Assembly: GCF_030127105.1 (NCBI RefSeq)
Contig: NZ_CP126163.1
Span: 186,001-250,000 of the forward strand
DNA: 64,000 nucleotides
From: Haloarcula pelagica
GTDB lineage: Archaea > Halobacteriota > Halobacteria > Halobacteriales > Haloarculaceae
Direction of reading: 5' to 3'
Each line of letters opens with the position of its first letter. The stretch's first letter is position 1. A program made the position numbers and the translations under genes. Shown piece after piece: positions 1 to 64,000 of the stretch. A model generated the notes under the pieces. It saw nothing but the letters and a program-made list of their open reading frames with translations. It was not told the DNA's origin and made no database searches.

Positions 1-567
1 TACTATAAAGCCTAAAAACACGGGTTAAAGTAAAATACGAAGCAGCGTCTTCGTTTCCTACGAGGACTAACTGACGCTCAGACGCGAATTTATCCATTGT
101 ATGCATACTCAGCGCCTCACGAAGCATCGCCAGTTCACCTGACCTGAGTCTCCTATTCAATTGAGATGAGTCGTCAACAGTGGTCAAAGGTGCTAATCGA
201 AGTAGAAGCTGCCGCTGTCGGCGGTGATGGCTGGTATTCGTCGGTCTGTATCTCGCAGCCTCCAAGCCCAAATCCTGCTTCGGCTCCTCGAAGAACGTCT
301 AGATGTGCTATCGCATTCCGTAAGAGCGAATCACCTATCGATCGGTGCGTCTATTTTTTGTAGCGAGGTGCTTACCCCAACTTCAGTCGATCACATCGAT
401 AGCCGCGTAATCTTGTCTGATAGCGGTGAATCAGATCGAACCGGTCGTGCAACGTCTTCGAGGCACTGGTGAGTGTGGTCTTCGGGATGGACCGTCGCTG
501 TCGGCGGCGGACTGCCGCCGACGCGACAGTGCTGCCACTCATAACCGCTGTCCGGACGGGTGGACAG
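1..567. other. No supportable gene (IS-flanking DNA)
   Basis: I see no convincing coding region here. Open frames are short, mutually overlapping and resemble no family I know. The part next to position 568 is probably the 3' non-coding end of the ISH3-type element that follows on the minus strand. The first 160 bases are AT-richer, with no clear promoter or RNA gene. Confidence 0.4.
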
Positions 568-1716
568 CTACCGGAAGAACCGGTCGTCGAGTGGCTGGTT
601 CGCTGGAACAGCCCTGCGAACACCAAGCACTGTCCAAGCGGCCCGCAGCACCATCTCACAGAACTCCGTGAACGGCCCCTCCAGAGGCGGCGCCCCCGCG
701 GCGGGGCGCCGCCACGTACCTCCAGTGAAGATACCGCCAGCTGTTCTGGAGCAGCAGGCTCACGACAAACATCACCAGCCGTAGACCAGCGTCCTGAGAA
801 CTGGTGAATGCGAGGCTCTGCTTGGCTAAGCGGTAACTCGACTCGACTCGATGCCGAAGCGTTTGCTGTAGTGCTCTCGTGCATCCCGCGGCGTGTCAAT
901 GAACGGCGCGTCAGCGGCGTAGCCGTGACGCGCCACCCCGTGCTCGTCGTATCGTCCCTGCTGGTAGACGCAGTCGATGAACACAGGGAACGTCACCTCG
1001 CCGGCGAGATCGTGTTCGATCTCGCGGCTCCAGCCTCTGTCCAGTTCCTCTTGAATCGCCTCTCCTCACTTGACGATCGGCATGACGTAGGCGTAGTTGT
1101 GCGCGTACAGCAGTCCGAGACAGGTGCTGTTGTAGAATCCGCGATCGAGGTAGACGGCCTTGACGCTGAGGTCAAGGCCGTCGAGGAGGTTGAGAAACTC
1201 GGCGAGGACATCGCTGGTGGTGTCGCCAGAGACAAGCTGGCGCACCGCCAGCGTGTACCGCTTATTTCGTACCCGCGCGTAGAGCGTCGCGTACGCGTGA
1301 AACGTCGTTATCCCCCGTTTCGCCTGCGATGAGTACAGCGCTTCTGTCTCGTCTTCGTCGCCATAGTAGGGATCGAGGTGGAGGTCTGTGCAGACCTCCA
1401 CCGGTCGATCCGGCAGTGTCTCAAGCGTATCTCGTTGGAAGAGAGTGTCACCAACCGCCTCAACCGGATCAAGCTCGGACTGATCGGTGAGATGTCCCCG
1501 GACGGCGTTGGCATGCGGTGAGTCGTCGGTCGTTTCGCAGACGTGGTTGATCGAGGTCCCGCCGGCGCTGGCGCCGGCGAGGACCTCATACAGTTTCTCC
1601 GTGGTGACTTCGACGTTCTCGCCGAGACCTATCGCAAGTTCCTCGTCAAAGCTGTTGACGACAAAATTAAGCAGGTGCTCTTCCTCTATCTCGCTGTCTG
1701 CTTGGGTGGCTTCCAC
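568..1716 (-). pseudogene. ISH3-family DDE transposase, frameshifted
   Basis: Decayed transposase read from 1716 down to the stop at 568-570. The first 216 codons are open and carry family landmarks: DLHLDPYYGDEDE, the AKRGITTFHAYATLYARVRNKRYTLAVR block and YLDRGFYN with a catalytic Asp. After YVMPIVK at about 1066 the frame is lost, but the expected C-terminus (VRRAVPANQPLDDRFFR) can be read in another frame just before 568. It resembles the copy at 22930-24120 throughout. Intact relatives are about 380-400 residues, so this copy is near full length but inactive unless the indel is a sequencing error. Family assignment is from remembered similarity. Confidence 0.85.
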
Positions 1717-1744
1717 ATTCCTCCCAAGCAGACGCTTCCTCTAA

Positions 1745-2093
1745 CCCGATGTGATCGACTGAGGTTTCCGCGTGACGGTGTTGTGCCAGTGACAGCGACT
1801 TGAGCCTCGCTGAAAGAGCGCGTGCACGAGATAGTATCTATCATCTGCCCTCGCTACTACCTATTGTTACGCTCCCGCTTCCGCGTGCAAAGCTGAATCA
1901 ACTTACTGCTTTTTATGCATATTTCTGCACTATGCCTGCAAGCACCCCAATACAACACACAAAGCATTTATAATACCAACCTCCACTTTGGAGTGCCCCT
2001 ACCCATGTGGCAGGCTTGCCCTCTGGTACTGGAGTCATATTCCAGTGCTGTTGGCAGACTGCTGCGATGTAATCAATCAACAAGAGTCAAGAT
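1745..2093. promoter_or_regulatory. Leader and promoter region of the surface-protein genes
   Basis: About 350 bp without a gene. The box TTTATAAT at 1966-1973, preceded by AAAGC, looks like an archaeal TATA/BRE pair. Transcription would then start near 1995-2000 and leave a leader of about 95 nt before the ATG at 2094. A long leader is unusual for haloarchaea, where many genes are leaderless, but is known for S-layer genes. A second AT-rich box lies near 1910-1920. No clear Shine-Dalgarno sequence precedes 2094. Confidence 0.5.
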
Positions 2094-4619
2094 ATGACAA
2101 ACACAAATGAAAAGCTCCGCAGTCTGTTCCTTGCGGCGCTGATGGTGATCTCCGTATTCGGAGGTACCGTCGCGCTCTCGGGGAACGCTGCTGCGGCTAA
2201 CGCTCCCGCTAGCTTACAGTTTAGTGCTAGTGGGAACGCCGATCTGAGCCTGACTGCAGGCCAGAGTAGTAGTACAGATATAACGTTCGACACAAACAAC
2301 CTGAACGATAACAACTCAGGACAGACTGTCGAATTCGTTGTGAGCGCACAAGACGGTGTTGAGTTCTCAAACCTCAACAGTGTGAACACCAACAGTGTTT
2401 CCGTCAGCCAGAACGGACAGGTGAACAACGATGGTGACATCACCTTCTCGCTCCAGCCGAGTTCGTCGAATGTCGACGAAACGATCACAATCGATGGTGC
2501 GGTTGTCGAAGCCCCAACGTCGACAGGCAACTACAACCTCACGGTTAACGTGACCGATACGGGCGGGAACAACGCCGAGAACTCATTTGAGGATGCTTTC
2601 GTCGTTGGAACCGGCTCTGGTGACCAAGGCTTCCTCTCCGGCCGTATCTCAGACCAGAATAACAACGATGTTCCAAACGCGAACATCACCGCTGTTCGCA
2701 CCAGTGACGGCCTGACATTCACCACTGATAGTAATTCCAACGGTGAGTACACTGTTGCTGTTGAGCCCGGTGACTACAATGTCACAGTTGAACGGCAAGG
2801 CTTCACTACCGCACAGGCCGCCAACCAGGCCGTTACTTCCAACCGAACAACGACTGCGAACTTGGTAATCACACGTAACATAAACGCTGATGATATATTC
2901 ATCAATGAGAGTGACTCGGCGGCTATCGCGGATGACACAGACGAAGTGTCTTACACCGTCTTAGTTACCACCAACGACACAGAAAATGGGTCGTTCGTGC
3001 CGCTTGACGGCGTTGATATTGACGCCTCCTCGCCGTCGAGTAACGTGAACTTCACCAGCACCACTGAGACGACGAATGACAGTGGACTCGCTACGTTTAC
3101 CGCCACAAGCGGCCAGGTGGGCGAGTTCAACATCACCTTCACCGATCAGGCAGGCAACACGGTGAACACTACGGCGACCTTCCGCGAGGCACGTGGTAAC
3201 GCTAACATCCAGGGTGAGGTCACTGACAACGAGAGCAATATTGTTGAGGGCGCGACTGTCTATGCAGCCTACCCTGGCGAAAACCAAACTCTCGCTTACG
3301 CCCAGGAGCAGGCACCGTTCCTGGTCAGCCCTGTCAACTCCGAAGGCAAGTACTCGATTGAGGGGATCACAGCTTCAGAAGGTCCGGTTAACCTGTACGT
3401 GAAGGCAAACGGGTTCAACCGACTTAACGAAACCAGTTCGACTGGCAGCTACGTGGCGGCCAACGAAAGCCAGGATGTGGTTGCAAACGCAACCGAAAAC
3501 CACGACTTCACTGTGTTCCCAGGTGGGCCGGCTCAAGAATTCCGCCTGAACGTCACCGTGAACGACGAGAAGTCGATCGAAGTGGCAGACGGTTCAACGG
3601 TGATCGCTGAGGTCACGGTTGAGTCTAGACCTGAAGCTTCGACCGAGGCTTTCCAGCCTGCTCCAAATCAAGAGGTAGATGTCTCGCTGACAAATAACCT
3701 CCCGCTGGAGCCGAACAACGCGACCGTGACGACTGGACCTGATGGAACGGAAACGGTCGAGTTCCAGGCAACCGAAAGCGGTACCACGAACGTTACCGCG
3801 GAAACGAACAACAGCGAGGATGACGTGTACAACACGACCGGAAGCCAGCAGGCGGAAGTGACTGTCTTCACGTCCGCTGAGCTGACTGGTGACGTTGTGA
3901 ACGAAGACGAAGAGGAACTGGCACGGGGCCAGGCTACAGTTGAACTCTTCGAGTACAACGGCACCAGCCAAGAGTTCGAAAGTACCGGACGAACCTCCGA
4001 GATTGGAACCACCGGTTCGTACGTGTTCACAAACCTCCGCTCAGGTAACGTATACCAGGTCGTCGCTGAGACGGTTACTGGTCTGAGAGGTACAGCAACG
4101 ACCGGACCAGCAACTGGCCCGGGAATTCCGGAAGGTACCACCACGAACGACATTGTTGTGGTGGGCGCCGAGCCGGGTCCGGCTGACTTCCAGGTCTCGG
4201 ATCTTAACCCGCAGGATGTGACCGTTGCCCAGGGTGACACCATCACCGTGACGGCAAACATCACGAACGGCGGACTGGTTGAGGGTAATAAGACGGTTGA
4301 GTTCCGCGTCGGCGGTACGACGCTCAGGAGCCAGCCAGTTTCCCTCAACGCGTCAGAAACAACGCAAGTGAGATTCGAGAATATCAGTACGACGGATCTG
4401 TCACCGGGTAACTACACGCATGGCGTGTACACTGCCGATGACAGCCAGACTGCAACGCTAACTGTTGAAAGTGGACAGTCTCCGCCGATCGTTGACGAGT
4501 ATAGAAATGCTAACGGAGTTGTTGATCAGGACGGAGTCCTTGATGCTCTTGTTGATTTCAACTCCGGTGAAATCACCAACGACCAAGTGCTAGACGTACT
4601 TGTTGCGTTCAATAGTTAA
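2094..4619 (+). CDS. Exported surface protein with carboxypeptidase-regulatory-like, Ig-like, CARDB and dockerin-type domains
   Basis: The 841-residue protein begins with a haloarchaeal surface-glycoprotein signal peptide (MTNTNEKLR, hydrophobic core, cleavage near AAAAN). About residues 35-175 form a beta-sandwich region. About 180-260 is a carboxypeptidase-regulatory-like fold (GRISDQNNNDVPNANITAV, then GEYTVAVEPGDYNVTV). About 270-365 is Big-1-like, followed by more regulatory-like repeats and a CARDB-type domain near 715-800. The last 45 residues (EYRNANGVVDQDGVLDALVD, then a second helix-loop) look like a haloarchaeal dockerin-type module. N-glycosylation sequons are abundant. There is no PGF tail or C-terminal membrane helix, so it is probably held at the surface by partners. 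It sits 15 bp before an S-layer-like gene with nearly the same N-terminus, suggesting co-transcription. The exact role is unknown. Confidence 0.85.
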   Translation: MTNTNEKLRSLFLAALMVISVFGGTVALSGNAAAANAPASLQFSASGNADLSLTAGQSSSTDITFDTNNLNDNNSGQTVEFVVSAQDGVEFSNLNSVNTNSVSVSQNGQVNNDGDITFSLQPSSSNVDETITIDGAVVEAPTSTGNYNLTVNVTDTGGNNAENSFEDAFVVGTGSGDQGFLSGRISDQNNNDVPNANITAVRTSDGLTFTTDSNSNGEYTVAVEPGDYNVTVERQGFTTAQAANQAVTSNRTTTANLVITRNINADDIFINESDSAAIADDTDEVSYTVLVTTNDTENGSFVPLDGVDIDASSPSSNVNFTSTTETTNDSGLATFTATSGQVGEFNITFTDQAGNTVNTTATFREARGNANIQGEVTDNESNIVEGATVYAAYPGENQTLAYAQEQAPFLVSPVNSEGKYSIEGITASEGPVNLYVKANGFNRLNETSSTGSYVAANESQDVVANATENHDFTVFPGGPAQEFRLNVTVNDEKSIEVADGSTVIAEVTVESRPEASTEAFQPAPNQEVDVSLTNNLPLEPNNATVTTGPDGTETVEFQATESGTTNVTAETNNSEDDVYNTTGSQQAEVTVFTSAELTGDVVNEDEEELARGQATVELFEYNGTSQEFESTGRTSEIGTTGSYVFTNLRSGNVYQVVAETVTGLRGTATTGPATGPGIPEGTTTNDIVVVGAEPGPADFQVSDLNPQDVTVAQGDTITVTANITNGGLVEGNKTVEFRVGGTTLRSQPVSLNASETTQVRFENISTTDLSPGNYTHGVYTADDSQTATLTVESGQSPPIVDEYRNANGVVDQDGVLDALVDFNSGEITNDQVLDVLVAFNS

Positions 4620-4620
4620 C

Positions 4621-4624
4621 GAGG
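4621..4624 (+). promoter_or_regulatory. Shine-Dalgarno GAGG before the S-layer-like gene
   Basis: GAGG(T) sits 11 bp upstream of the ATG at 4635, in the 15-bp gap after the preceding stop codon. It supports translation of the second gene from a shared mRNA and supports this start. Confidence 0.5.
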
Positions 4625-4634
4625 TAAATCAAAC

Positions 4635-7505
4635 ATGACAAACACAAGTAAGACCGTACAGGCGATTACGATGACGGCCCTGATGGTGCTGTCAGTCGTT
4701 GCGATCTCCGCACCGGCTGCTGCAGCCCCTGGGGCGTCACTCTCCGCCTCTACCGATGCTGGCACTGTCCAGCCTGGCGACACGTTCGAAGTAACGTATA
4801 CACTCGAAAATACCGGAGATGATCCGGGTCCAGCCGGCGCCATCTCCCTTGATACCCCATCCGGTATCACTGCGGTTTCCGCAAGTGGTGATGGCCGACC
4901 GGCACTTGATGGAAGCCCACCATCCGTCATCTTCGGGCTTCTGGGGCCGGTTAACAGTGGTGACTCAGTTACGACAACTGTCACCTACGAAGTTGACGCT
5001 GGTGCCAGTGATGACGATTACACCGTTGATGCCAATGGTGAGCTTCGAGACAACTCAACGAGTGCCACTGACTCGGTGAGTACCACGGTTACCGTCTCGT
5101 CGGATACAAGCCCTGAACCGCCTGAAACCGGTTCGCGCGGTGCGGGTCCGTACGACACTTCGACCAGTGTCGGTGAGGTCGGAAACGGAGCAACAATCTT
5201 CCAGGGCGAGGATGACATCACGTTCGTCGGCGACAACGGCGACGAGATCTCGCCTGCCGCAATTGAGCGGACTGCCGGTGCGAACGAAGGCGTCCCGCTT
5301 CGCCTGCCAATCCCGCAAGATCAGGCGATCGGGAGTTACAGCAACGGCGCTGGCTTTACTGTTACCGTTCAGGAGCCAGAAATCAACACGTTCGAAATTC
5401 AGAACAACGATGGAGCGGATGTCAGCGGTGGCGTCCTAACGACTGACCAGACTGAAGCAGCTGCATTCGTCGAATACAACTTCGAGGATGCAGAAGACGT
5501 TGAACTGTCTGTTGAGGACGAGAACGGACTTGACGTTACGGATGAGATCGTCACCGGAGTCCAGACGCGTAACGGTGACGGCACCATCTCCTTCGACCCG
5601 TCCGCCGTCGACGCTGGTGACTACACGTTCACCATCTCTGGTGTCGAAGATCTCGACTTCGGTGATGCTAGCCAGTCGACAACTGTGACCATTACCTCGG
5701 AACGTACGGCCTCGCTGAATCTTGACAGTGAGGAAGTCGTTCAGGGTGAGAACCTCGGCTTCACGATCGAAGATAGCCCTGAAGGAAACTACCACGCAGT
5801 TGCTATTAGCAGTAATCAATTCCGCGATGGCGTTTCCGTTGACCAGGCAGCAGATATCTTCCGGAACGTCGGCGATGTTTCGGAATCTGGTGTTCTAGTT
5901 GAAAACGGAAACCCTGAAGCGATCTCGTCCACTGAGGCCGACGACGCGAATGCCGACATCAATGACGTTCAGTACGCGTATGCCATCGTTGAGATTGATG
6001 GCGGGGAAGGTGTCGGCAGCATCGAAACGCAGTACCTGGATTCAGCTAGTATTGACACTGAACTCTACCAAGCAAGCGGCACTACTGTCGACTACGCCCC
6101 GAATGGTGCACACATCGACGCCAACTTAGAAGATACCGATGTGTCTGTTGACGATGAGCCATCCTTCGAAGTGACTGAAGGAGAGATCTCTCTTGAGAGC
6201 CCAACCGGTGCGTATGTCGTTGGTTCTGAAGTTGATGTCAACGGTACCGCAAACGAAGGTGTTGACGATGTGGCCATCTACGCACGTGATAACAATGACT
6301 TCGAACTCGTCACCAGTGGTGAGTTCGACAACGGTGGCACCGTAATCAGCGTTGACAGTGACAATTCCTTCGACGTGGAGGATGTCACGCTTTCCGACGG
6401 TGAGACCGGTGGGAACGACATCCTGTCGCTCCCCGGTACCTACCGTCTTGGTGTCATTGACGCTACCGACGCTGACATTGATGGCGACGGTGAAGTCGAC
6501 TCACGACTGAGTACTTCCGACTTCAACAGTGGCGTTAGCAGTACCTCGTCGATCCGTGTCACCGATACGGAACTGAACGGTACGTTCATCACCTACGATG
6601 GGGACATTGCCACCCAGGATAGCCAGATCGATGTCGAAGGTACGGCACCTGGTAAGAGCAACGTTGTCATCGCCTTTGTCGATGAGCGAGGCAACGCCCA
6701 GGCGCACGTGGTTTCCGTTGACAGTGACGGGACATTCGACGAGGAAGAACTCAATATCGGTACCCTGAGCGAAGGAACCGTCTCCGGTCACATCATCTCG
6801 TCGGGCCGAGATGGCCAATTCGGTGATAATAACTTCGATGAAGATGACTTTGCAGACCGGATCGAGAACACCTACGCAACGGGTTCGAGTTCCGGTAATC
6901 AGGTTCGAGATCGGATCGTCGCCAACAGCATTGACGATACGGCTAGCGATGACCTGATGGTCACGGAAACGTTCCGACTTGCAGACGGCCTTACGTCCAT
7001 TGAAAGTATCAACAGTCCTGCTGAAGTTGGCGGGACCTTCGAAATCAATGGTACTAGCAACCGTGATCCTGAGGATACCACGATTACAGTTGAGCTGCTC
7101 GATGCTTCCGGTGAATCTGTCACTCTTGACAGCACGGAAGAATGGGGCACGGATGGCCAGTGGAACCTCTCTCTTGAAGTTCCTGAAGGCGTTGAGCCCG
7201 GTAACTACACCGTCGAATCCGATGATGGTGACAGTACCGACCGTGTGAGCGTCCAGATTGTTGAAGAGGGTTCCCTTGAGGAGCCGACTCCGACGCCGGC
7301 CGAGGAGCCGACTCCGACGCCGACCGAGGAGCCGACGGACGAGCCGACGGCAACGCCGACGCCTACGGAGCAGCCGACCACGGAGATGAGCACGCCGACT
7401 GACGAACCGACTACCACGTCCCAGGACGGTCCCGGCTTCACCGCTGTGATCGCACTGGTCGCGCTGGTCGCCGCGGCGCTGCTCGCAGTCCGCCGTAACA
7501 ACTAA
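4635..7505 (+). CDS. S-layer-glycoprotein-like cell-surface protein with PGF-CTERM
   Basis: The 956-residue protein has a signal peptide (MTNTSKTVQAITMTALMVLS, cleavage near AAAAP). About residues 35-155 are an extra DUF11/CARDB- or cohesin-like beta domain. From about residue 180 (TIFQGEDDITFVG) it follows the haloarchaeal S-layer glycoprotein/BGTF pattern of repeated beta-sandwich domains. About 880-927 is a Thr/Pro/Glu stalk (TPTPTEEPTDEPT) suited to O-glycosylation. The end, DGPGFTAVIALVALVAAALL then RRNN, is a PGF-CTERM archaeosortase (ArtA-type) signal for lipid attachment. Inferred role: wall subunit or abundant lipid-anchored surface glycoprotein. The N-terminal extra domain is unusual, since canonical S-layer glycoproteins reach the VFQGE motif soon after the signal peptide. 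It may be the main S-layer protein or a paralogue. Confidence 0.85.
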   Translation: MTNTSKTVQAITMTALMVLSVVAISAPAAAAPGASLSASTDAGTVQPGDTFEVTYTLENTGDDPGPAGAISLDTPSGITAVSASGDGRPALDGSPPSVIFGLLGPVNSGDSVTTTVTYEVDAGASDDDYTVDANGELRDNSTSATDSVSTTVTVSSDTSPEPPETGSRGAGPYDTSTSVGEVGNGATIFQGEDDITFVGDNGDEISPAAIERTAGANEGVPLRLPIPQDQAIGSYSNGAGFTVTVQEPEINTFEIQNNDGADVSGGVLTTDQTEAAAFVEYNFEDAEDVELSVEDENGLDVTDEIVTGVQTRNGDGTISFDPSAVDAGDYTFTISGVEDLDFGDASQSTTVTITSERTASLNLDSEEVVQGENLGFTIEDSPEGNYHAVAISSNQFRDGVSVDQAADIFRNVGDVSESGVLVENGNPEAISSTEADDANADINDVQYAYAIVEIDGGEGVGSIETQYLDSASIDTELYQASGTTVDYAPNGAHIDANLEDTDVSVDDEPSFEVTEGEISLESPTGAYVVGSEVDVNGTANEGVDDVAIYARDNNDFELVTSGEFDNGGTVISVDSDNSFDVEDVTLSDGETGGNDILSLPGTYRLGVIDATDADIDGDGEVDSRLSTSDFNSGVSSTSSIRVTDTELNGTFITYDGDIATQDSQIDVEGTAPGKSNVVIAFVDERGNAQAHVVSVDSDGTFDEEELNIGTLSEGTVSGHIISSGRDGQFGDNNFDEDDFADRIENTYATGSSSGNQVRDRIVANSIDDTASDDLMVTETFRLADGLTSIESINSPAEVGGTFEINGTSNRDPEDTTITVELLDASGESVTLDSTEEWGTDGQWNLSLEVPEGVEPGNYTVESDDGDSTDRVSVQIVEEGSLEEPTPTPAEEPTPTPTEEPTDEPTATPTPTEQPTTEMSTPTDEPTTTSQDGPGFTAVIALVALVAAALLAVRRNN
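7279..7350 (+). repeat. Tandem 24-bp repeats coding the Pro/Thr stalk
   Basis: Two nearly identical 24-bp units beginning GAGGAGCCGACTCCGACGCC are followed by a diverged third. They encode EEPTPTP-type repeats of the stalk before the sorting signal. Such repeats readily change copy number. Confidence 0.7.
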
Positions 7506-7540
7506 CCGGAATAACTCCGGTCCTTAGAACTATATTTTTA
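7505..7540 (+). terminator. Probable terminator after the surface-protein genes
   Basis: A short inverted repeat (ACCGGA, loop ATAAC, TCCGGT; 7505-7521) overlaps the end of the coding sequence and is followed by the T-rich tract TATATTTTTA at 7531-7540. In archaea the T tract alone may suffice. Confidence 0.5.
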
Positions 7541-7896
7541 TTGGAACTTGGTTGCTTAGATACTTCTGTACGATTTACCTATACGGGTGTAAAGTCCTTT
7601 CCGCCAAAGAGTCGCCTAAAAGCTACACTGAACAAGCGTAATACCACGGCCTTCACAGTAGTTGCTGAATTGCCTCGTTTTGCGTCCGATTGAGGAAGAC
7701 TACAGGGGGCTCTCTTGTATATATTCCGCCACTTTCTCCCTGAAATGGATGCCGTCTAGCGATATAGTATCGCTCAGACGGCTGGCGTGGATGTGTCGAG
7801 ACCTTGCCAAACAGCACGTTGACGATCCAGACGTACCCGCCCGCGCCGGGAGTGGTCTGCAAAAGAGTTGACCCCTCTGGAAGCGTACAGCTCTCA
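7541..7896. other. Intergenic DNA with a lone IS end
   Basis: No convincing gene. At 7651-7668 lies CTTCACAGTAGTTGCTGA, matching at 17 of 18 positions the inverted ends of the DDE element at 38000-39379. It is probably a leftover terminus. Short open frames between 7653 and 7904 on the minus strand do not resemble a known protein. Confidence 0.45.
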
Positions 7897-8757
7897 ATGA
7901 ACACCAGTCAAAGCGGAGAGTTAGTGCGACATTTGTCGGAAACAGAACTCGAGGAGGCTATCGAAAATGCACAGTCGGCGGACGAGACCCGTCTCGTCAG
8001 GCGTTGTGTTTCATCAAGAATTTCTATCAGGGGGATACCCGCAAGCAGGCAGGGCGACGCGTCGGGGTCTCTCGATCCACGACGCGTCGATGGGCTCGCG
8101 TGTGGAATGATGGCGGTCCAGAGGGACTCCGCCCGAGCTTCGGCGGCGGCCGGCCGATGAAGCTCACCCCCGCCCAATTTGATGAATTCTGTGATATCCT
8201 CGAAGAGGGTCGACCTTGGACACCGCAAGCGATTCACGCCTTGATTGAAGATCGCTACGGCGTTACCTACCACCCGGCGCATCTCAGCCGGAAACTCCGT
8301 GCCGCAGGCATGAACTACGCGAAACCGCTCCCGATGGATCCGCGCAGTCCGGCCGACGCAGACGAGACTCTCGCCGAGCGCCTCGGTCAGGCGCTCGGCG
8401 AGGACGACCACGATACTGAGGAGGATGACCCCATCGTGTTGGGGTTTTTTCGATGAAGCGTGGCCCCAACCATTCGAGAATTCACAGCGACTCTGGTCGT
8501 TTGATCGGACGGTCACAATCGCAAAGCCGTTAGTGACGTTTCTGTGGCGGTCGATCGGCTTCTACGCGCTGACTGGCAAGAGTGTGATTACGTTCAAAAA
8601 GCGGTTGGTCAAAGAGACAATCGTCGAGGCGTTGGAGGAGATCCGCGAGCAGAATCCGCGGGGCCGGATTCTGCTCGTGGCCGATAACTACGGCTCTCAC
8701 CACGCGAAACTCACACAGCAACGGGCCGCCGAACTCGGCATCGAGTTCCTCTTCATT

Positions 8758-9776
8758 CCGCCGTACGCTCTTGGGTAAGCGATTGTTGGTGGCGTCATAG
8801 CGCAGCTTCGAGGATGGTTTTGAGCGCTTCGTCGCCGGGTTTGCGGCGGACGCGTTTTCGAAGCTGTAACGCTCTGAGATAGGGTGTGAGTTTGTCTTTA
8901 GAGACGCCTCGATGCGGCGAGAGCCACCGTCGCGCCAGCGACGCGTGGCTCTCGCAGGTGTTGACGTGCACGTCTCCATCAGCGTATTCACCCTCGCCGT
9001 GGACGACGTACTGACGGTCGAATGCGTCGTCCTCGTCGAGTGGCTCGTACGCTCGAAAGCCGTCAGTATAGACCGTCAGCGACTCCTCTTTGCGGTCGTC
9101 GAGCAGGAGTCGAATCGTTGACTCATCAGCGGCTTTCGCCGGGTGGACGTAGGTTTCTCCACTACCGCGGTCAGCGAGGATGAACACGGGTGGCTTGTCT
9201 TCGTGATACGTTCCACGACCGCGCGTGGACAGGCCACGCGAGCGCGACCAGTCGTCGCGCTCGCGGCCCTTCTTCCTGCGTTGACGTACAACTCGTCGAT
9301 TTCCACTGGGCCTTCTAATTGTGGCCGAGGCGCGTCCAGCGCCCGCAGGAAGCGCTGGACGCGCCGGTAGACTGTCTTGTACGACACGGCGAGTTCAGCA
9401 TCCAGTTGTCGAATGCTCGTGTTCAGCCGGATATACGTGTAGACGGCGAGATACCACTTCCTGAGCGGTATCGTTGAGTGTTCGAAGACCGTGCCAGTCT
9501 TGTCGTTGAACGTCCGGCCGCAATCCTTACACAGATACCGTTGAAACACCCGATAGCTGCCGTACCGAATCGTCGATTCGGCACGGCAGCGCGGGCAATA
9601 GACGCCGTCATGCCAGCGAATCTGTGCCAGCAGATTCGCGGCCCGACGCTCCGAGACGAACACATTGATTGGCATCATCGTTCGTCGGGTGGCGCGGCCG
9701 CGCCACCCTTGCCCGCTGTGACTTCCAGCTACTGCTCCAACTCACCAACAATCCGCTACAGAAGAGCGCCGCCGTA
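8758..9776. mobile_element. ISH4-type (IS1595 family) insertion with 8-bp target duplication
   Basis: The inserted unit is 8766-9768 (1003 bp). Its ends are imperfect inverted repeats: left CGCTCTTGGGTAAGCGATTG, right (reverse complement) CGCTCTTCTGTAGCGGATTG. It is flanked by the direct repeat CCGCCGTA (8758-8765 and 9769-9776). The uninterrupted IS630 sequence at 20940-20955 shows a single copy of this site. Length and duplication size suit the ISH4 group. Confidence 0.9.
8795..9678 (-). pseudogene. ISH4/IS1595-family transposase, frameshifted
   Basis: The N-terminal part (MMPINVFVSERRAANLLAQI) is followed by a CxxC...CxxC zinc ribbon (CPRCRAESTIRYGSY, then LCKDCGRTF) and the start of an ISXO2-like DDE core (VEIDELYVNAGRR). 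Frame is lost near 9270. The core continues in another frame from about 9187 (MFILADRGSGETYVHPA, VYTDGFRAYEPLDE, VNTCESHASLARRWLSPHRG) to 8795. It fills the ISH4 element. One indel separates it from an intact gene of about 295 residues. Confidence 0.85.
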
Positions 9777-9965
9777 TTCACCGACGTTGAACGCGATCGA
9801 ACCGCTGTGGAAAAACCTCAAACGAGACATCTCTCCTGAGATCTTCGAGGATAAAGACACTTTTGAGAGTTCCTCACCGAGACATTCCACCGGTTGAGTC
9901 AGCAGGTCAGTTTCGCTAGTGACTGGATCGAGACGTTCCTTCCAGATGTCCAGAAGTTACGCTGA

Positions 9966-10184
9966 CCACTCACGGCGCGGCGGGTACGTCGAGTGGGTAC
10001 AGATCGTGTTGATTCTGTCCCGCGTCGAGCTGGAGAAAAGCCTCCGCGAGACTGAAGACTATCTCAACGAGATCCTGCCGTCCCCGGTTAAAGACGGATG
10101 TGAGACTACGCAAAAGCGTGCGTGGATTCCGGACCAGCTCTGCAGGACAATATTTACTACCCCTTCACGAGAGAATATAAATAG
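9966..10184 (+). other. Intergenic; fragment resembling a transposase N-terminus, and promoter
   Basis: A frame reading GGYVEWVQIVLILSRVELEK around 9975-10090 resembles the N-terminal helices of IS5-type transposases and may be debris. Just upstream of the next gene, ATATTTA at about 10150-10156 lies some 30 bp before the ATG at 10185, as expected for a leaderless transcript. Confidence 0.35.
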
Positions 10185-10907
10185 ATGGGAAACAAAACTA
10201 TACTGGTGGTCGGGCTGGCCGTATTTTTCGCAGCGGTCGGGATTGGCTTTGTTATCGGACTGCAACTGGATGATTCAACAACAATTCTCGATAGAGATGC
10301 TGGCACATCGGAATCAAATGAACAGGCTCCTGTACAGACTCATACTGTTACAAAACCGAACACACCAAAACCGTCTGTTGATCAGGTAGAGACTTCTTCA
10401 ACCGATATCAATAAGACAGCTGTAAAAAACAATATATCGATTCTTATAAATACAAAACGAAGAGAAGCAGGATTGAACGGACTATCAACAAGTGGAAGAA
10501 CGTCTGAAAAATTAGACGAAGTTGCTAAAAAGCACAGTAGCAGAATGGCTGAGGTAAATCGCTCTGCCCATTCTATTGATGGAATCTCAAGTACAGATCG
10601 CTACCGCAATAGTGGATTGTCGGACATATGCCGTTTCCGGTCAGCATCAGGAACTCATGCTATATCTTCGGAAGGTAACCAACTCGAAGTTATTGGTAAT
10701 ATAAAGCTCAATAGTATTTATTATAAAGATGGTACAGTGAGGCACGTAGCTGACGAGAATGCAATTGCGCAGGCACTGGTTATGGAGTGGATGGAACAGG
10801 GAGCACACAAAAACCGTATCCTCAGGAAAGGGATTGGCCGCATGGGGATCGGAATTGATGTAACTGACAATGGGTTTGTATACGTGACCATTGATCTATG
10901 CGACTAG
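10185..10907 (+). CDS. Membrane-anchored CAP-domain (SCP/PR1-like) protein
   Basis: The 240-residue protein has an N-terminal signal anchor (ILVVGLAVFFAAVGIGFVIG), a Thr/Ser/Pro-rich linker to about residue 80, and a CAP-type domain. CAP features are INTKRREAGLNGLSTS, KKHSSRMAEVNRSAHS, the block ENAIAQALVMEWMEQGAHKN and the closing GIGRMGIGIDVTDNG then VYVTIDLC. It probably acts outside the membrane, and the CAP fold often binds ligands or has protease-like or adhesive roles. The substrate is unknown. The gene is AT-richer than the S-layer genes, suggesting separate origin. It stands alone between IS remnants. Confidence 0.7.
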   Translation: MGNKTILVVGLAVFFAAVGIGFVIGLQLDDSTTILDRDAGTSESNEQAPVQTHTVTKPNTPKPSVDQVETSSTDINKTAVKNNISILINTKRREAGLNGLSTSGRTSEKLDEVAKKHSSRMAEVNRSAHSIDGISSTDRYRNSGLSDICRFRSASGTHAISSEGNQLEVIGNIKLNSIYYKDGTVRHVADENAIAQALVMEWMEQGAHKNRILRKGIGRMGIGIDVTDNGFVYVTIDLCD

Positions 10908-11128
10908 TGCCATCCTCTGCGCTGTGAACGGAAAGACAGCGAAGCTTCCTCAGACAGTTGAGCAAAGCCCGACAACGGCGCAGCTTCCCGCGCGGGAATA
11001 CGAGGTGAACTACCCCTGCCTACTACTCGCGGCATGGTCGCTCGTTCCTTGAAGCAGGGGCTTCCTGATTCGACGACGCGCGTTGCAGGAACAACCGCAG
11101 TTCCCGCAGGGAGCGCAGTCTCCATCTC
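10908..11128 (-). pseudogene. C-terminal tail of TnpB (3' part of a TnpB gene split by IS110)
   Basis: Reads METALPAGTAVV then VVESGSPCFKERA on the minus strand. It corresponds to the tail seen in other TnpB remnants here (VETALPVDTSVSAKCVVEAG). The upstream part of the same gene lies at 12538-12940, with IS110 between. A stem of CCCCTGC (11013-11019) and GCAGGGG (11054-11060) marks the structured 3' end, which in IS200/IS605 elements overlaps the omega-RNA region. Confidence 0.7.
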
Positions 11129-11305
11129 TGAGAATTCTGCTACCTGAACTAACCACCGTTGGCGATATAATGATTTGGGGCTGCTCGCGGTGTCAACCTA
11201 GAGAAAGCAAGAAACCACCAGACTATGGCACTGTGAGGGGATGACCTTCTGGTGTGCGGAGACATCTTGTATGGCGTCACCTGTGGCTCATGATGCTCCA
11301 GCCCG

Positions 11306-11331
11306 ACCGAAGAGAGACGCTACAGCGTCTC
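11306..11331 (-). other. Hairpin abutting the IS110 transposase stop codon
   Basis: Directly after the stop (minus strand) GAGAGACGCT, loop GT, AGCGTCTCTC forms a 10-bp perfect stem. Equivalent hairpins of different sequence follow the other three IS110-type genes in the window, so the structure rather than the sequence is conserved. It may act as a terminator or protect the element from outside transcripts. Confidence 0.6.
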
Positions 11332-12345
11332 TCAGGCACTCACCCCCGGCGGATCGTCTGGTTCCTCACGGCTGAGCATATGGAACAGCGACACCAACAG
11401 CTTGCGAGCTGTTGCTACGATCGCTACTTTATGCGGCTTGTTTCGTGTCTCACGCAACCGCCAGTAGAACTCACTCAAGTACGGATCCTTCGCGTTATGA
11501 ACTGCTGTGTTCGCACACTGGACGAGAATCCAGCGCAAATACCCGTTTCCTTCCTTGCTGATCCCATGCTCAGTCCGCGAGTCCCCAGACTCGCGGACGA
11601 CCGGGTCGAGTCCGGCATAACTCACTGCTTCGCTCGACCGATCAAATCGGTCGACCTCACCCAGCTCGGAGAGGATCATTACGCCCGAATACGCAGCAAC
11701 ACCGGGAGCAGACATCAACAGCGTTGTCTCCTCTAACTCTGTCGCTACCGTCTCAATCTTCCGCTGAAGTCGCTTAATTTTCACCGTGAACTCATCAACT
11801 GCCTCCAACCACTGGTCTAAAACCATCTCATACGGTTCTTCAAGCGTGAGTTCTGCCAAGAACTCACGCCCTCCCTCCGTCCAAAGTTTCCCATCATACA
11901 CGTTTCCGGTCTGATCGAGCAACGCGCTGACTTCGTTTTTGAAATCAGTGCGTTTGTTGACTAGCTTCTTCCGACTACGTGCGAGCGCACGACACCTTCT
12001 GAGCTTCCTTGACGGCACGTAACTCTCTGGGACTTCGTTCAACCGGAGAAACCGTGCAAGCTGCTTCGCATCTACACGGTCGTTCTTCTGTTTCTGTCCA
12101 GCGAGCCAATCCGCTTTCACCGGATTGGCGAGCGTCACATCGAGATACTCGTCGAGCGTATCGTAGATCGTGAAGTAGTTGCTGGTCGCTTCGAGCGCAG
12201 CTTCATTTCCTGCGTACTTCTGTGCGATTTCTTCGAGGTTCGCGTTCTCGACGCGAACCTCTTCAGTCACTTCTCCCATCTCGTCGATAACTGCGACCTG
12301 AGACTCTGTCTTATGGACATCGATGCCCACGTAGTGATCGGTCAT
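11332..12345 (-). CDS. IS110-family transposase/recombinase
   Basis: Intact 337-residue protein. It starts MTDHYVGIDVHKTESQVAVI, the RuvC-like DEDD domain (first Asp in GIDVHK, then EATSNYFTIYD and KNDRVDAKQLARF with further acidic residues). A helical linker is followed by the C-terminal Tnp domain (APGVAAYSGVMILSELGEVD, YAGLDPVVRESGDSR with the candidate catalytic Ser). Length is normal for IS110 (about 330-340). It would catalyse excision and insertion, probably guided by a bridge RNA from the non-coding end. Of the four IS110-type copies here, only this one and that at 29580 are unbroken. ATG 12345 follows the conserved leader directly. Confidence 0.92.
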   Translation of the reverse strand: MTDHYVGIDVHKTESQVAVIDEMGEVTEEVRVENANLEEIAQKYAGNEAALEATSNYFTIYDTLDEYLDVTLANPVKADWLAGQKQKNDRVDAKQLARFLRLNEVPESYVPSRKLRRCRALARSRKKLVNKRTDFKNEVSALLDQTGNVYDGKLWTEGGREFLAELTLEEPYEMVLDQWLEAVDEFTVKIKRLQRKIETVATELEETTLLMSAPGVAAYSGVMILSELGEVDRFDRSSEAVSYAGLDPVVRESGDSRTEHGISKEGNGYLRWILVQCANTAVHNAKDPYLSEFYWRLRETRNKPHKVAIVATARKLLVSLFHMLSREEPDDPPGVSA

Positions 12346-12523
12346 TGGTCACCTCTGGAGTGGCACGCGTGAAGCGGAACGTCATCTCTTCGGGCTTGCA
12401 GCCGGGCTGCGATCCCAATTCTCCAGTTCCTTCGCATGGTTGGTCCGTCACAGGCCCTCGCTCTTTGGCGTAGGAGACTGATCGACCTTTCACTCCCTGA
12501 CATACTTCACGCTCCAGGGACTT
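12346..12523 (-). ncRNA. Candidate bridge-RNA leader of the IS110 element
   Basis: The non-coding leader between the left inverted repeat and the transposase start aligns with the leader at 29382-29579. Conserved blocks include GGAGCGTGAAGT, GATGCGAAGGAAC with GGAGAATTGGGATCGCA, CTGCAAGCCCG and GTTCCGCTTCACGC. The blocks between them differ. One variable block folds as GCAGC-CCG-GCTGC. A conserved scaffold with variable loops is what IS110 bridge RNAs show. This is inference from two-copy comparison; no transcript data. Confidence 0.5.
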
Positions 12524-12537
12524 TAGCAGAATTCTCA

Positions 12538-12940
12538 TGGAGTCACAGGCGTTCCTTCGGAGTGACCCACTCCTAGTTCTGAGAGTCCGCGAAGAAGAAT
12601 GTTCCACGCCGCGTTTGCGTCCCTTTCCACCTCGACAGGCTGGACAGGAGTGTTCACGCACCCCACAGCAGCTTGTCAGTTTCGACGCCACACTGAGCGC
12701 ACTCTTTGGTGGTGCCGTCAGGTTCCACTTCCACGAAGTGTATGCCCTCACGCTTACACTTGTGTCCGAGCATATCGGTGAAGGTGTTCTACGCCGCAGA
12801 TGCCGTATTACGGCTGTTACGCGGCAATTTCAGCATCCCCTTCACGTCGAGGTCTTCGACCGCCACCAGTTCGTACTCCCGAGCGTAGTAGTTCGAGAGT
12901 TTGTGCAGGAAATCACGCCGCTTGTGTGGAGTGCGGTGCT
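12538..12940 (-). pseudogene. TnpB (IS200/IS605) fragment, upstream part of the IS110-split gene
   Basis: Minus-strand remnant with TnpB landmarks in broken frames: a HKRRDFLHKLS-like helix, EYELVAVEDLDVKG-like RuvC segment, ECAQCGVETDKLL with the second half EHSCPACRGG of the C-terminal zinc finger. It joins the tail at 10908-11128 if IS110 is removed. Near 12940 a TnpB 3'-end sequence abuts an internal TnpB sequence, so an earlier internal deletion is likely. Inactive. Confidence 0.7.
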
Positions 12941-13237
12941 CCTTGAGGGAGGGGGCTTAACGTGCTATCAGCTGAAAGGTTCGAGTAGTGATGACCTCCC
13001 CCAGAGCTTACGCGATTCACTCCCGCCCTGTTCGCTTCTCGGTTCCGACCTGTGGGGTCGGAACACTCGTCACTCACCGGAAGGCGGGATTCTCTCGCTG
13101 TATCAAGATAGCACAGATCTCGCCCTACTGTGTCTGGGGAGGGGTCGGCAATCGGTTGCTGCCGAAGTATGGGATAACTTTCTGATATCGGAATATTCAC
13201 GTATGTTTTTTAGTGGTCAGTATCAAATACACAATTA
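12941..13237 (+). promoter_or_regulatory. Intergenic region and promoter of the PKD surface protein
   Basis: No gene seen in about 300 bp. TTTTTTAG at about 13205-13212, some 28 bp before the ATG at 13238, could be the TATA box of a leaderless transcript. Confidence 0.35.
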
Positions 13238-16078
13238 ATGCAACGCCCCAGGCCTCTGCTGTGGGTTCTCCGACAGGATTCGCTAGGGCCTTCAGTTACG
13301 ACCTTACGATCTTTGTCTATAATCCTATCCGTAATACTACTAGTTGCTGCATTTGGGGTGGATATTGGCGCAGGAAAAAATATAACAAAAAATGAATTAC
13401 AGCAAAGTGACGAAGCAGATTTTGCTCCCCCGCAAATCGTTGACGAGAGAAGGGTGGACATGCAAACGGTACAGCTTGACATTGATGATAATATGGATGT
13501 TGACGAGTCGTCCATCAATCAAAACGACTTCCAAGTCAGTCCAGGCCGGGTTGTTGGTGTCACTGCCGAAGATGATGGAACTGATGCCGAAGTAGATGTC
13601 TTCATTGAGGATGCAGGTAACACCGCTGTTACCATCTCTACTACCAATGAGACTGAGATCTCAGATACGAATGGCAATGAGTTTACTGGAGAATATAATG
13701 CCGTTGTTGAGGCTCCAGCAGATCCTCCACAGATACAAGATGCGTCTTGGGCTGACGCAACAAGGGTTGAGCAGTATGAGGGATCTATCGAGTGGCCGGA
13801 CCAGAAGCCTGGTGAAACGACGATATTGGAAGTCTACTTGACTGATGGGACTGGTATTGATACAGCAACGGTTGACAAAGATGACTTCGTCGTTAACAGA
13901 GGAAGAGTGGTTGATACTGCAACCAGAACTGATGGCGAAAACGCCTATGTACTCTTAGTATTATCAAAAAATCTCAATGATGGCGCCTTGGATAACGGAT
14001 CTCTAACAGTTCGTCTATATGAAAATGCTACTATCCGAGATACTGAAGGACGGATCGGGAATCGAATCGTTCGGCCAGGCCCAATGTTTGTACTGTCTAA
14101 TACAGGACCAACGTTCGCTGGAGCCCGCCGCATTAATGACACATCTGTAGCGTTGTCTTTCACTGATGATACGAACGTAGCCGAAAGCTCAATTCAAGAA
14201 AACGAAATACAAATTGCGGGCGCAGATCTGCCAGCAACGGAGGTATCGGACTTTGAAGCCAAGAATGTTGACTTAGACACCCTTCGGACTTACCCAATAA
14301 GTGGTCTTAATACCACAGAAAACGGTTCAAATGCCACTGCAATCGTTCGGATGGGCTCGCCGGTTAATGATGAAGAACTTCTAGTTCGTGTCAAGCCCAG
14401 TGCGACTATTGTTGATACGATTGGTAACACGTATAAACCAGGAATGAACAACGTCACAAATAGATATGTAGTTGATGGGATGGATGGTATCCCGCCCGAG
14501 GTTGATTCGTTTTCAGCTGTTCGAACAAACAAAGGGACAACAGCTGTATCCCTCACGGCATCCGAGCGGCTGAGTCAGATCGATATCTCAGTGCAGGGGG
14601 CAACAAGCGATACATTGAATATGTCGGACTTCAGTCTAAACAAGGAGTCCTCGTTTACATATGCCACTACATATTCACACAGCTCGAACGGAACACTGGT
14701 TTTCAAACCTAATAGCATAACAGACGATTCGGGGAACACTTATTCTCCAGATTTAACGGCAGTTAGCAATGGTACCACGAAAAAACCCCCAACGCCAGTT
14801 ATATCAATTGACTTTGAAATATCTGAAAATCAGACATACGTTTTCGATGCTAGACACAGCTCTAGCAAAAACCCTATCGCAAATTATACTTGGCAGTTTG
14901 CAGATGGAACGACTGCTCATGGAATGCGAGTCCAAAGAAGCTTGTCTCCGGGTACTCATCTGGTAGCACTAACCGTGACGGACAATACAGGCCAATCTGC
15001 AACTGAGACAGCAACGCTTGACCTCCCGAACCAAAGTGTTGAGAACATCACTCCCGACCAGATGGATAACATCCGTAGGGTTACTGACCCGGATACACGA
15101 GTGACGCAGACACAAGATACATCAGAAACTAGTAGTCGTATCCAAGTTAATAATCCAAGCCCTGGCAAAGAAGTACGTATTCGTCCACAAGATAGTGTAT
15201 TAGCAGCGAACAATAACCTTAGTATTGATAGTATGGGAGTTGTTACATCTAGATATGATGATTTTAGTTTGCAAGTCGCAACAACTGACCCACAGGTTGT
15301 GACCGATCTCTCAGATAGTTCAGACAGAAAAATCGTAGGTGGGTTCTCTGTTGAGCACGACGTACCAGAGTCAGCATTTCAGCAGGCGACCCTTTCTGCA
15401 GGAGTGAGTACGCAGCGTATCCGTGATTTGGGGGCAGCGCCATCTGATGTGACTGTACTACGACAAAAAGGAAACACTTGGGAACAGATACCTACCTCCC
15501 CAGTTCCCAGCGCAAGTAATACCGGCGATATGGCACGTTTCCGACTCACTTCTCCAGGATTCTCGCAATTTGCTATAGCTGTAACAAATGCAACTCAAGA
15601 ATCAAATGATACAAGTGAAACGTCCTCTTCGAGACCTAATGATAACCTTTCTGTGGGAGACCGGGTCAAAGTCCAACACGCAACAATTAACAAAACATCT
15701 GTTGTGGCAGGGTCCTCGGTTTTAATTGAATCGACAATTAAGAACCCATCTGACTCAACGGCAGAATTTGTAGCTGGACTGTCGATAAATAACTCTACTA
15801 CTGACACAAAAAGAGTCGAAATTCCAGCAGGTGGGCAGGAGAGTGTTATGTTCGTATATGCATTTGATCAGACTGGCAACAAAGTTGTCGGTATTAATGA
15901 CACAACTGCTGGAAAAGTCACAGTGGAAAACCAACAATCTCGCGTCGGAAAATTGGCTAACAGCGTAGCGACGGTCTTGCCATTAGGGATTCTACGCTCT
16001 ATACTGTTGGCACTTGTTGCTTTAATCATCATTTCGTATGCAATATTAAAATCATTAGCTATCTACTTTGGGTACTAA
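13238..16078 (+). CDS. Membrane-anchored surface protein with PKD and PGF-pre-PGF domains
   Basis: The 946-residue protein has an N-terminal hydrophobic stretch (SLSIILSVILLVAAFGV) acting as signal or anchor. The first 500 residues are three or four related beta domains of the bacterial-Ig type (NDTSVALSFTDDTNVAESSI, GTTAVSLTASERLSQIDISV). About 515-595 is a PKD domain (YVFDARHSSSKNPIANYTWQ, then HLVALTVTDNTGQSATETA). About 650-785 matches the PGF-pre-PGF domain (GKEVRIRPQDSV, FRLTSPGFSQFAIAV). A CARDB-like domain at about 810-905 is followed by a C-terminal helix (LRSILLALVALIIISYAILK). Probably adhesive or structural. The next three genes run the same way but are separated by 375 bp containing an IS remnant. 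Confidence 0.8.
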   Translation: MQRPRPLLWVLRQDSLGPSVTTLRSLSIILSVILLVAAFGVDIGAGKNITKNELQQSDEADFAPPQIVDERRVDMQTVQLDIDDNMDVDESSINQNDFQVSPGRVVGVTAEDDGTDAEVDVFIEDAGNTAVTISTTNETEISDTNGNEFTGEYNAVVEAPADPPQIQDASWADATRVEQYEGSIEWPDQKPGETTILEVYLTDGTGIDTATVDKDDFVVNRGRVVDTATRTDGENAYVLLVLSKNLNDGALDNGSLTVRLYENATIRDTEGRIGNRIVRPGPMFVLSNTGPTFAGARRINDTSVALSFTDDTNVAESSIQENEIQIAGADLPATEVSDFEAKNVDLDTLRTYPISGLNTTENGSNATAIVRMGSPVNDEELLVRVKPSATIVDTIGNTYKPGMNNVTNRYVVDGMDGIPPEVDSFSAVRTNKGTTAVSLTASERLSQIDISVQGATSDTLNMSDFSLNKESSFTYATTYSHSSNGTLVFKPNSITDDSGNTYSPDLTAVSNGTTKKPPTPVISIDFEISENQTYVFDARHSSSKNPIANYTWQFADGTTAHGMRVQRSLSPGTHLVALTVTDNTGQSATETATLDLPNQSVENITPDQMDNIRRVTDPDTRVTQTQDTSETSSRIQVNNPSPGKEVRIRPQDSVLAANNNLSIDSMGVVTSRYDDFSLQVATTDPQVVTDLSDSSDRKIVGGFSVEHDVPESAFQQATLSAGVSTQRIRDLGAAPSDVTVLRQKGNTWEQIPTSPVPSASNTGDMARFRLTSPGFSQFAIAVTNATQESNDTSETSSSRPNDNLSVGDRVKVQHATINKTSVVAGSSVLIESTIKNPSDSTAEFVAGLSINNSTTDTKRVEIPAGGQESVMFVYAFDQTGNKVVGINDTTAGKVTVENQQSRVGKLANSVATVLPLGILRSILLALVALIIISYAILKSLAIYFGY

Positions 16079-16085
16079 CGTGGAT

Positions 16086-16146
16086 GAGCTACCCCTACCT
16101 ACTCACTCACGGCGTAGCCGCTCGTTCCTTGAGGTAGGGGTAGCTC
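16086..16146 (-). ncRNA. Solo TnpB 3'-end hairpin (omega-RNA-like remnant)
   Basis: A perfect 15-bp stem, GAGCTACCCCTACCT (16086-16100) with AGGTAGGGGTAGCTC (16132-16146), encloses a 31-nt loop. Read on the minus strand the loop contains the CTCAAGGAACGAGCGGC-like segment that codes the LKER tail of TnpB. Related sequence ends the TnpB remnants at 10908, 37225 and 43655. It is a detached right end of an IS200/IS605-type element. Confidence 0.6.
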
Positions 16147-16453
16147 ACCGCCTGTGAGGACATAGATCCGTCTTCGGTAGAGTTTGGTAGGGCCTGTGTG
16201 ATTACAGATGAGCAAGGCGAGTGCCTCGGAGCTTGACCCCGAGGCGGTTCACAGTAGAGGGAAACGAGCGTTCTCCCGGTCCGCCGTCGATTCCCTCTGA
16301 GTTCAGATTGGCAGCCTAAACGCCACAACCGGCGCGAATCTGATAGTTGGATTCCACGCACTTCAGCACTCGTTAGTTGTACGAATTTTCTATCGAGGTC
16401 GATCCAGAACAAAAGACATATGTGTAAAGAATGTCCATAAATTGATATAAAAC
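16147..16453. other. Intergenic, no gene seen
   Basis: About 300 bp without a supportable gene. It may contain more of the decayed IS200/IS605 element. AT-rich sequence (CATAAATTGATATAAAAC) runs up to the ATG at 16454 and probably holds the promoter of the following genes. Confidence 0.35.
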
Positions 16454-17980
16454 ATGGTCTCTGCTGATACCGCACAGGTCGGCATGATTGTAGCCCTCCT
16501 CATTGTGAGCCCTTTGGCTCCGTTGGTAGCTACGGGAGCTGCCCAAACGGCATCCAACACCAATGAATCAACATATGCTACGATCGGGAATATATCTGTT
16601 TCTCCAGAGAACCCAGAGCCAAATGAACAGACAATAATTACTGCAAATCTTAGAAACTCCCCGAGTAGCGCTGGAGGAATTGACGTAACTGCGGTAAGTG
16701 TTCGGGGCCCATCAACTTTTTCAGAGGCCGACAATCTTGGTGAAATTGGTCCCGGTGGCTCTATTTCGATCCCTTTCGCAACGAAGTTTGAGAGCACTGG
16801 TGAAAAAAAACTCACAGTAGTGATGCGTGGGTACAGGCCTGATGGAGGGTTGTTTGTAATTGAGAAGCCAGTTTATGTTGATGTGAGAGACAATAACAAA
16901 ACTAAAGTTTCACTTTCGACTGACACTGATATTGCTGCGGGAAACGAAACGCCGGTTAATTTAACTGTTGTCAACGGAAATGATAACCAAATTACTGGGG
17001 TCGAGATGACAGTTCTTGAAGGGGCGGTCGTTAGCAATGTCCGGAAAGTTGAAGCTGCTATCGACTCTGGTGGCGAGCGCGTATTCAACTATGATATGAC
17101 ATTTAAAGAGGAGGGAATCAAAGATCTCACCGTTAGAGTGACTTACTCAACTGCTAGTGGTGGGACAAGCACATCTATTGAAACATTTGATGTCGAAGTC
17201 GTTGAACCAGTTGTTGAAGCTGGTCTGAGAGTAAACCGCACAAGTAACCAGTCTGGTCTGACTACTTTGCAATTAACGAATTTTGGAAACACGGACCTAA
17301 ATAACGTCGAGGTGACCGCAATGGCTGATGATCAAGTTCTATCACGCAATTTAGTGGAAGATATTAGCCCCGAATCCAGAAAATTAACGAATTTTGACAT
17401 TTCTAGCTCCGTTGATGGGGAAGTTACATATACCGCGACATACACTGCTGCCGGAAGAGAGTACGAGACCTCACTAAGCGAACAGTCTGATGTTTCCGGC
17501 GAAATACGACTTACAAGTGTTAGTACAACTCAGTCGGGCCGTCAGGTTACTGTCTCAGGCGAAGCCGCCAATATTGGAAATTCTGACACACAATCTGTCT
17601 TAATTACCGTCGCCGATACGGAGGGAATTAGCCCGACTTCTCCATCCGGTGAGTACTTCGTTGGCAGTGTTGAGGCGAGTGAGTTTGCCACGTTTGACCT
17701 CACTGCTGAGATACAATCTAACGTCTCTCAAATACCAATTAATATTACATATATCACAGACAATGAACGGATAACAAGAACGCAATACATTCATTTTGAA
17801 TCAACAAATACATCTAATGCAAGGATGGGCAACAGCTCGGTTAATAGCGGTGATAGTAATCAGGAATCAAACGATTCCGGGCTGTTTGGTGGAACTATCA
17901 GCGCAATTTCCCCTATCTGGATCGTAGTTGTAATTAGCCTACTGGCCCTCGCAGTGGCTGGATACATACTATATAAATGA
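16454..17980 (+). CDS. COG1361-type exported CARDB protein with C-terminal membrane helix
   Basis: The 508-residue protein has a signal peptide (MIVALLIVSPLAPLVATGAA) and three or four CARDB/NEW3-type beta domains (NISVSPENPEPNEQTIITAN, LSTDTDIAAGNETPVNLTVV, VSGEAANIGNSDTQSVLITV). A C-terminal membrane helix (IWIVVVISLLALAVAGYILY) ends in a Lys. Its stop overlaps the next start (ATGA, 17977-17980), so it is coupled to an ABC ATPase and permease. This exported protein-LolD-MacB trio is a recurrent archaeal arrangement. The protein may be the external partner that presents substrate to the transporter. A paralogue lies at 53457-54998. Substrate unknown. Confidence 0.8.
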   Translation: MVSADTAQVGMIVALLIVSPLAPLVATGAAQTASNTNESTYATIGNISVSPENPEPNEQTIITANLRNSPSSAGGIDVTAVSVRGPSTFSEADNLGEIGPGGSISIPFATKFESTGEKKLTVVMRGYRPDGGLFVIEKPVYVDVRDNNKTKVSLSTDTDIAAGNETPVNLTVVNGNDNQITGVEMTVLEGAVVSNVRKVEAAIDSGGERVFNYDMTFKEEGIKDLTVRVTYSTASGGTSTSIETFDVEVVEPVVEAGLRVNRTSNQSGLTTLQLTNFGNTDLNNVEVTAMADDQVLSRNLVEDISPESRKLTNFDISSSVDGEVTYTATYTAAGREYETSLSEQSDVSGEIRLTSVSTTQSGRQVTVSGEAANIGNSDTQSVLITVADTEGISPTSPSGEYFVGSVEASEFATFDLTAEIQSNVSQIPINITYITDNERITRTQYIHFESTNTSNARMGNSSVNSGDSNQESNDSGLFGGTISAISPIWIVVVISLLALAVAGYILYK

Positions 17981-18663
17981 CCTCGAATGAGAGAGTCATT
18001 GAACTGGAGGGTGTAATAAAACGGTATCGTAATGGGGATGAAATCATCGAAGCACTCAAAGGAGTCGACTTCAGCGCTGACCATGGTGAAATGGTTACTG
18101 TCATAGGCCCTTCTGGGTCTGGAAAAAGTACTTTGTTGAATATTATCGGTCTGCTTGATACACCGACAGAAGGATCAGTCAGACATCATGGTAAAGAGGT
18201 TAGTGTATTCACCGAAGACGAGCTTACTGAAGAGCGTAGGTCTAGTATCGGGTTTGTTTTTCAATCATTCCATCTCTTACCCATGTTGACTGCGACCGAG
18301 AACGTGGAGCTCCCTTCTATGTGGGATACATCTGTAGACCGGCATGACCGTGCAATTGAATTATTATCGCGTGTCGGGCTCTCAGATCGGCTTGATCATA
18401 CCCCTGATCGATTATCAGGTGGACAGAAACAACGCGTGGCGATTGCTCGAGCCCTGATAAACCAGCCGGATATTGTTCTAGCTGATGAGCCTACAGGAAA
18501 TTTAGATCAGGATACTGGGCGAACAATACTTGAAGAATTAACCAGGCTCAAAGACGAAGAGAACGTTGCCATTGTAGCGGTAACTCACGATAATCAAATG
18601 CTGGAATTCACTGACCGTGTCGTCAGAATTGTTGACGGCGAAGTTAGAGACCGGAAAACATAG
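17977..18663 (+). CDS. LolD/MacB-type ABC transporter ATPase
   Basis: The 228-residue ATPase has Walker [11 protein letters not shown]-loop near [12 protein letters not shown] signature [15 protein letters not shown], Walker [13 protein letters not shown] and H-loop VTHD. All catalytic residues are present. The NLD after Walker B is typical of the LolCDE/MacB/FtsE group. It should power the FtsX-like permease encoded next. It overlaps the upstream gene by 4 bp and ends 5 bp before the permease start at 18668. Confidence 0.92.
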
Positions 18664-18667
18664 ACAA

Positions 18668-19831
18668 ATGAAGCCTTCCAACCTGCTTCGGCAGTACCCG
18701 AGTGCACTAATGGCTTGGCGAAACCTTGGCAGAAATCGGATCCGTACCGGGTTAGCCGCTCTGGGAATTGTGATTGGAGTAGTCGCCATTGCTACTATCG
18801 GTATGGCCGGTGCTGCACTACAACAGCAAGCAACTTCGAGTCTAGGTGATCTCGCCAACGAAGTAACTGTTTCACCCGGCGAAGATAGCGACACTGCCGG
18901 GATAACTGATGACCAAGTAGAGGAGATGCGGCGAATCGCTGGTGAAGCGACAGTTATCCCACAAAAATCGAACTCAACGGTCATCACTGCGAGGAACGGG
19001 CAGGAAGTTCGAGTAACGGTAACAGCAGTTACTAATGCGGATGCAATGTACAATGTTTCGGAAGGGCAATCTCCGGAACGACTCCGATCAGGAGCACTAA
19101 TCAGTGAGAATACTGCTGAGCGTCTTGGGCTCGAAATGGGCGATCCGGTTGAATACAATGGTAACCTGTACAGAATAATTGGGTTTATTGGCGCGGATAG
19201 TGGTGGGTTTGGTGGGTTCGGTGGTAGAGAACTCGTTCTTCCAATGTCTGCACTTAGTGGACAAGAATATTACGGCTCTATTACAATTATGGCAAGCAGC
19301 GGAGATGATGCCGAAACCCTTGCCAACAATATTGATGCTCAATTCAATCGGGAGGTGAGAGGCGAAGAGGAAGAGATACTGAGCGTCCAGAGTTTTGCTA
19401 GCGTTCAGGAGCAACTCCGGTCCTTTTTTACTGCACTCCGTCTTGGTCTGTTAGGGATTGGTGGTATCTCGCTACTCGTTGCTAGTGTAGCTATACTCAA
19501 TGTTATGTTAATGAGTACAATCGAGCGCCGGGGAGAAATTGGCGTGCTTAGAGCCGTCGGCGTCCGCCGGAGAGAGGTTCTGCGTATGATCCTTGCTGAA
19601 GCAGCTCTCCTTGGGGTATTCGGTGGGCTCGCCGGAGCAGTGCTTTCGCTTATCATTGGATTCGTGTTGTTTGATGTTCTGATCGGCGATGGTCTATTAG
19701 TTTTTCAGTGGATTAGTTCCAGATATCTACTGTATGGGTTTGTGTTTGCTGTCTTTGCGAGTGTGCTGAGTGGGGTGTACCCGGCTTGGAAGGCTGCGAA
19801 TGATCGGCCGGTAGAATCTCTCAGGGCCTAA
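18668..19831 (+). CDS. MacB/FtsX-family ABC permease
   Basis: I prefer ATG 18668 over the in-frame upstream start because it lies just after the ATPase stop. The protein of about 387 residues has an N-terminal membrane helix (LAALGIVIGVVAIATIGMAG), a large extracellular MacB-type core domain (about residues 45-250), and three C-terminal helices with the FtsX signature (MLMSTIERRGEIGVLRAVGV, RREVLRMILAEAALLGVFGG). It pairs with the ATPase to form a mechanotransmission-type exporter or lipoprotein/surface-protein handling complex. Intact. Confidence 0.92.
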   Translation: MKPSNLLRQYPSALMAWRNLGRNRIRTGLAALGIVIGVVAIATIGMAGAALQQQATSSLGDLANEVTVSPGEDSDTAGITDDQVEEMRRIAGEATVIPQKSNSTVITARNGQEVRVTVTAVTNADAMYNVSEGQSPERLRSGALISENTAERLGLEMGDPVEYNGNLYRIIGFIGADSGGFGGFGGRELVLPMSALSGQEYYGSITIMASSGDDAETLANNIDAQFNREVRGEEEEILSVQSFASVQEQLRSFFTALRLGLLGIGGISLLVASVAILNVMLMSTIERRGEIGVLRAVGVRRREVLRMILAEAALLGVFGGLAGAVLSLIIGFVLFDVLIGDGLLVFQWISSRYLLYGFVFAVFASVLSGVYPAWKAANDRPVESLRA

Positions 19832-20072
19832 CATTCTCCGAGCTCTTCACGAGACAATTTTCGTGCACAGTTGGACAATACGAGCGTGTCATAGAACCGG
19901 TCTATAGCGTGAGTTTCTCTTGACCAGGATTGTATCCTCACTCGTAGTTGGCGATTGCGACGACGATCCGCAGACACAGTGCAAGGAACACTTGTGCTCG
20001 TGCGTGGACGCGGCCTCGGGCACAGGAGTCATCAGCGCAACGGATGAATACTCAGATAGCGTATTCTCTGTG
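19832..20072. other. Intergenic, probable IS630 left flank
   Basis: No gene seen. The sequence next to 20072 may include the left non-coding end of the IS630 element. I could not define terminal repeats. Confidence 0.3.
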
Positions 20073-21141
20073 ATGTACGGATCACGTCGGTTTGAAGTCG
20101 TTGAGCACTTGTTGAACGCGGAGCTGGACCAAGCGATCGATGACGCCCAGAAGGCGGACGAGACGCATCTCGTCCGGCGACTCTGCTTCGTGAAGAACCT
20201 CTATGAAGGCAAGACCCAACAGCAGGCTGGAGCAGCTGTCGGCGTCTCTCAGCCGACGAGTAGTCGCTGGGCACGCGCGTGGAATCAAAACGGGATCGAG
20301 GGGCTACGCCCACGCTTCGGCGGCGGTCGGCCGCCGAAGCTCACCCCGGCACAGTGGGACGAGTTCTGTGCAGTCCTCGAAGAGGGCCAACCGTGGACGC
20401 CACGCGAGATTCACACACTCATCGAACACCACTACGGCGTTACCTACCACCCGACCCATCTCGCCCGAAAACTGCGGGCCTCGGGCATGCACTACGCCAA
20501 ACCACGGCCGATGGACCCCCGCAGTCCCGACGATGCAGAGGCGATTCTCGCCGAGCGCCTGTCCGAGGCGTTCGGAGAGGACACAGACGAAGACGAAAAG
20601 GAGGACGAAGACCCTGTCGTGCTGGGATTTTTTCGATGAGGCGTGGCCACAGCCGTTCGAGAACTCTCAGCGGATGTGGTCGTACGACCGCACCGTCCAG
20701 ATAGAGAAACCGTTAGTAACGGTGCCGTAGCGGTCGATTGGCTTCTATGCGTTGACTGGCCAGAGCGTGATCACGTACAAAGAGCGGTTAATCAAGGAAA
20801 CGATCGTTGAGGCGCTTGAAGAGATCCGCGAGCAGAATCCGCGGGGTCGGATTCTGCTCGTGGCCGATAACTACGGCTCTCACCACGCGAAACTCACCCA
20901 ACAGTGGGCCGACGAACTCGGCATCGAGTTTCTCTTCATCCCGCCGTACTCACCGACGCTGAACGCGATCGAACCGCTGTGGAAAGACCTCAAGCGCGAG
21001 ATTTCACCAAAGATCTTCGATGGGAAAGACCACTTCAGAGAGTTCGTCACCGAGACGTTCCTTCGGCTGAGTCACAAGCTTAGCTTCGCTGTTGACTGGA
21101 TCGAGACGTTTCTTCCCAACAATATTCAGAGGTTACAGTGA
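20073..21141 (+). pseudogene. IS630-family transposase (two frames; nonsense codon in the second)
   Basis: ATG 20073 (MYGSRRFEVVEHLLNAELDQ) opens an HTH half that ends VVLGFFR at 20639 without damage. The DDE half continues in the +1 frame (CWDFFDEAWPQPFENS), with the switch on ATTTTTTC. It reads to KPLVTVP, where TGG in the other copy is TAG here (20728-20730), then on through LLVADNYGSHHAKL and SPTLNAIEPLWKDLKREIS to 21141. Aside from the frame switch, which the two copies share, the only lesion is this nonsense codon. The 3' end abuts a truncated IS110 gene. Confidence 0.85.
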
Positions 21142-21666
21142 TCACTCGGGGAACTCTCGCTCCCGGCGCCGTGGTATTCGCTGCTAGAGTCGTACATTGA
21201 GTTGGTAGAGACACTCAACGAAAAGATTCGTAACTTGGAGGAGACGATCGAAGAACGCGCTGGGTCACTGAAGGAGACCCAGCTGCTGATGACGATTCTT
21301 GGCGTGAGTTACTATACGGCGTTGACGATTTACGTTGAATTAGGCGAAATAGGCCGGTTTGACGGTGATAAATCAGTCGTCAGTTATGTCGGATTGAACC
21401 CGGTGATCCGCGAGTCAGGCGACTCGCGGATCGAGGGGAGTATTTCGAAACGTGGATCGGGTCGTGTCCGGTGGTTGCTCGTCCAGGCTGCGAACACAGC
21501 AGTTCACACCTGTAACGATGAGTACCTAAGCCGCTTCTATGAGCGGCTAGCTAGCCGGAAGAACTCACAGAAGGCCATCGTAGCCTGCGCTCGGAAAATG
21601 CTAGTGTCAATCTACCACATGCTAGACCGAGGCGAGGTATACGATCCACCTGATGTGAGTGTGTAG
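21142..21666 (+). pseudogene. IS110-family transposase, 5'-truncated
   Basis: Only the C-terminal half remains: the ELREWLE-type helical linker (MVETLNEKIRNLEETIEERA), LGVSYYTALTIYVELGEIGR and YVGLNPVIRESGDSR with its candidate catalytic Ser. It lacks the RuvC-like DEDD half, lost where IS630 abuts at about 21141. Closest in the window to the broken copy at 47354. Confidence 0.85.
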
Positions 21667-21859
21667 ACGAGAAAACTGAGGGCCGCCCGCCCGGCGGCTC
21701 TCAGTGGCCGGTCGAGACCAGCGTGAGCGACAACTATCGCCAGACCGCGACCGCACTGCCTGAAGATATTACCCGCCTGCCGGCTGGAAGAGCGCCAGAC
21801 TACACGACGGCGTAATTATTTTGTCGAAAACGGTGGATTGTCTAGGTAGCGTTTCCATA
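21667..21859 (+). other. Right end of the truncated IS110 element
   Basis: About 10 bp after the stop, CTGAGGGCCGCC with CGGCGGCTCTCAG can pair, equivalent to the hairpins after the other IS110 genes. The end (TAGCGTTTCCATAGG near 21850) matches the right end at 48535-48552, fixing the element's boundary. Confidence 0.6.
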
Positions 21860-21901
21860 GGTGAATAGCGATCTAATCCTCTGATATCACGGGCTAGAAG
21901 G

Positions 21902-22696
21902 GTGAAGTGTCGCGACCTAACTAAACAAGCGTTGGGAAAGCACGCGGGCGAGCCCGCCAAGGGTGGGTTCGCCCGCTGGAAGCACGTCGTTCTGCACTGT
22001 TTTCGGCTCGAAGAGGGTCACAGCTACCGAGAAACGCCGAACCGGCTGAAGCACATGACTGTGATTTGTGACACCCTTGGCCTATATCCGGAGGATTTGC
22101 CTGACTTCACCACTCTCTACAAATCGTTTAACCGGCTGGAAATGTGGTCTGGCGGGCGTTGCTGCGCGTTTCAGCGCAGCAACATTCGCAGTCCGGCCAC
22201 GCTGCACTCGACAGTACATTCTTCGACTGCCGCTCAGCTCGTCGTACTACCGCCAGCGGTCGGGAAGTCCCGTCCAAACGCTGAAAGTGACGACACTAAC
22301 CGACAGAGAGTCTCTTGCTGTCCTCGGTGTACATATTTCCGCCCGACGGAAACACGATACGAAGACCGGTTACAGGTCGTCCGCCGGAACGCGGACGACC
22401 TGTTATCAGTGGCTACCGACAAAGTCTTACACAACTGGAGCACGAAATACGAGTTCTACGCCCTCGGTGTCGAGCCACTCATCTTACAGCGTGGATCAAG
22501 ACCGTTGACGCGAGGACATAACGCGTTTATCCGGGCAAAAGGCTACTCTCAGCGCTGGATGACCGAAACATCGTATTCGACAACGAAGCGCTCGCTCGGC
22601 GATGCCGTGCGAGCGCTCGGCTGGTATCGACAGTTCCGTGAAATCGTCCTCATGTTCACCATCTCTAACATAGAACCGCTCTGTGAACCTCTCTAA
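21902..22696 (+). pseudogene. IS5-family transposase, several frameshifts
   Basis: The N-terminal part reads CRDLTKQALGKHAGEPA then WKHVVLHCFRLEEGHSYRET. The centre is split between frames (SSSYYRQRSGSPVQTLKVTT then a KHDTKTG block). The C-terminal part reads AKGYSQRWMTETSYSTTKRS then GWYRQFREIVLMFTISN. The order matches haloarchaeal IS5-type DDE transposases of about 280 residues. Internally deleted related debris lies at 32800-33110. Inactive. Confidence 0.75.
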
Positions 22697-22929
22697 CCAT
22701 GGCACAGCATCTATTCAACATGGCACTCTAAACAGATCTGCAAGTTGCGTAGGTACTTCTCGCCACGATTCCCTCGCTTCTCAAACTCGCTCAACTGGAC
22801 CGTGCCCAACATCTATTGATGTGGTCGAGTTGGTTGAAATACAATTCAGTAAGTAATAAGATGTTTGTCATATAGTATCAGTACCTCACAAGGCGTCGCC
22901 ACTCACGTGGAGGCGTGCTTGGTCGGTGA

Positions 22930-24120
22930 CTACCGGTGGAACCGGTCGTCAGGTGGCCGGTTTGTGGGGACGGCCCGACGCACCGCGAGGGCCGTCCACG
23001 CTGCCCGGCACATCATCCTGATGAACTCCGTGAACGGCCACTTCCAGAGGCGACGCCCGCCACGGTGGGGCGTCGCCACAAACTCCCAGTGCAGATACCG
23101 CCACACGTTCTGTAAAAGGAGGCTCACTACAACGTACAACAGCCGTACGACCGGATTCTGCGTTGTGGTCGTCGCAATACTTTGTTCGGAGAGCCGATAA
23201 CTGGCCTCGATACCGAAGCGTTTGGCGTAGTGGTATCGGGCTTCACGTGGCGTGTCAATGAACGGCGCGTCAGCGGCGTAGCCGTGACGCGCCACGCCGT
23301 GTTCGTCATATCGCCCGTTCTGGTAGGTACAGTCGATATAGACGGGAAACTCGACGGTCCAGATGTGACCGTCGAGTTTCGCCGTCAGATCGTGTTGGAT
23401 GACACGGCTCCATCCTTCCGGGAGTTCCTGCTTGATCTTCTTTCCCCACCGGACGATCGGCATCACGTAGGCGTGGTTGTGTGCCTGAAGCAGCGTGAGA
23501 CACTTGCTATCGTAGAATTCACGGTCGAGATAGACGGCCTTGACGCTGAGGTCAAGGCCGTCAAGAATCCTGAGAAACTCTGCGAGGACAGTGCTGGCGG
23601 TGCGCCGTCAACGAGACGGCGCACCGCCAGCGTGTAGCGTTTGTTCTTCACACGCGCGTAGAGTGTCGCGTAGGCGTGGAACGCGGTGGTTCCACGCTTG
23701 GCTTCTAAATGATAGAGGCCGTCTGTCTCACCTTCGTCACCGTAGTAGGGCCGCAGGTGGAGGTCGGCGACGACCTCCACCTGCTCAGGGAGGATCTCCA
23801 GCACGTCCTTCTGGAGAAGCGCGTTCCCAACTCGCTCGACGGACGCAAGGTCGAATTTCTTGCGGAGATGGTACAGAACCGTGTTTTCGTGTGGTGAGTC
23901 GCCGCTGGATTCACAGAGTTCGGAGATCGAGGTCCTCGTCGGCGCCTGCGCCGACGAGGACCTCGTAGATGTCTTCAGTCTCGATTTCTGCGTTGCTACC
24001 GAGGCTGAGCGTTACCTCCTCATCAAGCGTGTTGACGAGAAAGTTAAGGAGCTGGTCCTCGTGGATTTCACCGTCTGCTTGCTGGGTCGTAGACACACCT
24101 TCAGCAAGCAGACGTCTCAA
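22930..24120 (-). pseudogene. ISH3-family DDE transposase, frameshifted
   Basis: Three frames cover one ISH3-type transposase. 24120-23911 gives TQQADGEIHEDQLLNFLVNT and IETEDIYEVLVGA. 23804-23463 gives MLEILPEQVEVVADLHLRPY and KRGTTAFHAYATLYARVKNK. 23466-22930 gives MMPIVRWGKKIKQELPEGWS, KRFGIEASYRLSEQSIATTT and the end RRAVPTNRPPDDRFHR. Full-length homologues are about 390-400 residues. At least two indels. Confidence 0.85.
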
Positions 24121-24172
24121 CTAACCGGCTTTGTGATGTACTGAGTATAATAATTACTCCATTCTAACAAAG

Positions 24173-24212
24173 GGCAGTACATGGACAGTGGTCCCTGTCT
24201 AATTGTACTGCC
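24173..24212. repeat. Nested hairpin GGCAGTACA/TGTACTGCC
   Basis: GGCAGTACA (24173-24181) pairs with TGTACTGCC (24204-24212). Inside, GACAG and CTGTC pair around TGGTCC. It lies between the ISH3 remnant and the left end of the lipoprotein mini-element. It could be an IS terminus or an attenuator; I cannot tell. Confidence 0.45.
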
Positions 24213-24289
24213 ATTTAGATTTGTGGTTATACTATTATTTAAATCCGGTGTATTCGGTCCTGGTAACATTTAGTGAAGCGTGAAAAATA

Positions 24290-24889
24290 AATTAGATGGC
24301 TCTGTTGAAATCCTATTCTTCAGACATATTCTCACCTGAAACAGCCGGTCGATGAGAGCTGTGAATCTATCGGCAGAATACGTTCATAGTTAGCATTCGA
24401 TGTCAGCGACCTGCGCCAACTGTGGTCGCTCGTCGCTTGGATGCGAGTACCAGAAATGGAATTGGAGACAGTAGTTCTCGTCGAGGTCATCAACGCCTAA
24501 GACATCGACACTCCCTGCGAAACCCTCGACGACTCCCTGTAACGCGACCGGGGAGACGTCTTCGTCCGGAGCCATCGTCACTAGCTCGTCGACGCCCGCG
24601 TCGACACGGTGTGAGTCCCAGTCCAGCATGCCGGCTTCGGTTTCGAGCGCGAGGTGGAACGTCCGCGCTCCGTCGTCCGCATTCCGAAGTTCGACGCTCA
24701 CCTCACTAAGGGATCCGCTGGACGTGAACGGGGCGATGCAGCTGGATAAACCGGACAGCACGGCGGTCGCGGTGAGGAGGGCGTGGCGGCGTTGCACATA
24801 TCCGACTACATTCGGCCGTAGTAAGTATGTTATCTGTACTGACCACACCTGATCAGAATATATCACTTCCTAAGGATTTCAACAGAGCC
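24290..24889. mobile_element. Non-autonomous IS5-type unit carrying a putative lipoprotein gene
   Basis: The unit 24298-24889 (592 bp) has perfect 17-bp terminal inverted repeats, GGCTCTGTTGAAATCCT at the left and AGGATTTCAACAGAGCC at the right. The left flank AATTAGAT (24290-24297) matches AATCAGAT at the right once the second element (24894-27485) is removed: 7 of 8 bases. It holds no transposase, only the gene at 24390-24797. The transposase at 26612-27433 sits in an element with related ends and may act in trans. Confidence 0.75.
24390..24797 (-). CDS. Putative lipoprotein, mobile passenger gene
   Basis: From GTG 24797 the protein has about 135 residues: a VQRRHALLTATAVLSGLSSC start whose twin-Arg and lipobox-like Cys suggest a Tat-type haloarchaeal lipoprotein. 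A beta-rich domain follows (LSEVSVELRNADDGARTFHL, WDSHRVDAGVDELVTMAPDE). The upstream in-frame start at 24866 would put charged sequence before the signal, so GTG is preferred. No family recognised; it resembles small halophile DUF lipoproteins of unknown role. It fills most of the 592-bp mini-element. Confidence 0.6.
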   Translation of the reverse strand: MQRRHALLTATAVLSGLSSCIAPFTSSGSLSEVSVELRNADDGARTFHLALETEAGMLDWDSHRVDAGVDELVTMAPDEDVSPVALQGVVEGFAGSVDVLGVDDLDENYCLQFHFWYSHPSDERPQLAQVADIEC

Positions 24890-25026
24890 AATCAGCCTTG
24901 TTGAAACCCTCAGTCGGTGATAGGTTTTAGGGATCCTGCTGAATACATAGCGAGCACCTCATACACGCTACCATCGATTTACTACCGCACTGTTCGATGC
25001 ATAGGTGACAGACAGTGTCTACGCAC

Positions 25027-26463
25027 TCACGCGAAGTCTTTCTGCTTCGCCATCTCAATCTCAAACCGCGCTCCACCATCGGTTCCATCGGTTATAGATA
25101 ACTCCCAGCCATGGGCTTCCACAATCCGTTTTACGATGGTCAACCCGAAACCAGTCCCACCCCGTGCTGACGAATGACCCGGCTCGAACACTTCGTCACG
25201 CTTTTCGACTGGAATTCCTGACCCATCGTCTTCAACGTAGATTCCCTGTTCATCGTGACAACCCACACGGACGGTCACGTCGGACCCGCCGTGTTCAACA
25301 GCGTTGCGGAACAAGTTCTCGAACACGTGCCGTAGCCGATCAGGATCACCTTCGAAAGTCATCTCATCGACGATCTCGATATTTGCGTCCTCCGTGTCTA
25401 CTGTCCCCCAGCACTTCCCGACGAGGTCAGTCAGGCTGACCGACTCGGTTTCGCTAATCGTGTCGCCCTGACGAGCAAGCGTCAACGTGTCCTCAACGAT
25501 TGCCTCCATCCGGTCGAGCGCTCGGACAAGTGGCTTGAGATGATCACTTTCGACCTGCTCGTCGAGGAGCGTTGCACGACCTTGTGCGACGTTGAGCGGG
25601 TTCCGCAAATCGTGGGAAACAACACTTGCAAACTCTTCGAGGCGCGCGTTCTGCTGACGTAATTGTCGCTCTCGTTCGACGCGTTCAGTCACGTTCCGAG
25701 TGATCCCGATCAGGCGCGTGATTTCACCGTCATTGACCACCGGCGCGAGTTTCGTCTGCCAGAAACGTGCTCCCTCATCTACCCGGAGCGCCTCTTGATA
25801 CGAGATAGGCTCGCCAACGTTGACACAGCGGTGGTAGTTCGCTTCTAACTCTGCCCCCTGCTCCTCGCCGAACACATCACGCGGTGTCTGGCCCTGTACG
25901 TCCTCTGTCGTAATTCCGGTTTGCCGCTCGTAGGAGGGACTGAGGCGTTCGAATTCAAATCGGACACTCTCCTCTCGTTTTTCGACGTTGATGAGAAAGA
26001 TGGCATCCTCGACGTTGTTCAACAGGGCTTCGTACTCTTCGGCAAGTTCCCGGGCTTCGGCCTCGTACTCCTTTCGCTCCGTGATATCCCGACTGCTAAG
26101 GAGGATCCCATCGATGATGTCGTCGTCAAGTCGATTCCGCATTGTGGATTCGATCCAGCGCCAAGAGCCGTCGGCGTGGCGGAATCGGACCTCGACAGTC
26201 TTGGATTCAGATGGGTCCGAGAGTACTGTCTCCAGCGCGTCGGCGTTTCGTTCTCGGTCCTCGGGATGGACAAACTCGTATCCTTCATGACCAATCAAGT
26301 CGTCGGGGTCGTAGCCGAGCACCCGTGTGACAGCCGGACTGACGTAGGTTATCGTCCCGTCGGAATCAACGACTGTTGCGAGATCATTTACCTCCTCAAC
26401 GAGCGTCCGATACCAGTCAGCCCCGTGTTTATCCTTCTCTCGGGGCGTCGTATCTTCTTCCAT
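25027..26463 (-). CDS. PAS-PAS sensor histidine kinase, mobile passenger
   Basis: I prefer ATG 26463 (MEEDTTPREKDKHGADWYRT), giving 478 residues; an upstream start at 26520 would add 19. Two PAS domains follow: about 20-130 (ATVVDSDGTITYVSPAVTRV) and about 150-265 (DAIFLINVEKREE, then LIGITRNVTERVERERQLRQ). Next is HisKA with the phosphoacceptor His in ASVVSHDLRNPLNVAQ, then HATPase_c with N box NLFRNAVEHG, G1 EDDGSGIP and G2 GGTGFGLTIVKRIVEAHGW. No transmembrane segment, so a soluble sensor. No response regulator is adjacent, so it probably feeds a distant partner. Its C-terminus closely resembles the partial kinase at the window's right end. Confidence 0.88.
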   Translation of the reverse strand: MEEDTTPREKDKHGADWYRTLVEEVNDLATVVDSDGTITYVSPAVTRVLGYDPDDLIGHEGYEFVHPEDRERNADALETVLSDPSESKTVEVRFRHADGSWRWIESTMRNRLDDDIIDGILLSSRDITERKEYEAEARELAEEYEALLNNVEDAIFLINVEKREESVRFEFERLSPSYERQTGITTEDVQGQTPRDVFGEEQGAELEANYHRCVNVGEPISYQEALRVDEGARFWQTKLAPVVNDGEITRLIGITRNVTERVERERQLRQQNARLEEFASVVSHDLRNPLNVAQGRATLLDEQVESDHLKPLVRALDRMEAIVEDTLTLARQGDTISETESVSLTDLVGKCWGTVDTEDANIEIVDEMTFEGDPDRLRHVFENLFRNAVEHGGSDVTVRVGCHDEQGIYVEDDGSGIPVEKRDEVFEPGHSSARGGTGFGLTIVKRIVEAHGWELSITDGTDGGARFEIEMAKQKDFA

Positions 26464-26611
26464 TAGTCGTAATGTGTCCAGTATCCATGTATGTATTTTG
26501 AACCCGGGTTTTCTCTCCAATAGAAGAGATCTCTGTATCGGTCACACCGTTAATGACGGAGATCAGTGAGTTTCTCACCCGCCTGTGAGGTACACCCTCT
26601 ATATCTAACGT

Positions 26612-27433
26612 TCAGACTGCCTTGTCGATGTTATGAGTGAGACAGCCGACAACGAGTTCACGGAACTGCTTCCACCAGTACCGTGAGCGGACGAACGCAC
26701 CGTACTTCCGTTTAAGGCGAGAGTTCACCGTCTCGTTCTGACTGCGCTGACCGTAAAGATCGGCATCCAACCGAGCATTCCACGCTTTGTGAAGAGACGA
26801 GAACTCGCGGTGCTTGATGAGCGGTCGAACACCAGTTTCACGGGCTAACGTGCGAATGTTCTGGTCATCGTATCCTTTGTCGCCGAGGAGAACCGCTACA
26901 TAATCGGTATTCCGCTTGATGAGCGACGGCGCGATCTTCGAGTCGTGTTTTCGTGTTGTCGTCACGTGTACGTCAAGGATAGCATTCACCCTCGTGTCCA
27001 CGAGAAGCGTGACTTTCAACTGCTGAATTGTCAACTTCGTTCGCTTCGTGTAGTGCTTCGAGGCATGACTACGGTCGAACCCGGAAGCGTCGATCCCGAC
27101 GACACCGTTGGTTGGGAGAAGCGAAACTGAGAGATTAAGAAGAACACGCCAGACTGCCATATCGAGTCGGTTGAACGCTTTGCATAGCGTTGAGGGCGAC
27201 GGGAGTTCCTCAAGATCGATGGCTCTTCGAATCCGGGGCATCTCGATGAGTTCGTCAAGAAGCATCCGGTACGTCGTATTCTTCCGAACTTTGAGGCAGA
27301 CCAAGACGATGTGTTGGTGGAGTGTGTAGCGACGTTTCGAGAACTTCGAGGAGTAGCGGGCAACAGCTCGCCGAGCCAAGTGGTACGCCTGCTCAACGAA
27401 CTGGAGCAACCGCGACTTCGGGAGAACTTCCAT
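26612..27433 (-). CDS. IS5-family transposase, intact
   Basis: The 273-residue DDE transposase has Asp in VVGIDASGFDRSHASKHYTK, Asp in LLGDKGYDDQNIRTLARE, and Glu with flanking residues in RSQNETVNSRLKRKYGAFVR (YREK-like region). An N-terminal helical domain (LHQHIVLVCLKVRKNTTYRM) precedes the core. Full length with no lesion. It is the only intact IS5-type transposase in the window. Its start lies about 50 bp inside the right end of the 2.6-kb element; the kinase gene lies on its other side. Confidence 0.9.
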   Translation of the reverse strand: MEVLPKSRLLQFVEQAYHLARRAVARYSSKFSKRRYTLHQHIVLVCLKVRKNTTYRMLLDELIEMPRIRRAIDLEELPSPSTLCKAFNRLDMAVWRVLLNLSVSLLPTNGVVGIDASGFDRSHASKHYTKRTKLTIQQLKVTLLVDTRVNAILDVHVTTTRKHDSKIAPSLIKRNTDYVAVLLGDKGYDDQNIRTLARETGVRPLIKHREFSSLHKAWNARLDADLYGQRSQNETVNSRLKRKYGAFVRSRYWWKQFRELVVGCLTHNIDKAV

Positions 27434-28156
27434 ACGATCAGACTACTATGTGAACCTGTAACCCTCCGAGGATTTCAACAGAGCCAGCCAATCAGATATG
27501 TCTCTTAGGCACTATCTAGTTCTGGACCTCCTCAGCTGGCGTTCGTCCGTCGAGTGCTTGGTTTGGCCGTTCGTGGTTGTAGTGGTGTCTGAAGCGTCGT
27601 AACCACTGCTTCGCGCTAGGTTGACTGCCCCGCCAAAACGAGTGAAAGCGGTCGATTTGCATAGCCACAGTCTGGAACCACTTTTCGATGTGGTTCCGAA
27701 TCCGGTAGTCAAGCCGACCGCTCAAATCGTGACGAGAAAGGGAAGTCAGATAGCCACCAGCATCGACGAGAAACACTGTCTCGTCGATATCGTGTTTCTC
27801 GGTGAGCCGATGCAGGAACGCCGCCGCGGGGTCGGTCCCGCGGCGGCTGAACACGTCAATCTCAAGCAGTAACTTCGATTCTGTGTCAATAGCGGCGTAG
27901 AGCCACTTCTTTTCACCATCGACCTCGATTTGTTTCTCGTCGACCGCGACCCGCGACGGCTGCGCCGTCGGCGGGTCACTCTGGGCTTCAGGCAGTGTAT
28001 GAACCCAGTTCTAGACAGCACCGTGAGAACGGTCGACATCCAATAATTCTAAGATAGCGACCGTCCCCCTGATCGACAGCCCCGCCGTGTGGAGACGCAC
28101 CCCAAACTGCCGGACGGGTGTCGGGGTGCGCTCGTTCTCCTAAACGCCTTGGCTAT

Positions 28157-28869
28157 CCGTTTCCGGTAGTGTTTAGTTTGGAGCATTGTGCCAGCGAGCG
28201 AAAGTCTGGAGCCAGTTTTCGGCTGTTTTTGGTTCGACGTGGCTGAAGCAGTTCGAAAACGACGAGGTTCGACGCTTCAGCTCTCGAAAAATCCGCTCGA
28301 CAGCGTTCCGATTTCCGTGGCGACGTGTTTGAAATCGGAGGCCAGCTCGTTGCAGTGCAGTTTGGAGGTGTTGAGCACCATCGACGAGAAATTCGGCGTT
28401 TTCAACCTCGTGTTTCTGCCGCAGTTCGTTGAGAAAGATCTCGGTGAGGGCGGTGGTTGTCGTCGCAAACAGCCGGACGTGAAGCAGTTGCTTCGATTCT
28501 GGGTCAGCAGCGGCGTACAGCCAATACTGCTGGTCGTTGATCCGAATCACTGTTTCGTCAAGCGCAATCTGATTCGGCTCTTTCCCGGATTCTGGCTGTA
28601 GATCGGCCTTCTGGACCCAATCGTGGATCGCTTTTCTCGACCGTTGGACACCCAGACAGCCGAGTAATTCGACGGTATTCGACAGCGAGAGGTCCGCAAC
28701 GTGCGATTGGATACCCAGAGCCATCGCTGGCTCGGGTGTCTGCTCGCGCTCCACAAAATCCAAATCAATCCACTCTCTATGACCGGTGAGGCGGGCGATT
28801 TCTGCCATGAACTAGCAAGAAATTCTCCCGCCTCACTTTTCACGCTTAACTAAACACTGCCCCGTTTCC
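28157..28869 (-). mobile_element. Intact IS6-family element inside an older IS6 element
   Basis: The insert 28165-28861 (697 bp) has ends GGTAGTGTTTAGTT and (reverse complement) GGCAGTGTTTAGTT. It is flanked by the perfect 8-bp repeat CCGTTTCC (28157-28164 and 28862-28869). Host and insert belong to different IS6 subgroups. Confidence 0.9.
28173..28808 (-). CDS. IS6-family transposase, intact
   Basis: The 211-residue protein has a zinc-free N-terminal helix region (MAEIARLTGHREWIDLDFVE) and an HTH-like segment (RSRKAIHDWVQKADLQ). Its compact DDE core has Asp in NQIALDETVIRIND, Asp in ENAEFLVDGAQHLQTALQ and Glu in RNAVERIFRELKRRTSSFSN. Length is typical of the short haloarchaeal IS6 group. 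Undamaged, with close inverted ends and a target duplication, so potentially active and recently moved. Confidence 0.92.
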   Translation of the reverse strand: MAEIARLTGHREWIDLDFVEREQTPEPAMALGIQSHVADLSLSNTVELLGCLGVQRSRKAIHDWVQKADLQPESGKEPNQIALDETVIRINDQQYWLYAAADPESKQLLHVRLFATTTTALTEIFLNELRQKHEVENAEFLVDGAQHLQTALQRAGLRFQTRRHGNRNAVERIFRELKRRTSSFSNCFSHVEPKTAENWLQTFARWHNAPN

Positions 28870-28955
28870 AACGTTTCGCTGAGCAGGTCTGCGAGTGACA
28901 TGAACACCTCTCGCTACGACCTGCTCACTTCTCAACCCCTCAACTAGACAGTGCC

Positions 28956-29215
28956 TATGAGAGCGCTATGTTGCCTATGAAACGACAACCTTATCATACG
29001 AGAAACAAAAAAAATAGATGCCAGAGGTGGCTAATTTGCAGTCGGCTCCTGAGTGCCCGATTGAAAACCCATTAACACTACGCCACCAACGGCACTTTCA
29101 TGGGATCAAATACAATTGGCACGAGCTATGCTTCGTAATCCCATCCACAACCGTGAGCTGAGGAGCTCGCAGATTACTCGATTCAAAATAGGATACGCCC
29201 ACATGTAGCACACTG
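28956..29215. other. Intergenic, no gene seen
   Basis: About 260 bp of AT-richer DNA between an IS6 end and an ISH4 fragment. No promoter, RNA gene or repeat that I can support. Confidence 0.3.
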
Positions 29216-29365
29216 TTGATTTCATCACGTCGCTCAAAGGGCGCGTTTGAGAGCCCCTCGACCAGATTTCCGATACAGTTTCAACGTAGTGGAAACGCTC
29301 TGAGATACTGTATCAACTTGTCTTTTGAGACGCTACGACAGCTCTCGCAGGTCAGCGATGACTCC
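29216..29365 (-). pseudogene. ISH4-type transposase, 3' fragment left of IS110
   Basis: Matches the C-terminal end of ISH4-type transposases (AACGCTCTGAGATA...TGTCTTTTGAGACG pattern, coding LTPYLRALQLR-like sequence). It stops at GCTCTCGCAGG, where the IS110 element begins. The rest of the same ISH4 copy continues at 30807. Confidence 0.65.
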
Positions 29366-29381
29366 ATGAGAATCCCGTTGA

Positions 29382-29579
29382 AACCACTGGAGCGTGAAGT
29401 GCGAAATGGAGTTACGAAGGTCGCCACGTCAACCGCGCACCAAAGCGCGTGCAGGTGACAGACCTTGGATGCGAAGGAACAGGAGAATTGGGATCGCAAC
29501 GGCTGACCGTGGTCGGCCAAGGCTGCAAGCCCGGAGCGATGTCGTTCCGCTTCACGCATTCAGGACTCCAGAGGACACC
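29382..29579 (+). ncRNA. Candidate bridge-RNA leader of the IS110 element
   Basis: The non-coding leader is conserved in blocks with 12346-12523: GGAGCGTGAAGT, GATGCGAAGGAAC then GGAGAATTGGGATCGCA, GGCTGCAAGCCCG and GTTCCGCTTCACGC. The stretches between differ. One variable block folds here as GCTGACC-GT-GGTCGGC. The pattern fits a bridge RNA with fixed scaffold and specificity loops. Inference only. Confidence 0.5.
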
Positions 29580-30602
29580 ATGACCGCAACCACTGATCAC
29601 TACTTGGGCATTGACCTCCACAAACGCAAAGCGCAAGTCGCTGTCCTCGATGACGAAGGCGAAGTCGTTGAAGAGGTCCGCGTCGCCAACGCGGACCTCG
29701 ACGGAATCGCACAGAAGTACGCTGGAAGTAGTGCTGCACTCGAAGCGGGAAGCAATTACTTCACGATTTACGACAGGCTTGATGAAGAGTTGGATGTGAC
29801 GCTCGCCAATCCGGCCAAGGCCGATTGGCTCGAAGACCAGAAACAGAAGAACGATCGGAAGGGCGTCAAAAACCTCGCGCGGTATCTGCGGTTGGGCGAA
29901 GTGCCCGAAAGCTACGTCCCACCTGAAGAATGCCGGCGCTACCGCGCGCTTGCGCGCGGTCGTAAGAAGTTGGTAGAGAAGCGTTCAGACTTCAAAAACG
30001 AGGTCAACTCACTGCTTGATCAGAACGGCGTCACCTACGACGGGTCGTTGTGGAGCGATCAAGGGCGTGAGTTCCTCCGCGAACTCATGCTCGACGATGC
30101 GTCGGAGTTGTTGTTGGAGCAGTGGTTGGAAGCAATCGATGAGTTCACCGTGAAGATCAAGCGGATGCAGCGGCGGATCGAAGAGGTAGCGGCTGAGGTA
30201 GATGAGCTGAATACGTTGATGTCTGCGCCTGGTATAGCGGCATTTTCTGGCTTGATGATCTACAGCGAGATCGGTGAAGTAAAGCGGTTTGACCGCGCGG
30301 CTGAAGTGGTGAGTCATGCCGGGTTAGACCCAGTAATCCGCGAGTCTGGCGACTCGCGGAGAGAGGGCCAGATCAGCAAGGAAGGAAACGGCTACTTGCG
30401 ATGGATCCTGGTCCAGTGCGCGAACACCGCGGTTCATAACGCGAAGGACCCGTACTTGAGTCAGTTCTACTGGCGGTTACGCAACAAGCGAAATAAACCG
30501 CACAAGGTAGCAATCGTGGCAACAGCGCGGAAGCTGTTATTGGCGTTGTTCAATATGCTCAGGAAGAACGAACCGTGCGACCCACCGGAGGTGAGCGCCT
30601 GA
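29580..30602 (+). CDS. IS110-family transposase/recombinase
   Basis: The 340-residue protein starts at ATG 29580 (MTATTDHYLGIDLHKRKAQV), directly after the conserved leader; a longer upstream frame would eat into that leader. It has a RuvC-like domain (GIDLHK, EAGSNYFTIYD) and a Tnp domain (SHAGLDPVIRESGDSR). One oddity: the conserved KNDRVDAKxLAR motif reads KNDRKGVKNLARY here, so the expected acidic residue after NDR is missing. If that Asp is catalytic (DEDD), this copy may be inactive although open. Confidence 0.9.
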   Translation: MTATTDHYLGIDLHKRKAQVAVLDDEGEVVEEVRVANADLDGIAQKYAGSSAALEAGSNYFTIYDRLDEELDVTLANPAKADWLEDQKQKNDRKGVKNLARYLRLGEVPESYVPPEECRRYRALARGRKKLVEKRSDFKNEVNSLLDQNGVTYDGSLWSDQGREFLRELMLDDASELLLEQWLEAIDEFTVKIKRMQRRIEEVAAEVDELNTLMSAPGIAAFSGLMIYSEIGEVKRFDRAAEVVSHAGLDPVIRESGDSRREGQISKEGNGYLRWILVQCANTAVHNAKDPYLSQFYWRLRNKRNKPHKVAIVATARKLLLALFNMLRKNEPCDPPEVSA

Positions 30603-30623
30603 GAGACGCTCCGCGTCTCTCTT
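30603..30623 (+). other. Hairpin at the IS110 transposase stop codon
   Basis: GAGAGACGC, loop TCC, GCGTCTCTC: 9-bp perfect stem overlapping the end of the gene. Same position as hairpins after the other IS110 genes. Confidence 0.6.
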
Positions 30624-30806
30624 TGGGCGGGCCAGCGCACGATGAGCAACTGGTGTGTCGTGTGAAGATGCCCCCGCACGGCGGATGTGGCAGTGACTGA
30701 TTCGACTGCTTGCTATGGGTTTTCACTCTCAGTGAGAGGCGAGCAACAGGACCGCCAGAAAATCTAAGAACATCGACGTGGTTTGTTCAGATAGCGGGAT
30801 TCTCAG

Positions 30807-31503
30807 CGATGTTGACGTCCACCTCGTCGTCAGCACATTCACCGTCACCGTAGACGACGTATTCGTGGTCGAGTCTGTCGCCTTCGTCGAGTGGTTCGTA
30901 CGCTCGAAAGCGGTCGGTATAGGCCGTGGGCGACTCTTTTCGGCGGTCGGACAGCAGGAGTCAAATCGTCGATTCGTCTGCCGCTTTCGCTGGGATCACG
31001 TATCGCTATTTAGTGCCGCGATCTGCCAGAATGAACACGGGTGGCTTGTCGCCGCCAGAAATACACCCGCGCATGGACAGGCCAAGCGAGCGTGACAGTG
31101 GTCGCGCTCGCAGCCTTTCTTCCCGGCAAAGACGTACACTTCGTCGATTTCGACCGGATCGACCGGATCAAGGGAAGGCGCATCAAGGCTCTGGTAAAGC
31201 GCTCGATGCGCTGGTACATCATTCTGTGTGTCACACCAATCCCGCACTGTAGTTGGTGGAGATTCGTATCAAACCAAAGGAAGACGTAAATTGAGACCAG
31301 CTACCGCCGCAGCGCGACCTTCGAATGAGTGAAAATCGTGCCCGTCTCGTCGTTGAACGTGCGGCCGCAATTCTTACAGAGATACCGCTGAAACTTTTGG
31401 TTGCTACCGTTTCTGACCGTCCGGTCAGAACGGCAGCGAGGACAGGTAACACCGTCACGCTAGCGACCTGCTCTAACAGGTCCGGAGACCGATTCCGATC
31501 CAA
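30807..31503 (-). pseudogene. ISH4-type transposase remnant (right of IS110)
   Basis: Continuation of the ISH4 copy at 29216-29365. On the minus strand the zinc-ribbon region, then KSFSGISVRIAA-type DDE segments can be followed through several frames (coding TKSTSLPGRKAASATTVT in one). Many indels; inactive. Confidence 0.7.
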
Positions 31504-31690
31504 ACACTTATATTAGCGTCATTCGTGCCGAGCACCGCTGACGCGATGCGCTTGTTTTTTGACTCCATAATGGCCGCTCAGAAGTATCAAAAATCTCATA
31601 CGGATGAGCGATTCTTAAAGAGAGCCTTACGCTGTGGTTGTCTGTTAATGACTATATACTCATGTGACAGCTAAGCAGTGGATATAGTCA
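31504..31690 (+). promoter_or_regulatory. Upstream region of the dockerin-tailed protein
   Basis: ACTATATACT at 31651-31660 is a good TATA box about 35 bp before ATG 31691, giving a very short leader. The DNA turns AT-rich here, as the following gene is. Confidence 0.45.
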
Positions 31691-32749
31691 ATGAGGATAC
31701 TCAACCTGCCTGATGGGATGCTAGTGTTCGCTCTCGTCGTTAGTATGATCATCTCCGTACTATCTGCTGTAATTCTACCGGCGGGTGCAGTAGCTGCTCC
31801 CGCGACTGCAAGTAGCAATATCGATTTACAGCACAGTGACAGCGCCAGTGGAGGGCTTGGCGGCCCACCGTACACAGAGACAATTGTAGTCCATACAGTT
31901 GGAGAGAGTACATTTAGGTTTGGTGGAGACACTGGTCGGCGGCTAATAGTTCAGGAAGCAACAACCAACCGGACTGTAGCTATACGCCCAGTAAACAGCA
32001 GCGTAGCTTGGAACATAGAGCAAGTGTATATAAACGCTGCACGGATTCACCAAGACATGGGATTTGACTCAACACCAAATATGAGTATATTAGTAAAATC
32101 TCAACCTTATAGTGTAGATATTGGCGTAATTGCTAATGGTGACCTAGAAATGTTTGAGGACACGACGTTTTCGGCATACAGAGTGAAGCTTGTTGACAGC
32201 AGTGGTAAGACTCTTGCGACTACGGACGCAAAAATACATGGAGTACAATACAATTTTTCTGAGGATATAGACTCTTCTATCAACTCAATTGAATATAATA
32301 AATCCGCGATAGCAATTCCGAAAGATGGGAGGATACCTCCTGGTTGGACCGCTGAATTAGTCCAAGTGACAGCACATAACGAGAAATACACGACTAAGGC
32401 AAGTCACAGTCCGAGAAGTGAATACTTCATATTTAATATTTCTAACTCCGAATTTGAAAGAGATACGTACTTTGATGTTAATATATACACATCCAGTCGA
32501 AAATCCGCAGGGAATTTGGCCGTGAGCTTGTATCTGCTTAAAATTACGGAGGACAATATTGTAGATGGTCCAGTAGGTAGCCCTACAGAATCAACGATTC
32601 CTAATCGGTATGACCTGGATGGTGATGGACAAATTACTATCACAGACATACAAAAGATTATAATTATACTAAATTCTGGAAAACATCTAGATGGAAAGCC
32701 AGTTACAGTTAACGATGTGCTTAATATGATTATACTCTATAATTTATAA
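31691..32749 (+). CDS. Exported protein with C-terminal dockerin-like domain
   Basis: The 352-residue protein has a signal peptide (MLVFALVVSMIISVLSAVIL, Ala-rich cleavage region). About 220 residues of beta-rich sequence match no family I know (FSAYRVKLVDSSGKTLATTD, PPGWTAELVQVTAHNEKY). A dockerin type-I-like pair of calcium loops closes it (RYDLDGDGQITITDIQKIII, then VTVNDVLNMIILYNL). Local GC is clearly lower than at 2-7 kb, so it may be a recent arrival. By analogy with dockerins it may dock on a cohesin-like surface protein; the dockerin-tailed protein at 2094-4619 shows the theme recurs. Function unknown. Confidence 0.75.
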   Translation: MRILNLPDGMLVFALVVSMIISVLSAVILPAGAVAAPATASSNIDLQHSDSASGGLGGPPYTETIVVHTVGESTFRFGGDTGRRLIVQEATTNRTVAIRPVNSSVAWNIEQVYINAARIHQDMGFDSTPNMSILVKSQPYSVDIGVIANGDLEMFEDTTFSAYRVKLVDSSGKTLATTDAKIHGVQYNFSEDIDSSINSIEYNKSAIAIPKDGRIPPGWTAELVQVTAHNEKYTTKASHSPRSEYFIFNISNSEFERDTYFDVNIYTSSRKSAGNLAVSLYLLKITEDNIVDGPVGSPTESTIPNRYDLDGDGQITITDIQKIIIILNSGKHLDGKPVTVNDVLNMIILYNL

Positions 32750-33316
32750 GTCAGCTATCGATTTGAATAGATACTGTGTCTCAGTCATAGTGGCTTATAG
32801 AGCGGTTGTATGTTCGAGACAGCGAATATACGACTCTCACGGAACTGTCGATACAAACCCAGCACCCGTACGGCATCGCCGAGCGAGCGCTTCGTTGTCG
32901 AATGTGAAGTTTCGGTCATTCAGTGTTCAGAGGCGTACTGTACTCCAACAAGTCAGCCCGGTCTAAGTCGAGTTCGTCACGAATTTGACTATACGCCCTG
33001 CCGATTCGGTGTTTTGCGGTAACTGTGGCTTCTTCGAGCCGAAAACAGTGTATAGCAACGTGTTTCCAGTAGCTGAACCCACCGCTAGCAGGGTCCCCGC
33101 GTGCTTCCTCAACATTTGTTCACCTATGTACCGACACTAGCTAATAGAGTTGAGGAGATCGACTTCCGTGGACAGAATTGATTTCTTGGTGTCGTCCCTC
33201 TATTCGTGATATGAGTCGATTAGATCACTATTCAACACTTCGAAACAATTTATTTGCTAAGAATAGATGATATATTTTATCTCTAAGTCTAATATTTTAC
33301 TACTGCAACCCCAAAT
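32750..33316 (-). pseudogene. IS5-family remnant with internal deletion, plus AT-rich spacer
   Basis: Between about 32800 and 33110 the minus strand codes IS5-type pieces: HWKHVAIHCFRLEE near 33060, QIRDELDLDRADL near 32980 and TTKRSLGDAVRVLGLYRQFR near 32890. These match the copy at 21902-22696 with the DDE centre deleted. The rest (to 33316) is AT-rich with no gene seen. Confidence 0.6.
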
Positions 33317-33930
33317 TTGATAGATACTTTCACTCACATGACGATCGTTGTTATTGAACCAGTGGATAGTTTGAACGACTTCTTTGAGTGCTTCTTGACC
33401 GGGTTGCGTAGGATCTGTCGGTGGAACTGGAACGTTCTGAGATACGGTGTCAGCTTATTTTTGGAGACTCCTCGGTCTGGCGAAAGCCACGCGTCGCTAG
33501 CGCTACGGTGGTTCTCGCAAGTGTTGGCGTGTACGTTTCCATCCACCTATTCGCCCCCTCTGTGAACGACTTCTTCTCGCTAGTAGTTCTCGCTGTCTTC
33601 CAGTGGATTGTACGCTCGAAATCCGTCAGTGTAAGTAGTCAGCTCTTCCACCGTGCGGTCGTTGAGGTGGAGCTGAACGGTTTATTCGTCAGCGGATTTT
33701 GCTGGGACGACGTGTCGCTGATCGCTGCCGCAATCAACAAGTGTGAACATCGGTGCTTGTCCTCATTATGGTTTCTGCTACCGCGTATTGCGGCTTTCAG
33801 CCCCGCAGTGATCTAAACCTCGTTGACTTCGATTGGGCCAACAGGGTTGATGGCTGGCGCATCGAGTAGTTCTCCAGAACGCTCGACGCCCCGCCGTAAT
33901 GACCGGTACGAAACGATGAGTTCAGCGTTG
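33317..33930 (-). pseudogene. ISH4-type transposase remnant
   Basis: Fragments of the ISH4-type C-terminal half (GNVHANTCENHRSASDAWLS, PDRGVSKNKLTPYLRTFQFH at 33546-33334) and of upstream DDE segments in other frames. Heavily decayed. Confidence 0.65.
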
Positions 33931-34039
33931 GAATGTAAATATTGATGAATCGAAGGAATAAATAAAACGCGAACAAGAACATGTTGAGGCCGATATTCGC
34001 GTTAGGGTTTAACCCAGCTATTGACGTTGAGGAATCGGT

Positions 34040-34440
34040 CAAGCCAGCCGGCGGCGAAACTGAGCGTGTGTGTCAGATTGAGGAACTCGCATAGGCGTAG
34101 AACACCGCATTTTAACGCTTTCCCTCTGAGTGAAAGGGGCCAACTGTCTCGTCCTCATCACCGTAGTAGGGCCGCAGGTAGTGGTCGTCGCAGACTCCAC
34201 CTGCTCGGGAAGAACCTTTAGAACACCTCTTTGTTGGAGTGTGTTCCCAACCTGTTCAACCGACGTTAGGTCGAACTTCTCGCGGAGGTTGTACAGAATT
34301 GTTTTTTCATGGGGAGAGCTTTCACTGGTCTCACAGAGTTCAGATACCGAAGTCCTCAGTTTCGATTTCTGTATTATCGCTGAGACCGAGGTCAACTTCT
34401 TAATCAAGCGTATTGACGAGGAAATTAAGAAGTTAGTTCT
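34040..34440 (-). pseudogene. ISH3-family transposase remnant
   Basis: N-terminal part in a broken frame: VSELCETSESSPHEKTILYN, KFDLTSVEQVGNTLQQRGVL, KVLPEQVE, then frame loss in the DLHLRPYYGDEDE region. Cut on its 5' side by the IS6 element at 34444. Parallels 1716-568 and 24120-22930. Confidence 0.75.
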
Positions 34441-34443
34441 TGT

Positions 34444-35172
34444 GGCACTGTCTAGTTGAGCGAGTTTGAGAAGCGAGAAGGCCGTAGCGAGAAGTGTCCA
34501 TGCAACTCGCAGACCTCCTCAGCGAAACGTTAGATAAGGATAGTCAAGACGTTTGGGAGAACGAGCGTACCCCGACACCCGTCTGGCGGTTCGGGGTGCG
34601 TCTCCACTCGGCGGGGCTGTCGATCAGGGAAACAGCCGCTATCTTACACCTGCTGGGTATCGATCGTTCCCACGGTGCGGTCTGAGCTGGGTTCATACGT
34701 TGCCTGAAGCACAGAGCGACCCGCCGACGGCGTCGCCGTCGTGGGTCGCAGTCGATGAGAAACAAATCGAGGTTGACAGCGAAAAAAGTGGCTCTACGCT
34801 GCTGTCGACACAGAGTCAAAATTACTGCTCGAAATCGACGTGTTCAGCCGCCGCGGGGTCAGTCCCGCGGCGGCGTTCCTACATCGACTCACTCAGAAAC
34901 ACGATGTCGCGATTCAGTGTTTCTCGTCGATGCTGGCGGCTATCTGACTGCCCTCTCACACCACGATCTGAGCTGTCGGCTCGACTACCGTATCGAAAAG
35001 TGGTTCCAGACTGCAACCATGCGAATCGATCGCTTTCACTCGTTTTGGCGGGGCAGTCAATCCAGCGCGAAACAGTGGTTACGACGCTTCAGACACCACT
35101 ACAACCACGAACGGCCAAACCAAGCACTCGACGGCAAAACGCTGGTGAGGTCATTCAGAACTAGATAGTGCC
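34444..35172 (+). mobile_element. IS6-family element, degenerate
   Basis: Ends GGCACTGTCTAGTT and AACTAGATAGTGCC form near-perfect inverted repeats; length 729 bp, same type as 27508-28955. No obvious target duplication. Inserted in the ISH3 remnant. Confidence 0.8.
34500..35164 (+). pseudogene. IS6-family transposase, frameshifted
   Basis: ATG 34500 reads MQLADLLSETLDKDSQDVWE and SAGLSIRETAAILHLLGIDR, then a one-base deletion at the WNW motif gives a TGA. Later parts appear in other frames: VAVDEKQIEVDSEKS, SVFLVDAGGYLTALSHHDLS, DRFHSFWRGSQSSAKQWLRR, ending GEVIQN. At least three indels. Confidence 0.85.
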
Positions 35173-35536
35173 GAATCTACAGAAACAAGAGACAGATGAC
35201 AATAGCTATTAGTCCAGAGAGTGATATCCTTTTGGCGGCACTGCTTGAGGAGCGCGCTCAAAAGCGGTCCACTGGCCACCTTTGCACCGCAACCCGGGGC
35301 GCGCCCGCCGCCTTCGACCGAGACATAGATCAGGACTCCCTGAGCTAAACGTTCTTGATGCTCGACACCTAAGTGGCAGGCAGTTATGAGGGAGGAAGAT
35401 TTAGACCAAAGCGATCTTTACAGGTTTCTCGGCAGTACTTTGACCGGTGGAACACAAGGACCTCGGGGTCCCGATACTCTCTGTGATTTCGGGTGCAAAA
35501 AATTGAGTCGCTCATGTGAAGCACGTTGTTGGTGAA
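35173..35536. other. Intergenic, no gene seen
   Basis: About 360 bp with no supportable ORF, repeat or promoter. Probably residue of older insertions. Confidence 0.3.
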
Positions 35537-35929
35537 TCAGAGGACGGTTCGAACGATTTCTTTGAGAGCGTCTCGACCTGGTTCGCGTAGGATTCGTCGG
35601 CGGAGCTGGAACGCTCTGAGATACGGTGTGAGCTTGTCTTTGGCGATGCCTCGGTGGGGCGAGAGCCACCGTCGTGTCAGCGACGCGTGGCTCTCGCAGC
35701 CGTTGACGTGTACCTCGCCATCAGCGTATTCACCGTCGCCGTCGACGACGTATTCGCGGTCGAACGCGTCGTCGTCCTCTAGCGAGTCATAGGCCCGAAA
35801 TCCGTCCGTATAGACGGTCAACGACTCCTGTTCGTGGTCGGCAAGCAGGAGTCGGACGGTCGATTCCTCAGCGGATTTCGCTGGCACGACATACCGGTCG
35901 TCCGACCCGCAATCAACCAGCGTGAACAC
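35537..35929 (-). pseudogene. ISH4/IS1595-family transposase, C-terminal half
   Basis: An open 130-codon segment begins MFTLVDCGSDDRYVVPAKSA and includes VYTDGFRAYDSLEDDDAFDR, VNGCESHASLTRRWLSPHRG and KDKLTPYLRAFQLRRRILRE. The zinc ribbon and first DDE Asp are missing; upstream sequence is unrelated IS630/IS5 debris. Confidence 0.75.
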
Positions 35930-36033
35930 CGGCGGCTTGTCACCAGCGTACGATCCTCAACCACGCGTGGACAGCCCACGCGTCGCTGTAATGAGTGAGG
36001 AATCTTTTGTGGGGTCGGTCCGATGTGCTGGCG

Positions 36034-36190
36034 ATGGGACGCGAGCGACGCAAAGAGATCAAGCGTCACATCTCAGAGGAGAAGCTCAACGAGCTTCTCC
36101 GCGACGCCGAAGACAAACACAGGATTCGGCGTCTCGGGTTCGTGAAGAATTTCTACCAAGGCGACACGATTGCCGAAGCTACCGACCGGG
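36034..36190 (+). pseudogene. IS630-type N-terminal fragment
   Basis: MGRERRKEIKRHISEEKLNE and DKHRIRRLGFVKNFYQGDTI resemble the N-terminus of IS630-type transposases. It then runs into IS5-type sequence at about 36170, a fusion of two remnants. Confidence 0.55.
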
Positions 36191-36940
36191 AAGCTCGGTC
36201 GGCAGCCACCGGCCGCCGAGTGGGCGATGCTTGCACTCCAAGCCATTCGTATCGAACTCGGGAAGTCCTACCGCCAGACAATCGACCTTCTAAGCGAGAT
36301 GCCCGAAATCCTTGAAGAACTCCGTCTTACGCGGCTTCCTCACTTCACCGCTCTCCGTGACTGGTTCGAGAACATCCCGATGGAAACCTACCGAGCGTTT
36401 CTCGGCGCATCAGCCGAGAAACGCTCTGGTCACGCCGCAATCGACACAACTGGCTTCGACCGTGACCAGCCCTCGCGCCACTACGCTCAGCGAGCGCATT
36501 ACCGTGTTCGCTCGCTGAAAGTCACTGCCCTCGTAGACGTGAAAAACGCTGTACGTCTCCGATGTTCACTGCACGACCACGAAGAAACACGACGCCAAGA
36601 TCGGCCCACAGGTCGCTCGGCGCAATGCCGAGGACCTGCGGTCACTGGCTGCTGACCGCGCCTATGATTGAAAACCGTTCCGGGACGAACTCCGTGAAGA
36701 TGGCATTCGCCCGCTGGTCAAACACCGCATCTACTCGTCGCTGGATCTTGCGCGCAACGCCCTGATGAGCCGTCTCTGGTACAATCGCCGCTGGATGGTT
36801 GAAACCGTCTCCTCCTCGATCAAGTGCACGCTCGGCTCCGCCGTGCGTGCGCGAAGCTGGCACCTCGAATTCCGGGAAATGGTCCTCAAATGCGCAGTCT
36901 ACAATCTTCGTCGAGCAGTCAGATACCCAGCAAATTAACC
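36170..36940 (+). pseudogene. IS5-family transposase, frameshifted
   Basis: PAAEWAMLALQAIRIELGKS, LPHFTALRDWFENIPMETYR and AAIDTTGFDRDQPSRHYAQR (first catalytic Asp) are in one frame to about 36550. The rest (CTTTKKHDAKIGPQ-like, RWMVETVSSSIKCTLGSAVR) is in others, ending AVRYPAN at 36940. Another IS5 subgroup than 26612-27433. Confidence 0.75.
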
Positions 36941-37224
36941 GCTGTTACTCGGTTTCTGCTCGCTGGCTGAGTGAGTGAACCCGCCGAAATCAAGCTCCGT
37001 ATAGCGATCCTACGAAGTACTAATATTTAACAACGGCCTAGATACGTATAATCCATTACTTACTTATTGACAGGCAATGAATGGATATATGTCTTCTTGT
37101 ATCCCAAGGAGACACGTTGTGAGTGTGCCAACATTCGCTACCAGAAAGCACATCCTCTGTGCTTTCTGGCGTCCACTTTCCGCTACTATTCGACTTGATA
37201 GTTCAGAAACACGTCCCTCGTGAA
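36941..37224. repeat. Intergenic with a perfect 12-bp hairpin
   Basis: CCAGAAAGCACA (37141-37152), loop TCCTC, TGTGCTTTCTGG (37158-37169). The hairpin lies just beyond the 3' end of a TnpB remnant and may be the right-end hairpin of its IS200/IS605 element or a bidirectional terminator. The rest is AT-rich, no gene. Confidence 0.5.
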
Positions 37225-37945
37225 CTACCTCGACCGATCCGCGCTGACGCGCTCGTTGAGGACGGGGCTTCCTGCTTCCACGACGCACTTTGCAGACACA
37301 GAGGTGTCCACAGGGAGCGCAGTCTCTACAGGCGTTCGTTTGGAGTGTCCCACTCCTACATCTTGTAGACCGCGAGAACGGATGTTCCACGCCGCGTTTG
37401 CGTCCCTGTCTGCCCCGAACCCACAGGTAGGACAGGAATGTTCATAGACCCATAGCGGCTTCTCCGTCGAGACGTCGCACGCCGCGCACTTTTCGTCGTC
37501 CCTCTCGGGTTGACCGCGACGAAGTGCGTACCCTCGTAGTCGCACTTGTATTCGAGCAACGAGAGGAACGTTCGCCACGCTGCCGATGCCATGTTGCGAC
37601 TGTTCGACGATGATTCGAGCATCCCCTTCATCTTCAAGTCTTCAACCGCCACGAAGTCGTACTCCCGAGCGTAGTACGCCGAGAGCTTGTGCAAGAAGTC
37701 GCGGCGCTTCCGCCGAAGGTCGGTGTGACACTCCACTATGCACCGCCGTTGCTTCTCGTAGTTGTTCGACCCGTGCTGTTTGCGCGAGAGCTTCCGTTGC
37801 TCGCGCTCCAAGCGGTCGCGTTCGTCCGAGAGGTCGAGCGATCCGACCGCCATGCCGTCGGTGTTGTGGACGTACTTACGAATCGCCACGTCGATGCCGA
37901 CGCACTTCTCGGGCGGCTCGCGGTCCATTTCGATGCCGAAGGTGG
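37225..37945 (-). pseudogene. TnpB (IS200/IS605), 5'-truncated and frameshifted
   Basis: It starts inside the protein at MDREPPEKCVGIDVAIRKYV, the first RuvC Asp. LSRKQHGSNNYEKQRRCIVE, YAREYDFVAVEDLKMKGMLE (second acidic residue), then a frame change to KCAACDVSTEKPLWVYEHSC (zinc finger) with GADRDANAAWNI (third Asp). The end is VETALPVDTSVSAKCVVEAG. The N-terminal half is gone, and the DDE element at 38000 begins about 55 bp upstream. Confidence 0.85.
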
Positions 37946-37999
37946 CGAATCACTGAGCCGTGGCGACGCCACCGGACGCCGGTTGACTTCCTCCCACGG

Positions 38000-39379
38000 C
38001 TTCACAGTAGTTGCCGATTCAAATTGCGGTGTGTTCTCTGAGGTATGACGAGATTGTTGAAATCCGGCTTGAGCCGGTTGTTTGAGCAGTGATTCGAGTA
38101 GGCGGTGAGCGAGGAGATGGGAAATTCATGGCGACTGTCAGTCTCGCCAGTACAGAGGGGCGTGCTGACCCAAGCGCTCGCCTGGGTCTGCCGCCCCGAC
38201 GAGGCTTATCCGTACGTCACTGGCCCGAGGAAGAACCGAAACGTCGCCGTTGAAACTGCTGGTCGAGTCTTCACCCGACGTTGCTCCGAAAGTAGCAGAC
38301 ACACCACGATCCAGAGATTGTACAGCGTCACAGCGAACAAAAAGTAGAACAACCGCACCGCAAACACCGGCGACGTAGTCCGGGGCAGAAACTCACCGAT
38401 CTTCCGGTAGGACGTTTCGATTCCCCAGCGACGCCGATACGCTTGTGCGAGTGGCACCGCTTCATCTACCGTCCTCGGTTGATTCGTGATCAGACACAGC
38501 GAGTCGTCGTCCCGCGAGTGGTGCGGGACGACGACGAGCGTCACCGGTACACGCATCGTCGGGGACTGCTTTCTGACCAGCTCGTAGTCGGTGACGAATT
38601 TCTCTTCATCGTGTTCGGCAAGAACGCGCTTGATCCCCGGCGTTTTGGGTGCGCGCATGACGAACTCTACACCGAGATCGGCGAGTTCGTCGACTAACTC
38701 GACCCGATAGAGGCCACGATCACAGTAGATGCGGGTGATCGAGACGGCCTGACGCGCCGTCTCGATCACCTCGCGGATCGCCTCAATCAGAGACGGTGTA
38801 TCGGTCCGAGCAACGTGTTCGGACGCGAGCGTGAACCGCGCTGCCGGTGACACAATGCACAGTGTCACGAAGACGTAGGCGAGATTTGTCCCGTGGTCAG
38901 AGTTGATTCGTGACACCATCGGTGTCTGCTTCGAGCCGTAATAGAGCCACTCATGGAGGTCTACCGCAACTTCTGCGGTGTTGGGAAGGCGATGTGCTTT
39001 GCGTGTCTGCGTGATGACCTGATCGCGGACGCCATCGAACTGAGCGTCGATGGTGTCCGCTTCCATCTGCCCGAAGTTGTACAGGAGTGACTTCGCTGGC
39101 GGACTCCGGTCTTCGAGGTCGAGATCGTCACCTCTGGCAAGTTGGAGGTGCCAGCACTGGTGTTGGTGAACCCTCGTTCGAACCCACTCCGAGTGAGGAC
39201 TCTGGCGAAGTCCTCACTCGGATAGGTACCATTGACCTTCACCCCGAAGTCCAAGGACGGATAGAGAAGCGATCTTGCGGCACGGCAGACCTGCCGTGCC
39301 TCGGCGGTATCGACCATACTTGTCGTACGGTGCCACCGGAGAAATCGGTCTCTCAGCCACTTCGGCAACTACTGTGAAG
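38000..39379 (-). mobile_element. IS4-like DDE element with 18-bp inverted ends
   Basis: CTTCACAGTAGTTGCCGA (38000-38017) and its exact reverse complement (39362-39379) bound 1380 bp. A lone copy of the same end lies at 7651. Target duplication not evident. Confidence 0.8.
38206..39368 (-). pseudogene. IS4-like DDE transposase, frameshifted
   Basis: The N-terminal part (MPKWLRDRFLRWHRTTSMVD, ARQVCRAARSLLYPSLDFGV) is open to about 39110, then the frame changes. The 286-residue remainder reads MEADTIDAQFDGVRDQVITQ, VAVDLHEWLYYGSK (Asp), RIYCDRGLYRVELVDELADL (Asp) and YRRRWGIETSYRKIGEF (YREK-like Glu), ending FFLGPVTYG. One indel from intact. Confidence 0.8.
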
Positions 39380-39403
39380 GGGTGGGCTTCCGCTAGCTTT
39401 CTG

Positions 39404-40141
39404 TCACTCGACTACGACGGCGTCGTGCAACCGGGTGACGGCGGTCAGAACCGGGAACGTCCAGGGCTGATCGGCATAGAGGTGCATACAAAGCGAACGG
39501 CCGTCGACCGGTGACGGGGAGATCCGACTGTGGATCACCGACTGTCGGTCCCGGACGATCTCGTCGAGTCGGACTTCGAATTCCTCTTTGTACCAGTCCT
39601 GGATGATCACGTCGTCGAGGGATTCGACGATCTCTTTGATGGCACTGCCAGCTGTCGCGAGCGCGGTGGCTTCCTCGTCGAGCACGTCGGCGTAGGCAGT
39701 CCGATCGTCGATCGCGCAATCGACGGCGGTCAGCAGGGCCGAGCGTTGGTGTGGCGTGACCGTGCTCGTGGATGAGTCGACTACTGCCGCGGTGAAGTCG
39801 CCAAGTTCGGCGAGCATGTGCTCTGACAGCGACTCGCCGTAGACCGCCTCGTAGTGTGGGACACTCATCACGGTCGATTCGAAGGCATCGGCCAGGCGCT
39901 CAACCTGATTGAGACAGTCATCACCGCTGACCACGGACCGCTGTCGGTTCGATGGCGTCGCCGTGGCGGGACGGAGGTCAGAGACGGCTGTCCTGAACGA
40001 TTCGAAGGCCGATCGCTCGGCGGCGACCTCCTCGCGCTCCCGGGAGACTCTGCTCTGTGCGTCCGATATCGGCTCTACAACGTGGTGTCTGAAGATCCTG
40101 AGATACTGCCGTGGGCCGCCGGGGAGGGTAGTCTGGACCAT
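39404..40141 (-). CDS. DUF7260-like haloarchaeal protein
   Basis: ATG 40141 (MVQTTLPGGPRQYLRIFRHH) fits best; the annotated-length alternative at 40204 adds basic residues. About 245 residues, helical, with a coiled-coil-like start (SDAQSRVSREREEVAAERSA) and helical bundles (SVPHYEAVYGESLSEHMLAE, HQRSALLTAVDCAIDDRTAY). The pattern matches a haloarchaeal family of unknown function that I recall as DUF7260. No catalytic motif, no signal peptide. It is flanked by IS elements and has no operon partner. Confidence 0.65.
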   Translation of the reverse strand: MVQTTLPGGPRQYLRIFRHHVVEPISDAQSRVSREREEVAAERSAFESFRTAVSDLRPATATPSNRQRSVVSGDDCLNQVERLADAFESTVMSVPHYEAVYGESLSEHMLAELGDFTAAVVDSSTSTVTPHQRSALLTAVDCAIDDRTAYADVLDEEATALATAGSAIKEIVESLDDVIIQDWYKEEFEVRLDEIVRDRQSVIHSRISPSPVDGRSLCMHLYADQPWTFPVLTAVTRLHDAVVVE

Positions 40142-40395
40142 GTTATGATATGTAATTCTATATGACAAAGATGTTTGTTTCAGATACCTTCCGTTTTTCA
40201 CCATATTATAGAGATAGAACTACATAATAGGTCGCTTTATCTGGATTGAGGCGCTAAGCCCTCTCCTCACCGAGCGCCGAAGGCACGAGCAGGGGGATAC
40301 AGCGCCGCACGGTTCTCATATACTCTCCGGTTGTAGGCCTACAGGCCCACGCAATCGTAATATTTTTTAGGGTAGCATGATATCTACTGAACCCA
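40142..40395 (+). other. Left end of an IS200/IS605 element
   Basis: No gene. Sequence before TnpA (40396) includes potential short hairpins (GTTGTAGGCCTACAGGC around 40330-40347) as expected of the subterminal palindrome that TnpA binds. Exact left boundary not defined. Confidence 0.45.
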
Positions 40396-40800
40396 ATGGA
40401 ATACGACCTCGATTCGGGAGCGCACTCAACGTACTCCCTGCATTACCACCTGATACTCACCACGAAGTATCGGCGTGGAGCGCTAACCGAGGAGCGAACC
40501 CAATTTATTCGCGGAATCATCAGCGAGTTCACGGACAACTACGGTGTCGAACTGACGAACCTCGACGGCGAGGATGATCACGTACACAACCTCTTCCGAG
40601 CGAAGCCGCCACAGACCTCGTGAAGTTCATCAACACGGTCAAGGGCGCGACCGCCCGCCGTATTCGCAATGAGTACGCGGACGAACTGAAGACCGAACTG
40701 TGGAGCGACTCGTTCTGGAACGATTCGTACTGTCTCATCTCGACGGGGCAGGTGTCGCTGGATGTGCTGAAACAGTACGTCGAAGACCAACGCGAGTAGA
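40396..40800 (+). pseudogene. tnpA: TnpA (Y1 HUH transposase, IS200/IS605), frameshifted
   Basis: Reads MEYDLDSGAHSTYSLHYHLI, TTKYRRGALTEERTQFIRGI, then the HUH region as DDHVHNLFRAKP. A one-base change shifts frame at about 40610; the rest (DLVKFINTVKGATARRIRNE, then DVLKQYVEDQRE with the expected catalytic Tyr) runs to 40800. Full size about 134 residues. Would have cut and joined single-stranded element ends. Inactive as sequenced. Confidence 0.8.
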
Positions 40801-41582
40801 GGCCTATGTACTACGCCTACAAGTACCGTCTCAAGCCGTCCGACGCCCACTGTGAGGAGTTGGACCGCCACCGAGATATTTGTATGCAACTGTATAACCA
40901 CACGCTCTACCACCTCAACGAGTATCAAGATGAACAGACGAACTGCCGTCGATAACTACCCTGCGGTCGGAACTCCCCGACCTCAAGGAGTGGTGGAACG
41001 ACCTCTCTGACGTGTACTCGAAGGTTTTCCAAACCGTCGTAGAACGGCTGTTCGACAACCTCAACGGCCTCTCCAAGCTCAAGGAGAACGGCTACGGCGT
41101 CGGTTAACTCAGTGGAAGCCGCCACGAGAGTTCCGTAGTTTCACGCACAGCCAGTCTGGCTTCAAGCTCGATAAGAAGAGCGGTCAGACCATGCTATCAC
41201 TCTCAAAACTCGGTGACATCCCGATACGGCACCACCGTTTCATCCCCGACGACGCGAATCTCAAGCAGGTCACGGTCAAGAAGGGACCAACGGTCGAGCG
41301 GTTCGCCACCTTCGGCATCGAAATGGACCGCGAGCCGCCCGAGAATCCCGAGAAGTGAGCGGCATCGACGTAGGGATTCGTAAGTACGTCCACAACACCG
41401 ACGGAACCGCCGTAGGGTCGCGCTCGACCTCTCGGATGAACGCGACCGCTTGGAGCGCGAGCAACGGAAGCTCTCGCGTAAACAGCACGGGTCGAACAAC
41501 TACGAGAGATGGTGTTATAGAAGTATTCACACACTATAATAGATTTTCCTGACCGTTATAGAACGTTACTAGCTTAGAAAGT

Positions 41583-41599
41583 CGTGCATTTGGTGCACG
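41583..41599. promoter_or_regulatory. Palindrome downstream of the RHH gene
   Basis: CGTGCA, spacer TTTGG, TGCACG. Its core TGCATTTGGTGCA matches, at 10 of 13 positions, the palindrome in the RHH gene's promoter (41839-41851). The differences preserve the symmetry. Candidate binding site for the encoded RHH protein. Confidence 0.45.
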
Positions 41600-41613
41600 G
41601 TATGTTAAAATAC

Positions 41614-41814
41614 TCAAAGAGTGCCCTTTCGTTTCCGAATTATGATTTTTCTCACTCGCTCAACGTGGTTTGACTCAGATTGAACGAACGCTGTGAGGAT
41701 GGCCTCGACGATCTCGGAGCCAGCCGCTCCGAGATCGTCACACTCATCGACCAGTTCGTCCACCTCTCGTACAATTTTCTCGTCAGCAGCGACTCCGAAT
41801 GTCTCTTTCGCCAT
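41614..41814 (-). CDS. Small ribbon-helix-helix protein of the mini-element
   Basis: The 66-residue protein starts MAKETFGVAADEKIVREVDE, then LVDECDDLGAAGSEIVEAIL and a basic tail ending IIIRKRKGTL. A short beta strand followed by two helices with a SEIVEAILTAF second helix fits the CopG/Arc RHH fold. It is probably a DNA-binding dimer, regulating itself or binding the element. TATACTATTTTTAG lies about 25 nt upstream, so a leaderless transcript is likely. It could also be an orphan antitoxin; no toxin is present. Confidence 0.65.
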   Translation of the reverse strand: MAKETFGVAADEKIVREVDELVDECDDLGAAGSEIVEAILTAFVQSESNHVERVRKIIIRKRKGTL

Positions 41815-41838
41815 AGCTACGACAAGCTAAAAATAGTA

Positions 41839-41851
41839 TACACCAAGTGTA
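41839..41851 (-). promoter_or_regulatory. Operator-like palindrome at the RHH gene promoter
   Basis: TACAC, spacer CAA, GTGTA (plus strand) abuts the TATA-like box of the RHH gene. A bound RHH dimer here would block transcription factor access, giving autoregulation. Confidence 0.45.
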
Positions 41852-42216
41852 CGGCGCTTTCAATTCGTTAGAGGTAATTCAGCAAACCATGAGAAATCTT
41901 CTATGACACCCTCACGAGAAGCAACGGCGGTGCATAGTGGAGTGTCACACCGACCTTCGGCGGAAGCGCCGCGACTTCTTGCACAAGCTCTCGGCGTACT
42001 ACGCTCGGGAATACGACCTCGTAGCGGTCGAAGACCTGAACGTGAAGGAGATGATGGATCGCCATCGAATAGTCGCAACACTGCGTCTACCGCGTGGCGA
42101 ACGTTCCTCTCGTTGCTCGAATACAAGTGCGAGCGTGAAGGAACGTACTTCGTCGCGGTCAACCCGAGAGGGACGACCAAGGAGTGCGCGTCGTGCGGCG
42201 TTTCGACCGACAAGCC

Positions 42217-43654
42217 ATTGTCGGTACTTCCCATCGTTCCTGATTGCTGACTCAATTTCTGGAGGGAAACGAGCGAGATCGGAGTGACCGATTCATGGGT
42301 CGAACAAGGACGGCGTTCTCACAGCAGTTAGAGCGCCGTCAGTCCAGACAAGAGGCGAAGCTGTCGCTCACGGACAGGGCTGCTACTGGACGCGGGCAGC
42401 TTCAGCCCGCGTCCAGCTGGCTGTATGTCGCCGAGATGCCGACACCGTTGGTTGGCGCTTCCCACTTCCGGCCCAACCTGTCGTCGAGAGCATGGTCAAT
42501 CCACTCGCGGAATACTTCGAAGCGGAACCAGACAGGGAGTGCTCGCCCGCCGCGCCGCGGCGGGGCGAGCACGCCCCATCGCACGATCAGCCAGAGATTC
42601 CGCAGGAGGAAGCTCACGAAAACGAACAACAACCACACGGTTGGATCAGTCGTACTCGTCCGCGCACGTGCTTCGCGCATCGTTCAGAAGACTGTCTCAA
42701 TCGCTGAACGTTTCTCGTAGAGGGCTTCGACTTCCTTGGGCGTGCGATCGGTCAGATCGCACGCCACGCAGGCCCGGACGAGCAACCCGTGCTTGCCTCA
42801 GTTGCCCTGTTGATAGGAAACACAGACCGCGAGCGGGAAGCGCAGTTCCCGCTCGCTTCCTTCATACATCACGCACTCCGTCCAGTAGGAAACCGTCGTG
42901 TCCAGTTTCTCGGCCATCTGTTTCCCACGGCGGATGATCGGGAGAGCGACTGGTGCTGTGGCATCCAGTCGCTCGATCGAAGAGCCGTCGTAGAATCCAC
43001 GGTCAGCAAGGAGTCCAGCCACGTCGAATGGAAGGACTGCGACGTGGTCGGGCAGTCGCTCGACCGCGTCGCTTTTGGGTTCATCACTGCGGACGGGAGT
43101 GACTGCGACGGCAAGCGGTTTCGCCCGACAGAGGACGAATCCAGCGAGGTAGCGATGGCACTGAGAGGTGCCATCGCGGGGTTTCGTGTGGCAAAGTTCG
43201 CCAGCCTCAGCGTGTGGACAGCCGTGGTAGTGGATATCGACGAAGTCGAGGCAGATGATCCTCGGGCCGGGGCCGAGGATCATCGCCGCCTGCTGGGCGA
43301 AGAGGTCGTTAACGACGGTTTCGAGTTCGTTAGGTGGGACGGTGTGAAGCTGAGCGAGTGTGTAGTCGTCGGAATACGTTCCACGAGTGGTGTCGGTGAC
43401 AGCCTTGATGGATTTTTGATCGACAGCGGCTTGCAGGAGTGTCTGCCGGATGATCCCGGAGTCGAAGCCGCAGCCTTCGACTCCGGGGATCGGTATCTCG
43501 GCGAGGAGACTCTCCGCTAAGGTTTCAACATCTGAAGCCGTAAGGACAGTGTCTGGATGGTAGAGGCAATTCACAACACCCATCCAGACGCTCTCTACGA
43601 ATCTAACCCCATCAGTCTTGACTAACTCCTGACTCGATGAGAACTACCGATTGT
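42217..43654. mobile_element. IS4-like DDE element inserted in TnpB
   Basis: The unit 42222-43649 (1428 bp) has ends CGGTACTTCCCATCG and (reverse complement) CGGTAGTTCTCATCG. Target duplication ATTGT at 42217-42221 and 43650-43654. A solo, related end is at 45305-45345. Confidence 0.8.
42402..43583 (-). pseudogene. IS4-like DDE transposase, frameshifted
   Basis: 43583-42798 is open: MGVVNCLYHPDTVLTASDVE, CLDFVDIHYHGCPHAEAGEL (Asp), VAGLLADRGFYDGSSIERLD (Asp), GKQMAEKLDTTVSYWTECVM. Frame is then lost; VEALYEKRSAIETVF (YREK-like Glu) and the hydrophobic WLLFVFVSFLLRNLWLIVRW appear in other frames, with stops between, down to 42402. Inactive. Confidence 0.8.
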
Positions 43655-43892
43655 GGGTCGGTGAACACTCCTGCCCCGGCTGCGGGTTCGAGGCGGACAG
43701 GGACGTGAACGCGGCGTGGAACATCCGTTCTGGCGGTCCACAAGATGTAGGAGTGGGACACTCCGAACGAACGCCTGTAGAGACTGCGCTCCCTATGGAC
43801 ACCTCCGTGTCTGCAAAGTGCGTCGTGGAAGCAGGAAACCCAACCCTCAAGGAGCGAACAGCGTCAGCCGTGAGGGAGTAGGGGAGGGTAGT

Positions 43893-44945
43893 TCACTCGA
43901 GAGCTTGGTGGTACGGTTTTTGTGCGATAGTTGCACGGATTTCAGCAATCGCGTCACGGCCGGCGGTACTAGCCGCCTCCACCACAGCGAGTACTTCCCG
44001 CCGCGATATCTTCACACCAGACTCGGTGAGCGCGTCCTCAGGACGGGCGTTGAGTTCCCTGATGGTTCCCACACTCAGCAAATACGGAACGGACCACGCG
44101 GCGATCGTATTCCCGTGCGTGAGTGGCATCGCCTCGATGTACGCTTGGGCGTCATCGAGGAACGTCTCAGCGTGAGAGGCAGTCCGTTCGACGACCTTCG
44201 CTGCTGATTTTCGGTTACTGGGACAGAGGAGATCACCTTGGTCGATCCCTTCGTCAGCGAGCCACTCGGCGGGGAGGTAGACGTTGTTTTCCTCTGTGTA
44301 ATCGTCGTACACGTCTTTCGAAACGTTCACCAGCTGCAAGAGGAGTCCAAACTCGTCCGCTGTGTCGTACAGCTTTCGAGGGCGTTTCTGAGAGACGCTC
44401 CCTCGCGTGAGGAGATTCGTAATAAGCCTGCCGACGGTACCAGCAGCGTAGTAACAGTATTGTTCGAGTTCGGAGCGATCGTTGATACGGAGTCCACCAG
44501 TGTCTGCGTAGCGCTCAACAAACATTGACATTCCGTTAACCATCTCCCGGACCAGCGGAACAACGGCCGTCTGTACGGATTCTGGTTGGTTGGTGAACGT
44601 CGCCCAAAGCGTCGGTAACTGAGCGACGACAGACCAGTCGGCGTTGCGGTCGGCTGACGGTGGCAACCAGCTGTCGACAGCTGCCCGGAACTCCTTCATC
44701 GTCCCGTTGCTGGAGGGATCGAGCGCGGCGTCGAACGTTTGGAGGAGATCCACCTGCGATTCAGGTGAGATATGACCGGCGTCTTCAATGGTATCAGCAA
44801 CCCGACATAGAAGATACCCCAAGCAGATCTGCGAAGACATTGGCTCTTCCAGTATGTCGACGGTCAAGGCAAAGGTACGTGAGACGCCCTGTACTGCTTC
44901 GTGACACCACGCGATATTTGACTCAGGAGATGGAGCAGGCACCAT
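43893..44945 (-). CDS. Squalene/phytoene synthase family protein
   Basis: The 350-residue all-helical head-to-head prenyl synthase has a substrate-binding motif VSRTFALTVDI near residue 25, the first Asp-rich motif CRVADTIED near 50, a YCYYAAGTVGRLITNLL segment near 165, and the second Asp-rich motif NVSKDVYDDYTEENNVYLP near 215. Both Mg-diphosphate sites look complete. It would join two farnesyl or geranylgeranyl diphosphates; the NNVYLP region resembles squalene synthases more than CrtB, but I cannot settle the substrate. Squalene and carotenoids stabilise haloarchaeal membranes. Normal length, undamaged, no operon partner. Confidence 0.85.
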   Translation of the reverse strand: MVPAPSPESNIAWCHEAVQGVSRTFALTVDILEEPMSSQICLGYLLCRVADTIEDAGHISPESQVDLLQTFDAALDPSSNGTMKEFRAAVDSWLPPSADRNADWSVVAQLPTLWATFTNQPESVQTAVVPLVREMVNGMSMFVERYADTGGLRINDRSELEQYCYYAAGTVGRLITNLLTRGSVSQKRPRKLYDTADEFGLLLQLVNVSKDVYDDYTEENNVYLPAEWLADEGIDQGDLLCPSNRKSAAKVVERTASHAETFLDDAQAYIEAMPLTHGNTIAAWSVPYLLSVGTIRELNARPEDALTESGVKISRREVLAVVEAASTAGRDAIAEIRATIAQKPYHQALE

Positions 44946-44954
44946 TTCGGGATC

Positions 44955-45203
44955 CTATAGTGTAGTGAGGAAATGTATACAGAACAGAAATCCAAATCCA
45001 CCGGATACTGCCACCGAAATGGGCAGTACTGTTTTTTGTTGGGTACCGCATATATGATGCCCGGGATACAGGGCAACCAAGCCGACAAGTGGAATAAACA
45101 CGCGTGAGAGTCTCGCCGAGATCAAGTTGACGAGGATATAGAGATAGTTCTCTTCGTTCCACGCCCGTACCGTATTTCTCAACGATTCTTGTAACTCATT
45201 CAT
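44955..45203 (-). CDS. Possible small membrane protein
   Basis: An 82-codon frame, MNELQESLRNTVRAWNEENY, has two hydrophobic stretches (VFIPLVGLVALYPG, VLPISVAVSGGFGFLFCIHF). GTATATTA about 25 bp upstream could be its promoter. It may be real or the remains of a longer gene; no family recognised. Only 10 bp from the next minus-strand gene, the squalene/phytoene synthase, so the two could be co-transcribed. Confidence 0.4.
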   Translation of the reverse strand: MNELQESLRNTVRAWNEENYLYILVNLISARLSRVFIPLVGLVALYPGHHICGTQQKTVLPISVAVSGGFGFLFCIHFLTTL

Positions 45204-45304
45204 ATCAGATGAATGCCTAATATACGAATTCTTGTCGGATATTCAATTGGCGTGTTTAAATCATTTGGGATCTCTTGCTTAATGTCGTGCGAATCCGCTA
45301 TATG

Positions 45305-45345
45305 GTAGCTCCTATCGTTTCTGACTGTTGATTCAATTTCTGGAT
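45305..45345. repeat. Solo end of the IS4-like element
   Basis: TGGTAGCTCCTATCGTTTCT and the following GACTGTTGATTCAATTTCTGG match the left end of the element at 42222 with few changes. No transposase of that type is next to it. Confidence 0.6.
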
Positions 45346-45425
45346 TGACATGAACGGGAGCCGAACTCGAGGAAGGCGTTCCTTCGGGCGAATTCGACGA
45401 TCTTGTTTCCCTGCTTTCGGACGTG

Positions 45426-45947
45426 CTAACGCGTTACTGTCGATTCACCGCCGTCTTCTTCGATATCGTCTTCATCTGGGATGATCGGAACCCGTGCTTC
45501 CAGCGCGATGCCACGGTCAACGGCTTCTTGTGCAATACCCGTAGCTGCAGCAGTGAGCGTCCGTTTGGTTTGTTCGCTGAACTGCTTCCACGCATACGAG
45601 AGTGATTGCTGGGACGGTGCCTTCTCCAAATCGAGTGTCTTCAGGAGTGATGGTAGGTTTTCGAGACGATCTGCGACCTCGCTCTGGGCGAGGTCGTAGA
45701 TCTCCCGATAGAGATACACCCGAGCCAACGGTTCAGTGCCGTTTGCGGATTTGTGTTGCTGGCGACTATCGGTGAGTCCGTCAACTGGAATCGATACCTC
45801 TCCGAGAACACGCCAGAGATGATCCACTGTTTCACAGACTTCTCCAGCGTGATAGACGATCGCCCCCGCGAGCGCGGGGGCGTCGTCACCTGCCGACATC
45901 CGTTTTGAAGTCATCGTAGTTCTGGGCGCGGCGGCGAGCGGTTTCAA
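45426..45947 (-). pseudogene. Probable transposase N-terminal fragment
   Basis: An open frame of 173 codons. From MTSKRMSAGDDAPALAGAIV, through ANGTEPLARVYLYREIYDLA and QSLSYAWKQFSEQTKRTLTA, to a Glu/Asp-rich end. The organisation resembles N-terminal regions of ISH6-like haloarchaeal transposases, but no DDE core follows and the sequence abuts the solo IS end at 45345. It may also be a small host gene of unknown function. Family assignment is weak. Confidence 0.45.
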
Positions 45948-46200
45948 GTCCTCACATTAGTCGCAAAAACGACCGTTTCAGAATCTGACCGAACTCATAA
46001 CTGTCTCGTCATACGGTACTGTCGCCCAACGAATCTATCAACAAGCTAGTGGTTGGTAGAATTTGAGATCCCGAAAAAGTGGACTTTCCCTTTGCACAGT
46101 AGTTGAGACTAGCTCTCTCAATGCATAGAGCCCAGGCCAGTTGCTCGACTTGCCGACAAGCCGTATGATACTCAGACCCCCCCGCGCACGAATTCAGCAG
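45948..46200. other. Intergenic with a possible relic repeat
   Basis: No gene seen. GTAGTTGAGACTAGCTCTCT and the following CAATGCATAG near 46092 resembles sequence at 62884-62912 (GAAGTTGAGGCTAGTGGTCT). This may be a terminus of an unrecognised small element. Confidence 0.35.
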
Positions 46201-46935
46201 TTACACTGAGGAGAAGTACGACTGACCGAAGCGAAGCAGATCTCGGTCAAATTCGTCCGGGTCGTCGACTCGAAAGTGGAAGAGCTGATTTCGCATATCC
46301 CCGATTCCAAGCACTAGCTCGCGAATTACATCCTGTTGATCATCGAAGAGTGATTCGAATTCTGCCCAGTGAATCGAGATGAATTGGGCATAGTGTGCGT
46401 AACTACAGTGCTCGATCGACGCTGGCGTTGGCAGTGGGTGTTCCTCGTCGAACGTTTCGGCTAGCTGCTCCGACAGCGCATCACCGAACACCCGCGTGAA
46501 AATCTCGCGCAACTGCATCTCGATGGACTCGATCAACAGGAATGGCTCGAGCATCTGTTTCAGTCGCGTCAGGAGGTCGTAGTCGGTCAGAATCCGCCAC
46601 TCGTCATCTCGATTTACCACGATGTACGTATACTCTGCGAGTGAATCGAATACGGCAAGAAGGTTCTCGTCTTCACTGATGGTGTGTGCATCTTCGACGG
46701 CCGCTCCGACCGAGATCTTGTCGAGCGTTTTGTGTCCGACCTCCAGCCGCTGGAATGCAAGGAGGGTCCGGACCACGGACCTGTAGGTGACAATCCCGAC
46801 GAGTTCGCTGTCACGTTCGACACCAATCTGGGTGTAGCTGTTCTCGAACATCCGACGAAGCGCCGATTCGAGCCCGAGGTCATATTTGACGGTCTGGAGG
46901 GTGTTCTCGATGGGCAGGTCAGCGATTGTGTACAT
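46201..46935 (-). CDS. CBS-domain protein with HEPN-like C-terminus
   Basis: The 244-residue protein has two CBS motifs. Residues 1-65 read MYTIADLPIENTLQTVKYDL and ELVGIVTYRSVVRTLLAF; about 70-125 read AAVEDAHTISEDENLLAVFD and EWRILTDYDLLTRLKQM. CBS pairs sense adenine nucleotides. The C-terminal 110 residues are helical and contain GDMRNQLFHFRVDD, an R-x4-H motif as in HEPN ribonucleases or Swt1-type HEPN domains. So it may be a nucleotide-gated RNase or RNA-binding protein. No nucleotidyltransferase partner lies beside it. Start ATG 46935. Undamaged. Confidence 0.75.
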   Translation of the reverse strand: MYTIADLPIENTLQTVKYDLGLESALRRMFENSYTQIGVERDSELVGIVTYRSVVRTLLAFQRLEVGHKTLDKISVGAAVEDAHTISEDENLLAVFDSLAEYTYIVVNRDDEWRILTDYDLLTRLKQMLEPFLLIESIEMQLREIFTRVFGDALSEQLAETFDEEHPLPTPASIEHCSYAHYAQFISIHWAEFESLFDDQQDVIRELVLGIGDMRNQLFHFRVDDPDEFDRDLLRFGQSYFSSV

Positions 46936-47130
46936 GGATGCTCAGAAAGTTGGCCCGTAGCTAACTATGCGTTTCCGTCCGTATCCAATCGACCGCTGTG
47001 TCCACGTTCACTGGTGTTCGGTTAACCTCGAATCGACGGTTTTGTACGGTTTGAGCACGGCCGGCCCCACCGCGTACGCCCGACTCAGGCAATCTTGAAC
47101 CACACAGAATACTACTGAGAGTGTTAACTG
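46936..47130. other. Intergenic, no gene seen
   Basis: About 195 bp between the CBS-HEPN gene and the left end of the IS110 element. No supportable feature beyond the upstream promoter region expected for the minus-strand gene. Confidence 0.3.
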
Positions 47131-47150
47131 ACTCGATGGAAATTCTGCTA

Positions 47151-47353
47151 TCCCATGAGAGCGTGGAACAAGATATGGGACGCAAGAGACCGATCCGTGT
47201 TTCGTGCCGTCGAGCACGTTTAACTGACTGGTCTAAGTGCGTAAGAAGCCGAGGATTGGGCGCTACAGCCCGGATGCCGCGGGGCGCGGCATCCGGGAAA
47301 GCCCGCATAGGTGAATCTCTGTTCCATGCACTGGCGTCCCGGAGTGAGAATCA
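47151..47353 (+). ncRNA. Candidate bridge-RNA leader with a 12-bp GC hairpin
   Basis: Non-coding leader of the IS110 element. CCCGGATGCCGC (47269-47280), loop GGGGC, GCGGCATCCGGG (47286-47297) is a perfect 12-bp stem. It occupies the same relative place as the variable hairpins in the leaders at 12346 and 29382. Inferred bridge RNA; no transcript data. Confidence 0.45.
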
Positions 47354-48345
47354 ATGTACCTTGGAATTGATGTTCACAAGCGGCACGCACAGGTGGCAGT
47401 AATGGATGAAGACGGTGAGATTGTCGAAGAGGTTCGCGTCGAGAACGCGAACCTCGACGAACTCGCCCAGCGGTACGCTGGTGCCGAGGCCGTCATCGAA
47501 GCGACCACCAATTACTACCACATCCACGACACGCTGTCAGAGCATTTGGATGTGACTGTTGCTCACCCTGGGAAACTCTCGCTGATCGCAAACGCGGACA
47601 AGAAGACTGATCGCGTCGACGCTAAAGAGTTGGCGCGGATGGGTCGGTTGAATTCAGTGCCGGAGAGTTACGTTCCGACCGACGAAATCAGGAAGCCCGC
47701 GCACGAGTGCGCGGGCGACAGAAACTGGTAGAGACTCGGACCGACTACGCCAACAAGATCCACGGATTGTTATCCGAACACGGGATCACGCGTGAGATCA
47801 AGCCGCTGAGTGTATCGGGGCGAGAGTCCCTTCGGGACCTCTCGCTCCCGACGCCGTGGGACGAGTTGTTAGCGTCGTATCTCACGATGATCGAGACACT
47901 GACCGAAGAGATCGAGCGACTCAGCGCAATCGAAGAGCGCGCTGGGTCTCTGAAGGAGACCCTGCTGATGACGATTCCCGGCGTAAGCTACTATTCGGCC
48001 CTGATGATCTACGCCGAAGTCGGCGATATAGGGCGGTTTGATAGGGACAAAGAAGTCGTGAGTTACGCTGGATTGAACCCGGTGATCCGCGAGTCAGGCG
48101 ACTCGCGGATCGAAGGTGGTATCTCGAAACGTGGATCCCGGCAGTTACGCTGGATCCTCGTCCAGTGTGCGCGCACAGCCGTCCATACCTGCAACGATGA
48201 GTATCTTAGTCGGTTCTACGACCGATTAGCGGGAAAGAAAGGATCGCAAAAAGCGATCGTCGCAACTGCTCGCAAGTTGCTGGTGTCTATCTTCCACATG
48301 CTCGACCGAAAGGAGGTGTATAACCCGCCAGGTGTGAGTGTCTGA
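47354..48345 (+). pseudogene. IS110-family transposase, frameshifted
   Basis: MYLGIDVHKRHAQVAVMDED, EATTNYYHIHD and KKTDRVDAKELARMGRLN (DEDD domain) are open to codon 115. One base is missing near 47696 (EIRKPAHECAG instead of EIRKARARVRG). The rest, MRGRQKLVETRTDYANKIHG to YAGLNPVIRESGDSR and the end, is open in the next frame. A single indel from intact. Confidence 0.88.
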
Positions 48346-48369
48346 CCGCCGCCGGTCCGGCGGCGGTCA
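48343..48369 (+). other. 13-bp hairpin overlapping the IS110 stop codon
   Basis: TGACCGCCGCCGG, T, CCGGCGGCGGTCA: a perfect 13-bp palindrome that begins with the stop codon itself. Strongest of the four IS110 3' hairpins in the window. Confidence 0.65.
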
Positions 48370-48575
48370 GTAGCCGGGTCGCAGGCCGCATCAGCCACAG
48401 CTACCGCACACGATGTCTCCCGCCTGCCACTGATTGAGATCAACATCAGCCTTTCGTCTGGTCATTTCCTAGATTTTGGGTCCAATCAGCGCACCGGTCC
48501 AAAATACTATGTCGTCAACGGTGGTTTGTTCAGGTAGCAGAATTTCCATAGGCGAACACGGACAATCCACGTTAT

Positions 48576-49745
48576 TCAGTAGTCCGAGAGATCTGATTGT
48601 TGGTGTGATTGTCTGCCAGTGAGCACGTACGGTGCAATAGTTCTAAAGAACTCTGCGAGGAGGACAAGCAGTATTGGGCCAAGAAAAATACCGTAGAAGC
48701 CGAATGCGATCGGTCCGAGTATATACGCAAACATCAGTAGGCCAATATGCGTCCGGTTGCCGCTCACATACGGGCGAATCAGAAAGTCAGGAATCGTATC
48801 GACGACTACGAACGCTAAAAGGAGAAACAGAATCACGAAGCCAAACGCGCTTGGCTGACCACTGGCGACGGCTGCAACCGCGAGAATCGCTCCGACGGGG
48901 AGATACACGATTTTCATCCCAACAACTGGAATTAAACTTCCTGCTCCTGTGAGTGCACCGACTAGGGGCGCAAATGGAACTTTTACTGCTCCGGGTGCAA
49001 CGAGATTATATCCAGAAAAGACAAGAATCCCGATAATTCCCGTCACAAATGCGTTCAGGATATTACCGAAGAGAATAGAAGACAGTTCATCGTCAACAGC
49101 TACTGCGTATGACTCGACAACGCCTGATTCATCAAAATTGTCGAGGAACCAGCCTACGAGCTGCGAACCATCGGTGAGTAAATAATACGTTCCGGCCAGA
49201 AGAATGAATCCATGGAGTGCTGCGTTTGCGATGAGGCCTACTGAATCAATCAGCGTAGTCACTATTCGTTCTGCCCACGTTTGAACTGCGGGATTGTTGA
49301 GAATCGCTGCAACCTCCTCAGGACTCATTGCTAGTATGTCACTGATCTCTAACCCTACAAGTGGTGCCGGAAGTCCACTCCCTTGTGCCGACTGCAGTGC
49401 AGAGAGATATGCTGCACCAGGACCGTTCCCGCCGACGAAGCGCTGGATCTCGGGTACCACTAGCACAAGGGTATAGGTGAGCAAGAAGAGAAACGGCAGC
49501 AGGAAAACAGCAATCGTAGTCACTGCAAGCACCTGACGGCGATAGGGAAGGTAACGGCCTTGGAGTCGCGATGGAAGCGAGAAGTTATCGAGCTTTCGAT
49601 AAATTGGGCGGCTTGCATAGTAGAGAAAAACCGTGAACACGAGCGTCGCCTGAAACTGAATTAAGACAAAAACGACAGCAATCAGCAATCCTACCCCTCC
49701 TATTCCGAAAAGAATTCTTCGCCGTAGTCTTGCGTCGTAATTCAT
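48576..49745 (-). CDS. AI-2E family transporter (UPF0118)
   Basis: The 389-residue membrane protein has about seven to eight helices (RRILFGIGGVGLLIAVVFVL, VLAVTTIAVFLLPFLFLLTY, TTLIDSVGLIANAALHGFIL) and a hallmark PFAPLVGALTGAGSLIPVVG segment, then GNRTHIGLLMFAYILGPIAF near the end. This family includes the AI-2 exporter TqsA and Na+/H+ antiporters, so the substrate cannot be named; in halophiles ion exchange is plausible. Undamaged, stands alone. Confidence 0.88.
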   Translation of the reverse strand: MNYDARLRRRILFGIGGVGLLIAVVFVLIQFQATLVFTVFLYYASRPIYRKLDNFSLPSRLQGRYLPYRRQVLAVTTIAVFLLPFLFLLTYTLVLVVPEIQRFVGGNGPGAAYLSALQSAQGSGLPAPLVGLEISDILAMSPEEVAAILNNPAVQTWAERIVTTLIDSVGLIANAALHGFILLAGTYYLLTDGSQLVGWFLDNFDESGVVESYAVAVDDELSSILFGNILNAFVTGIIGILVFSGYNLVAPGAVKVPFAPLVGALTGAGSLIPVVGMKIVYLPVGAILAVAAVASGQPSAFGFVILFLLLAFVVVDTIPDFLIRPYVSGNRTHIGLLMFAYILGPIAFGFYGIFLGPILLVLLAEFFRTIAPYVLTGRQSHQQSDLSDY

Positions 49746-50016
49746 TCAGCTAATGATTACAACGGTATGGAAAAGGTATGTTGATATTGGAGTGCTGGCT
49801 TTCGCTCGTTAACCTACAATCGTGGTTGGCTCATTTATCGCCCAGAAGACAATGCGAAAAACATCATGACGCAATCGCCGTGAGAAACCAAGACGACATC
49901 TGAATTGTCGGCTAGATCTGCTTGAACCCAGCGAGACACCGTCACGGAGGTTGTCTAATGTTTACAAAAAGAGCGATCACCACCGACAATCAAAGAGGAA
50001 AAAGTAACCACGGGGG
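49746..50016. other. Intergenic, no gene seen
   Basis: About 270 bp between two minus-strand genes. No repeat or RNA gene recognised; the part next to 49746 should contain the promoter of the AI-2E-type gene. Confidence 0.3.
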
Positions 50017-50292
50017 CTATCTGAAAAGACGACCAGCACGCCACTCCCACAGTGACTCAACTGATATCCAAACCAATATCCAGAGGGCGGTCAGGCCCAC
50101 CACAAGAACTGTAGTTGAGAGCACCCCGAACGGTTCTACCGTTCTGAATAGGAGGGGTGTGAAAATGAGGATCAGGACTACAACAGATCCCAATCCGGCG
50201 AGTGCACATACAAAGTGCTCAATCCGTGAAGGGGTGGATAGCTGATTGCTAGCTGGTCTTGCCTCCTGACTGACCGAGAATGGTTTGCTCAT
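50017..50292 (-). CDS. Small two-helix membrane protein
   Basis: About 91 residues from ATG 50292 (MSKPFSVSQEARPASNQLST). Two membrane helices (HFVCALAGLGSVVVLILIF, LSTTVLVVGLTALWILVWIS) and a basic C-terminus (EWRAGRLFR). No family recognised. The upstream ATG at 50301 adds three residues only. Confidence 0.55.
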   Translation of the reverse strand: MSKPFSVSQEARPASNQLSTPSRIEHFVCALAGLGSVVVLILIFTPLLFRTVEPFGVLSTTVLVVGLTALWILVWISVESLWEWRAGRLFR

Positions 50293-50423
50293 ACATACCA
50301 CCTTCTGAATAAAGCTTCGTGATTGTCATATAAAAAATCTTGGTAGCTATTCACACAGCCTGAGGATTCCTCCGCTTTCAGGCGGGGAGAGGATGTTACA
50401 CCCCGTATATTATCATAGGAGAC

Positions 50424-51579
50424 GTGCCAACGCTTGTGTCTATGCTCTCGTCCTTCCTTGTCCCGCTTCAATCTAGCACGGAATTCACCGAAACAGTGGC
50501 AGTAGTCGCTGCAGCAGTCATCGTCGGTGCTGTGATCTGGTTCCTGGGAAAACGCCTGAGAACCCGACTTCGAACGGAGAACGCCGAAGTCGTCCGGGCG
50601 GGACCCCTCCTGGTTGTGGCAAGCGTCGCCGCCGTCGTCTTGGTGCTCCGATGGAATGCGGCTGGGACCGCACTCTCGGTCGTTGGTGTGCTTGAATTCG
50701 GTATCGAGGCTGGTGTCCGCCTCCTACTTACGATACTCCTGTTCGTCGCCGCGTACACCGTCACCCGTATCCTGAAGCGGTTCCTCCTCGGCAGTGGCAG
50801 CTCGAAACACCGCGTCACGTCCGACCACCAGCGTCGGGTCAGCTACTACGTCACTCAAGTCGTGATCTACGTTTTCGCCGTATTCGGAACGTTCTCACTG
50901 TGGGGTGTCCAGCTAAGCGATCTTCTGCTAGGAGCCGGCGTCCTGGGTATCGTGCTGGGGTTTGCGGCCCAGGAGACGCTCGGATCGATCCTCGCGGGGT
51001 TTATCCTCATGCTCTCGCGCCCGTTCGCCATCGGGGACTGGGTCCGAATCGGCGATCACGAGGGATTCATCACCGAGATCACCATCAACAACGTCCGCCT
51101 CCGTAATCTCGACGGCGAACACGTTGTGCTCCCGAACGAAGCCGTGAACAATCGAACGATCATCAATCGCAGTATCGAAGGAAAACTTCGGCTCCGGGTC
51201 GAAGTCGGGATCGATTACGACGTTGATCCCGACCATGCCGAAGCTGTCGCTCTGGACGCACTCACGGAACTCGAGGAGATCATGACTCAGCCCGCCCCGC
51301 AAGTACTCCCGGCTCGATTCGACGATTCAGCCGTGATACTCGAACTGCGATTCTGGGTCGACAAAACCGACTCCACAACGGAAATGGCGAGCCACGCAAG
51401 TCGTCATCCACAATGTCAAGGCCGCGTTCCGACGGGAGGGAATCAAGATCCCGTTCCCGCAACGTGAACTCATGGGGAGGAAAGAGACCGGTGGCTTTCG
51501 AGTCGTTGACGACGAGCTGAGCGGCCAACCTGAGGTGGATTCATACCCGCCGACCTCATCGACAGATCGATCCGAGTGA
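50424..51579 (+). pseudogene. MscS-type mechanosensitive channel, C-terminal frameshift
   Basis: GTG 50424 or ATG 50442. Helices at about 25-45, 60-80, 90-110 and 150-170 are followed by the pore-lining helix and beta domain signature (LLGAGVLGIVLGFAAQETLG, SILAGFILMLSRPFAIGDWV, GFITEITINNVRLRNLDGEH, VVLPNEAVNNRTIINRS). The frame is open to 51467, but a one-base deletion near 51388 replaces the expected C-terminus. The family's ATQVVIHNVKAAFRREGIKI and PFPQREL can be read in the next frame, to a stop at 51577-51579. It would release solutes on hypo-osmotic shock. Truncated product may or may not work. Confidence 0.85.
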
Positions 51580-51986
51580 GCAGGAGCAGCGTCTCTTCCT
51601 TGATCACCTACTTCCTTCAAGTCGCAACGGACACAGGAGACGGCTATAACACGGGAACGATTAGTGAAGCCGATAGCGACAACAAACTCGACACAGAACC
51701 AAAATTCCGAGTGTTACCACAGCCGAAAGAATGGGTCGCGCGAGATCCGGATGGATGATCCGGACATCGTACGAGGGCTCCTGCAGTCGCTGCTGTTCGT
51801 CACGCAAGCCAGGGATACGCCTGTCGTCCAGACTAAGAGCTACGATGAGGTTGAAGAGGCACTGATCGACACGATCGTCTCAGGATTGTTCGCAGATGAA
51901 TCGATGTCATCTAGTGTCTGATTCGGACACTCGTGGGTGAACGCTGAGCATTCGCCTACCGCTCTCAGTGGTTGACATCCTCCCCC
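51580..51986. other. Intergenic; weak small ORF
   Basis: A frame from ATG 51751 to 51921 (MDDPDIVRGLLQSLLFVTQA) could encode 56 residues but has no family or promoter support. Nothing else seen. Confidence 0.3.
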
Positions 51987-52133
51987 CGCGAGCAGGTTCG
52001 CGGCGCGACGCTCCGAGACGAACGTCTTAATTGGGAACATCGCTCGTCGGGTGACGCCGTCGCGTCATCCTTGCCTGCTGTGACTTCCAGCTACTACTGA
52101 GCATTGACCAACAATCCCCTACCCAAGAGCGCT
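51987..52133 (-). mobile_element. Solo right end of an ISH4-type element
   Basis: Matches 9630-9768 almost base for base in blocks (CGCGACGCTCCGAGACGAAC, CTGCTGTGACTTCCAGCTAC). It includes the transposase start (coding FPIKTFVSERRAANLLA) and the terminal ACCAACAATCCCCTACCC with AAGAGCG. The rest of the element is absent. Confidence 0.75.
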
Positions 52134-52141
52134 CATAATTG

Positions 52142-52579
52142 TCACATCCCGCTTTGCTGTAACAGCATGACCGCAGCGAGTGCAGTAAAAATGTCTGGGA
52201 GAACAGTAAATAGGCCAATCCCAGTCGGCTCGACGCCAAAAACAACCCACACGATCGGATTTGCCCAAATAGCATACAGAAATAGCGAGACGTTGATGAG
52301 AAGCAACGTCCGCGTGAACGGGTTAGGAAGACGCCGATAAATGCGGAAATACGTTACTGCCACTCCGAGAAGAATCGCTGCGGTGAAGATCGAGACGAAC
52401 ACTTTTGTTAGGATAAACAGACTTCGAATAAGATGTTCTCCCGAGAACGGTTGCTCTAAGAGCATCCAGACAAGGAGCGTCACTCCGAGTGCGACACTCG
52501 CCGCTATAGTGACTAATAGAACCGTTCGCCGGGTCGTCTCTGTCTCATCAAATTTCATCTGTATGCTACTCCCGCTCAT
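52142..52579 (-). CDS. Four-helix membrane protein paired with a winged-helix regulator
   Basis: From ATG 52579 (MSGSSIQMKFDETETTRRTV) about 145 residues with four hydrophobic helices (VLLVTIAASVALGVTLLVWM, SLFILTKVFVSIFTAAILLG, LLINVSLFLYAIWANPIVWV, IGLFTVLPDIFTALAAVMLL). Overlaps the preceding regulator gene by 14 bp, so translationally coupled. Function unknown; coupled winged-helix/4-TM pairs recur in haloarchaea. Confidence 0.7.
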   Translation of the reverse strand: MSGSSIQMKFDETETTRRTVLLVTIAASVALGVTLLVWMLLEQPFSGEHLIRSLFILTKVFVSIFTAAILLGVAVTYFRIYRRLPNPFTRTLLLINVSLFLYAIWANPIVWVVFGVEPTGIGLFTVLPDIFTALAAVMLLQQSGM

Positions 52580-52928
52580 TCTGTGTCTCTCCGTCTGATT
52601 CCATGTTCGCACCTGCCCCTGGTGATGATGATTCAGTCGGTAATAGTTCGGCCATATCTGCTTTCCGAGCTACTTGCTCGAGGATGTCCAGATTCTCTTT
52701 CATCTGATCAGTTAGAAAATAAGTCATTCCGTATCCGTCGCCCATCGTGGTTAATACCCCGTTCTCACAGAGCAGGTCAAGATGATGGCGGGTAGTTTTG
52801 TAGTCTAACTCTAAGCTCTCCGAAAGCTGATTTGCGTTCATCGGTGTCTCGTGGAGTGTGAGGATGATGCGAAGGCGATTCCGGCCACCTCGTGAACCAC
52901 CAATCAACCACCAGAGAACCCGACGCAT
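52566..52928 (-). CDS. Winged-helix (ArsR-like) transcriptional regulator
   Basis: I start it at ATG 52928 (MRRVLWWLIGGSRGGRNRLR), because ATTTTTATATT (about 52950-52962) lies 25-30 bp upstream, as for a leaderless gene. About 120 residues: winged HTH with PMNANQLSESLELDYKTTRH then HLDLLCENGVLTTMGDGYGM, and a flexible acidic tail (NMESDGETQNERE). It would repress or activate nearby envelope genes; its target could be the divergent surface-protein gene at 53457. Longer upstream frames would ignore the TATA box. Confidence 0.75.
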   Translation of the reverse strand: MRRVLWWLIGGSRGGRNRLRIILTLHETPMNANQLSESLELDYKTTRHHLDLLCENGVLTTMGDGYGMTYFLTDQMKENLDILEQVARKADMAELLPTESSSPGAGANMESDGETQNERE

Positions 52929-53456
52929 CTGTGTGCGACTACAACCGGGAATATAAAAATATGAGTGGATTGAATCTGTAGGATATACGAGGACCGATTG
53001 GGATAATCGGTCGCTCATGGGAGGTTGCGCCAGCAGGGAATCAGTTCTGTCAACCACAGGATACCCATTCTACTGTGATTGTACTATGCTCCAGCAGCTA
53101 TCACTCCAAGGCCCGCGGATAAGATTATTTGCCGAATTTTACCACACGTACAGACAGACTTGAGCCAGAATTGCACCCAAATTCATCCAGACTGCGTGAG
53201 ATCGATTCGCTCGGTAAACAGAAATCTGAAATCTATGTCAGAAAGCGGTGGTGTGGAGTCAAGTTCGGTTACTGGTTCGCGACTCTATCTGAATTTGGGT
53301 GTAATTGTGCGTCGATCTGGTCTGACTTCTGGCTCAAGTCCGGCAAAAGAGTAACCCCGAGTAAATACTTCCTACGAGTGTAATGTCAAAATCCGTCTCT
53401 GGTGAGCGCTACAATACACGATATTTACCACACAGCTATGTTTCTACCATTACTTC
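52929..53456. other. Divergent intergenic region with a large imperfect inverted repeat
   Basis: No gene in about 530 bp. GACTTGAGCCAGAA (53157-53170) and ACCCAAATTCA (53175-53185) are each repeated inverted: TGAATTTGGGT at 53290-53300 and TTCTGGCTCAAGTC at 53327-53340. The arms enclose about 105 bp. It could be a small MITE relic or a structured leader of the surface-protein gene at 53457. Confidence 0.5.
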
Positions 53457-54998
53457 TTGGAAATAATGAATCGAGGCAATAGTATGACTACCGGCCGCTC
53501 CCGCTTAGAACTGGTGGCTTCGCTCATGATACTCTTGATGCTGGTGATCAGCGTATTCGCACTCACTACCCCCGTCGCATCTGCCCAGTCGAGTGGGACT
53601 GCAATCGCGATCTCAAATGTCACTACAAGCACTCAGACGTCAACCGCGGGAGAGCCGTTCTCACTCCGGGTCACGATCTCGAACTATCCCAATAGCCAAC
53701 GGACAGCGAATCTTAATGATCTCGTCGTTGAGGTTGATGGCAATCGAGAACACATAGTAAATGGACTCGGTCAATTGACGCCTGGGTCACAGATGACTGT
53801 ATCCGTCCCAGTGACAATCAATGACCCCGGACAGAAAACTATCAGTCTCAAACTGTATGGGAGTACCTCTGGAACGGTAATTAACGTCCAGTCTCAATAC
53901 GTCGTGGACGTGCGCGAGCCACAACGCCCGAGTTTGGGGATTGCTGTCACTGAACCCAAGACTGGTGACACGGGAGGTGTCACGGTTTCTAATCCGGTCG
54001 TCGGAGCGACACGGCAGGTGAACGTAACTGTCGCCAATGGGAACACAGAACCACTCCGTAACGTCCAATTGCGTCTGGACGGTGATGCGGATATCAAAAA
54101 TTCCCGACGGATTAGTGCTTCAATCGCGTCCGGAGACCAAACCAGCCACACGTATCGGGTGAAGTTCTTCCGGTCCGGACAGCAATCACTCAACGCGACA
54201 CTTACATATGATACTCCGTCCGGAAAGACACGGACGGTGTCTCAAGTTGACACCGTCAACGTTGATGCGGCGACGAGTGATGTGACACTGGATGTTTCCA
54301 ATCAGATTCGTAATGATTCATCGGTCATCCTTACAGAACTCCATCAGTTCGGCAACGTAGAACTCGAGGACGTACAGATCCGTGCAGTGAATGATGGAAG
54401 CACTGTTGCCAGAGTCCCTATCTCAAACGTTCCGGGAGATGGATCCCGAAATGTCGCTCTGGATGATAACGATATTCCAGCCGGCAACATCACGATTGTG
54501 GCAACGTTCACCGCCGGGACAGATCGACAGACCATCCAACAGAGTCTCCGGTACTCAAAATATTCTCCAGCGCCAACCTCTGCGATTGCACTAACCGATG
54601 TTGGAATCACCCGGAGCGGGGGAACGTTGACCATCGAGGGTGAGGCAGCGAACGTCGGCACCGCACAGGTGAATTCGGTTCTGATCAGTGCTGCTAACAC
54701 GGATGCCGTAACGCCCGTTTGGCCGACAAAAGAATATTTCATTGACAACATCGACTCAAATGAGTTCGAAACGTTCGAAGCGACGGTGAACGCCTCGTCG
54801 AATCTTGACCAGATCCCGATTCAAGTAGAGTACACCATCAACGGCCAGCGGGTGTCCAGCACGCTCCCCGTTGATATCGGCACCATCGAATCTCAGTCAG
54901 ACAGCAACCAAGAAGGTGGCTCCCCGCTGCTAGCAATCGGTCTCCTCGTGATCGTGGTAGTCGGGGCTGGGATCGGAGTGTATCGGTGGCGAAACTAA
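53457..54998 (+). CDS. COG1361-type exported CARDB protein (paralogue of 16454-17980)
   Basis: The 513-residue protein starts MEIMNRGNSMTTGRSRLELV; translation may begin at the internal MTTGRSR. Signal peptide (MILLMLVISVFALTTPVASA), CARDB/NEW3-type domains (ISNVTTSTQTSTAGEPFSLR, VTNPVVGATRQVNVTVANGN-like segment, TIEGEAANVGTAQVNSVLIS) and a C-terminal helix (PLLAIGLLVIVVVGAGIGVY) then RWRN. Domain order and C-terminal third match the 508-residue protein beside the LolD/MacB genes. Here the downstream transporter is of the ABC-2 type and broken. Intact. Confidence 0.8.
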   Translation: MEIMNRGNSMTTGRSRLELVASLMILLMLVISVFALTTPVASAQSSGTAIAISNVTTSTQTSTAGEPFSLRVTISNYPNSQRTANLNDLVVEVDGNREHIVNGLGQLTPGSQMTVSVPVTINDPGQKTISLKLYGSTSGTVINVQSQYVVDVREPQRPSLGIAVTEPKTGDTGGVTVSNPVVGATRQVNVTVANGNTEPLRNVQLRLDGDADIKNSRRISASIASGDQTSHTYRVKFFRSGQQSLNATLTYDTPSGKTRTVSQVDTVNVDAATSDVTLDVSNQIRNDSSVILTELHQFGNVELEDVQIRAVNDGSTVARVPISNVPGDGSRNVALDDNDIPAGNITIVATFTAGTDRQTIQQSLRYSKYSPAPTSAIALTDVGITRSGGTLTIEGEAANVGTAQVNSVLISAANTDAVTPVWPTKEYFIDNIDSNEFETFEATVNASSNLDQIPIQVEYTINGQRVSSTLPVDIGTIESQSDSNQEGGSPLLAIGLLVIVVVGAGIGVYRWRN

Positions 54999-55071
54999 TG
55001 AGCATCAACGATAGCTTGCCAGCTGGTCCGTTGAGTAGTCTGATAACTGCCTCATCAAGGATACTCAGATA

Positions 55072-55986
55072 ATGCCACCAGCAATACAGATACACGACGT
55101 TACGAAGCGGTTCGGTTCCTTCACGGCCGTCGACCGTGTCGACTTACAGATCGAACAGGGCGAGGTGTTCGGGTTTCTCGGCCACAACGGTGCCGGAAAG
55201 TCGACACTGATCAACATGCTTCTGGACCACATCCGTCCGACTGCGGGTGACCTGAGGTGTTCGGCGCCGACTGTCAGACGGACAGCGTCGAAGCGCGCAA
55301 GCACATGGGGATCCTTCCGGACGGGTATGGTGTGTACTCCGGTCTCACGGGCCGCCAGCACGTCCAGTTCGCAATGGAATCCAAGGGCGTCGACGGCGAA
55401 CCACTCAACCTGCTCGACCGAGTCGGTATTACGGAGGCAGCCGACCGTGCTGCTGAGGGTTACTCAAAGGGGATGACACAGCGCATGGTGTTTGCAATGG
55501 CACTCGTTGGTGAGCCCGACCTCCTCATTCTTGACAAGCCGAACGTCGGGACTTGACCCGGCGGGTGCACGGTCGATGCGTGAAATCATCCTCGAAGAGA
55601 ACGAGCGAGGGGCGACTGTCTTCTTCTCGAGTCACATCCTCGAACAGATCGAAGCGGTTGCCGATCGTGTCGGTATTATGCACCAGGGCCAGCTTGCAGC
55701 CGTCGACACGATCGGCGGGCTGCGAGATATGGCTGGCGGTGAGACGAGACTTCTCATTGCGACCAACAATCTCGAAGACACACATATCGATGCGGTCGAA
55801 GCACTCGACGAGGTCGACAAAGCGGGGCTCACCGACGAGGGCCGGCTCGCGGTCACGTGTGCGAAGGGCGCAAAGATGGACGTACTGCTTGCGTTGGACG
55901 AACAAGGCGTCGAGGTGCTCGACTTGACAACCGAAGAGGCATCGCTTGAGGACCTGTTCGTCGAATATACACGGAGAAGTGAATGA
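55072..55986 (+). pseudogene. ABC-2 type transporter ATPase, two frameshifts
   Basis: MPPAIQIHDVTKRFGSFTAV and Walker A GHNGAGKST are in frame 1. Frame is lost near 55255 and again near 55545. The signature region reads EGYSKGMTQRMVFAMALVGE; Walker B reads LLILDKP, with Lys where the catalytic Glu of DEP is expected. The rest (LDPAGARSMREIILEENERG, FFSSHILEQIEAVADRVGIM) is in the third frame to 55986. A NosF/CcmA-like ATPase for the two permeases that follow. Indels plus the E-to-K change suggest real decay. Confidence 0.85.
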
Positions 55987-56809
55987 CGAGATGGCTGACT
56001 GTGGCCCGGAAGGATATCCGCGGCCTGATAGGGAGCCGAACGGGGAAGGCCGGCATCGCGTTCGTTGTCTTGATCTTCGTGTTTGGCGGGTATATCGTTC
56101 CAACGACGGCGTCCGACCCGACGATGACTGACTACGATGGGTTCATTCGCGGGATCGCGTTGTTTCTCGTTCCCTTGTTCGGGCTGTTGCTTGGCTACCG
56201 TGCGGTAGTCGGAGAGCAAGCCGCGGGTCGCTTGACACTCACGTTGTCTTTCCCACATTCCCGAGCGGATATTGTGTTCGGCAAGATGATCGGACGTGGA
56301 CTTGTCCTGTTCGTGACGATCACGGTCGGTGTTCTCGGTGGCGCCGCACTCATCGAGTATCCGTTCGGGAGCGTCGCGCTCGACAGGCTCGTAAGCTATC
56401 TGGGCGCGACCCTCCTGTTTGGATTCGCGTTTCTTGCGGTTGGGATGGCGCTCTCGACACTGACCGCGTCGCTTCGCCGAGCGACGGTTTTCACATTCGG
56501 GTTATTCTTCCTATTCGTCGTCGGATGGCCGCAGCTCACTGGGTTCTTTCTGCAAGGGCTGGAGTACCTGAACCTGGCAAGTGACGAACTTCCCAATTGG
56601 GCCGTCTTTGTCCACGGCGCGGAGCCAGCATGCTGTACAAACGCGTCTTGGACACATACGTGAGTCCGAACAAACTCACCAGCGGGGCGGCTCTCGGCTC
56701 CGCCGGGCCGTGGTATCTGCAGGGTGGACCGGCCGCCTGGCTGCTAGTAGGCTGGATTATCCTGCCGTCGATTGGAGGGTACCTCCAGTTCCGGAGGACG
56801 GACTTATGA
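55983..56809 (+). pseudogene. ABC-2 permease, C-terminal frameshift
   Basis: Six predicted helices (IAFVVLIFVFGGYIVPTTAS, GIALFLVPLFGLLLGYRAVV, FVTITVGVLGGAALIEYPFG). SFPHSRADIVFGKMIGRGLV is the conserved permease loop. Open to 56663; a one-base change near 56625 shifts frame, and the expected end (MLYKRVLDTYVSPNKLTSGA then GGYLQFRRTDL) runs to 56809. Overlaps the ATPase start-stop by 4 bp. Confidence 0.85.
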
Positions 56810-57621
56810 GCTGGCAGGCGATCGCGCGAAACGATCTACGCAAAGCAATTCATGAGCGGGGGGCATGGGCACTCTTCGCTGGATTCTTCCTTGGGTTTGG
56901 AGGGCTCGCAGCCTTGCTCGTCCAACTCGGTGATCCCGAGTTTGAGGGATATCTCGACCTTCTTGCACCTGGTGTTGGCCTGCTAGTTCCACTCGCAGGG
57001 ATCATCCTCGGCTACGAGGCCATTATCGGCGAACGAGAATCGGGGACTGCTGTGCTGTCGCTATCCATGCCACACTCACGAGCGAGTCTTATCGTCGGCA
57101 AACTTGTTGGCAGAACGACGCTGCTCGCCGCTGTCATTGCAGTCGCTGCCCTCCTCGCCAGTGTTATTCTTCTGTATTTCTTCCCGTCATTCTCCGCGTC
57201 TCGTTTTGTTGGCTTCACAGCAATGTCAACCGTATATGGAACAACGTTCCTCTGGATCGCAGCCGCACTCTCGATGGCATTATCAACGTCGCGTCGGGTG
57301 ATCGCTGCGGCGTTCGGAGCGTACATCGGATTAACGCTCTTTTGGACCGCACTTGTCAATCTTACAGAAACAGTCCTCTTTCGCTTCCGTTCGACATCGG
57401 GAGAACCCGAAACGTGGGTCACGCTTGTGAGTTTTATAGGTCCGAATACATCGTTCAATTACGTGCTTGGAGAGGTACTTGATGCCGGGGCCATTCCCGC
57501 TGCCGTTGTAGACTCGTCTGCGGACTTCGTGACACCAGCGGTGGCATTACTCGCTCTTGCAGGGTGGGCCGTACTTCCGGTGATTGGCGGGTTCCTTTCG
57601 TTCCGCAAAGACGACCTCTGA
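56806..57621 (+). CDS. ABC-2 type permease
   Basis: ATG 56806 overlaps the previous stop (ATGA). 271 residues, six helices (ALFAGFFLGFGGLAALLVQL, LLAPGVGLLVPLAGIILGYE, LLAAVIAVAALLASVILLYF) and the loop SMPHSRASLIVGKLVGR shared with its neighbour. It should form a heterodimer with the first permease. Itself intact, but ATPase and partner are broken, so function as sequenced is doubtful. Substrate unknown. Confidence 0.85.
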   Translation: MSWQAIARNDLRKAIHERGAWALFAGFFLGFGGLAALLVQLGDPEFEGYLDLLAPGVGLLVPLAGIILGYEAIIGERESGTAVLSLSMPHSRASLIVGKLVGRTTLLAAVIAVAALLASVILLYFFPSFSASRFVGFTAMSTVYGTTFLWIAAALSMALSTSRRVIAAAFGAYIGLTLFWTALVNLTETVLFRFRSTSGEPETWVTLVSFIGPNTSFNYVLGEVLDAGAIPAAVVDSSADFVTPAVALLALAGWAVLPVIGGFLSFRKDDL

Positions 57622-57818
57622 CATCTTCCTTTGGATTCAGGTGCAGGAATTCTGACCGTAGTGGGAATATTAGGGTTTAATCTATCTGTTTGCCCGGTGC
57701 GAGACCCTCCGAGGTTTGATTGACGGGGACTAGAGCATCTGGGAGAGGACGATCGGAAGCGAGAGTATCACCAGCGGCTTCAGCAGCTCACTGTCGGTGA
57801 CGTTGACATCGCGCGTGC

Positions 57819-58426
57819 TCACGCAGTACGCCTCAGTTCCGAGTCAATATACGAGGCCAGTGAGACGCGTGCTGCCGCGGCGGCGCTTTTGCGGTCTGTC
57901 GTCGCGCGCCCGTACATCGCGCCGTTGACCGTAGCTAGGATATGCTCCGCAACCCGCGACGGGTCGACATCACGGAAAGTGCCGTCGTTGATGCCGCGTT
58001 CGACGATGCTCCGGACGGTGGCTGCCAGTCGTTCATCGATCTGCGTGAATTGCTCGCGAAATACCTCGTTCGTCACGGCTTGGGAACGGAGGCCGGCTAG
58101 AACCGCTTGAGCTGTCGTTGCTCCTCGTCGGGCTGAAGCGGGAGGAGCTTCTCAATGACGTGCTTGAGATCCTCTGGCGGTTCGTCGCCTGTCTCTGTCT
58201 CGATCGTCTCTTCGAATCTATCGACGGCGAACTCGAGAAACGCGACCAGAAGGTCGTCTTTCGTGTCGTAGTGGTAGTAGATAGCAGCCTTCGATTTATC
58301 GAGTTCGTCGGCGATTCGGGAAATCGACAGGTCGGCGTAACCGAACTTGAGTAGTGCTCGATAAGTGGCTTCCATAATCTCTTTTTCGGCGGTGCTCCAG
58401 TGCTGTTTGGGTGAATCAGAAGTCAT
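57819..58426 (-). pseudogene. TetR-family regulator, frameshifted
   Basis: ATG 58426 (MTSDSPKQHWSTAEKEIMEA). The HTH reads GYADLSISRIADELDKSKAA then IYYHYDTKDDLLVAFLEF, a textbook TetR DNA-binding domain. After QRQLKRF at 58097 the frame is lost, and the ligand domain resumes (TNEVFREQFTQIDERLAATV, SRVAEHILATVNGAMYGRAT) to 57819. One indel. It overlaps, by a few bases, the end of the upstream membrane gene (58429-58881), with which it forms an operon preceded by a palindromic operator. Confidence 0.85.
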
Positions 58427-58428
58427 AG

Positions 58429-58881
58429 TCAGTCTGATTGGTTCTCGTCGATCCGTTCCAGTTTGGAGACGTCGACAACGTTGAATTCGGCTGTACACCA
58501 GTGGCAGAATCCGAGATCGGGATCGACCGGCTTTCCGCAGGCAGGACAGGTTAGAGATTCATCAGCCTCTGTTGACCCGACAGTATTGTCTGCCTGGAAT
58601 CTATCGGTTTGTCTTCTAACCTTCGCGATGAGATACGCGTCAAGGGCACTAGCGGCACTGATCAGGACTATCGGGAGAGTCGAGAATGGATCGGTTAGCG
58701 TACCCGAACTAAGCGCGGTTATCGTTGACTCGGGGACGAACAGAACTGAAGCAGCAACGATGAGTCCTAACCATCCAAGCGCTCTCAGCCAGCGCCGGAG
58801 GTAGAAGTGGCCAAGTCCGGTAACCATTGTCCCCAGAAGCGCAGCGAGTAGTGGATTGTTTCTGAGTGAGACTTGTCCCAT
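58429..58881 (-). CDS. Membrane protein with C-terminal zinc ribbon (DUF7575-like)
   Basis: The 150-residue protein has two or three helices (LLAALLGTMVTGLGHFYLRR, ALGWLGLIVAASVLFV, LPIVLISAASALDAYLIAKV) and a CPACGKPVDPDLGFCHWC zinc ribbon near residue 110. The fold matches a haloarchaeal family I recall as DUF7575. First gene of an operon with tetR. Start ATG 58881, just after the palindrome. Confidence 0.75.
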   Translation of the reverse strand: MGQVSLRNNPLLAALLGTMVTGLGHFYLRRWLRALGWLGLIVAASVLFVPESTITALSSGTLTDPFSTLPIVLISAASALDAYLIAKVRRQTDRFQADNTVGSTEADESLTCPACGKPVDPDLGFCHWCTAEFNVVDVSKLERIDENQSD

Positions 58882-58883
58882 AC

Positions 58884-58903
58884 TACTGACTAAACGTTCA
58901 GTA
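58884..58903. promoter_or_regulatory. TetR operator candidate at the 58881 promoter
   Basis: TACTGACTAAACGTTCAGTA is a near-perfect inverted repeat (TACTGA...TCAGTA). It lies 3 bp upstream of the start codon, over the likely transcription start. The ACGTTCAGT half recurs at 59092-59100. Confidence 0.55.
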
Positions 58904-59086
58904 GGTGTTAAACCCTTCGTCTAACTGGAAAAGGCCATTGCCAGAGGCATGATAAGATACACACTACATATCCGTATGAACTAGTTCTAAGCCGAATACT
59001 CGGTAGATAGCCAAATTATGGCTGAGGATATTGCCTGGTTCGAGGCGATCTACTCTAACGTGAGATGAGGGGAAAGATTGATACTT

Positions 59087-59100
59087 ACCGAACGTTCAGT
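59087..59100. promoter_or_regulatory. Second TetR-operator-like palindrome
   Basis: ACCGAACGTTCAGT is palindromic apart from one C/T pair. It shares AACGTTCAGT with the site at 58884. It lies upstream of the ATG at 59138 on the other strand, so one regulator may control both directions. Confidence 0.5.
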
Positions 59101-59137
59101 TAGGGTTGTGGCGCGACCCGAAGCGCCCGAATACACA

Positions 59138-59464
59138 ATGACCGATGAATCTCGGCCCGCTGACGAATTGACAGCATCGTGGCACGGCCGCTACCTGGCT
59201 CGCTGGGGCAATGATACACCCCTCTACGAAGCCGTCACTGACGCCGTTTCGACTGTTACCGGCGATGCCCGTTCGGCAGTCGCCTCCCGCTATGATCGGG
59301 CGCATGCGTTCGCGCTCAGTCAGCTGTTCGGCGGAGCTGACGGAGCGTCGACGCCATCGACTGGGGTGGTCAAGTTCGTTCTCTCCGAGTGTGTCGTCTC
59401 GGTCCACAGCGACGGGCAACTCTCGGTCAGCCTCGCTGACCGTGAACGTAACGCGATTGACTAA
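59138..59464 (+). CDS. HalOD1-like small protein
   Basis: From ATG 59138 (MTDESRPADELTASWHGRYL), 108 residues; the longer frame from 59078 would include the operator. PLYEAVTDAVSTVTGDARSA then FVLSECVVSVHSDGQLSVSL resembles the haloarchaeal output domain HalOD1, proposed as a signalling output module. The match is only moderate. Possibly under control of the TetR regulator. Confidence 0.5.
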   Translation: MTDESRPADELTASWHGRYLARWGNDTPLYEAVTDAVSTVTGDARSAVASRYDRAHAFALSQLFGGADGASTPSTGVVKFVLSECVVSVHSDGQLSVSLADRERNAID

Positions 59465-59628
59465 TCACACACACACATGCATAGACTCATCGCGAACAGC
59501 AGACCCGATACAGGATTGACGGCCGGACTCGATCGAACAATCGTCAACCGGAGACTGAATCGGGTTGATGAACCAGCCAGCCCCGAAACTGAGTATACTC
59601 CCGATACAATCTCTACAACATAATTCAC

Positions 59629-60533
59629 ATGCGACATTTTGGACTCAAAATACGGATGGCCGTCGTCGGTGCACTTCTCGCGGGGTTCTACCTCGTGGCC
59701 GTCGCCGCAGCGATGGTCGCGTTCGGCGAGGGCATCCTCCCGATTGCCATCGTCGGCAGCATCCTCTTGATCGGAATCCAGTATAAAGTCGGCAAGTGGG
59801 CCGCGTTACGGAGTGTCGGGGCCGAAGACCTGCCTGAGACCCAATACGCAGAGATTCATCAGTTCGTTGAGCGCGTCTGTCGAGAGAAGAAGATGAAGAA
59901 ACCGTCGTTGAAAATCGCCAGTATGGGCGTTCCGAATGCGTTCGCGGTCGGTCGCCGCGGAAACGGAACCGTGGTCATCTCTCAGGAACTCATTCAACTG
60001 CTTGACCGAAGCGAGCTCGAAGGCGTTATCGCCCACGAACTTGCCCACATCGACAATCGCGACGTCATCACGATGCAACTCAAGGCATCGCATCCATCGT
60101 CGCTATCGTTGCGCAGTACATCGTGTTGTTCACTGGCGAGAACGACCTCGCAGATTTCTTCCTCGCTGTCGTCGTCGGGAACATCGTCCAGTTCGTCGTG
60201 ATGATCTTCGTGCTCGCGATTTCCCGGTACCGTGAATACGTCGCCGACGCCGACGCCAGGGATGTCATCGGGCAGGGCGAACCACTCGCTCGCGCGCTTG
60301 AGAAAATTCATCAGGGCAACCAGCAGGCCCAACAGTCGGCTGGACGTGCCCAGCGCGGCCGTGGGTCGGCTAATCGGCGCGGCCGCGGGCGGGGGAGGCA
60401 GCGCTCCCGCAACGCGAACGTTGATCAGCAGGTGAGCGCACTCTGTATCTCCAGCTCTGACCGTGGCTTCCTCCAACAAATCGTCTCCACGCACCCGCCC
60501 ATGGAGAAGCGTATCCAGCGGCTCCGCTCGTAG
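59629..60533 (+). pseudogene. htpX: HtpX-like membrane zinc metalloprotease, frameshifted
   Basis: MRHFGLKIRMAVVGALLAGF and LPIAIVGSILLIGIQYKVG give two N-terminal helices. KKPSLKIASMGVPNAFAVGR and VIAHELAHIDNRD (HExxH zinc site) follow. Frame is lost near 60085; TQGIASIVAIVAQYIVLFTG, FVVMIFVLAISRYREYVADADA (third zinc ligand Glu) and the C-terminal ISTHPPMEKRIQRLRS-like end continue in the next frame to 60533. HtpX degrades misfolded membrane proteins. One indel from intact. Confidence 0.88.
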
Positions 60534-60776
60534 ATGCCCGGGGTCCGCGAACTCCTCGCAGTCGTTCTCGGCGTCCTGCTCGGCATTGTGTTGATTGTCG
60601 CCCCACAAACAGCACTCCGACTGTCCGTATTCGTTGGCCCGAACCGTCGACGTCGTGGTGACTACGGCACAGACAAGCACGACTCGCTCTCCGACCAGTG
60701 GACGTGGCTCATTCGTGGACTCGGTGTCGTATGTCTCGCTATTGCGCTCTTTATCGCGTATCAAACGTATGCCTGA
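60534..60776 (+). CDS. Small two-helix membrane protein downstream of htpX
   Basis: 80 residues, its ATG touches the htpX stop (TAGATG). Two helices (LLAVVLGVLLGIVLIVAPQT, WLIRGLGVVCLAIALFIAYQ). Coupled to htpX, it may be an accessory or simply co-transcribed. No family recognised. Confidence 0.7.
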   Translation: MPGVRELLAVVLGVLLGIVLIVAPQTALRLSVFVGPNRRRRGDYGTDKHDSLSDQWTWLIRGLGVVCLAIALFIAYQTYA

Positions 60777-60849
60777 CTGGTCCGCCAACACATCTCTATC
60801 TCTATAGCTCCAGAGAAACTCATCGATAAGAGATACTGAGGTAGTGAAA

Positions 60850-62526
60850 ATGACGGCAACCCCGGAGTCTCGTCGGGTAGTCTTCCGACGGATCGCAAGA
60901 CGTTTGTATACTGATTGGCCGGCGTACGATTCGACACCGTTGTACGATCGGACGTCGCTTGCCGGTCTGGAATCGGACGTTCGTATCGTCTCTACAACGT
61001 GGTTCAGACACGATGATCATACCTCCGTCGAGCAGTTCGTCTGCTCGCTTCCATTGGCCTATGTTATCTTTGACGCTGAGGATCGCTACGCCGGGCCCAC
61101 ACAATACGAGATGGACACTCTCTTTCGGATGTTCGTACTGAAAGAACTCCACAGCTGGGAGCACGAAACAGTTCTCGTCGACTACCTAGAGAACCGTCCT
61201 GAACTCTGTGAGCAACTGGGTCTCGAAACGATTCCGGATCAGTCAACACTGTGGCGAAGTGGCACGAGCGGTTCTCCGCTGACCTCAGGGAGACAGTCGA
61301 GACAGCGGCTAGAACAATCCTCATCAAAGCCCAGAATGCGGGTGTCGCGGTTCCGCGTGAGCCAACACGAAAGCTCCGATACCACGGGAACGAGTCTGGT
61401 GAGTCAGACCCGGACGATCAAACTACGTTGGAGCAGGCAGAGAAGATCACCGACCACGTCAGCCGCATCGTTTTCGCAGCGTTCTCGCTGGACCGAGGAA
61501 GGGGCTGTGAGATCCACGAGAACGCGTACTGGGACCTCCAGACGTATCTCGGACTCCGAGAGCGGTTGGCTGCGAACGAAGGGGCTCGCAGTTTCGTCTA
61601 TGAGTCGTCCTGTGACCGAACCCCGATGGGACATGCCCACCGAGAGCATATTCGCGACCTCTCAATTTCAGAGATTCGTGAAATGTACCGACAGGCCGTG
61701 AATAGGCTCCTGAATGAGGTCGCGGAGACGGAGCAGTTCTTTCGAGGTGGAATCGTCGCGATCGACATCACCGAAGCCGATCCGTTCACGGGCGACCGAA
61801 CGGGCCACGAAGACGAGATCATCGGGACGAAAGAGCAGACCGACGAGTACGCCTATCAGTGGGCGACAGTCCAGTTGGTCGGGAACGCCGTCCCAATCGT
61901 GCTGGACGCGCGCCCGGTACGGAAAGGAGAGTCACGAAAGGAGATCGTCGAGGACCTGGTGGGTTCGGCTGAGGATCTCGTTCATGTCGATAACATCCTG
62001 ATGGACCGGGAGTTCGATAGCCAACACGTTCTGGAGATGCTCAGCCAGCGCGGGCTTTCCTACGTCGTTCCGAAACGGATGCAGACCAGCGAGAAAGCGC
62101 AGGCGAAGCGATTGCTCCACCGTGATCAAGATCGATATGAGACTGACCGGAAAGCTCCACCTTGGGAAGAACGAGTGGCACGAGACGACGCTAATCTACC
62201 GTCGGAAAGAGGACTCAGAGCACGACGATCATCGACAGTATTCGGTGTTTATGACGAATTGCGGGAGCGGACACCTTACGGAGTACGGCTACAGGTGGGA
62301 AATCGAAAGCGGCTATAGATCGATAAAGCGGTTCATGGCGGCGACGACGTCGAAGGATTTCGGGCTACGGTTCTTCTACTTCGCATTCGCCTGCCTATTG
62401 TACTCGATCTGGCGGGCTGTCGATCTGCTCGTGCAGGTTGAGTTGACTGGTGAGTACGAACATTCACCGATCGTAACAGCCGACAACACGCTGACGCTGC
62501 TGAAGAAGGAGACTGGAATCGGGTAG
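60850..62526 (+). pseudogene. DDE transposase (IS4-like, haloarchaeal type), two frameshifts
   Basis: MTATPESRRVVFRRIARRLY to IPDQSTLW is frame 1; KWHERFSADLRETVETAART through VAIDITEADPFTGDRTGHED, LVHVDNILMDREFDSQHVLE and VVPKRMQTSEKAQAKRLL is frame 2; LGKNEWHETTLIYRRKEDSE, TEYGYRWEIESGYRSIKRFM and LTLLKKETGIG is frame 3. Together about 555 residues. DITEAD, MDREFD and YRWEIESGYRSIK supply D, D and E. Two indels; otherwise well conserved. Confidence 0.8.
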
Positions 62527-62965
62527 AGAGACACTCTGTCTGGGTTAGCGCGCTGTCTGAGTGGCTACACTATTGGACGTCTCGAAAATCTGCCCATACG
62601 GTTGGGAGTGTGACAATAATGGCTGCTTGGAGAGTGATCAGGAGCAGTTTTCGCTGACCGAATCGTCCAAATTCACGCATCACAGCCCTGCTAAACCCGC
62701 TGTAGTCTCAACTTCCACAACCTCGGAGTTTGGCCCGGTGATGCGCGTCTTATTTTCACGAGAACTGGAGTGAATAAGCTCACATCTGTCGATTCTCCAC
62801 TGGAACAATACCCCACTTATCTTGCCGCTGGCACGCATCAGACCCCTATCCTCCGAAACTGTGAACTTCCACGACGTCGTCAGAAGTTGAGGCTAGTGGT
62901 CTCAATGCATATGGCATTCTGGCGTAGTTCATAAATAGTATGAAGACGTAGCTTGGGATAGAACG
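62527..62965. other. Intergenic with a possible small inverted-repeat unit and TA promoter
   Basis: No gene. TAGTCTCAACTTC (62702-62714) and GAAGTTGAGGCTA (62884-62896) are inverted with one mismatch and bound about 195 bp, perhaps a MITE relic; similar sequence occurs near 46092. TTCATAAATAG at 62928-62938, about 30 bp before ATG 62966, is the likely TATA box of the toxin-antitoxin pair. Confidence 0.45.
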
Positions 62966-63334
62966 ATGGCTCGAATCACCGGCTCGTATCCAGACGATCT
63001 CGATCTCCTCATCGAGGGCGCTGTCGAGGCTGGTGTGTTCAGTGGCAAGAGCGATGCGTTGCGAGAGTTCGTGCGTGAATACTTCGAGGACCACGAAAGC
63101 GAGCGTATTGCAGCTGCGGTCGCCCTCTACGAACGCGAGCGGATCACACTCGGTGATGCTGCGAGACTCGCTGCTGTCGACCGCTGGACGATGCGTGACA
63201 TCCTCCGTGAGCACGGTGTTGAACTCCGCCTCGGACTCGTCGACGAAGAAGACGCAGTCGACGAAGTAGAGGCGGCGAGCGAACTCGAATTCGGTGATGA
63301 AGACTCGTCTGATGAGGAGTCACGTGCCAAATGA
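62966..63334 (+). CDS. UPF0175-family antitoxin
   Basis: The 122-residue protein has an N-terminal RHH (MARITGSYPDDLDLLIEGAV, SGKSDALREFVREYFEDH) and the UPF0175 helix-turn-helix (LYERERITLGDAARLAAVDR, WTMRDILREHGVEL). The C-terminus is Asp/Glu-rich. It would bind and neutralise the PIN-type partner and repress the operon. Stop overlaps the next start by 4 bp (ATGA, 63331-63334). Confidence 0.88.
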   Translation: MARITGSYPDDLDLLIEGAVEAGVFSGKSDALREFVREYFEDHESERIAAAVALYERERITLGDAARLAAVDRWTMRDILREHGVELRLGLVDEEDAVDEVEAASELEFGDEDSSDEESRAK

Positions 63335-63852
63335 CAGGTGACGATATTCCAGCGAACCCGAGCGTCCTGAACACGACCGTCCTCTCGAATTTCGCCTACA
63401 TCGATCAGCTGTGGGTAGTTGCTGCCCTCGCTGGAATCTGTACGGTACCAGTCGTCCGTGAGGAGCTCGAACACGGCGTTGATGACCATCCATATCTTCA
63501 GTCGGCACTCGATACACTCGACGACGAGATTCCAGTCGCGACGATTTCGGATACCGTCGCAAACAGAGAGGCGGTTGTCAGTGACCATCTCGATCCCGGT
63601 GAAGCACAGGCGTTTGCCTTGGCGGACGGTCGGCTACTGACCGACGACGGGGATGCCCGATCGTTTACGAAAGACCAGGGCGTGACCGTTGTCGGGTCGG
63701 TCGGGATGCTGTTGGCTGCGATCGAGGCTGAAAAGATTGATGAGCCAACTGCCGACGAGTGGCTGTCGACATGGATCGATGAAATGGGGTACTACGTGCC
63801 ACATAGTCGATTTCGGCATATCGGTGAGATACGCATACCGCCCCCTCCATAG
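63331..63852 (+). CDS. DUF3368-type PIN-domain toxin
   Basis: The 173-residue protein is a PIN-like nuclease of the DUF3368 family: NPSVLNTTVLSNFAYIDQLW, TVPVVREELEHGVDDHPYLQ, LDPGEAQAFALADG, RLLTDDGDARSFTKDQGVTV. Second, third and fourth acidic positions (E in REELE, E in GEAQA, D in TDDGDAR) are present. The first PIN Asp is Asn here (VLNTTVLSNF); this may be normal for the subgroup. Partner of the UPF0175 antitoxin. A plasmid/island maintenance or stress module. Confidence 0.85.
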   Translation: MTGDDIPANPSVLNTTVLSNFAYIDQLWVVAALAGICTVPVVREELEHGVDDHPYLQSALDTLDDEIPVATISDTVANREAVVSDHLDPGEAQAFALADGRLLTDDGDARSFTKDQGVTVVGSVGMLLAAIEAEKIDEPTADEWLSTWIDEMGYYVPHSRFRHIGEIRIPPPP

Positions 63853-63908
63853 CGGGTGTAGTCTCGATGCATGGACGACAGGGCGTGTCCGAGTACTGGC
63901 CATCCCTC

Positions 63909-64000
63909 CTATTGTGACATCACAAGCTCGAACCGCGCCCCGCCCTCAGACCCGTCTGTCACAGACACCGTCCACCCGTGAGCCTCTACGATCCGTTTTA
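63909..64000 (-). CDS. Histidine kinase, C-terminal end (partial)
   Basis: Reads KRIVEAHGWTVSVTDGSEGG then ARFELVMSQ and stop on the minus strand, running off the window. This is the last part of an HATPase_c domain. It is strongly similar to the end of the kinase at 25027-26463 (VKRIVEAHGWELSITDGTDG). Confidence 0.8.
   Translation of the reverse strand, partial: KRIVEAHGWTVSVTDGSEGGARFELVMSQ

What the first reader, a model, noticed from the sequence alone, without database searches (positions are those of the whole stretch)
29366..29579. Conserved structured leaders of IS110 elements: candidate bridge RNAs
The leaders upstream of the intact IS110 genes (12346-12523 minus strand; 29382-29579 plus strand) share blocks such as GGAGAATTGGGATCGCA and GTTCCGCTTCACGC. 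The blocks between them diverge and refold (GCAGC-CCG-GCTGC versus GCTGACC-GT-GGTCGGC). A third element (47151-47353) has a 12-bp perfect GC hairpin in the equivalent place. Known: IS110/IS621 recombinases use a bridge RNA from the non-coding end with target- and donor-binding loops. Inference: these are haloarchaeal bridge RNAs adapted to high salt.
Basis: partly seen in the sequence, partly recalled or inferred. Interest (0 to 1): 0.65.

Follow-up and report, generated by a model that had tools for sequence, protein, structure and literature searches.

The report
Haloarchaeal IS110 bridge RNAs, IS1111-style guides
The leaders in front of these salt-loving archaea's IS110 jumping genes look like guide RNAs: one loop spells out the DNA site where each element has landed and the other the element's own ends, in an arrangement that mixes features of the two known groups of such elements.

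Summary
Each of the three window elements has a ~200-nt 5' leader that folds with strong covariation. An unbiased scan of 56 related haloarchaeal elements (leader and trailer against both flanks) gave four signals at z 6-16. All four lie in the leader, at the four places a bridge RNA needs: two target guides and two donor guides. The 3' non-coding end gave none. For 45 distinct target loops, guides match their own flanks 615/720 against 447±9 for shuffled flanks. Element 1 has an exact empty site: uninterrupted tnpB genes read ACGCCTG-TG-GAGACTG, covering all 14 nt of its guides, with a 2-bp TG core. Element 2's guides match an uninterrupted paralogous transposase gene inside the window. Handshake-like bases also covary.

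The architecture is a hybrid. It has long subterminal inverted repeats and the IS1111 guide order (top-strand match 5', checked on IS4321), but the RNA lies upstream of the gene, as in IS110/IS621. Prior papers list such elements only as exceptions with two long non-coding ends (ISHvo10). The 'adapted to high salt' clause is untested. All of this is sequence evidence; no RNA has been seen. I rate it a new variant of a known kind.

The parts
29361..30811 (+). Element 2 (el2), whole IS110-family element, boundaries by comparison with relatives (TG core outside on the left, inside on the right)
29392..29559 (+). Predicted bridge RNA of el2 (covariance-model extent)
   Evidence: 120.5 bits; el2 was among the sequences the model was built from
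29426..29433 (+). el2 target-loop 5' guide (top-strand match) ACGTCAAC = reverse complement of right flank GTTGACGT
29451..29457 (+). el2 target-loop 3' guide (bottom-strand match) GCAGGTG; matches the uninterrupted paralogue at 8954, displaced by 8 nt at el2's own left flank
29482..29485 (+). el2 donor-loop 5' guide (GGAG, complement of LE CTCC)
29535..29541 (+). el2 donor-loop 3' guide AGCGATG = sense of right element end
29367..29377 (+). el2 left subterminal inverted repeat TGAGAATCCCG
30795..30805 (+). el2 right subterminal inverted repeat CGGGATTCTCA
29580..30602 (+). el2 transposase/recombinase (340 aa)
11123..12543 (-). Element 1 (el1), whole element; empty site known
12365..12512 (-). 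Predicted bridge RNA of el1
   Evidence: 103.3 bits; not in the model-building set
12473..12480 (-). el1 target-loop 5' guide CAGTCTCC = reverse complement of GGAGACTG
12449..12455 (-). el1 target-loop 3' guide GCCTGTG = left target
12421..12425 (-). el1 donor-loop 5' guide TGGAG
12383..12389 (-). el1 donor-loop 3' guide AGAGATG = right element end
12524..12537 (-). el1 left subterminal inverted repeat TGAGAATTCTGCTA
11129..11142 (-). el1 right subterminal inverted repeat TAGCAGAATTCTCA
11332..12345 (-). el1 transposase/recombinase (337 aa)
47131..48554 (+). Element 3 (el3), whole element, transposase frameshifted
47161..47331 (+). Predicted bridge RNA of el3
   Evidence: 176.1 bits; el3 was among the sequences the model was built from
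47195..47202 (+). el3 target-loop 5' guide CCGTGTTT (right flank AACACGG)
47220..47226 (+). el3 target-loop 3' guide TTAACTG = left flank
47307..47313 (+). el3 donor-loop 3' guide ATAGGTG (right end is ATAGGCG, one mismatch)
47136..47150 (+). el3 left subterminal inverted repeat ATGGAAATTCTGCTA
48535..48549 (+). el3 right subterminal inverted repeat TAGCAGAATTTCCAT
8954..8968 (+). Uninterrupted paralogue (IS1595-type transposase gene) of el2's target: GCAGGTG|TTGACGTG, matched by both el2 guides

Best explanation
The 5' leader of these haloarchaeal IS110-family elements encodes, on the sense strand, a bridge (seek) RNA of about 150-170 nt. A long-range helix (GCGTGAA/TTCACGC) closes two internal loops. 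The first is the target loop: its 5' side pairs with the top strand to the right of a 2-bp core and its 3' side with the bottom strand to the left. The second is the donor loop, which pairs in the same way with the joined element ends (complement of LE, sense of RE). The DEDD recombinase uses this RNA to join the circular element to the target exactly at the core TG, with no target duplication. [quoted passage not shown] SHOWN by sequence: structure covariation, guide-target and guide-donor complementarity, an exact empty site, long inverted repeats, guide order. INFERRED: transcription, binding by the recombinase, circle intermediate, recombination chemistry, and a junction promoter (TATA-like motif in the right end).
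For: Unbiased scan of 56 elements: four diagonals in the leader (target guides z 15-16; donor guides z 11 and 6.4), none for the trailer beyond background (z about 4) except a trivial self-match of the RE. 36 distinct guide pairs: top-strand guide 176/252 against 82±8 and bottom-strand guide 162/216 against 67±7 in 20,000 permutations. 45 distinct loops, 615/720 against 447±9. Twelve held-out plasmid elements (43-58% protein identity): 13.4/17 own against 10.4 for other flanks; own strictly beats every mismatched flank in 9 of 12, with 2 ties and 1 failure. A covariance model built from other leaders finds all 12 held-out leaders on the sense strand. Covariation counts. Exact empty site for el1 in tnpB genes of other haloarchaea. 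Uninterrupted paralogue matching el2's guides. Handshake positions: donor loop +0 40/45 against 21±3, +1 29/45 against 17±3; target loop +1 43/45 against 28±2. Natural reprogramming: L054 and L034 leaders are close relatives whose 3' guides GCTATTG and GTTGCTG track flanks GGCTATTG and CTTGCTG.
Against: No transcript or protein-RNA data. Donor-guide covariation lies within the same element, so shared descent inflates it, and the LE-side donor guide matches only 4-6 of 7 nt. el2's left target half is displaced by 8 nt at its own insertion, and held-out L116 does not match its flanks. The alignment is poor in the donor-loop hairpin across subgroups.
Confidence: 0.93

Rival explanations
1. As in other IS1111-type elements, the guide RNA lies in the 3' non-coding end; the structured leader only regulates translation.
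For: Subterminal inverted repeats of 11-18 bp and a ~205-nt 3' non-coding end are IS1111 traits; IS4321 does carry its guides in the 3' end.
Against: The 3' end gives no guide signal against either flank, no consensus fold, and little conservation outside the last ~56 nt.
Confidence: 0.03
2. The leader is a cis-acting mRNA leader or attenuator; the resemblance between guides and flanks reflects conserved element ends that were wrongly drawn as flanks.
For: Some flank positions next to the core are conserved, and the leader adjoins the start codon.
Against: Uninterrupted sites in other genomes show that the matched sequence is target, not element. Matches extend 6-8 nt into variable flanks, in the correct strand and order, and beat flanks of other elements.
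Confidence: 0.02
3. The RNA is made from the opposite strand of the leader.
For: RNAalifold gives the antisense strand an energy as good as the sense strand on the raw alignment.
Against: In the covarying helices 86 cells are G-U in sense against 33 that would be G-U only in antisense. Loop geometry (guide 3' ends facing the core) and handshake bases on the 3' side fit only the sense strand, given IS621.
Confidence: 0.03

Closest known systems
IS1111 group elements with seekRNA (IS4321, ISEc11, ISPa11; PMC11187229)
   Same: Long subterminal inverted repeats; top-strand match 5' of bottom-strand match (read directly for IS4321); insertion at a fixed site without duplication; ATGG/CCATAG bordering the repeats.
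   Different: Their guide RNA lies downstream of tnp, here upstream. In a small, poorly resolved tree the haloarchaeal proteins do not group with IS4321.
IS110 group elements with bridge RNA (IS621, ISCro4, ISEc21; PMC11208160, PMC11208158, PMC11187229)
   Same: RNA in the left end on the gene's strand; target loop then donor loop; 2-bp core; [quoted passage not shown]
   Different: Guide order relative to the gene is reversed; inverted repeats of 11-18 bp instead of 2-3 bp; protein only distantly related (PDB hits E 3e-10 and 4e-8).
ISHvo10 and ISAcp5 (noted in PMC11187229 as diverged, long non-coding regions on both sides)
   Same: ISHvo10 is also haloarchaeal (by its name, Haloferax volcanii); two long non-coding ends.
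   Different: That paper does not say, in its main text, which end carries the guide RNA or in what order; ISHvo10's own sequence was not compared here.

Membership tests
IS110 family (broad sense) | DEDD_Tnp_IS110 (PF01548) plus Transposase_20 (PF02371) with G--P----SG motif | tested here: met
IS110 family bridge/seek RNA | Non-coding RNA with a loop complementary to both strands of the target around a core | tested here: met
IS110 family bridge/seek RNA | Second loop complementary to the donor (joined element ends) | tested here: met
   the LE-side guide is short (4-6 of 7)
IS110 family bridge/seek RNA | Transcribed and bound by the recombinase | not testable with these tools
   no expression or binding data
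IS110 group (IS621-like) | Bridge RNA in the left (5') end | tested here: met
IS110 group (IS621-like) | Bottom-strand match 5' of top-strand match; very short STIR | tested here: not met
   yardstick and PMC11187229
IS1111 group | Subterminal inverted repeats of about 7-17 bp | tested here: met
   (nearly all usable elements, mostly 11-18 bp)
IS1111 group | Top-strand match 5' of bottom-strand match | tested here: met
IS1111 group | Guide RNA downstream of tnp | tested here: not met
IS1111 group | Transposase clusters with IS1111 transposases | tested here: inconclusive
   separate from IS4321, weak support, few references

The most novel reading that the evidence does not exclude
A widespread haloarchaeal clade (RNA found in 24 of 117 genomes sampled) has a third architecture: IS1111-type ends and guide order with an IS110-type upstream bridge RNA. 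Guide order therefore follows the element ends, not the side on which the RNA is encoded. The clade also gives rise to mini-elements of about 0.5-0.8 kb that keep ends and bridge RNA but lack the recombinase.
Probability: 0.6. Interest if true: 0.6.

Novelty: new variant of a known kind. Interest (0 to 1): 0.52.

Why it matters
Bridge RNAs direct recombination between two DNAs through two separate guide loops. In the bacterial elements studied so far, guide order and RNA location change together between IS110 and IS1111. Here they come apart, which supports the published idea that the RNA moved from one end to the other and suggests that the order of guides goes with the element ends. It also gives many natural guide/target pairs and exact uninterrupted sites from organisms with high intracellular salt, so an archaeal bridge recombinase could be tested directly.

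Tried and rejected
Rfam gathering scan of the window: no family. The genome-contig scan with the el2 protein gave three loci, of which two are close relatives; the set was built from the genome search instead. Empty-site searches for G243 and G128 copies and for el3 found no orthologous uninterrupted site. RNAalifold on the raw alignment favoured the antisense strand slightly; rejected after counting G-U cells in the covarying helices. The nearest bacterial plasmid elements did not give clear inverted repeats or a resolved tree. The idea that the 3' end holds a second guide RNA was tested and dropped. The first IS4321 copy fetched did not show the usual Tn21-type flank, so three others were used as yardstick.

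Full report
THE OBSERVATION. The window is part of a haloarchaeal plasmid contig (G000:C3:186001-250000). It holds two intact IS110-family genes (11332-12345 minus; 29580-30602 plus), a frameshifted third (47354-48345) and a fragment near 21145. The shared leader blocks are real. I collected related elements from 392 genomes of the same order plus extra stretches; 56 elements were usable.

ELEMENT ENDS. Nearly all elements carry an inverted repeat, mostly 11-18 bp and perfect, between left and right ends, with ~200 nt non-coding on the left and ~205 nt on the right (L019 and L070, where no such repeat was found, were left out). The repeat sequence differs between subgroups (TGAGAATCCCGCT, TGAGAATTCTGCTA, ATGAAAGCCTGCTA, ATGGAAATTCTGCTA, ATGGAAACGCTGCTA, ATGGGAAAACCTGCTACC). 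This is the subterminal inverted repeat of IS1111 elements, not the 2-3 bp of IS110 (PMC11208160).

WHERE THE GUIDES ARE. I scanned every leader and trailer column against every flank position for both strands, using observed minus expected agreement summed along 8-nt diagonals. Four diagonals stand out. Leader columns ~76-87 are complementary to the right flank (z 15). Columns ~100-111 are identical to the left flank (z 15.6). Columns ~130-140 are complementary to the left element end (z 6.4). Columns ~297-306 are identical to the right element end (z 11). The trailer stays near z 4, apart from one trivial hit of the right end on itself. Per-position counts show the bottom-strand guide pairing about positions -7 to -1 and the top-strand guide about -1 to +7 around a TG. 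Guide-to-flank matches greatly exceed permutations. Two close relatives, L054 and L034, differ in their 3' guide (GCTATTG against GTTGCTG) exactly as their flanks differ, a natural reprogramming.

HELD-OUT TEST. Twelve plasmid elements not used above (L108-L119, 43-58% protein identity) were scored without fixing the guide position. Their own target beats all eleven mismatched targets in nine, ties in two, fails in one (L116). Own targets score 13.4 of 17 on average, mismatched targets 10.4, reversed guide order 11.8, trailers about 10.8. A covariance model (R1) built from other leaders finds all twelve on the sense strand in the leader. It finds nothing in the bacterial IS110/IS1111 loci of the same search, IS4321 included. 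In 117 haloarchaeal genomes it hits 24, in 14 of 48 genera.

UNINTERRUPTED SITES. el1 lies in the 3' part of an IS200/IS605 tnpB gene. Ten tnpB copies in other haloarchaea read ACGCCTGTGGAGACTG without interruption, and an eleventh differs at the core (CCTGCAGAGAC) (tnpB confirmed by Pfam). el1's flanks are ACGCCTGTG|ACTCC and GAGATG|GAGACTG, so insertion is exact with a shared TG and no duplication. el1's guides GCCTGTG and CAGTCTCC cover the whole 14-nt target. el2 lies in an IS1595-type transposase gene. The paralogue in the window (8954) reads GCAGGTGTTGACGTG, matched by el2's guides; the codons are H-V-N-T-C-E, which I take to be the catalytic glutamate motif (the last step is inference). 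el2's own left junction carries 8 extra nucleotides, CAGCGATG, identical to its right end (unexplained).

STRUCTURE. On 39 leaders a six-helix model has 87.7% of cells paired, 116 both-side changes (shuffled 35±5), covariation score 0.256 (0.138±0.006), and sliding the partners destroys it. The target-loop outer stem is 100% paired with compensatory changes. A closing helix GCGTGAA/TTCACGC (GCATGGA/TCCATGC in other members) brackets both loops. G-U pairs favour the sense strand (86 against 33). [quoted passage not shown] Shared descent inflates this last test, but independent changes occur (L053 and L059: CAT in loop and target).

POLARITY. In PMC11187229 IS1111 seekRNAs have the top-strand match 5' of the bottom-strand match, and ISEc21 (IS110) the reverse. 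To check the frame I read IS4321 in Tn21-type inverted repeats: AAAACGGAA (complement of the right side) precedes TATTTTC (left side) in its 3' end. The haloarchaeal order is the same, but the RNA is upstream. Rotating the target by 180 degrees makes the loop geometry identical to IS621, so I read this as the same machine with the gene and RNA placed differently relative to the element ends.

PROMOTER (inference). The right end is conserved around -56 to -26 with an AT-rich TATA-like block and CGTGGTTTG. In a circle this would lie just upstream of the leader, as the junction promoter does in IS621.

WHAT IS NEW. That IS110-family elements use bridge RNAs is known, and published models predicted bridge RNAs for most catalogued IS110-family elements; whether these included haloarchaeal ones I could not check. 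PMC11187229 lists a few IS1111 members with an upstream non-coding region (ISMtsp17) and ISHvo10 and ISAcp5 with two; in the papers held I found no assignment of the guides in such elements. The added points are the assignment to the upstream end with IS1111 order, uninterrupted sites, a covariance model, and mini-elements with the RNA but no recombinase. The protein tree is too small to say whether the clade belongs to IS1111.

Noticed in passing
L158 (G105:C86:21538-22045), L142 (G112:C1 near 3109204), L148 (G052:C2 near 14952): Elements of about 0.5-0.8 kb with both inverted repeats and the bridge RNA but no recombinase; in L158 the gene is reduced to ATGCAGCCAACTGGAGGTGCCTGA. G053 (L143) shares the same deletion layout at 73% identity, though without a recognisable left repeat. 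They look like non-autonomous bridge-RNA elements.
   Followed up: partly
window 29267-64000 and G000:C3:1-42858: The contig start repeats its last 42.9 kb (99.8% identical over the first 20 kb, mostly indel differences): probably an untrimmed circular overlap of a ~215-kb plasmid, so elements 2 and 3 are each assembled twice.
   Followed up: yes
window 29340-29366: el2's left junction has GCAGGT + CAGCGATG + ACTCC: 8 nt identical to its right end lie between target and element. Shifted crossover or remnant of an earlier insertion; unexplained.
   Followed up: partly
window 10904-11122 and 12544 onward: el1 interrupts the end of an IS200/IS605 tnpB gene whose upstream part here is already frameshifted. 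The adjoining ~120 bp is a very common repeat (hits in 106 of 146 genomes of the family), probably the tnpB end with its omega RNA.
   Followed up: partly
G128:C1 near 1882042-1883203 and 3529376-3530538: A 180-bp sequence near an IS110 copy recurs 11 more times, partly in tandem at a spacing of about 491 bp.
   Followed up: no
L028, L038, L050, L057 flanks: The commonest target, GTGCTG|AATA, often lies next to TGATAGGTTT-AGC-like sequence, suggesting a dispersed intergenic repeat family as target.
   Followed up: no
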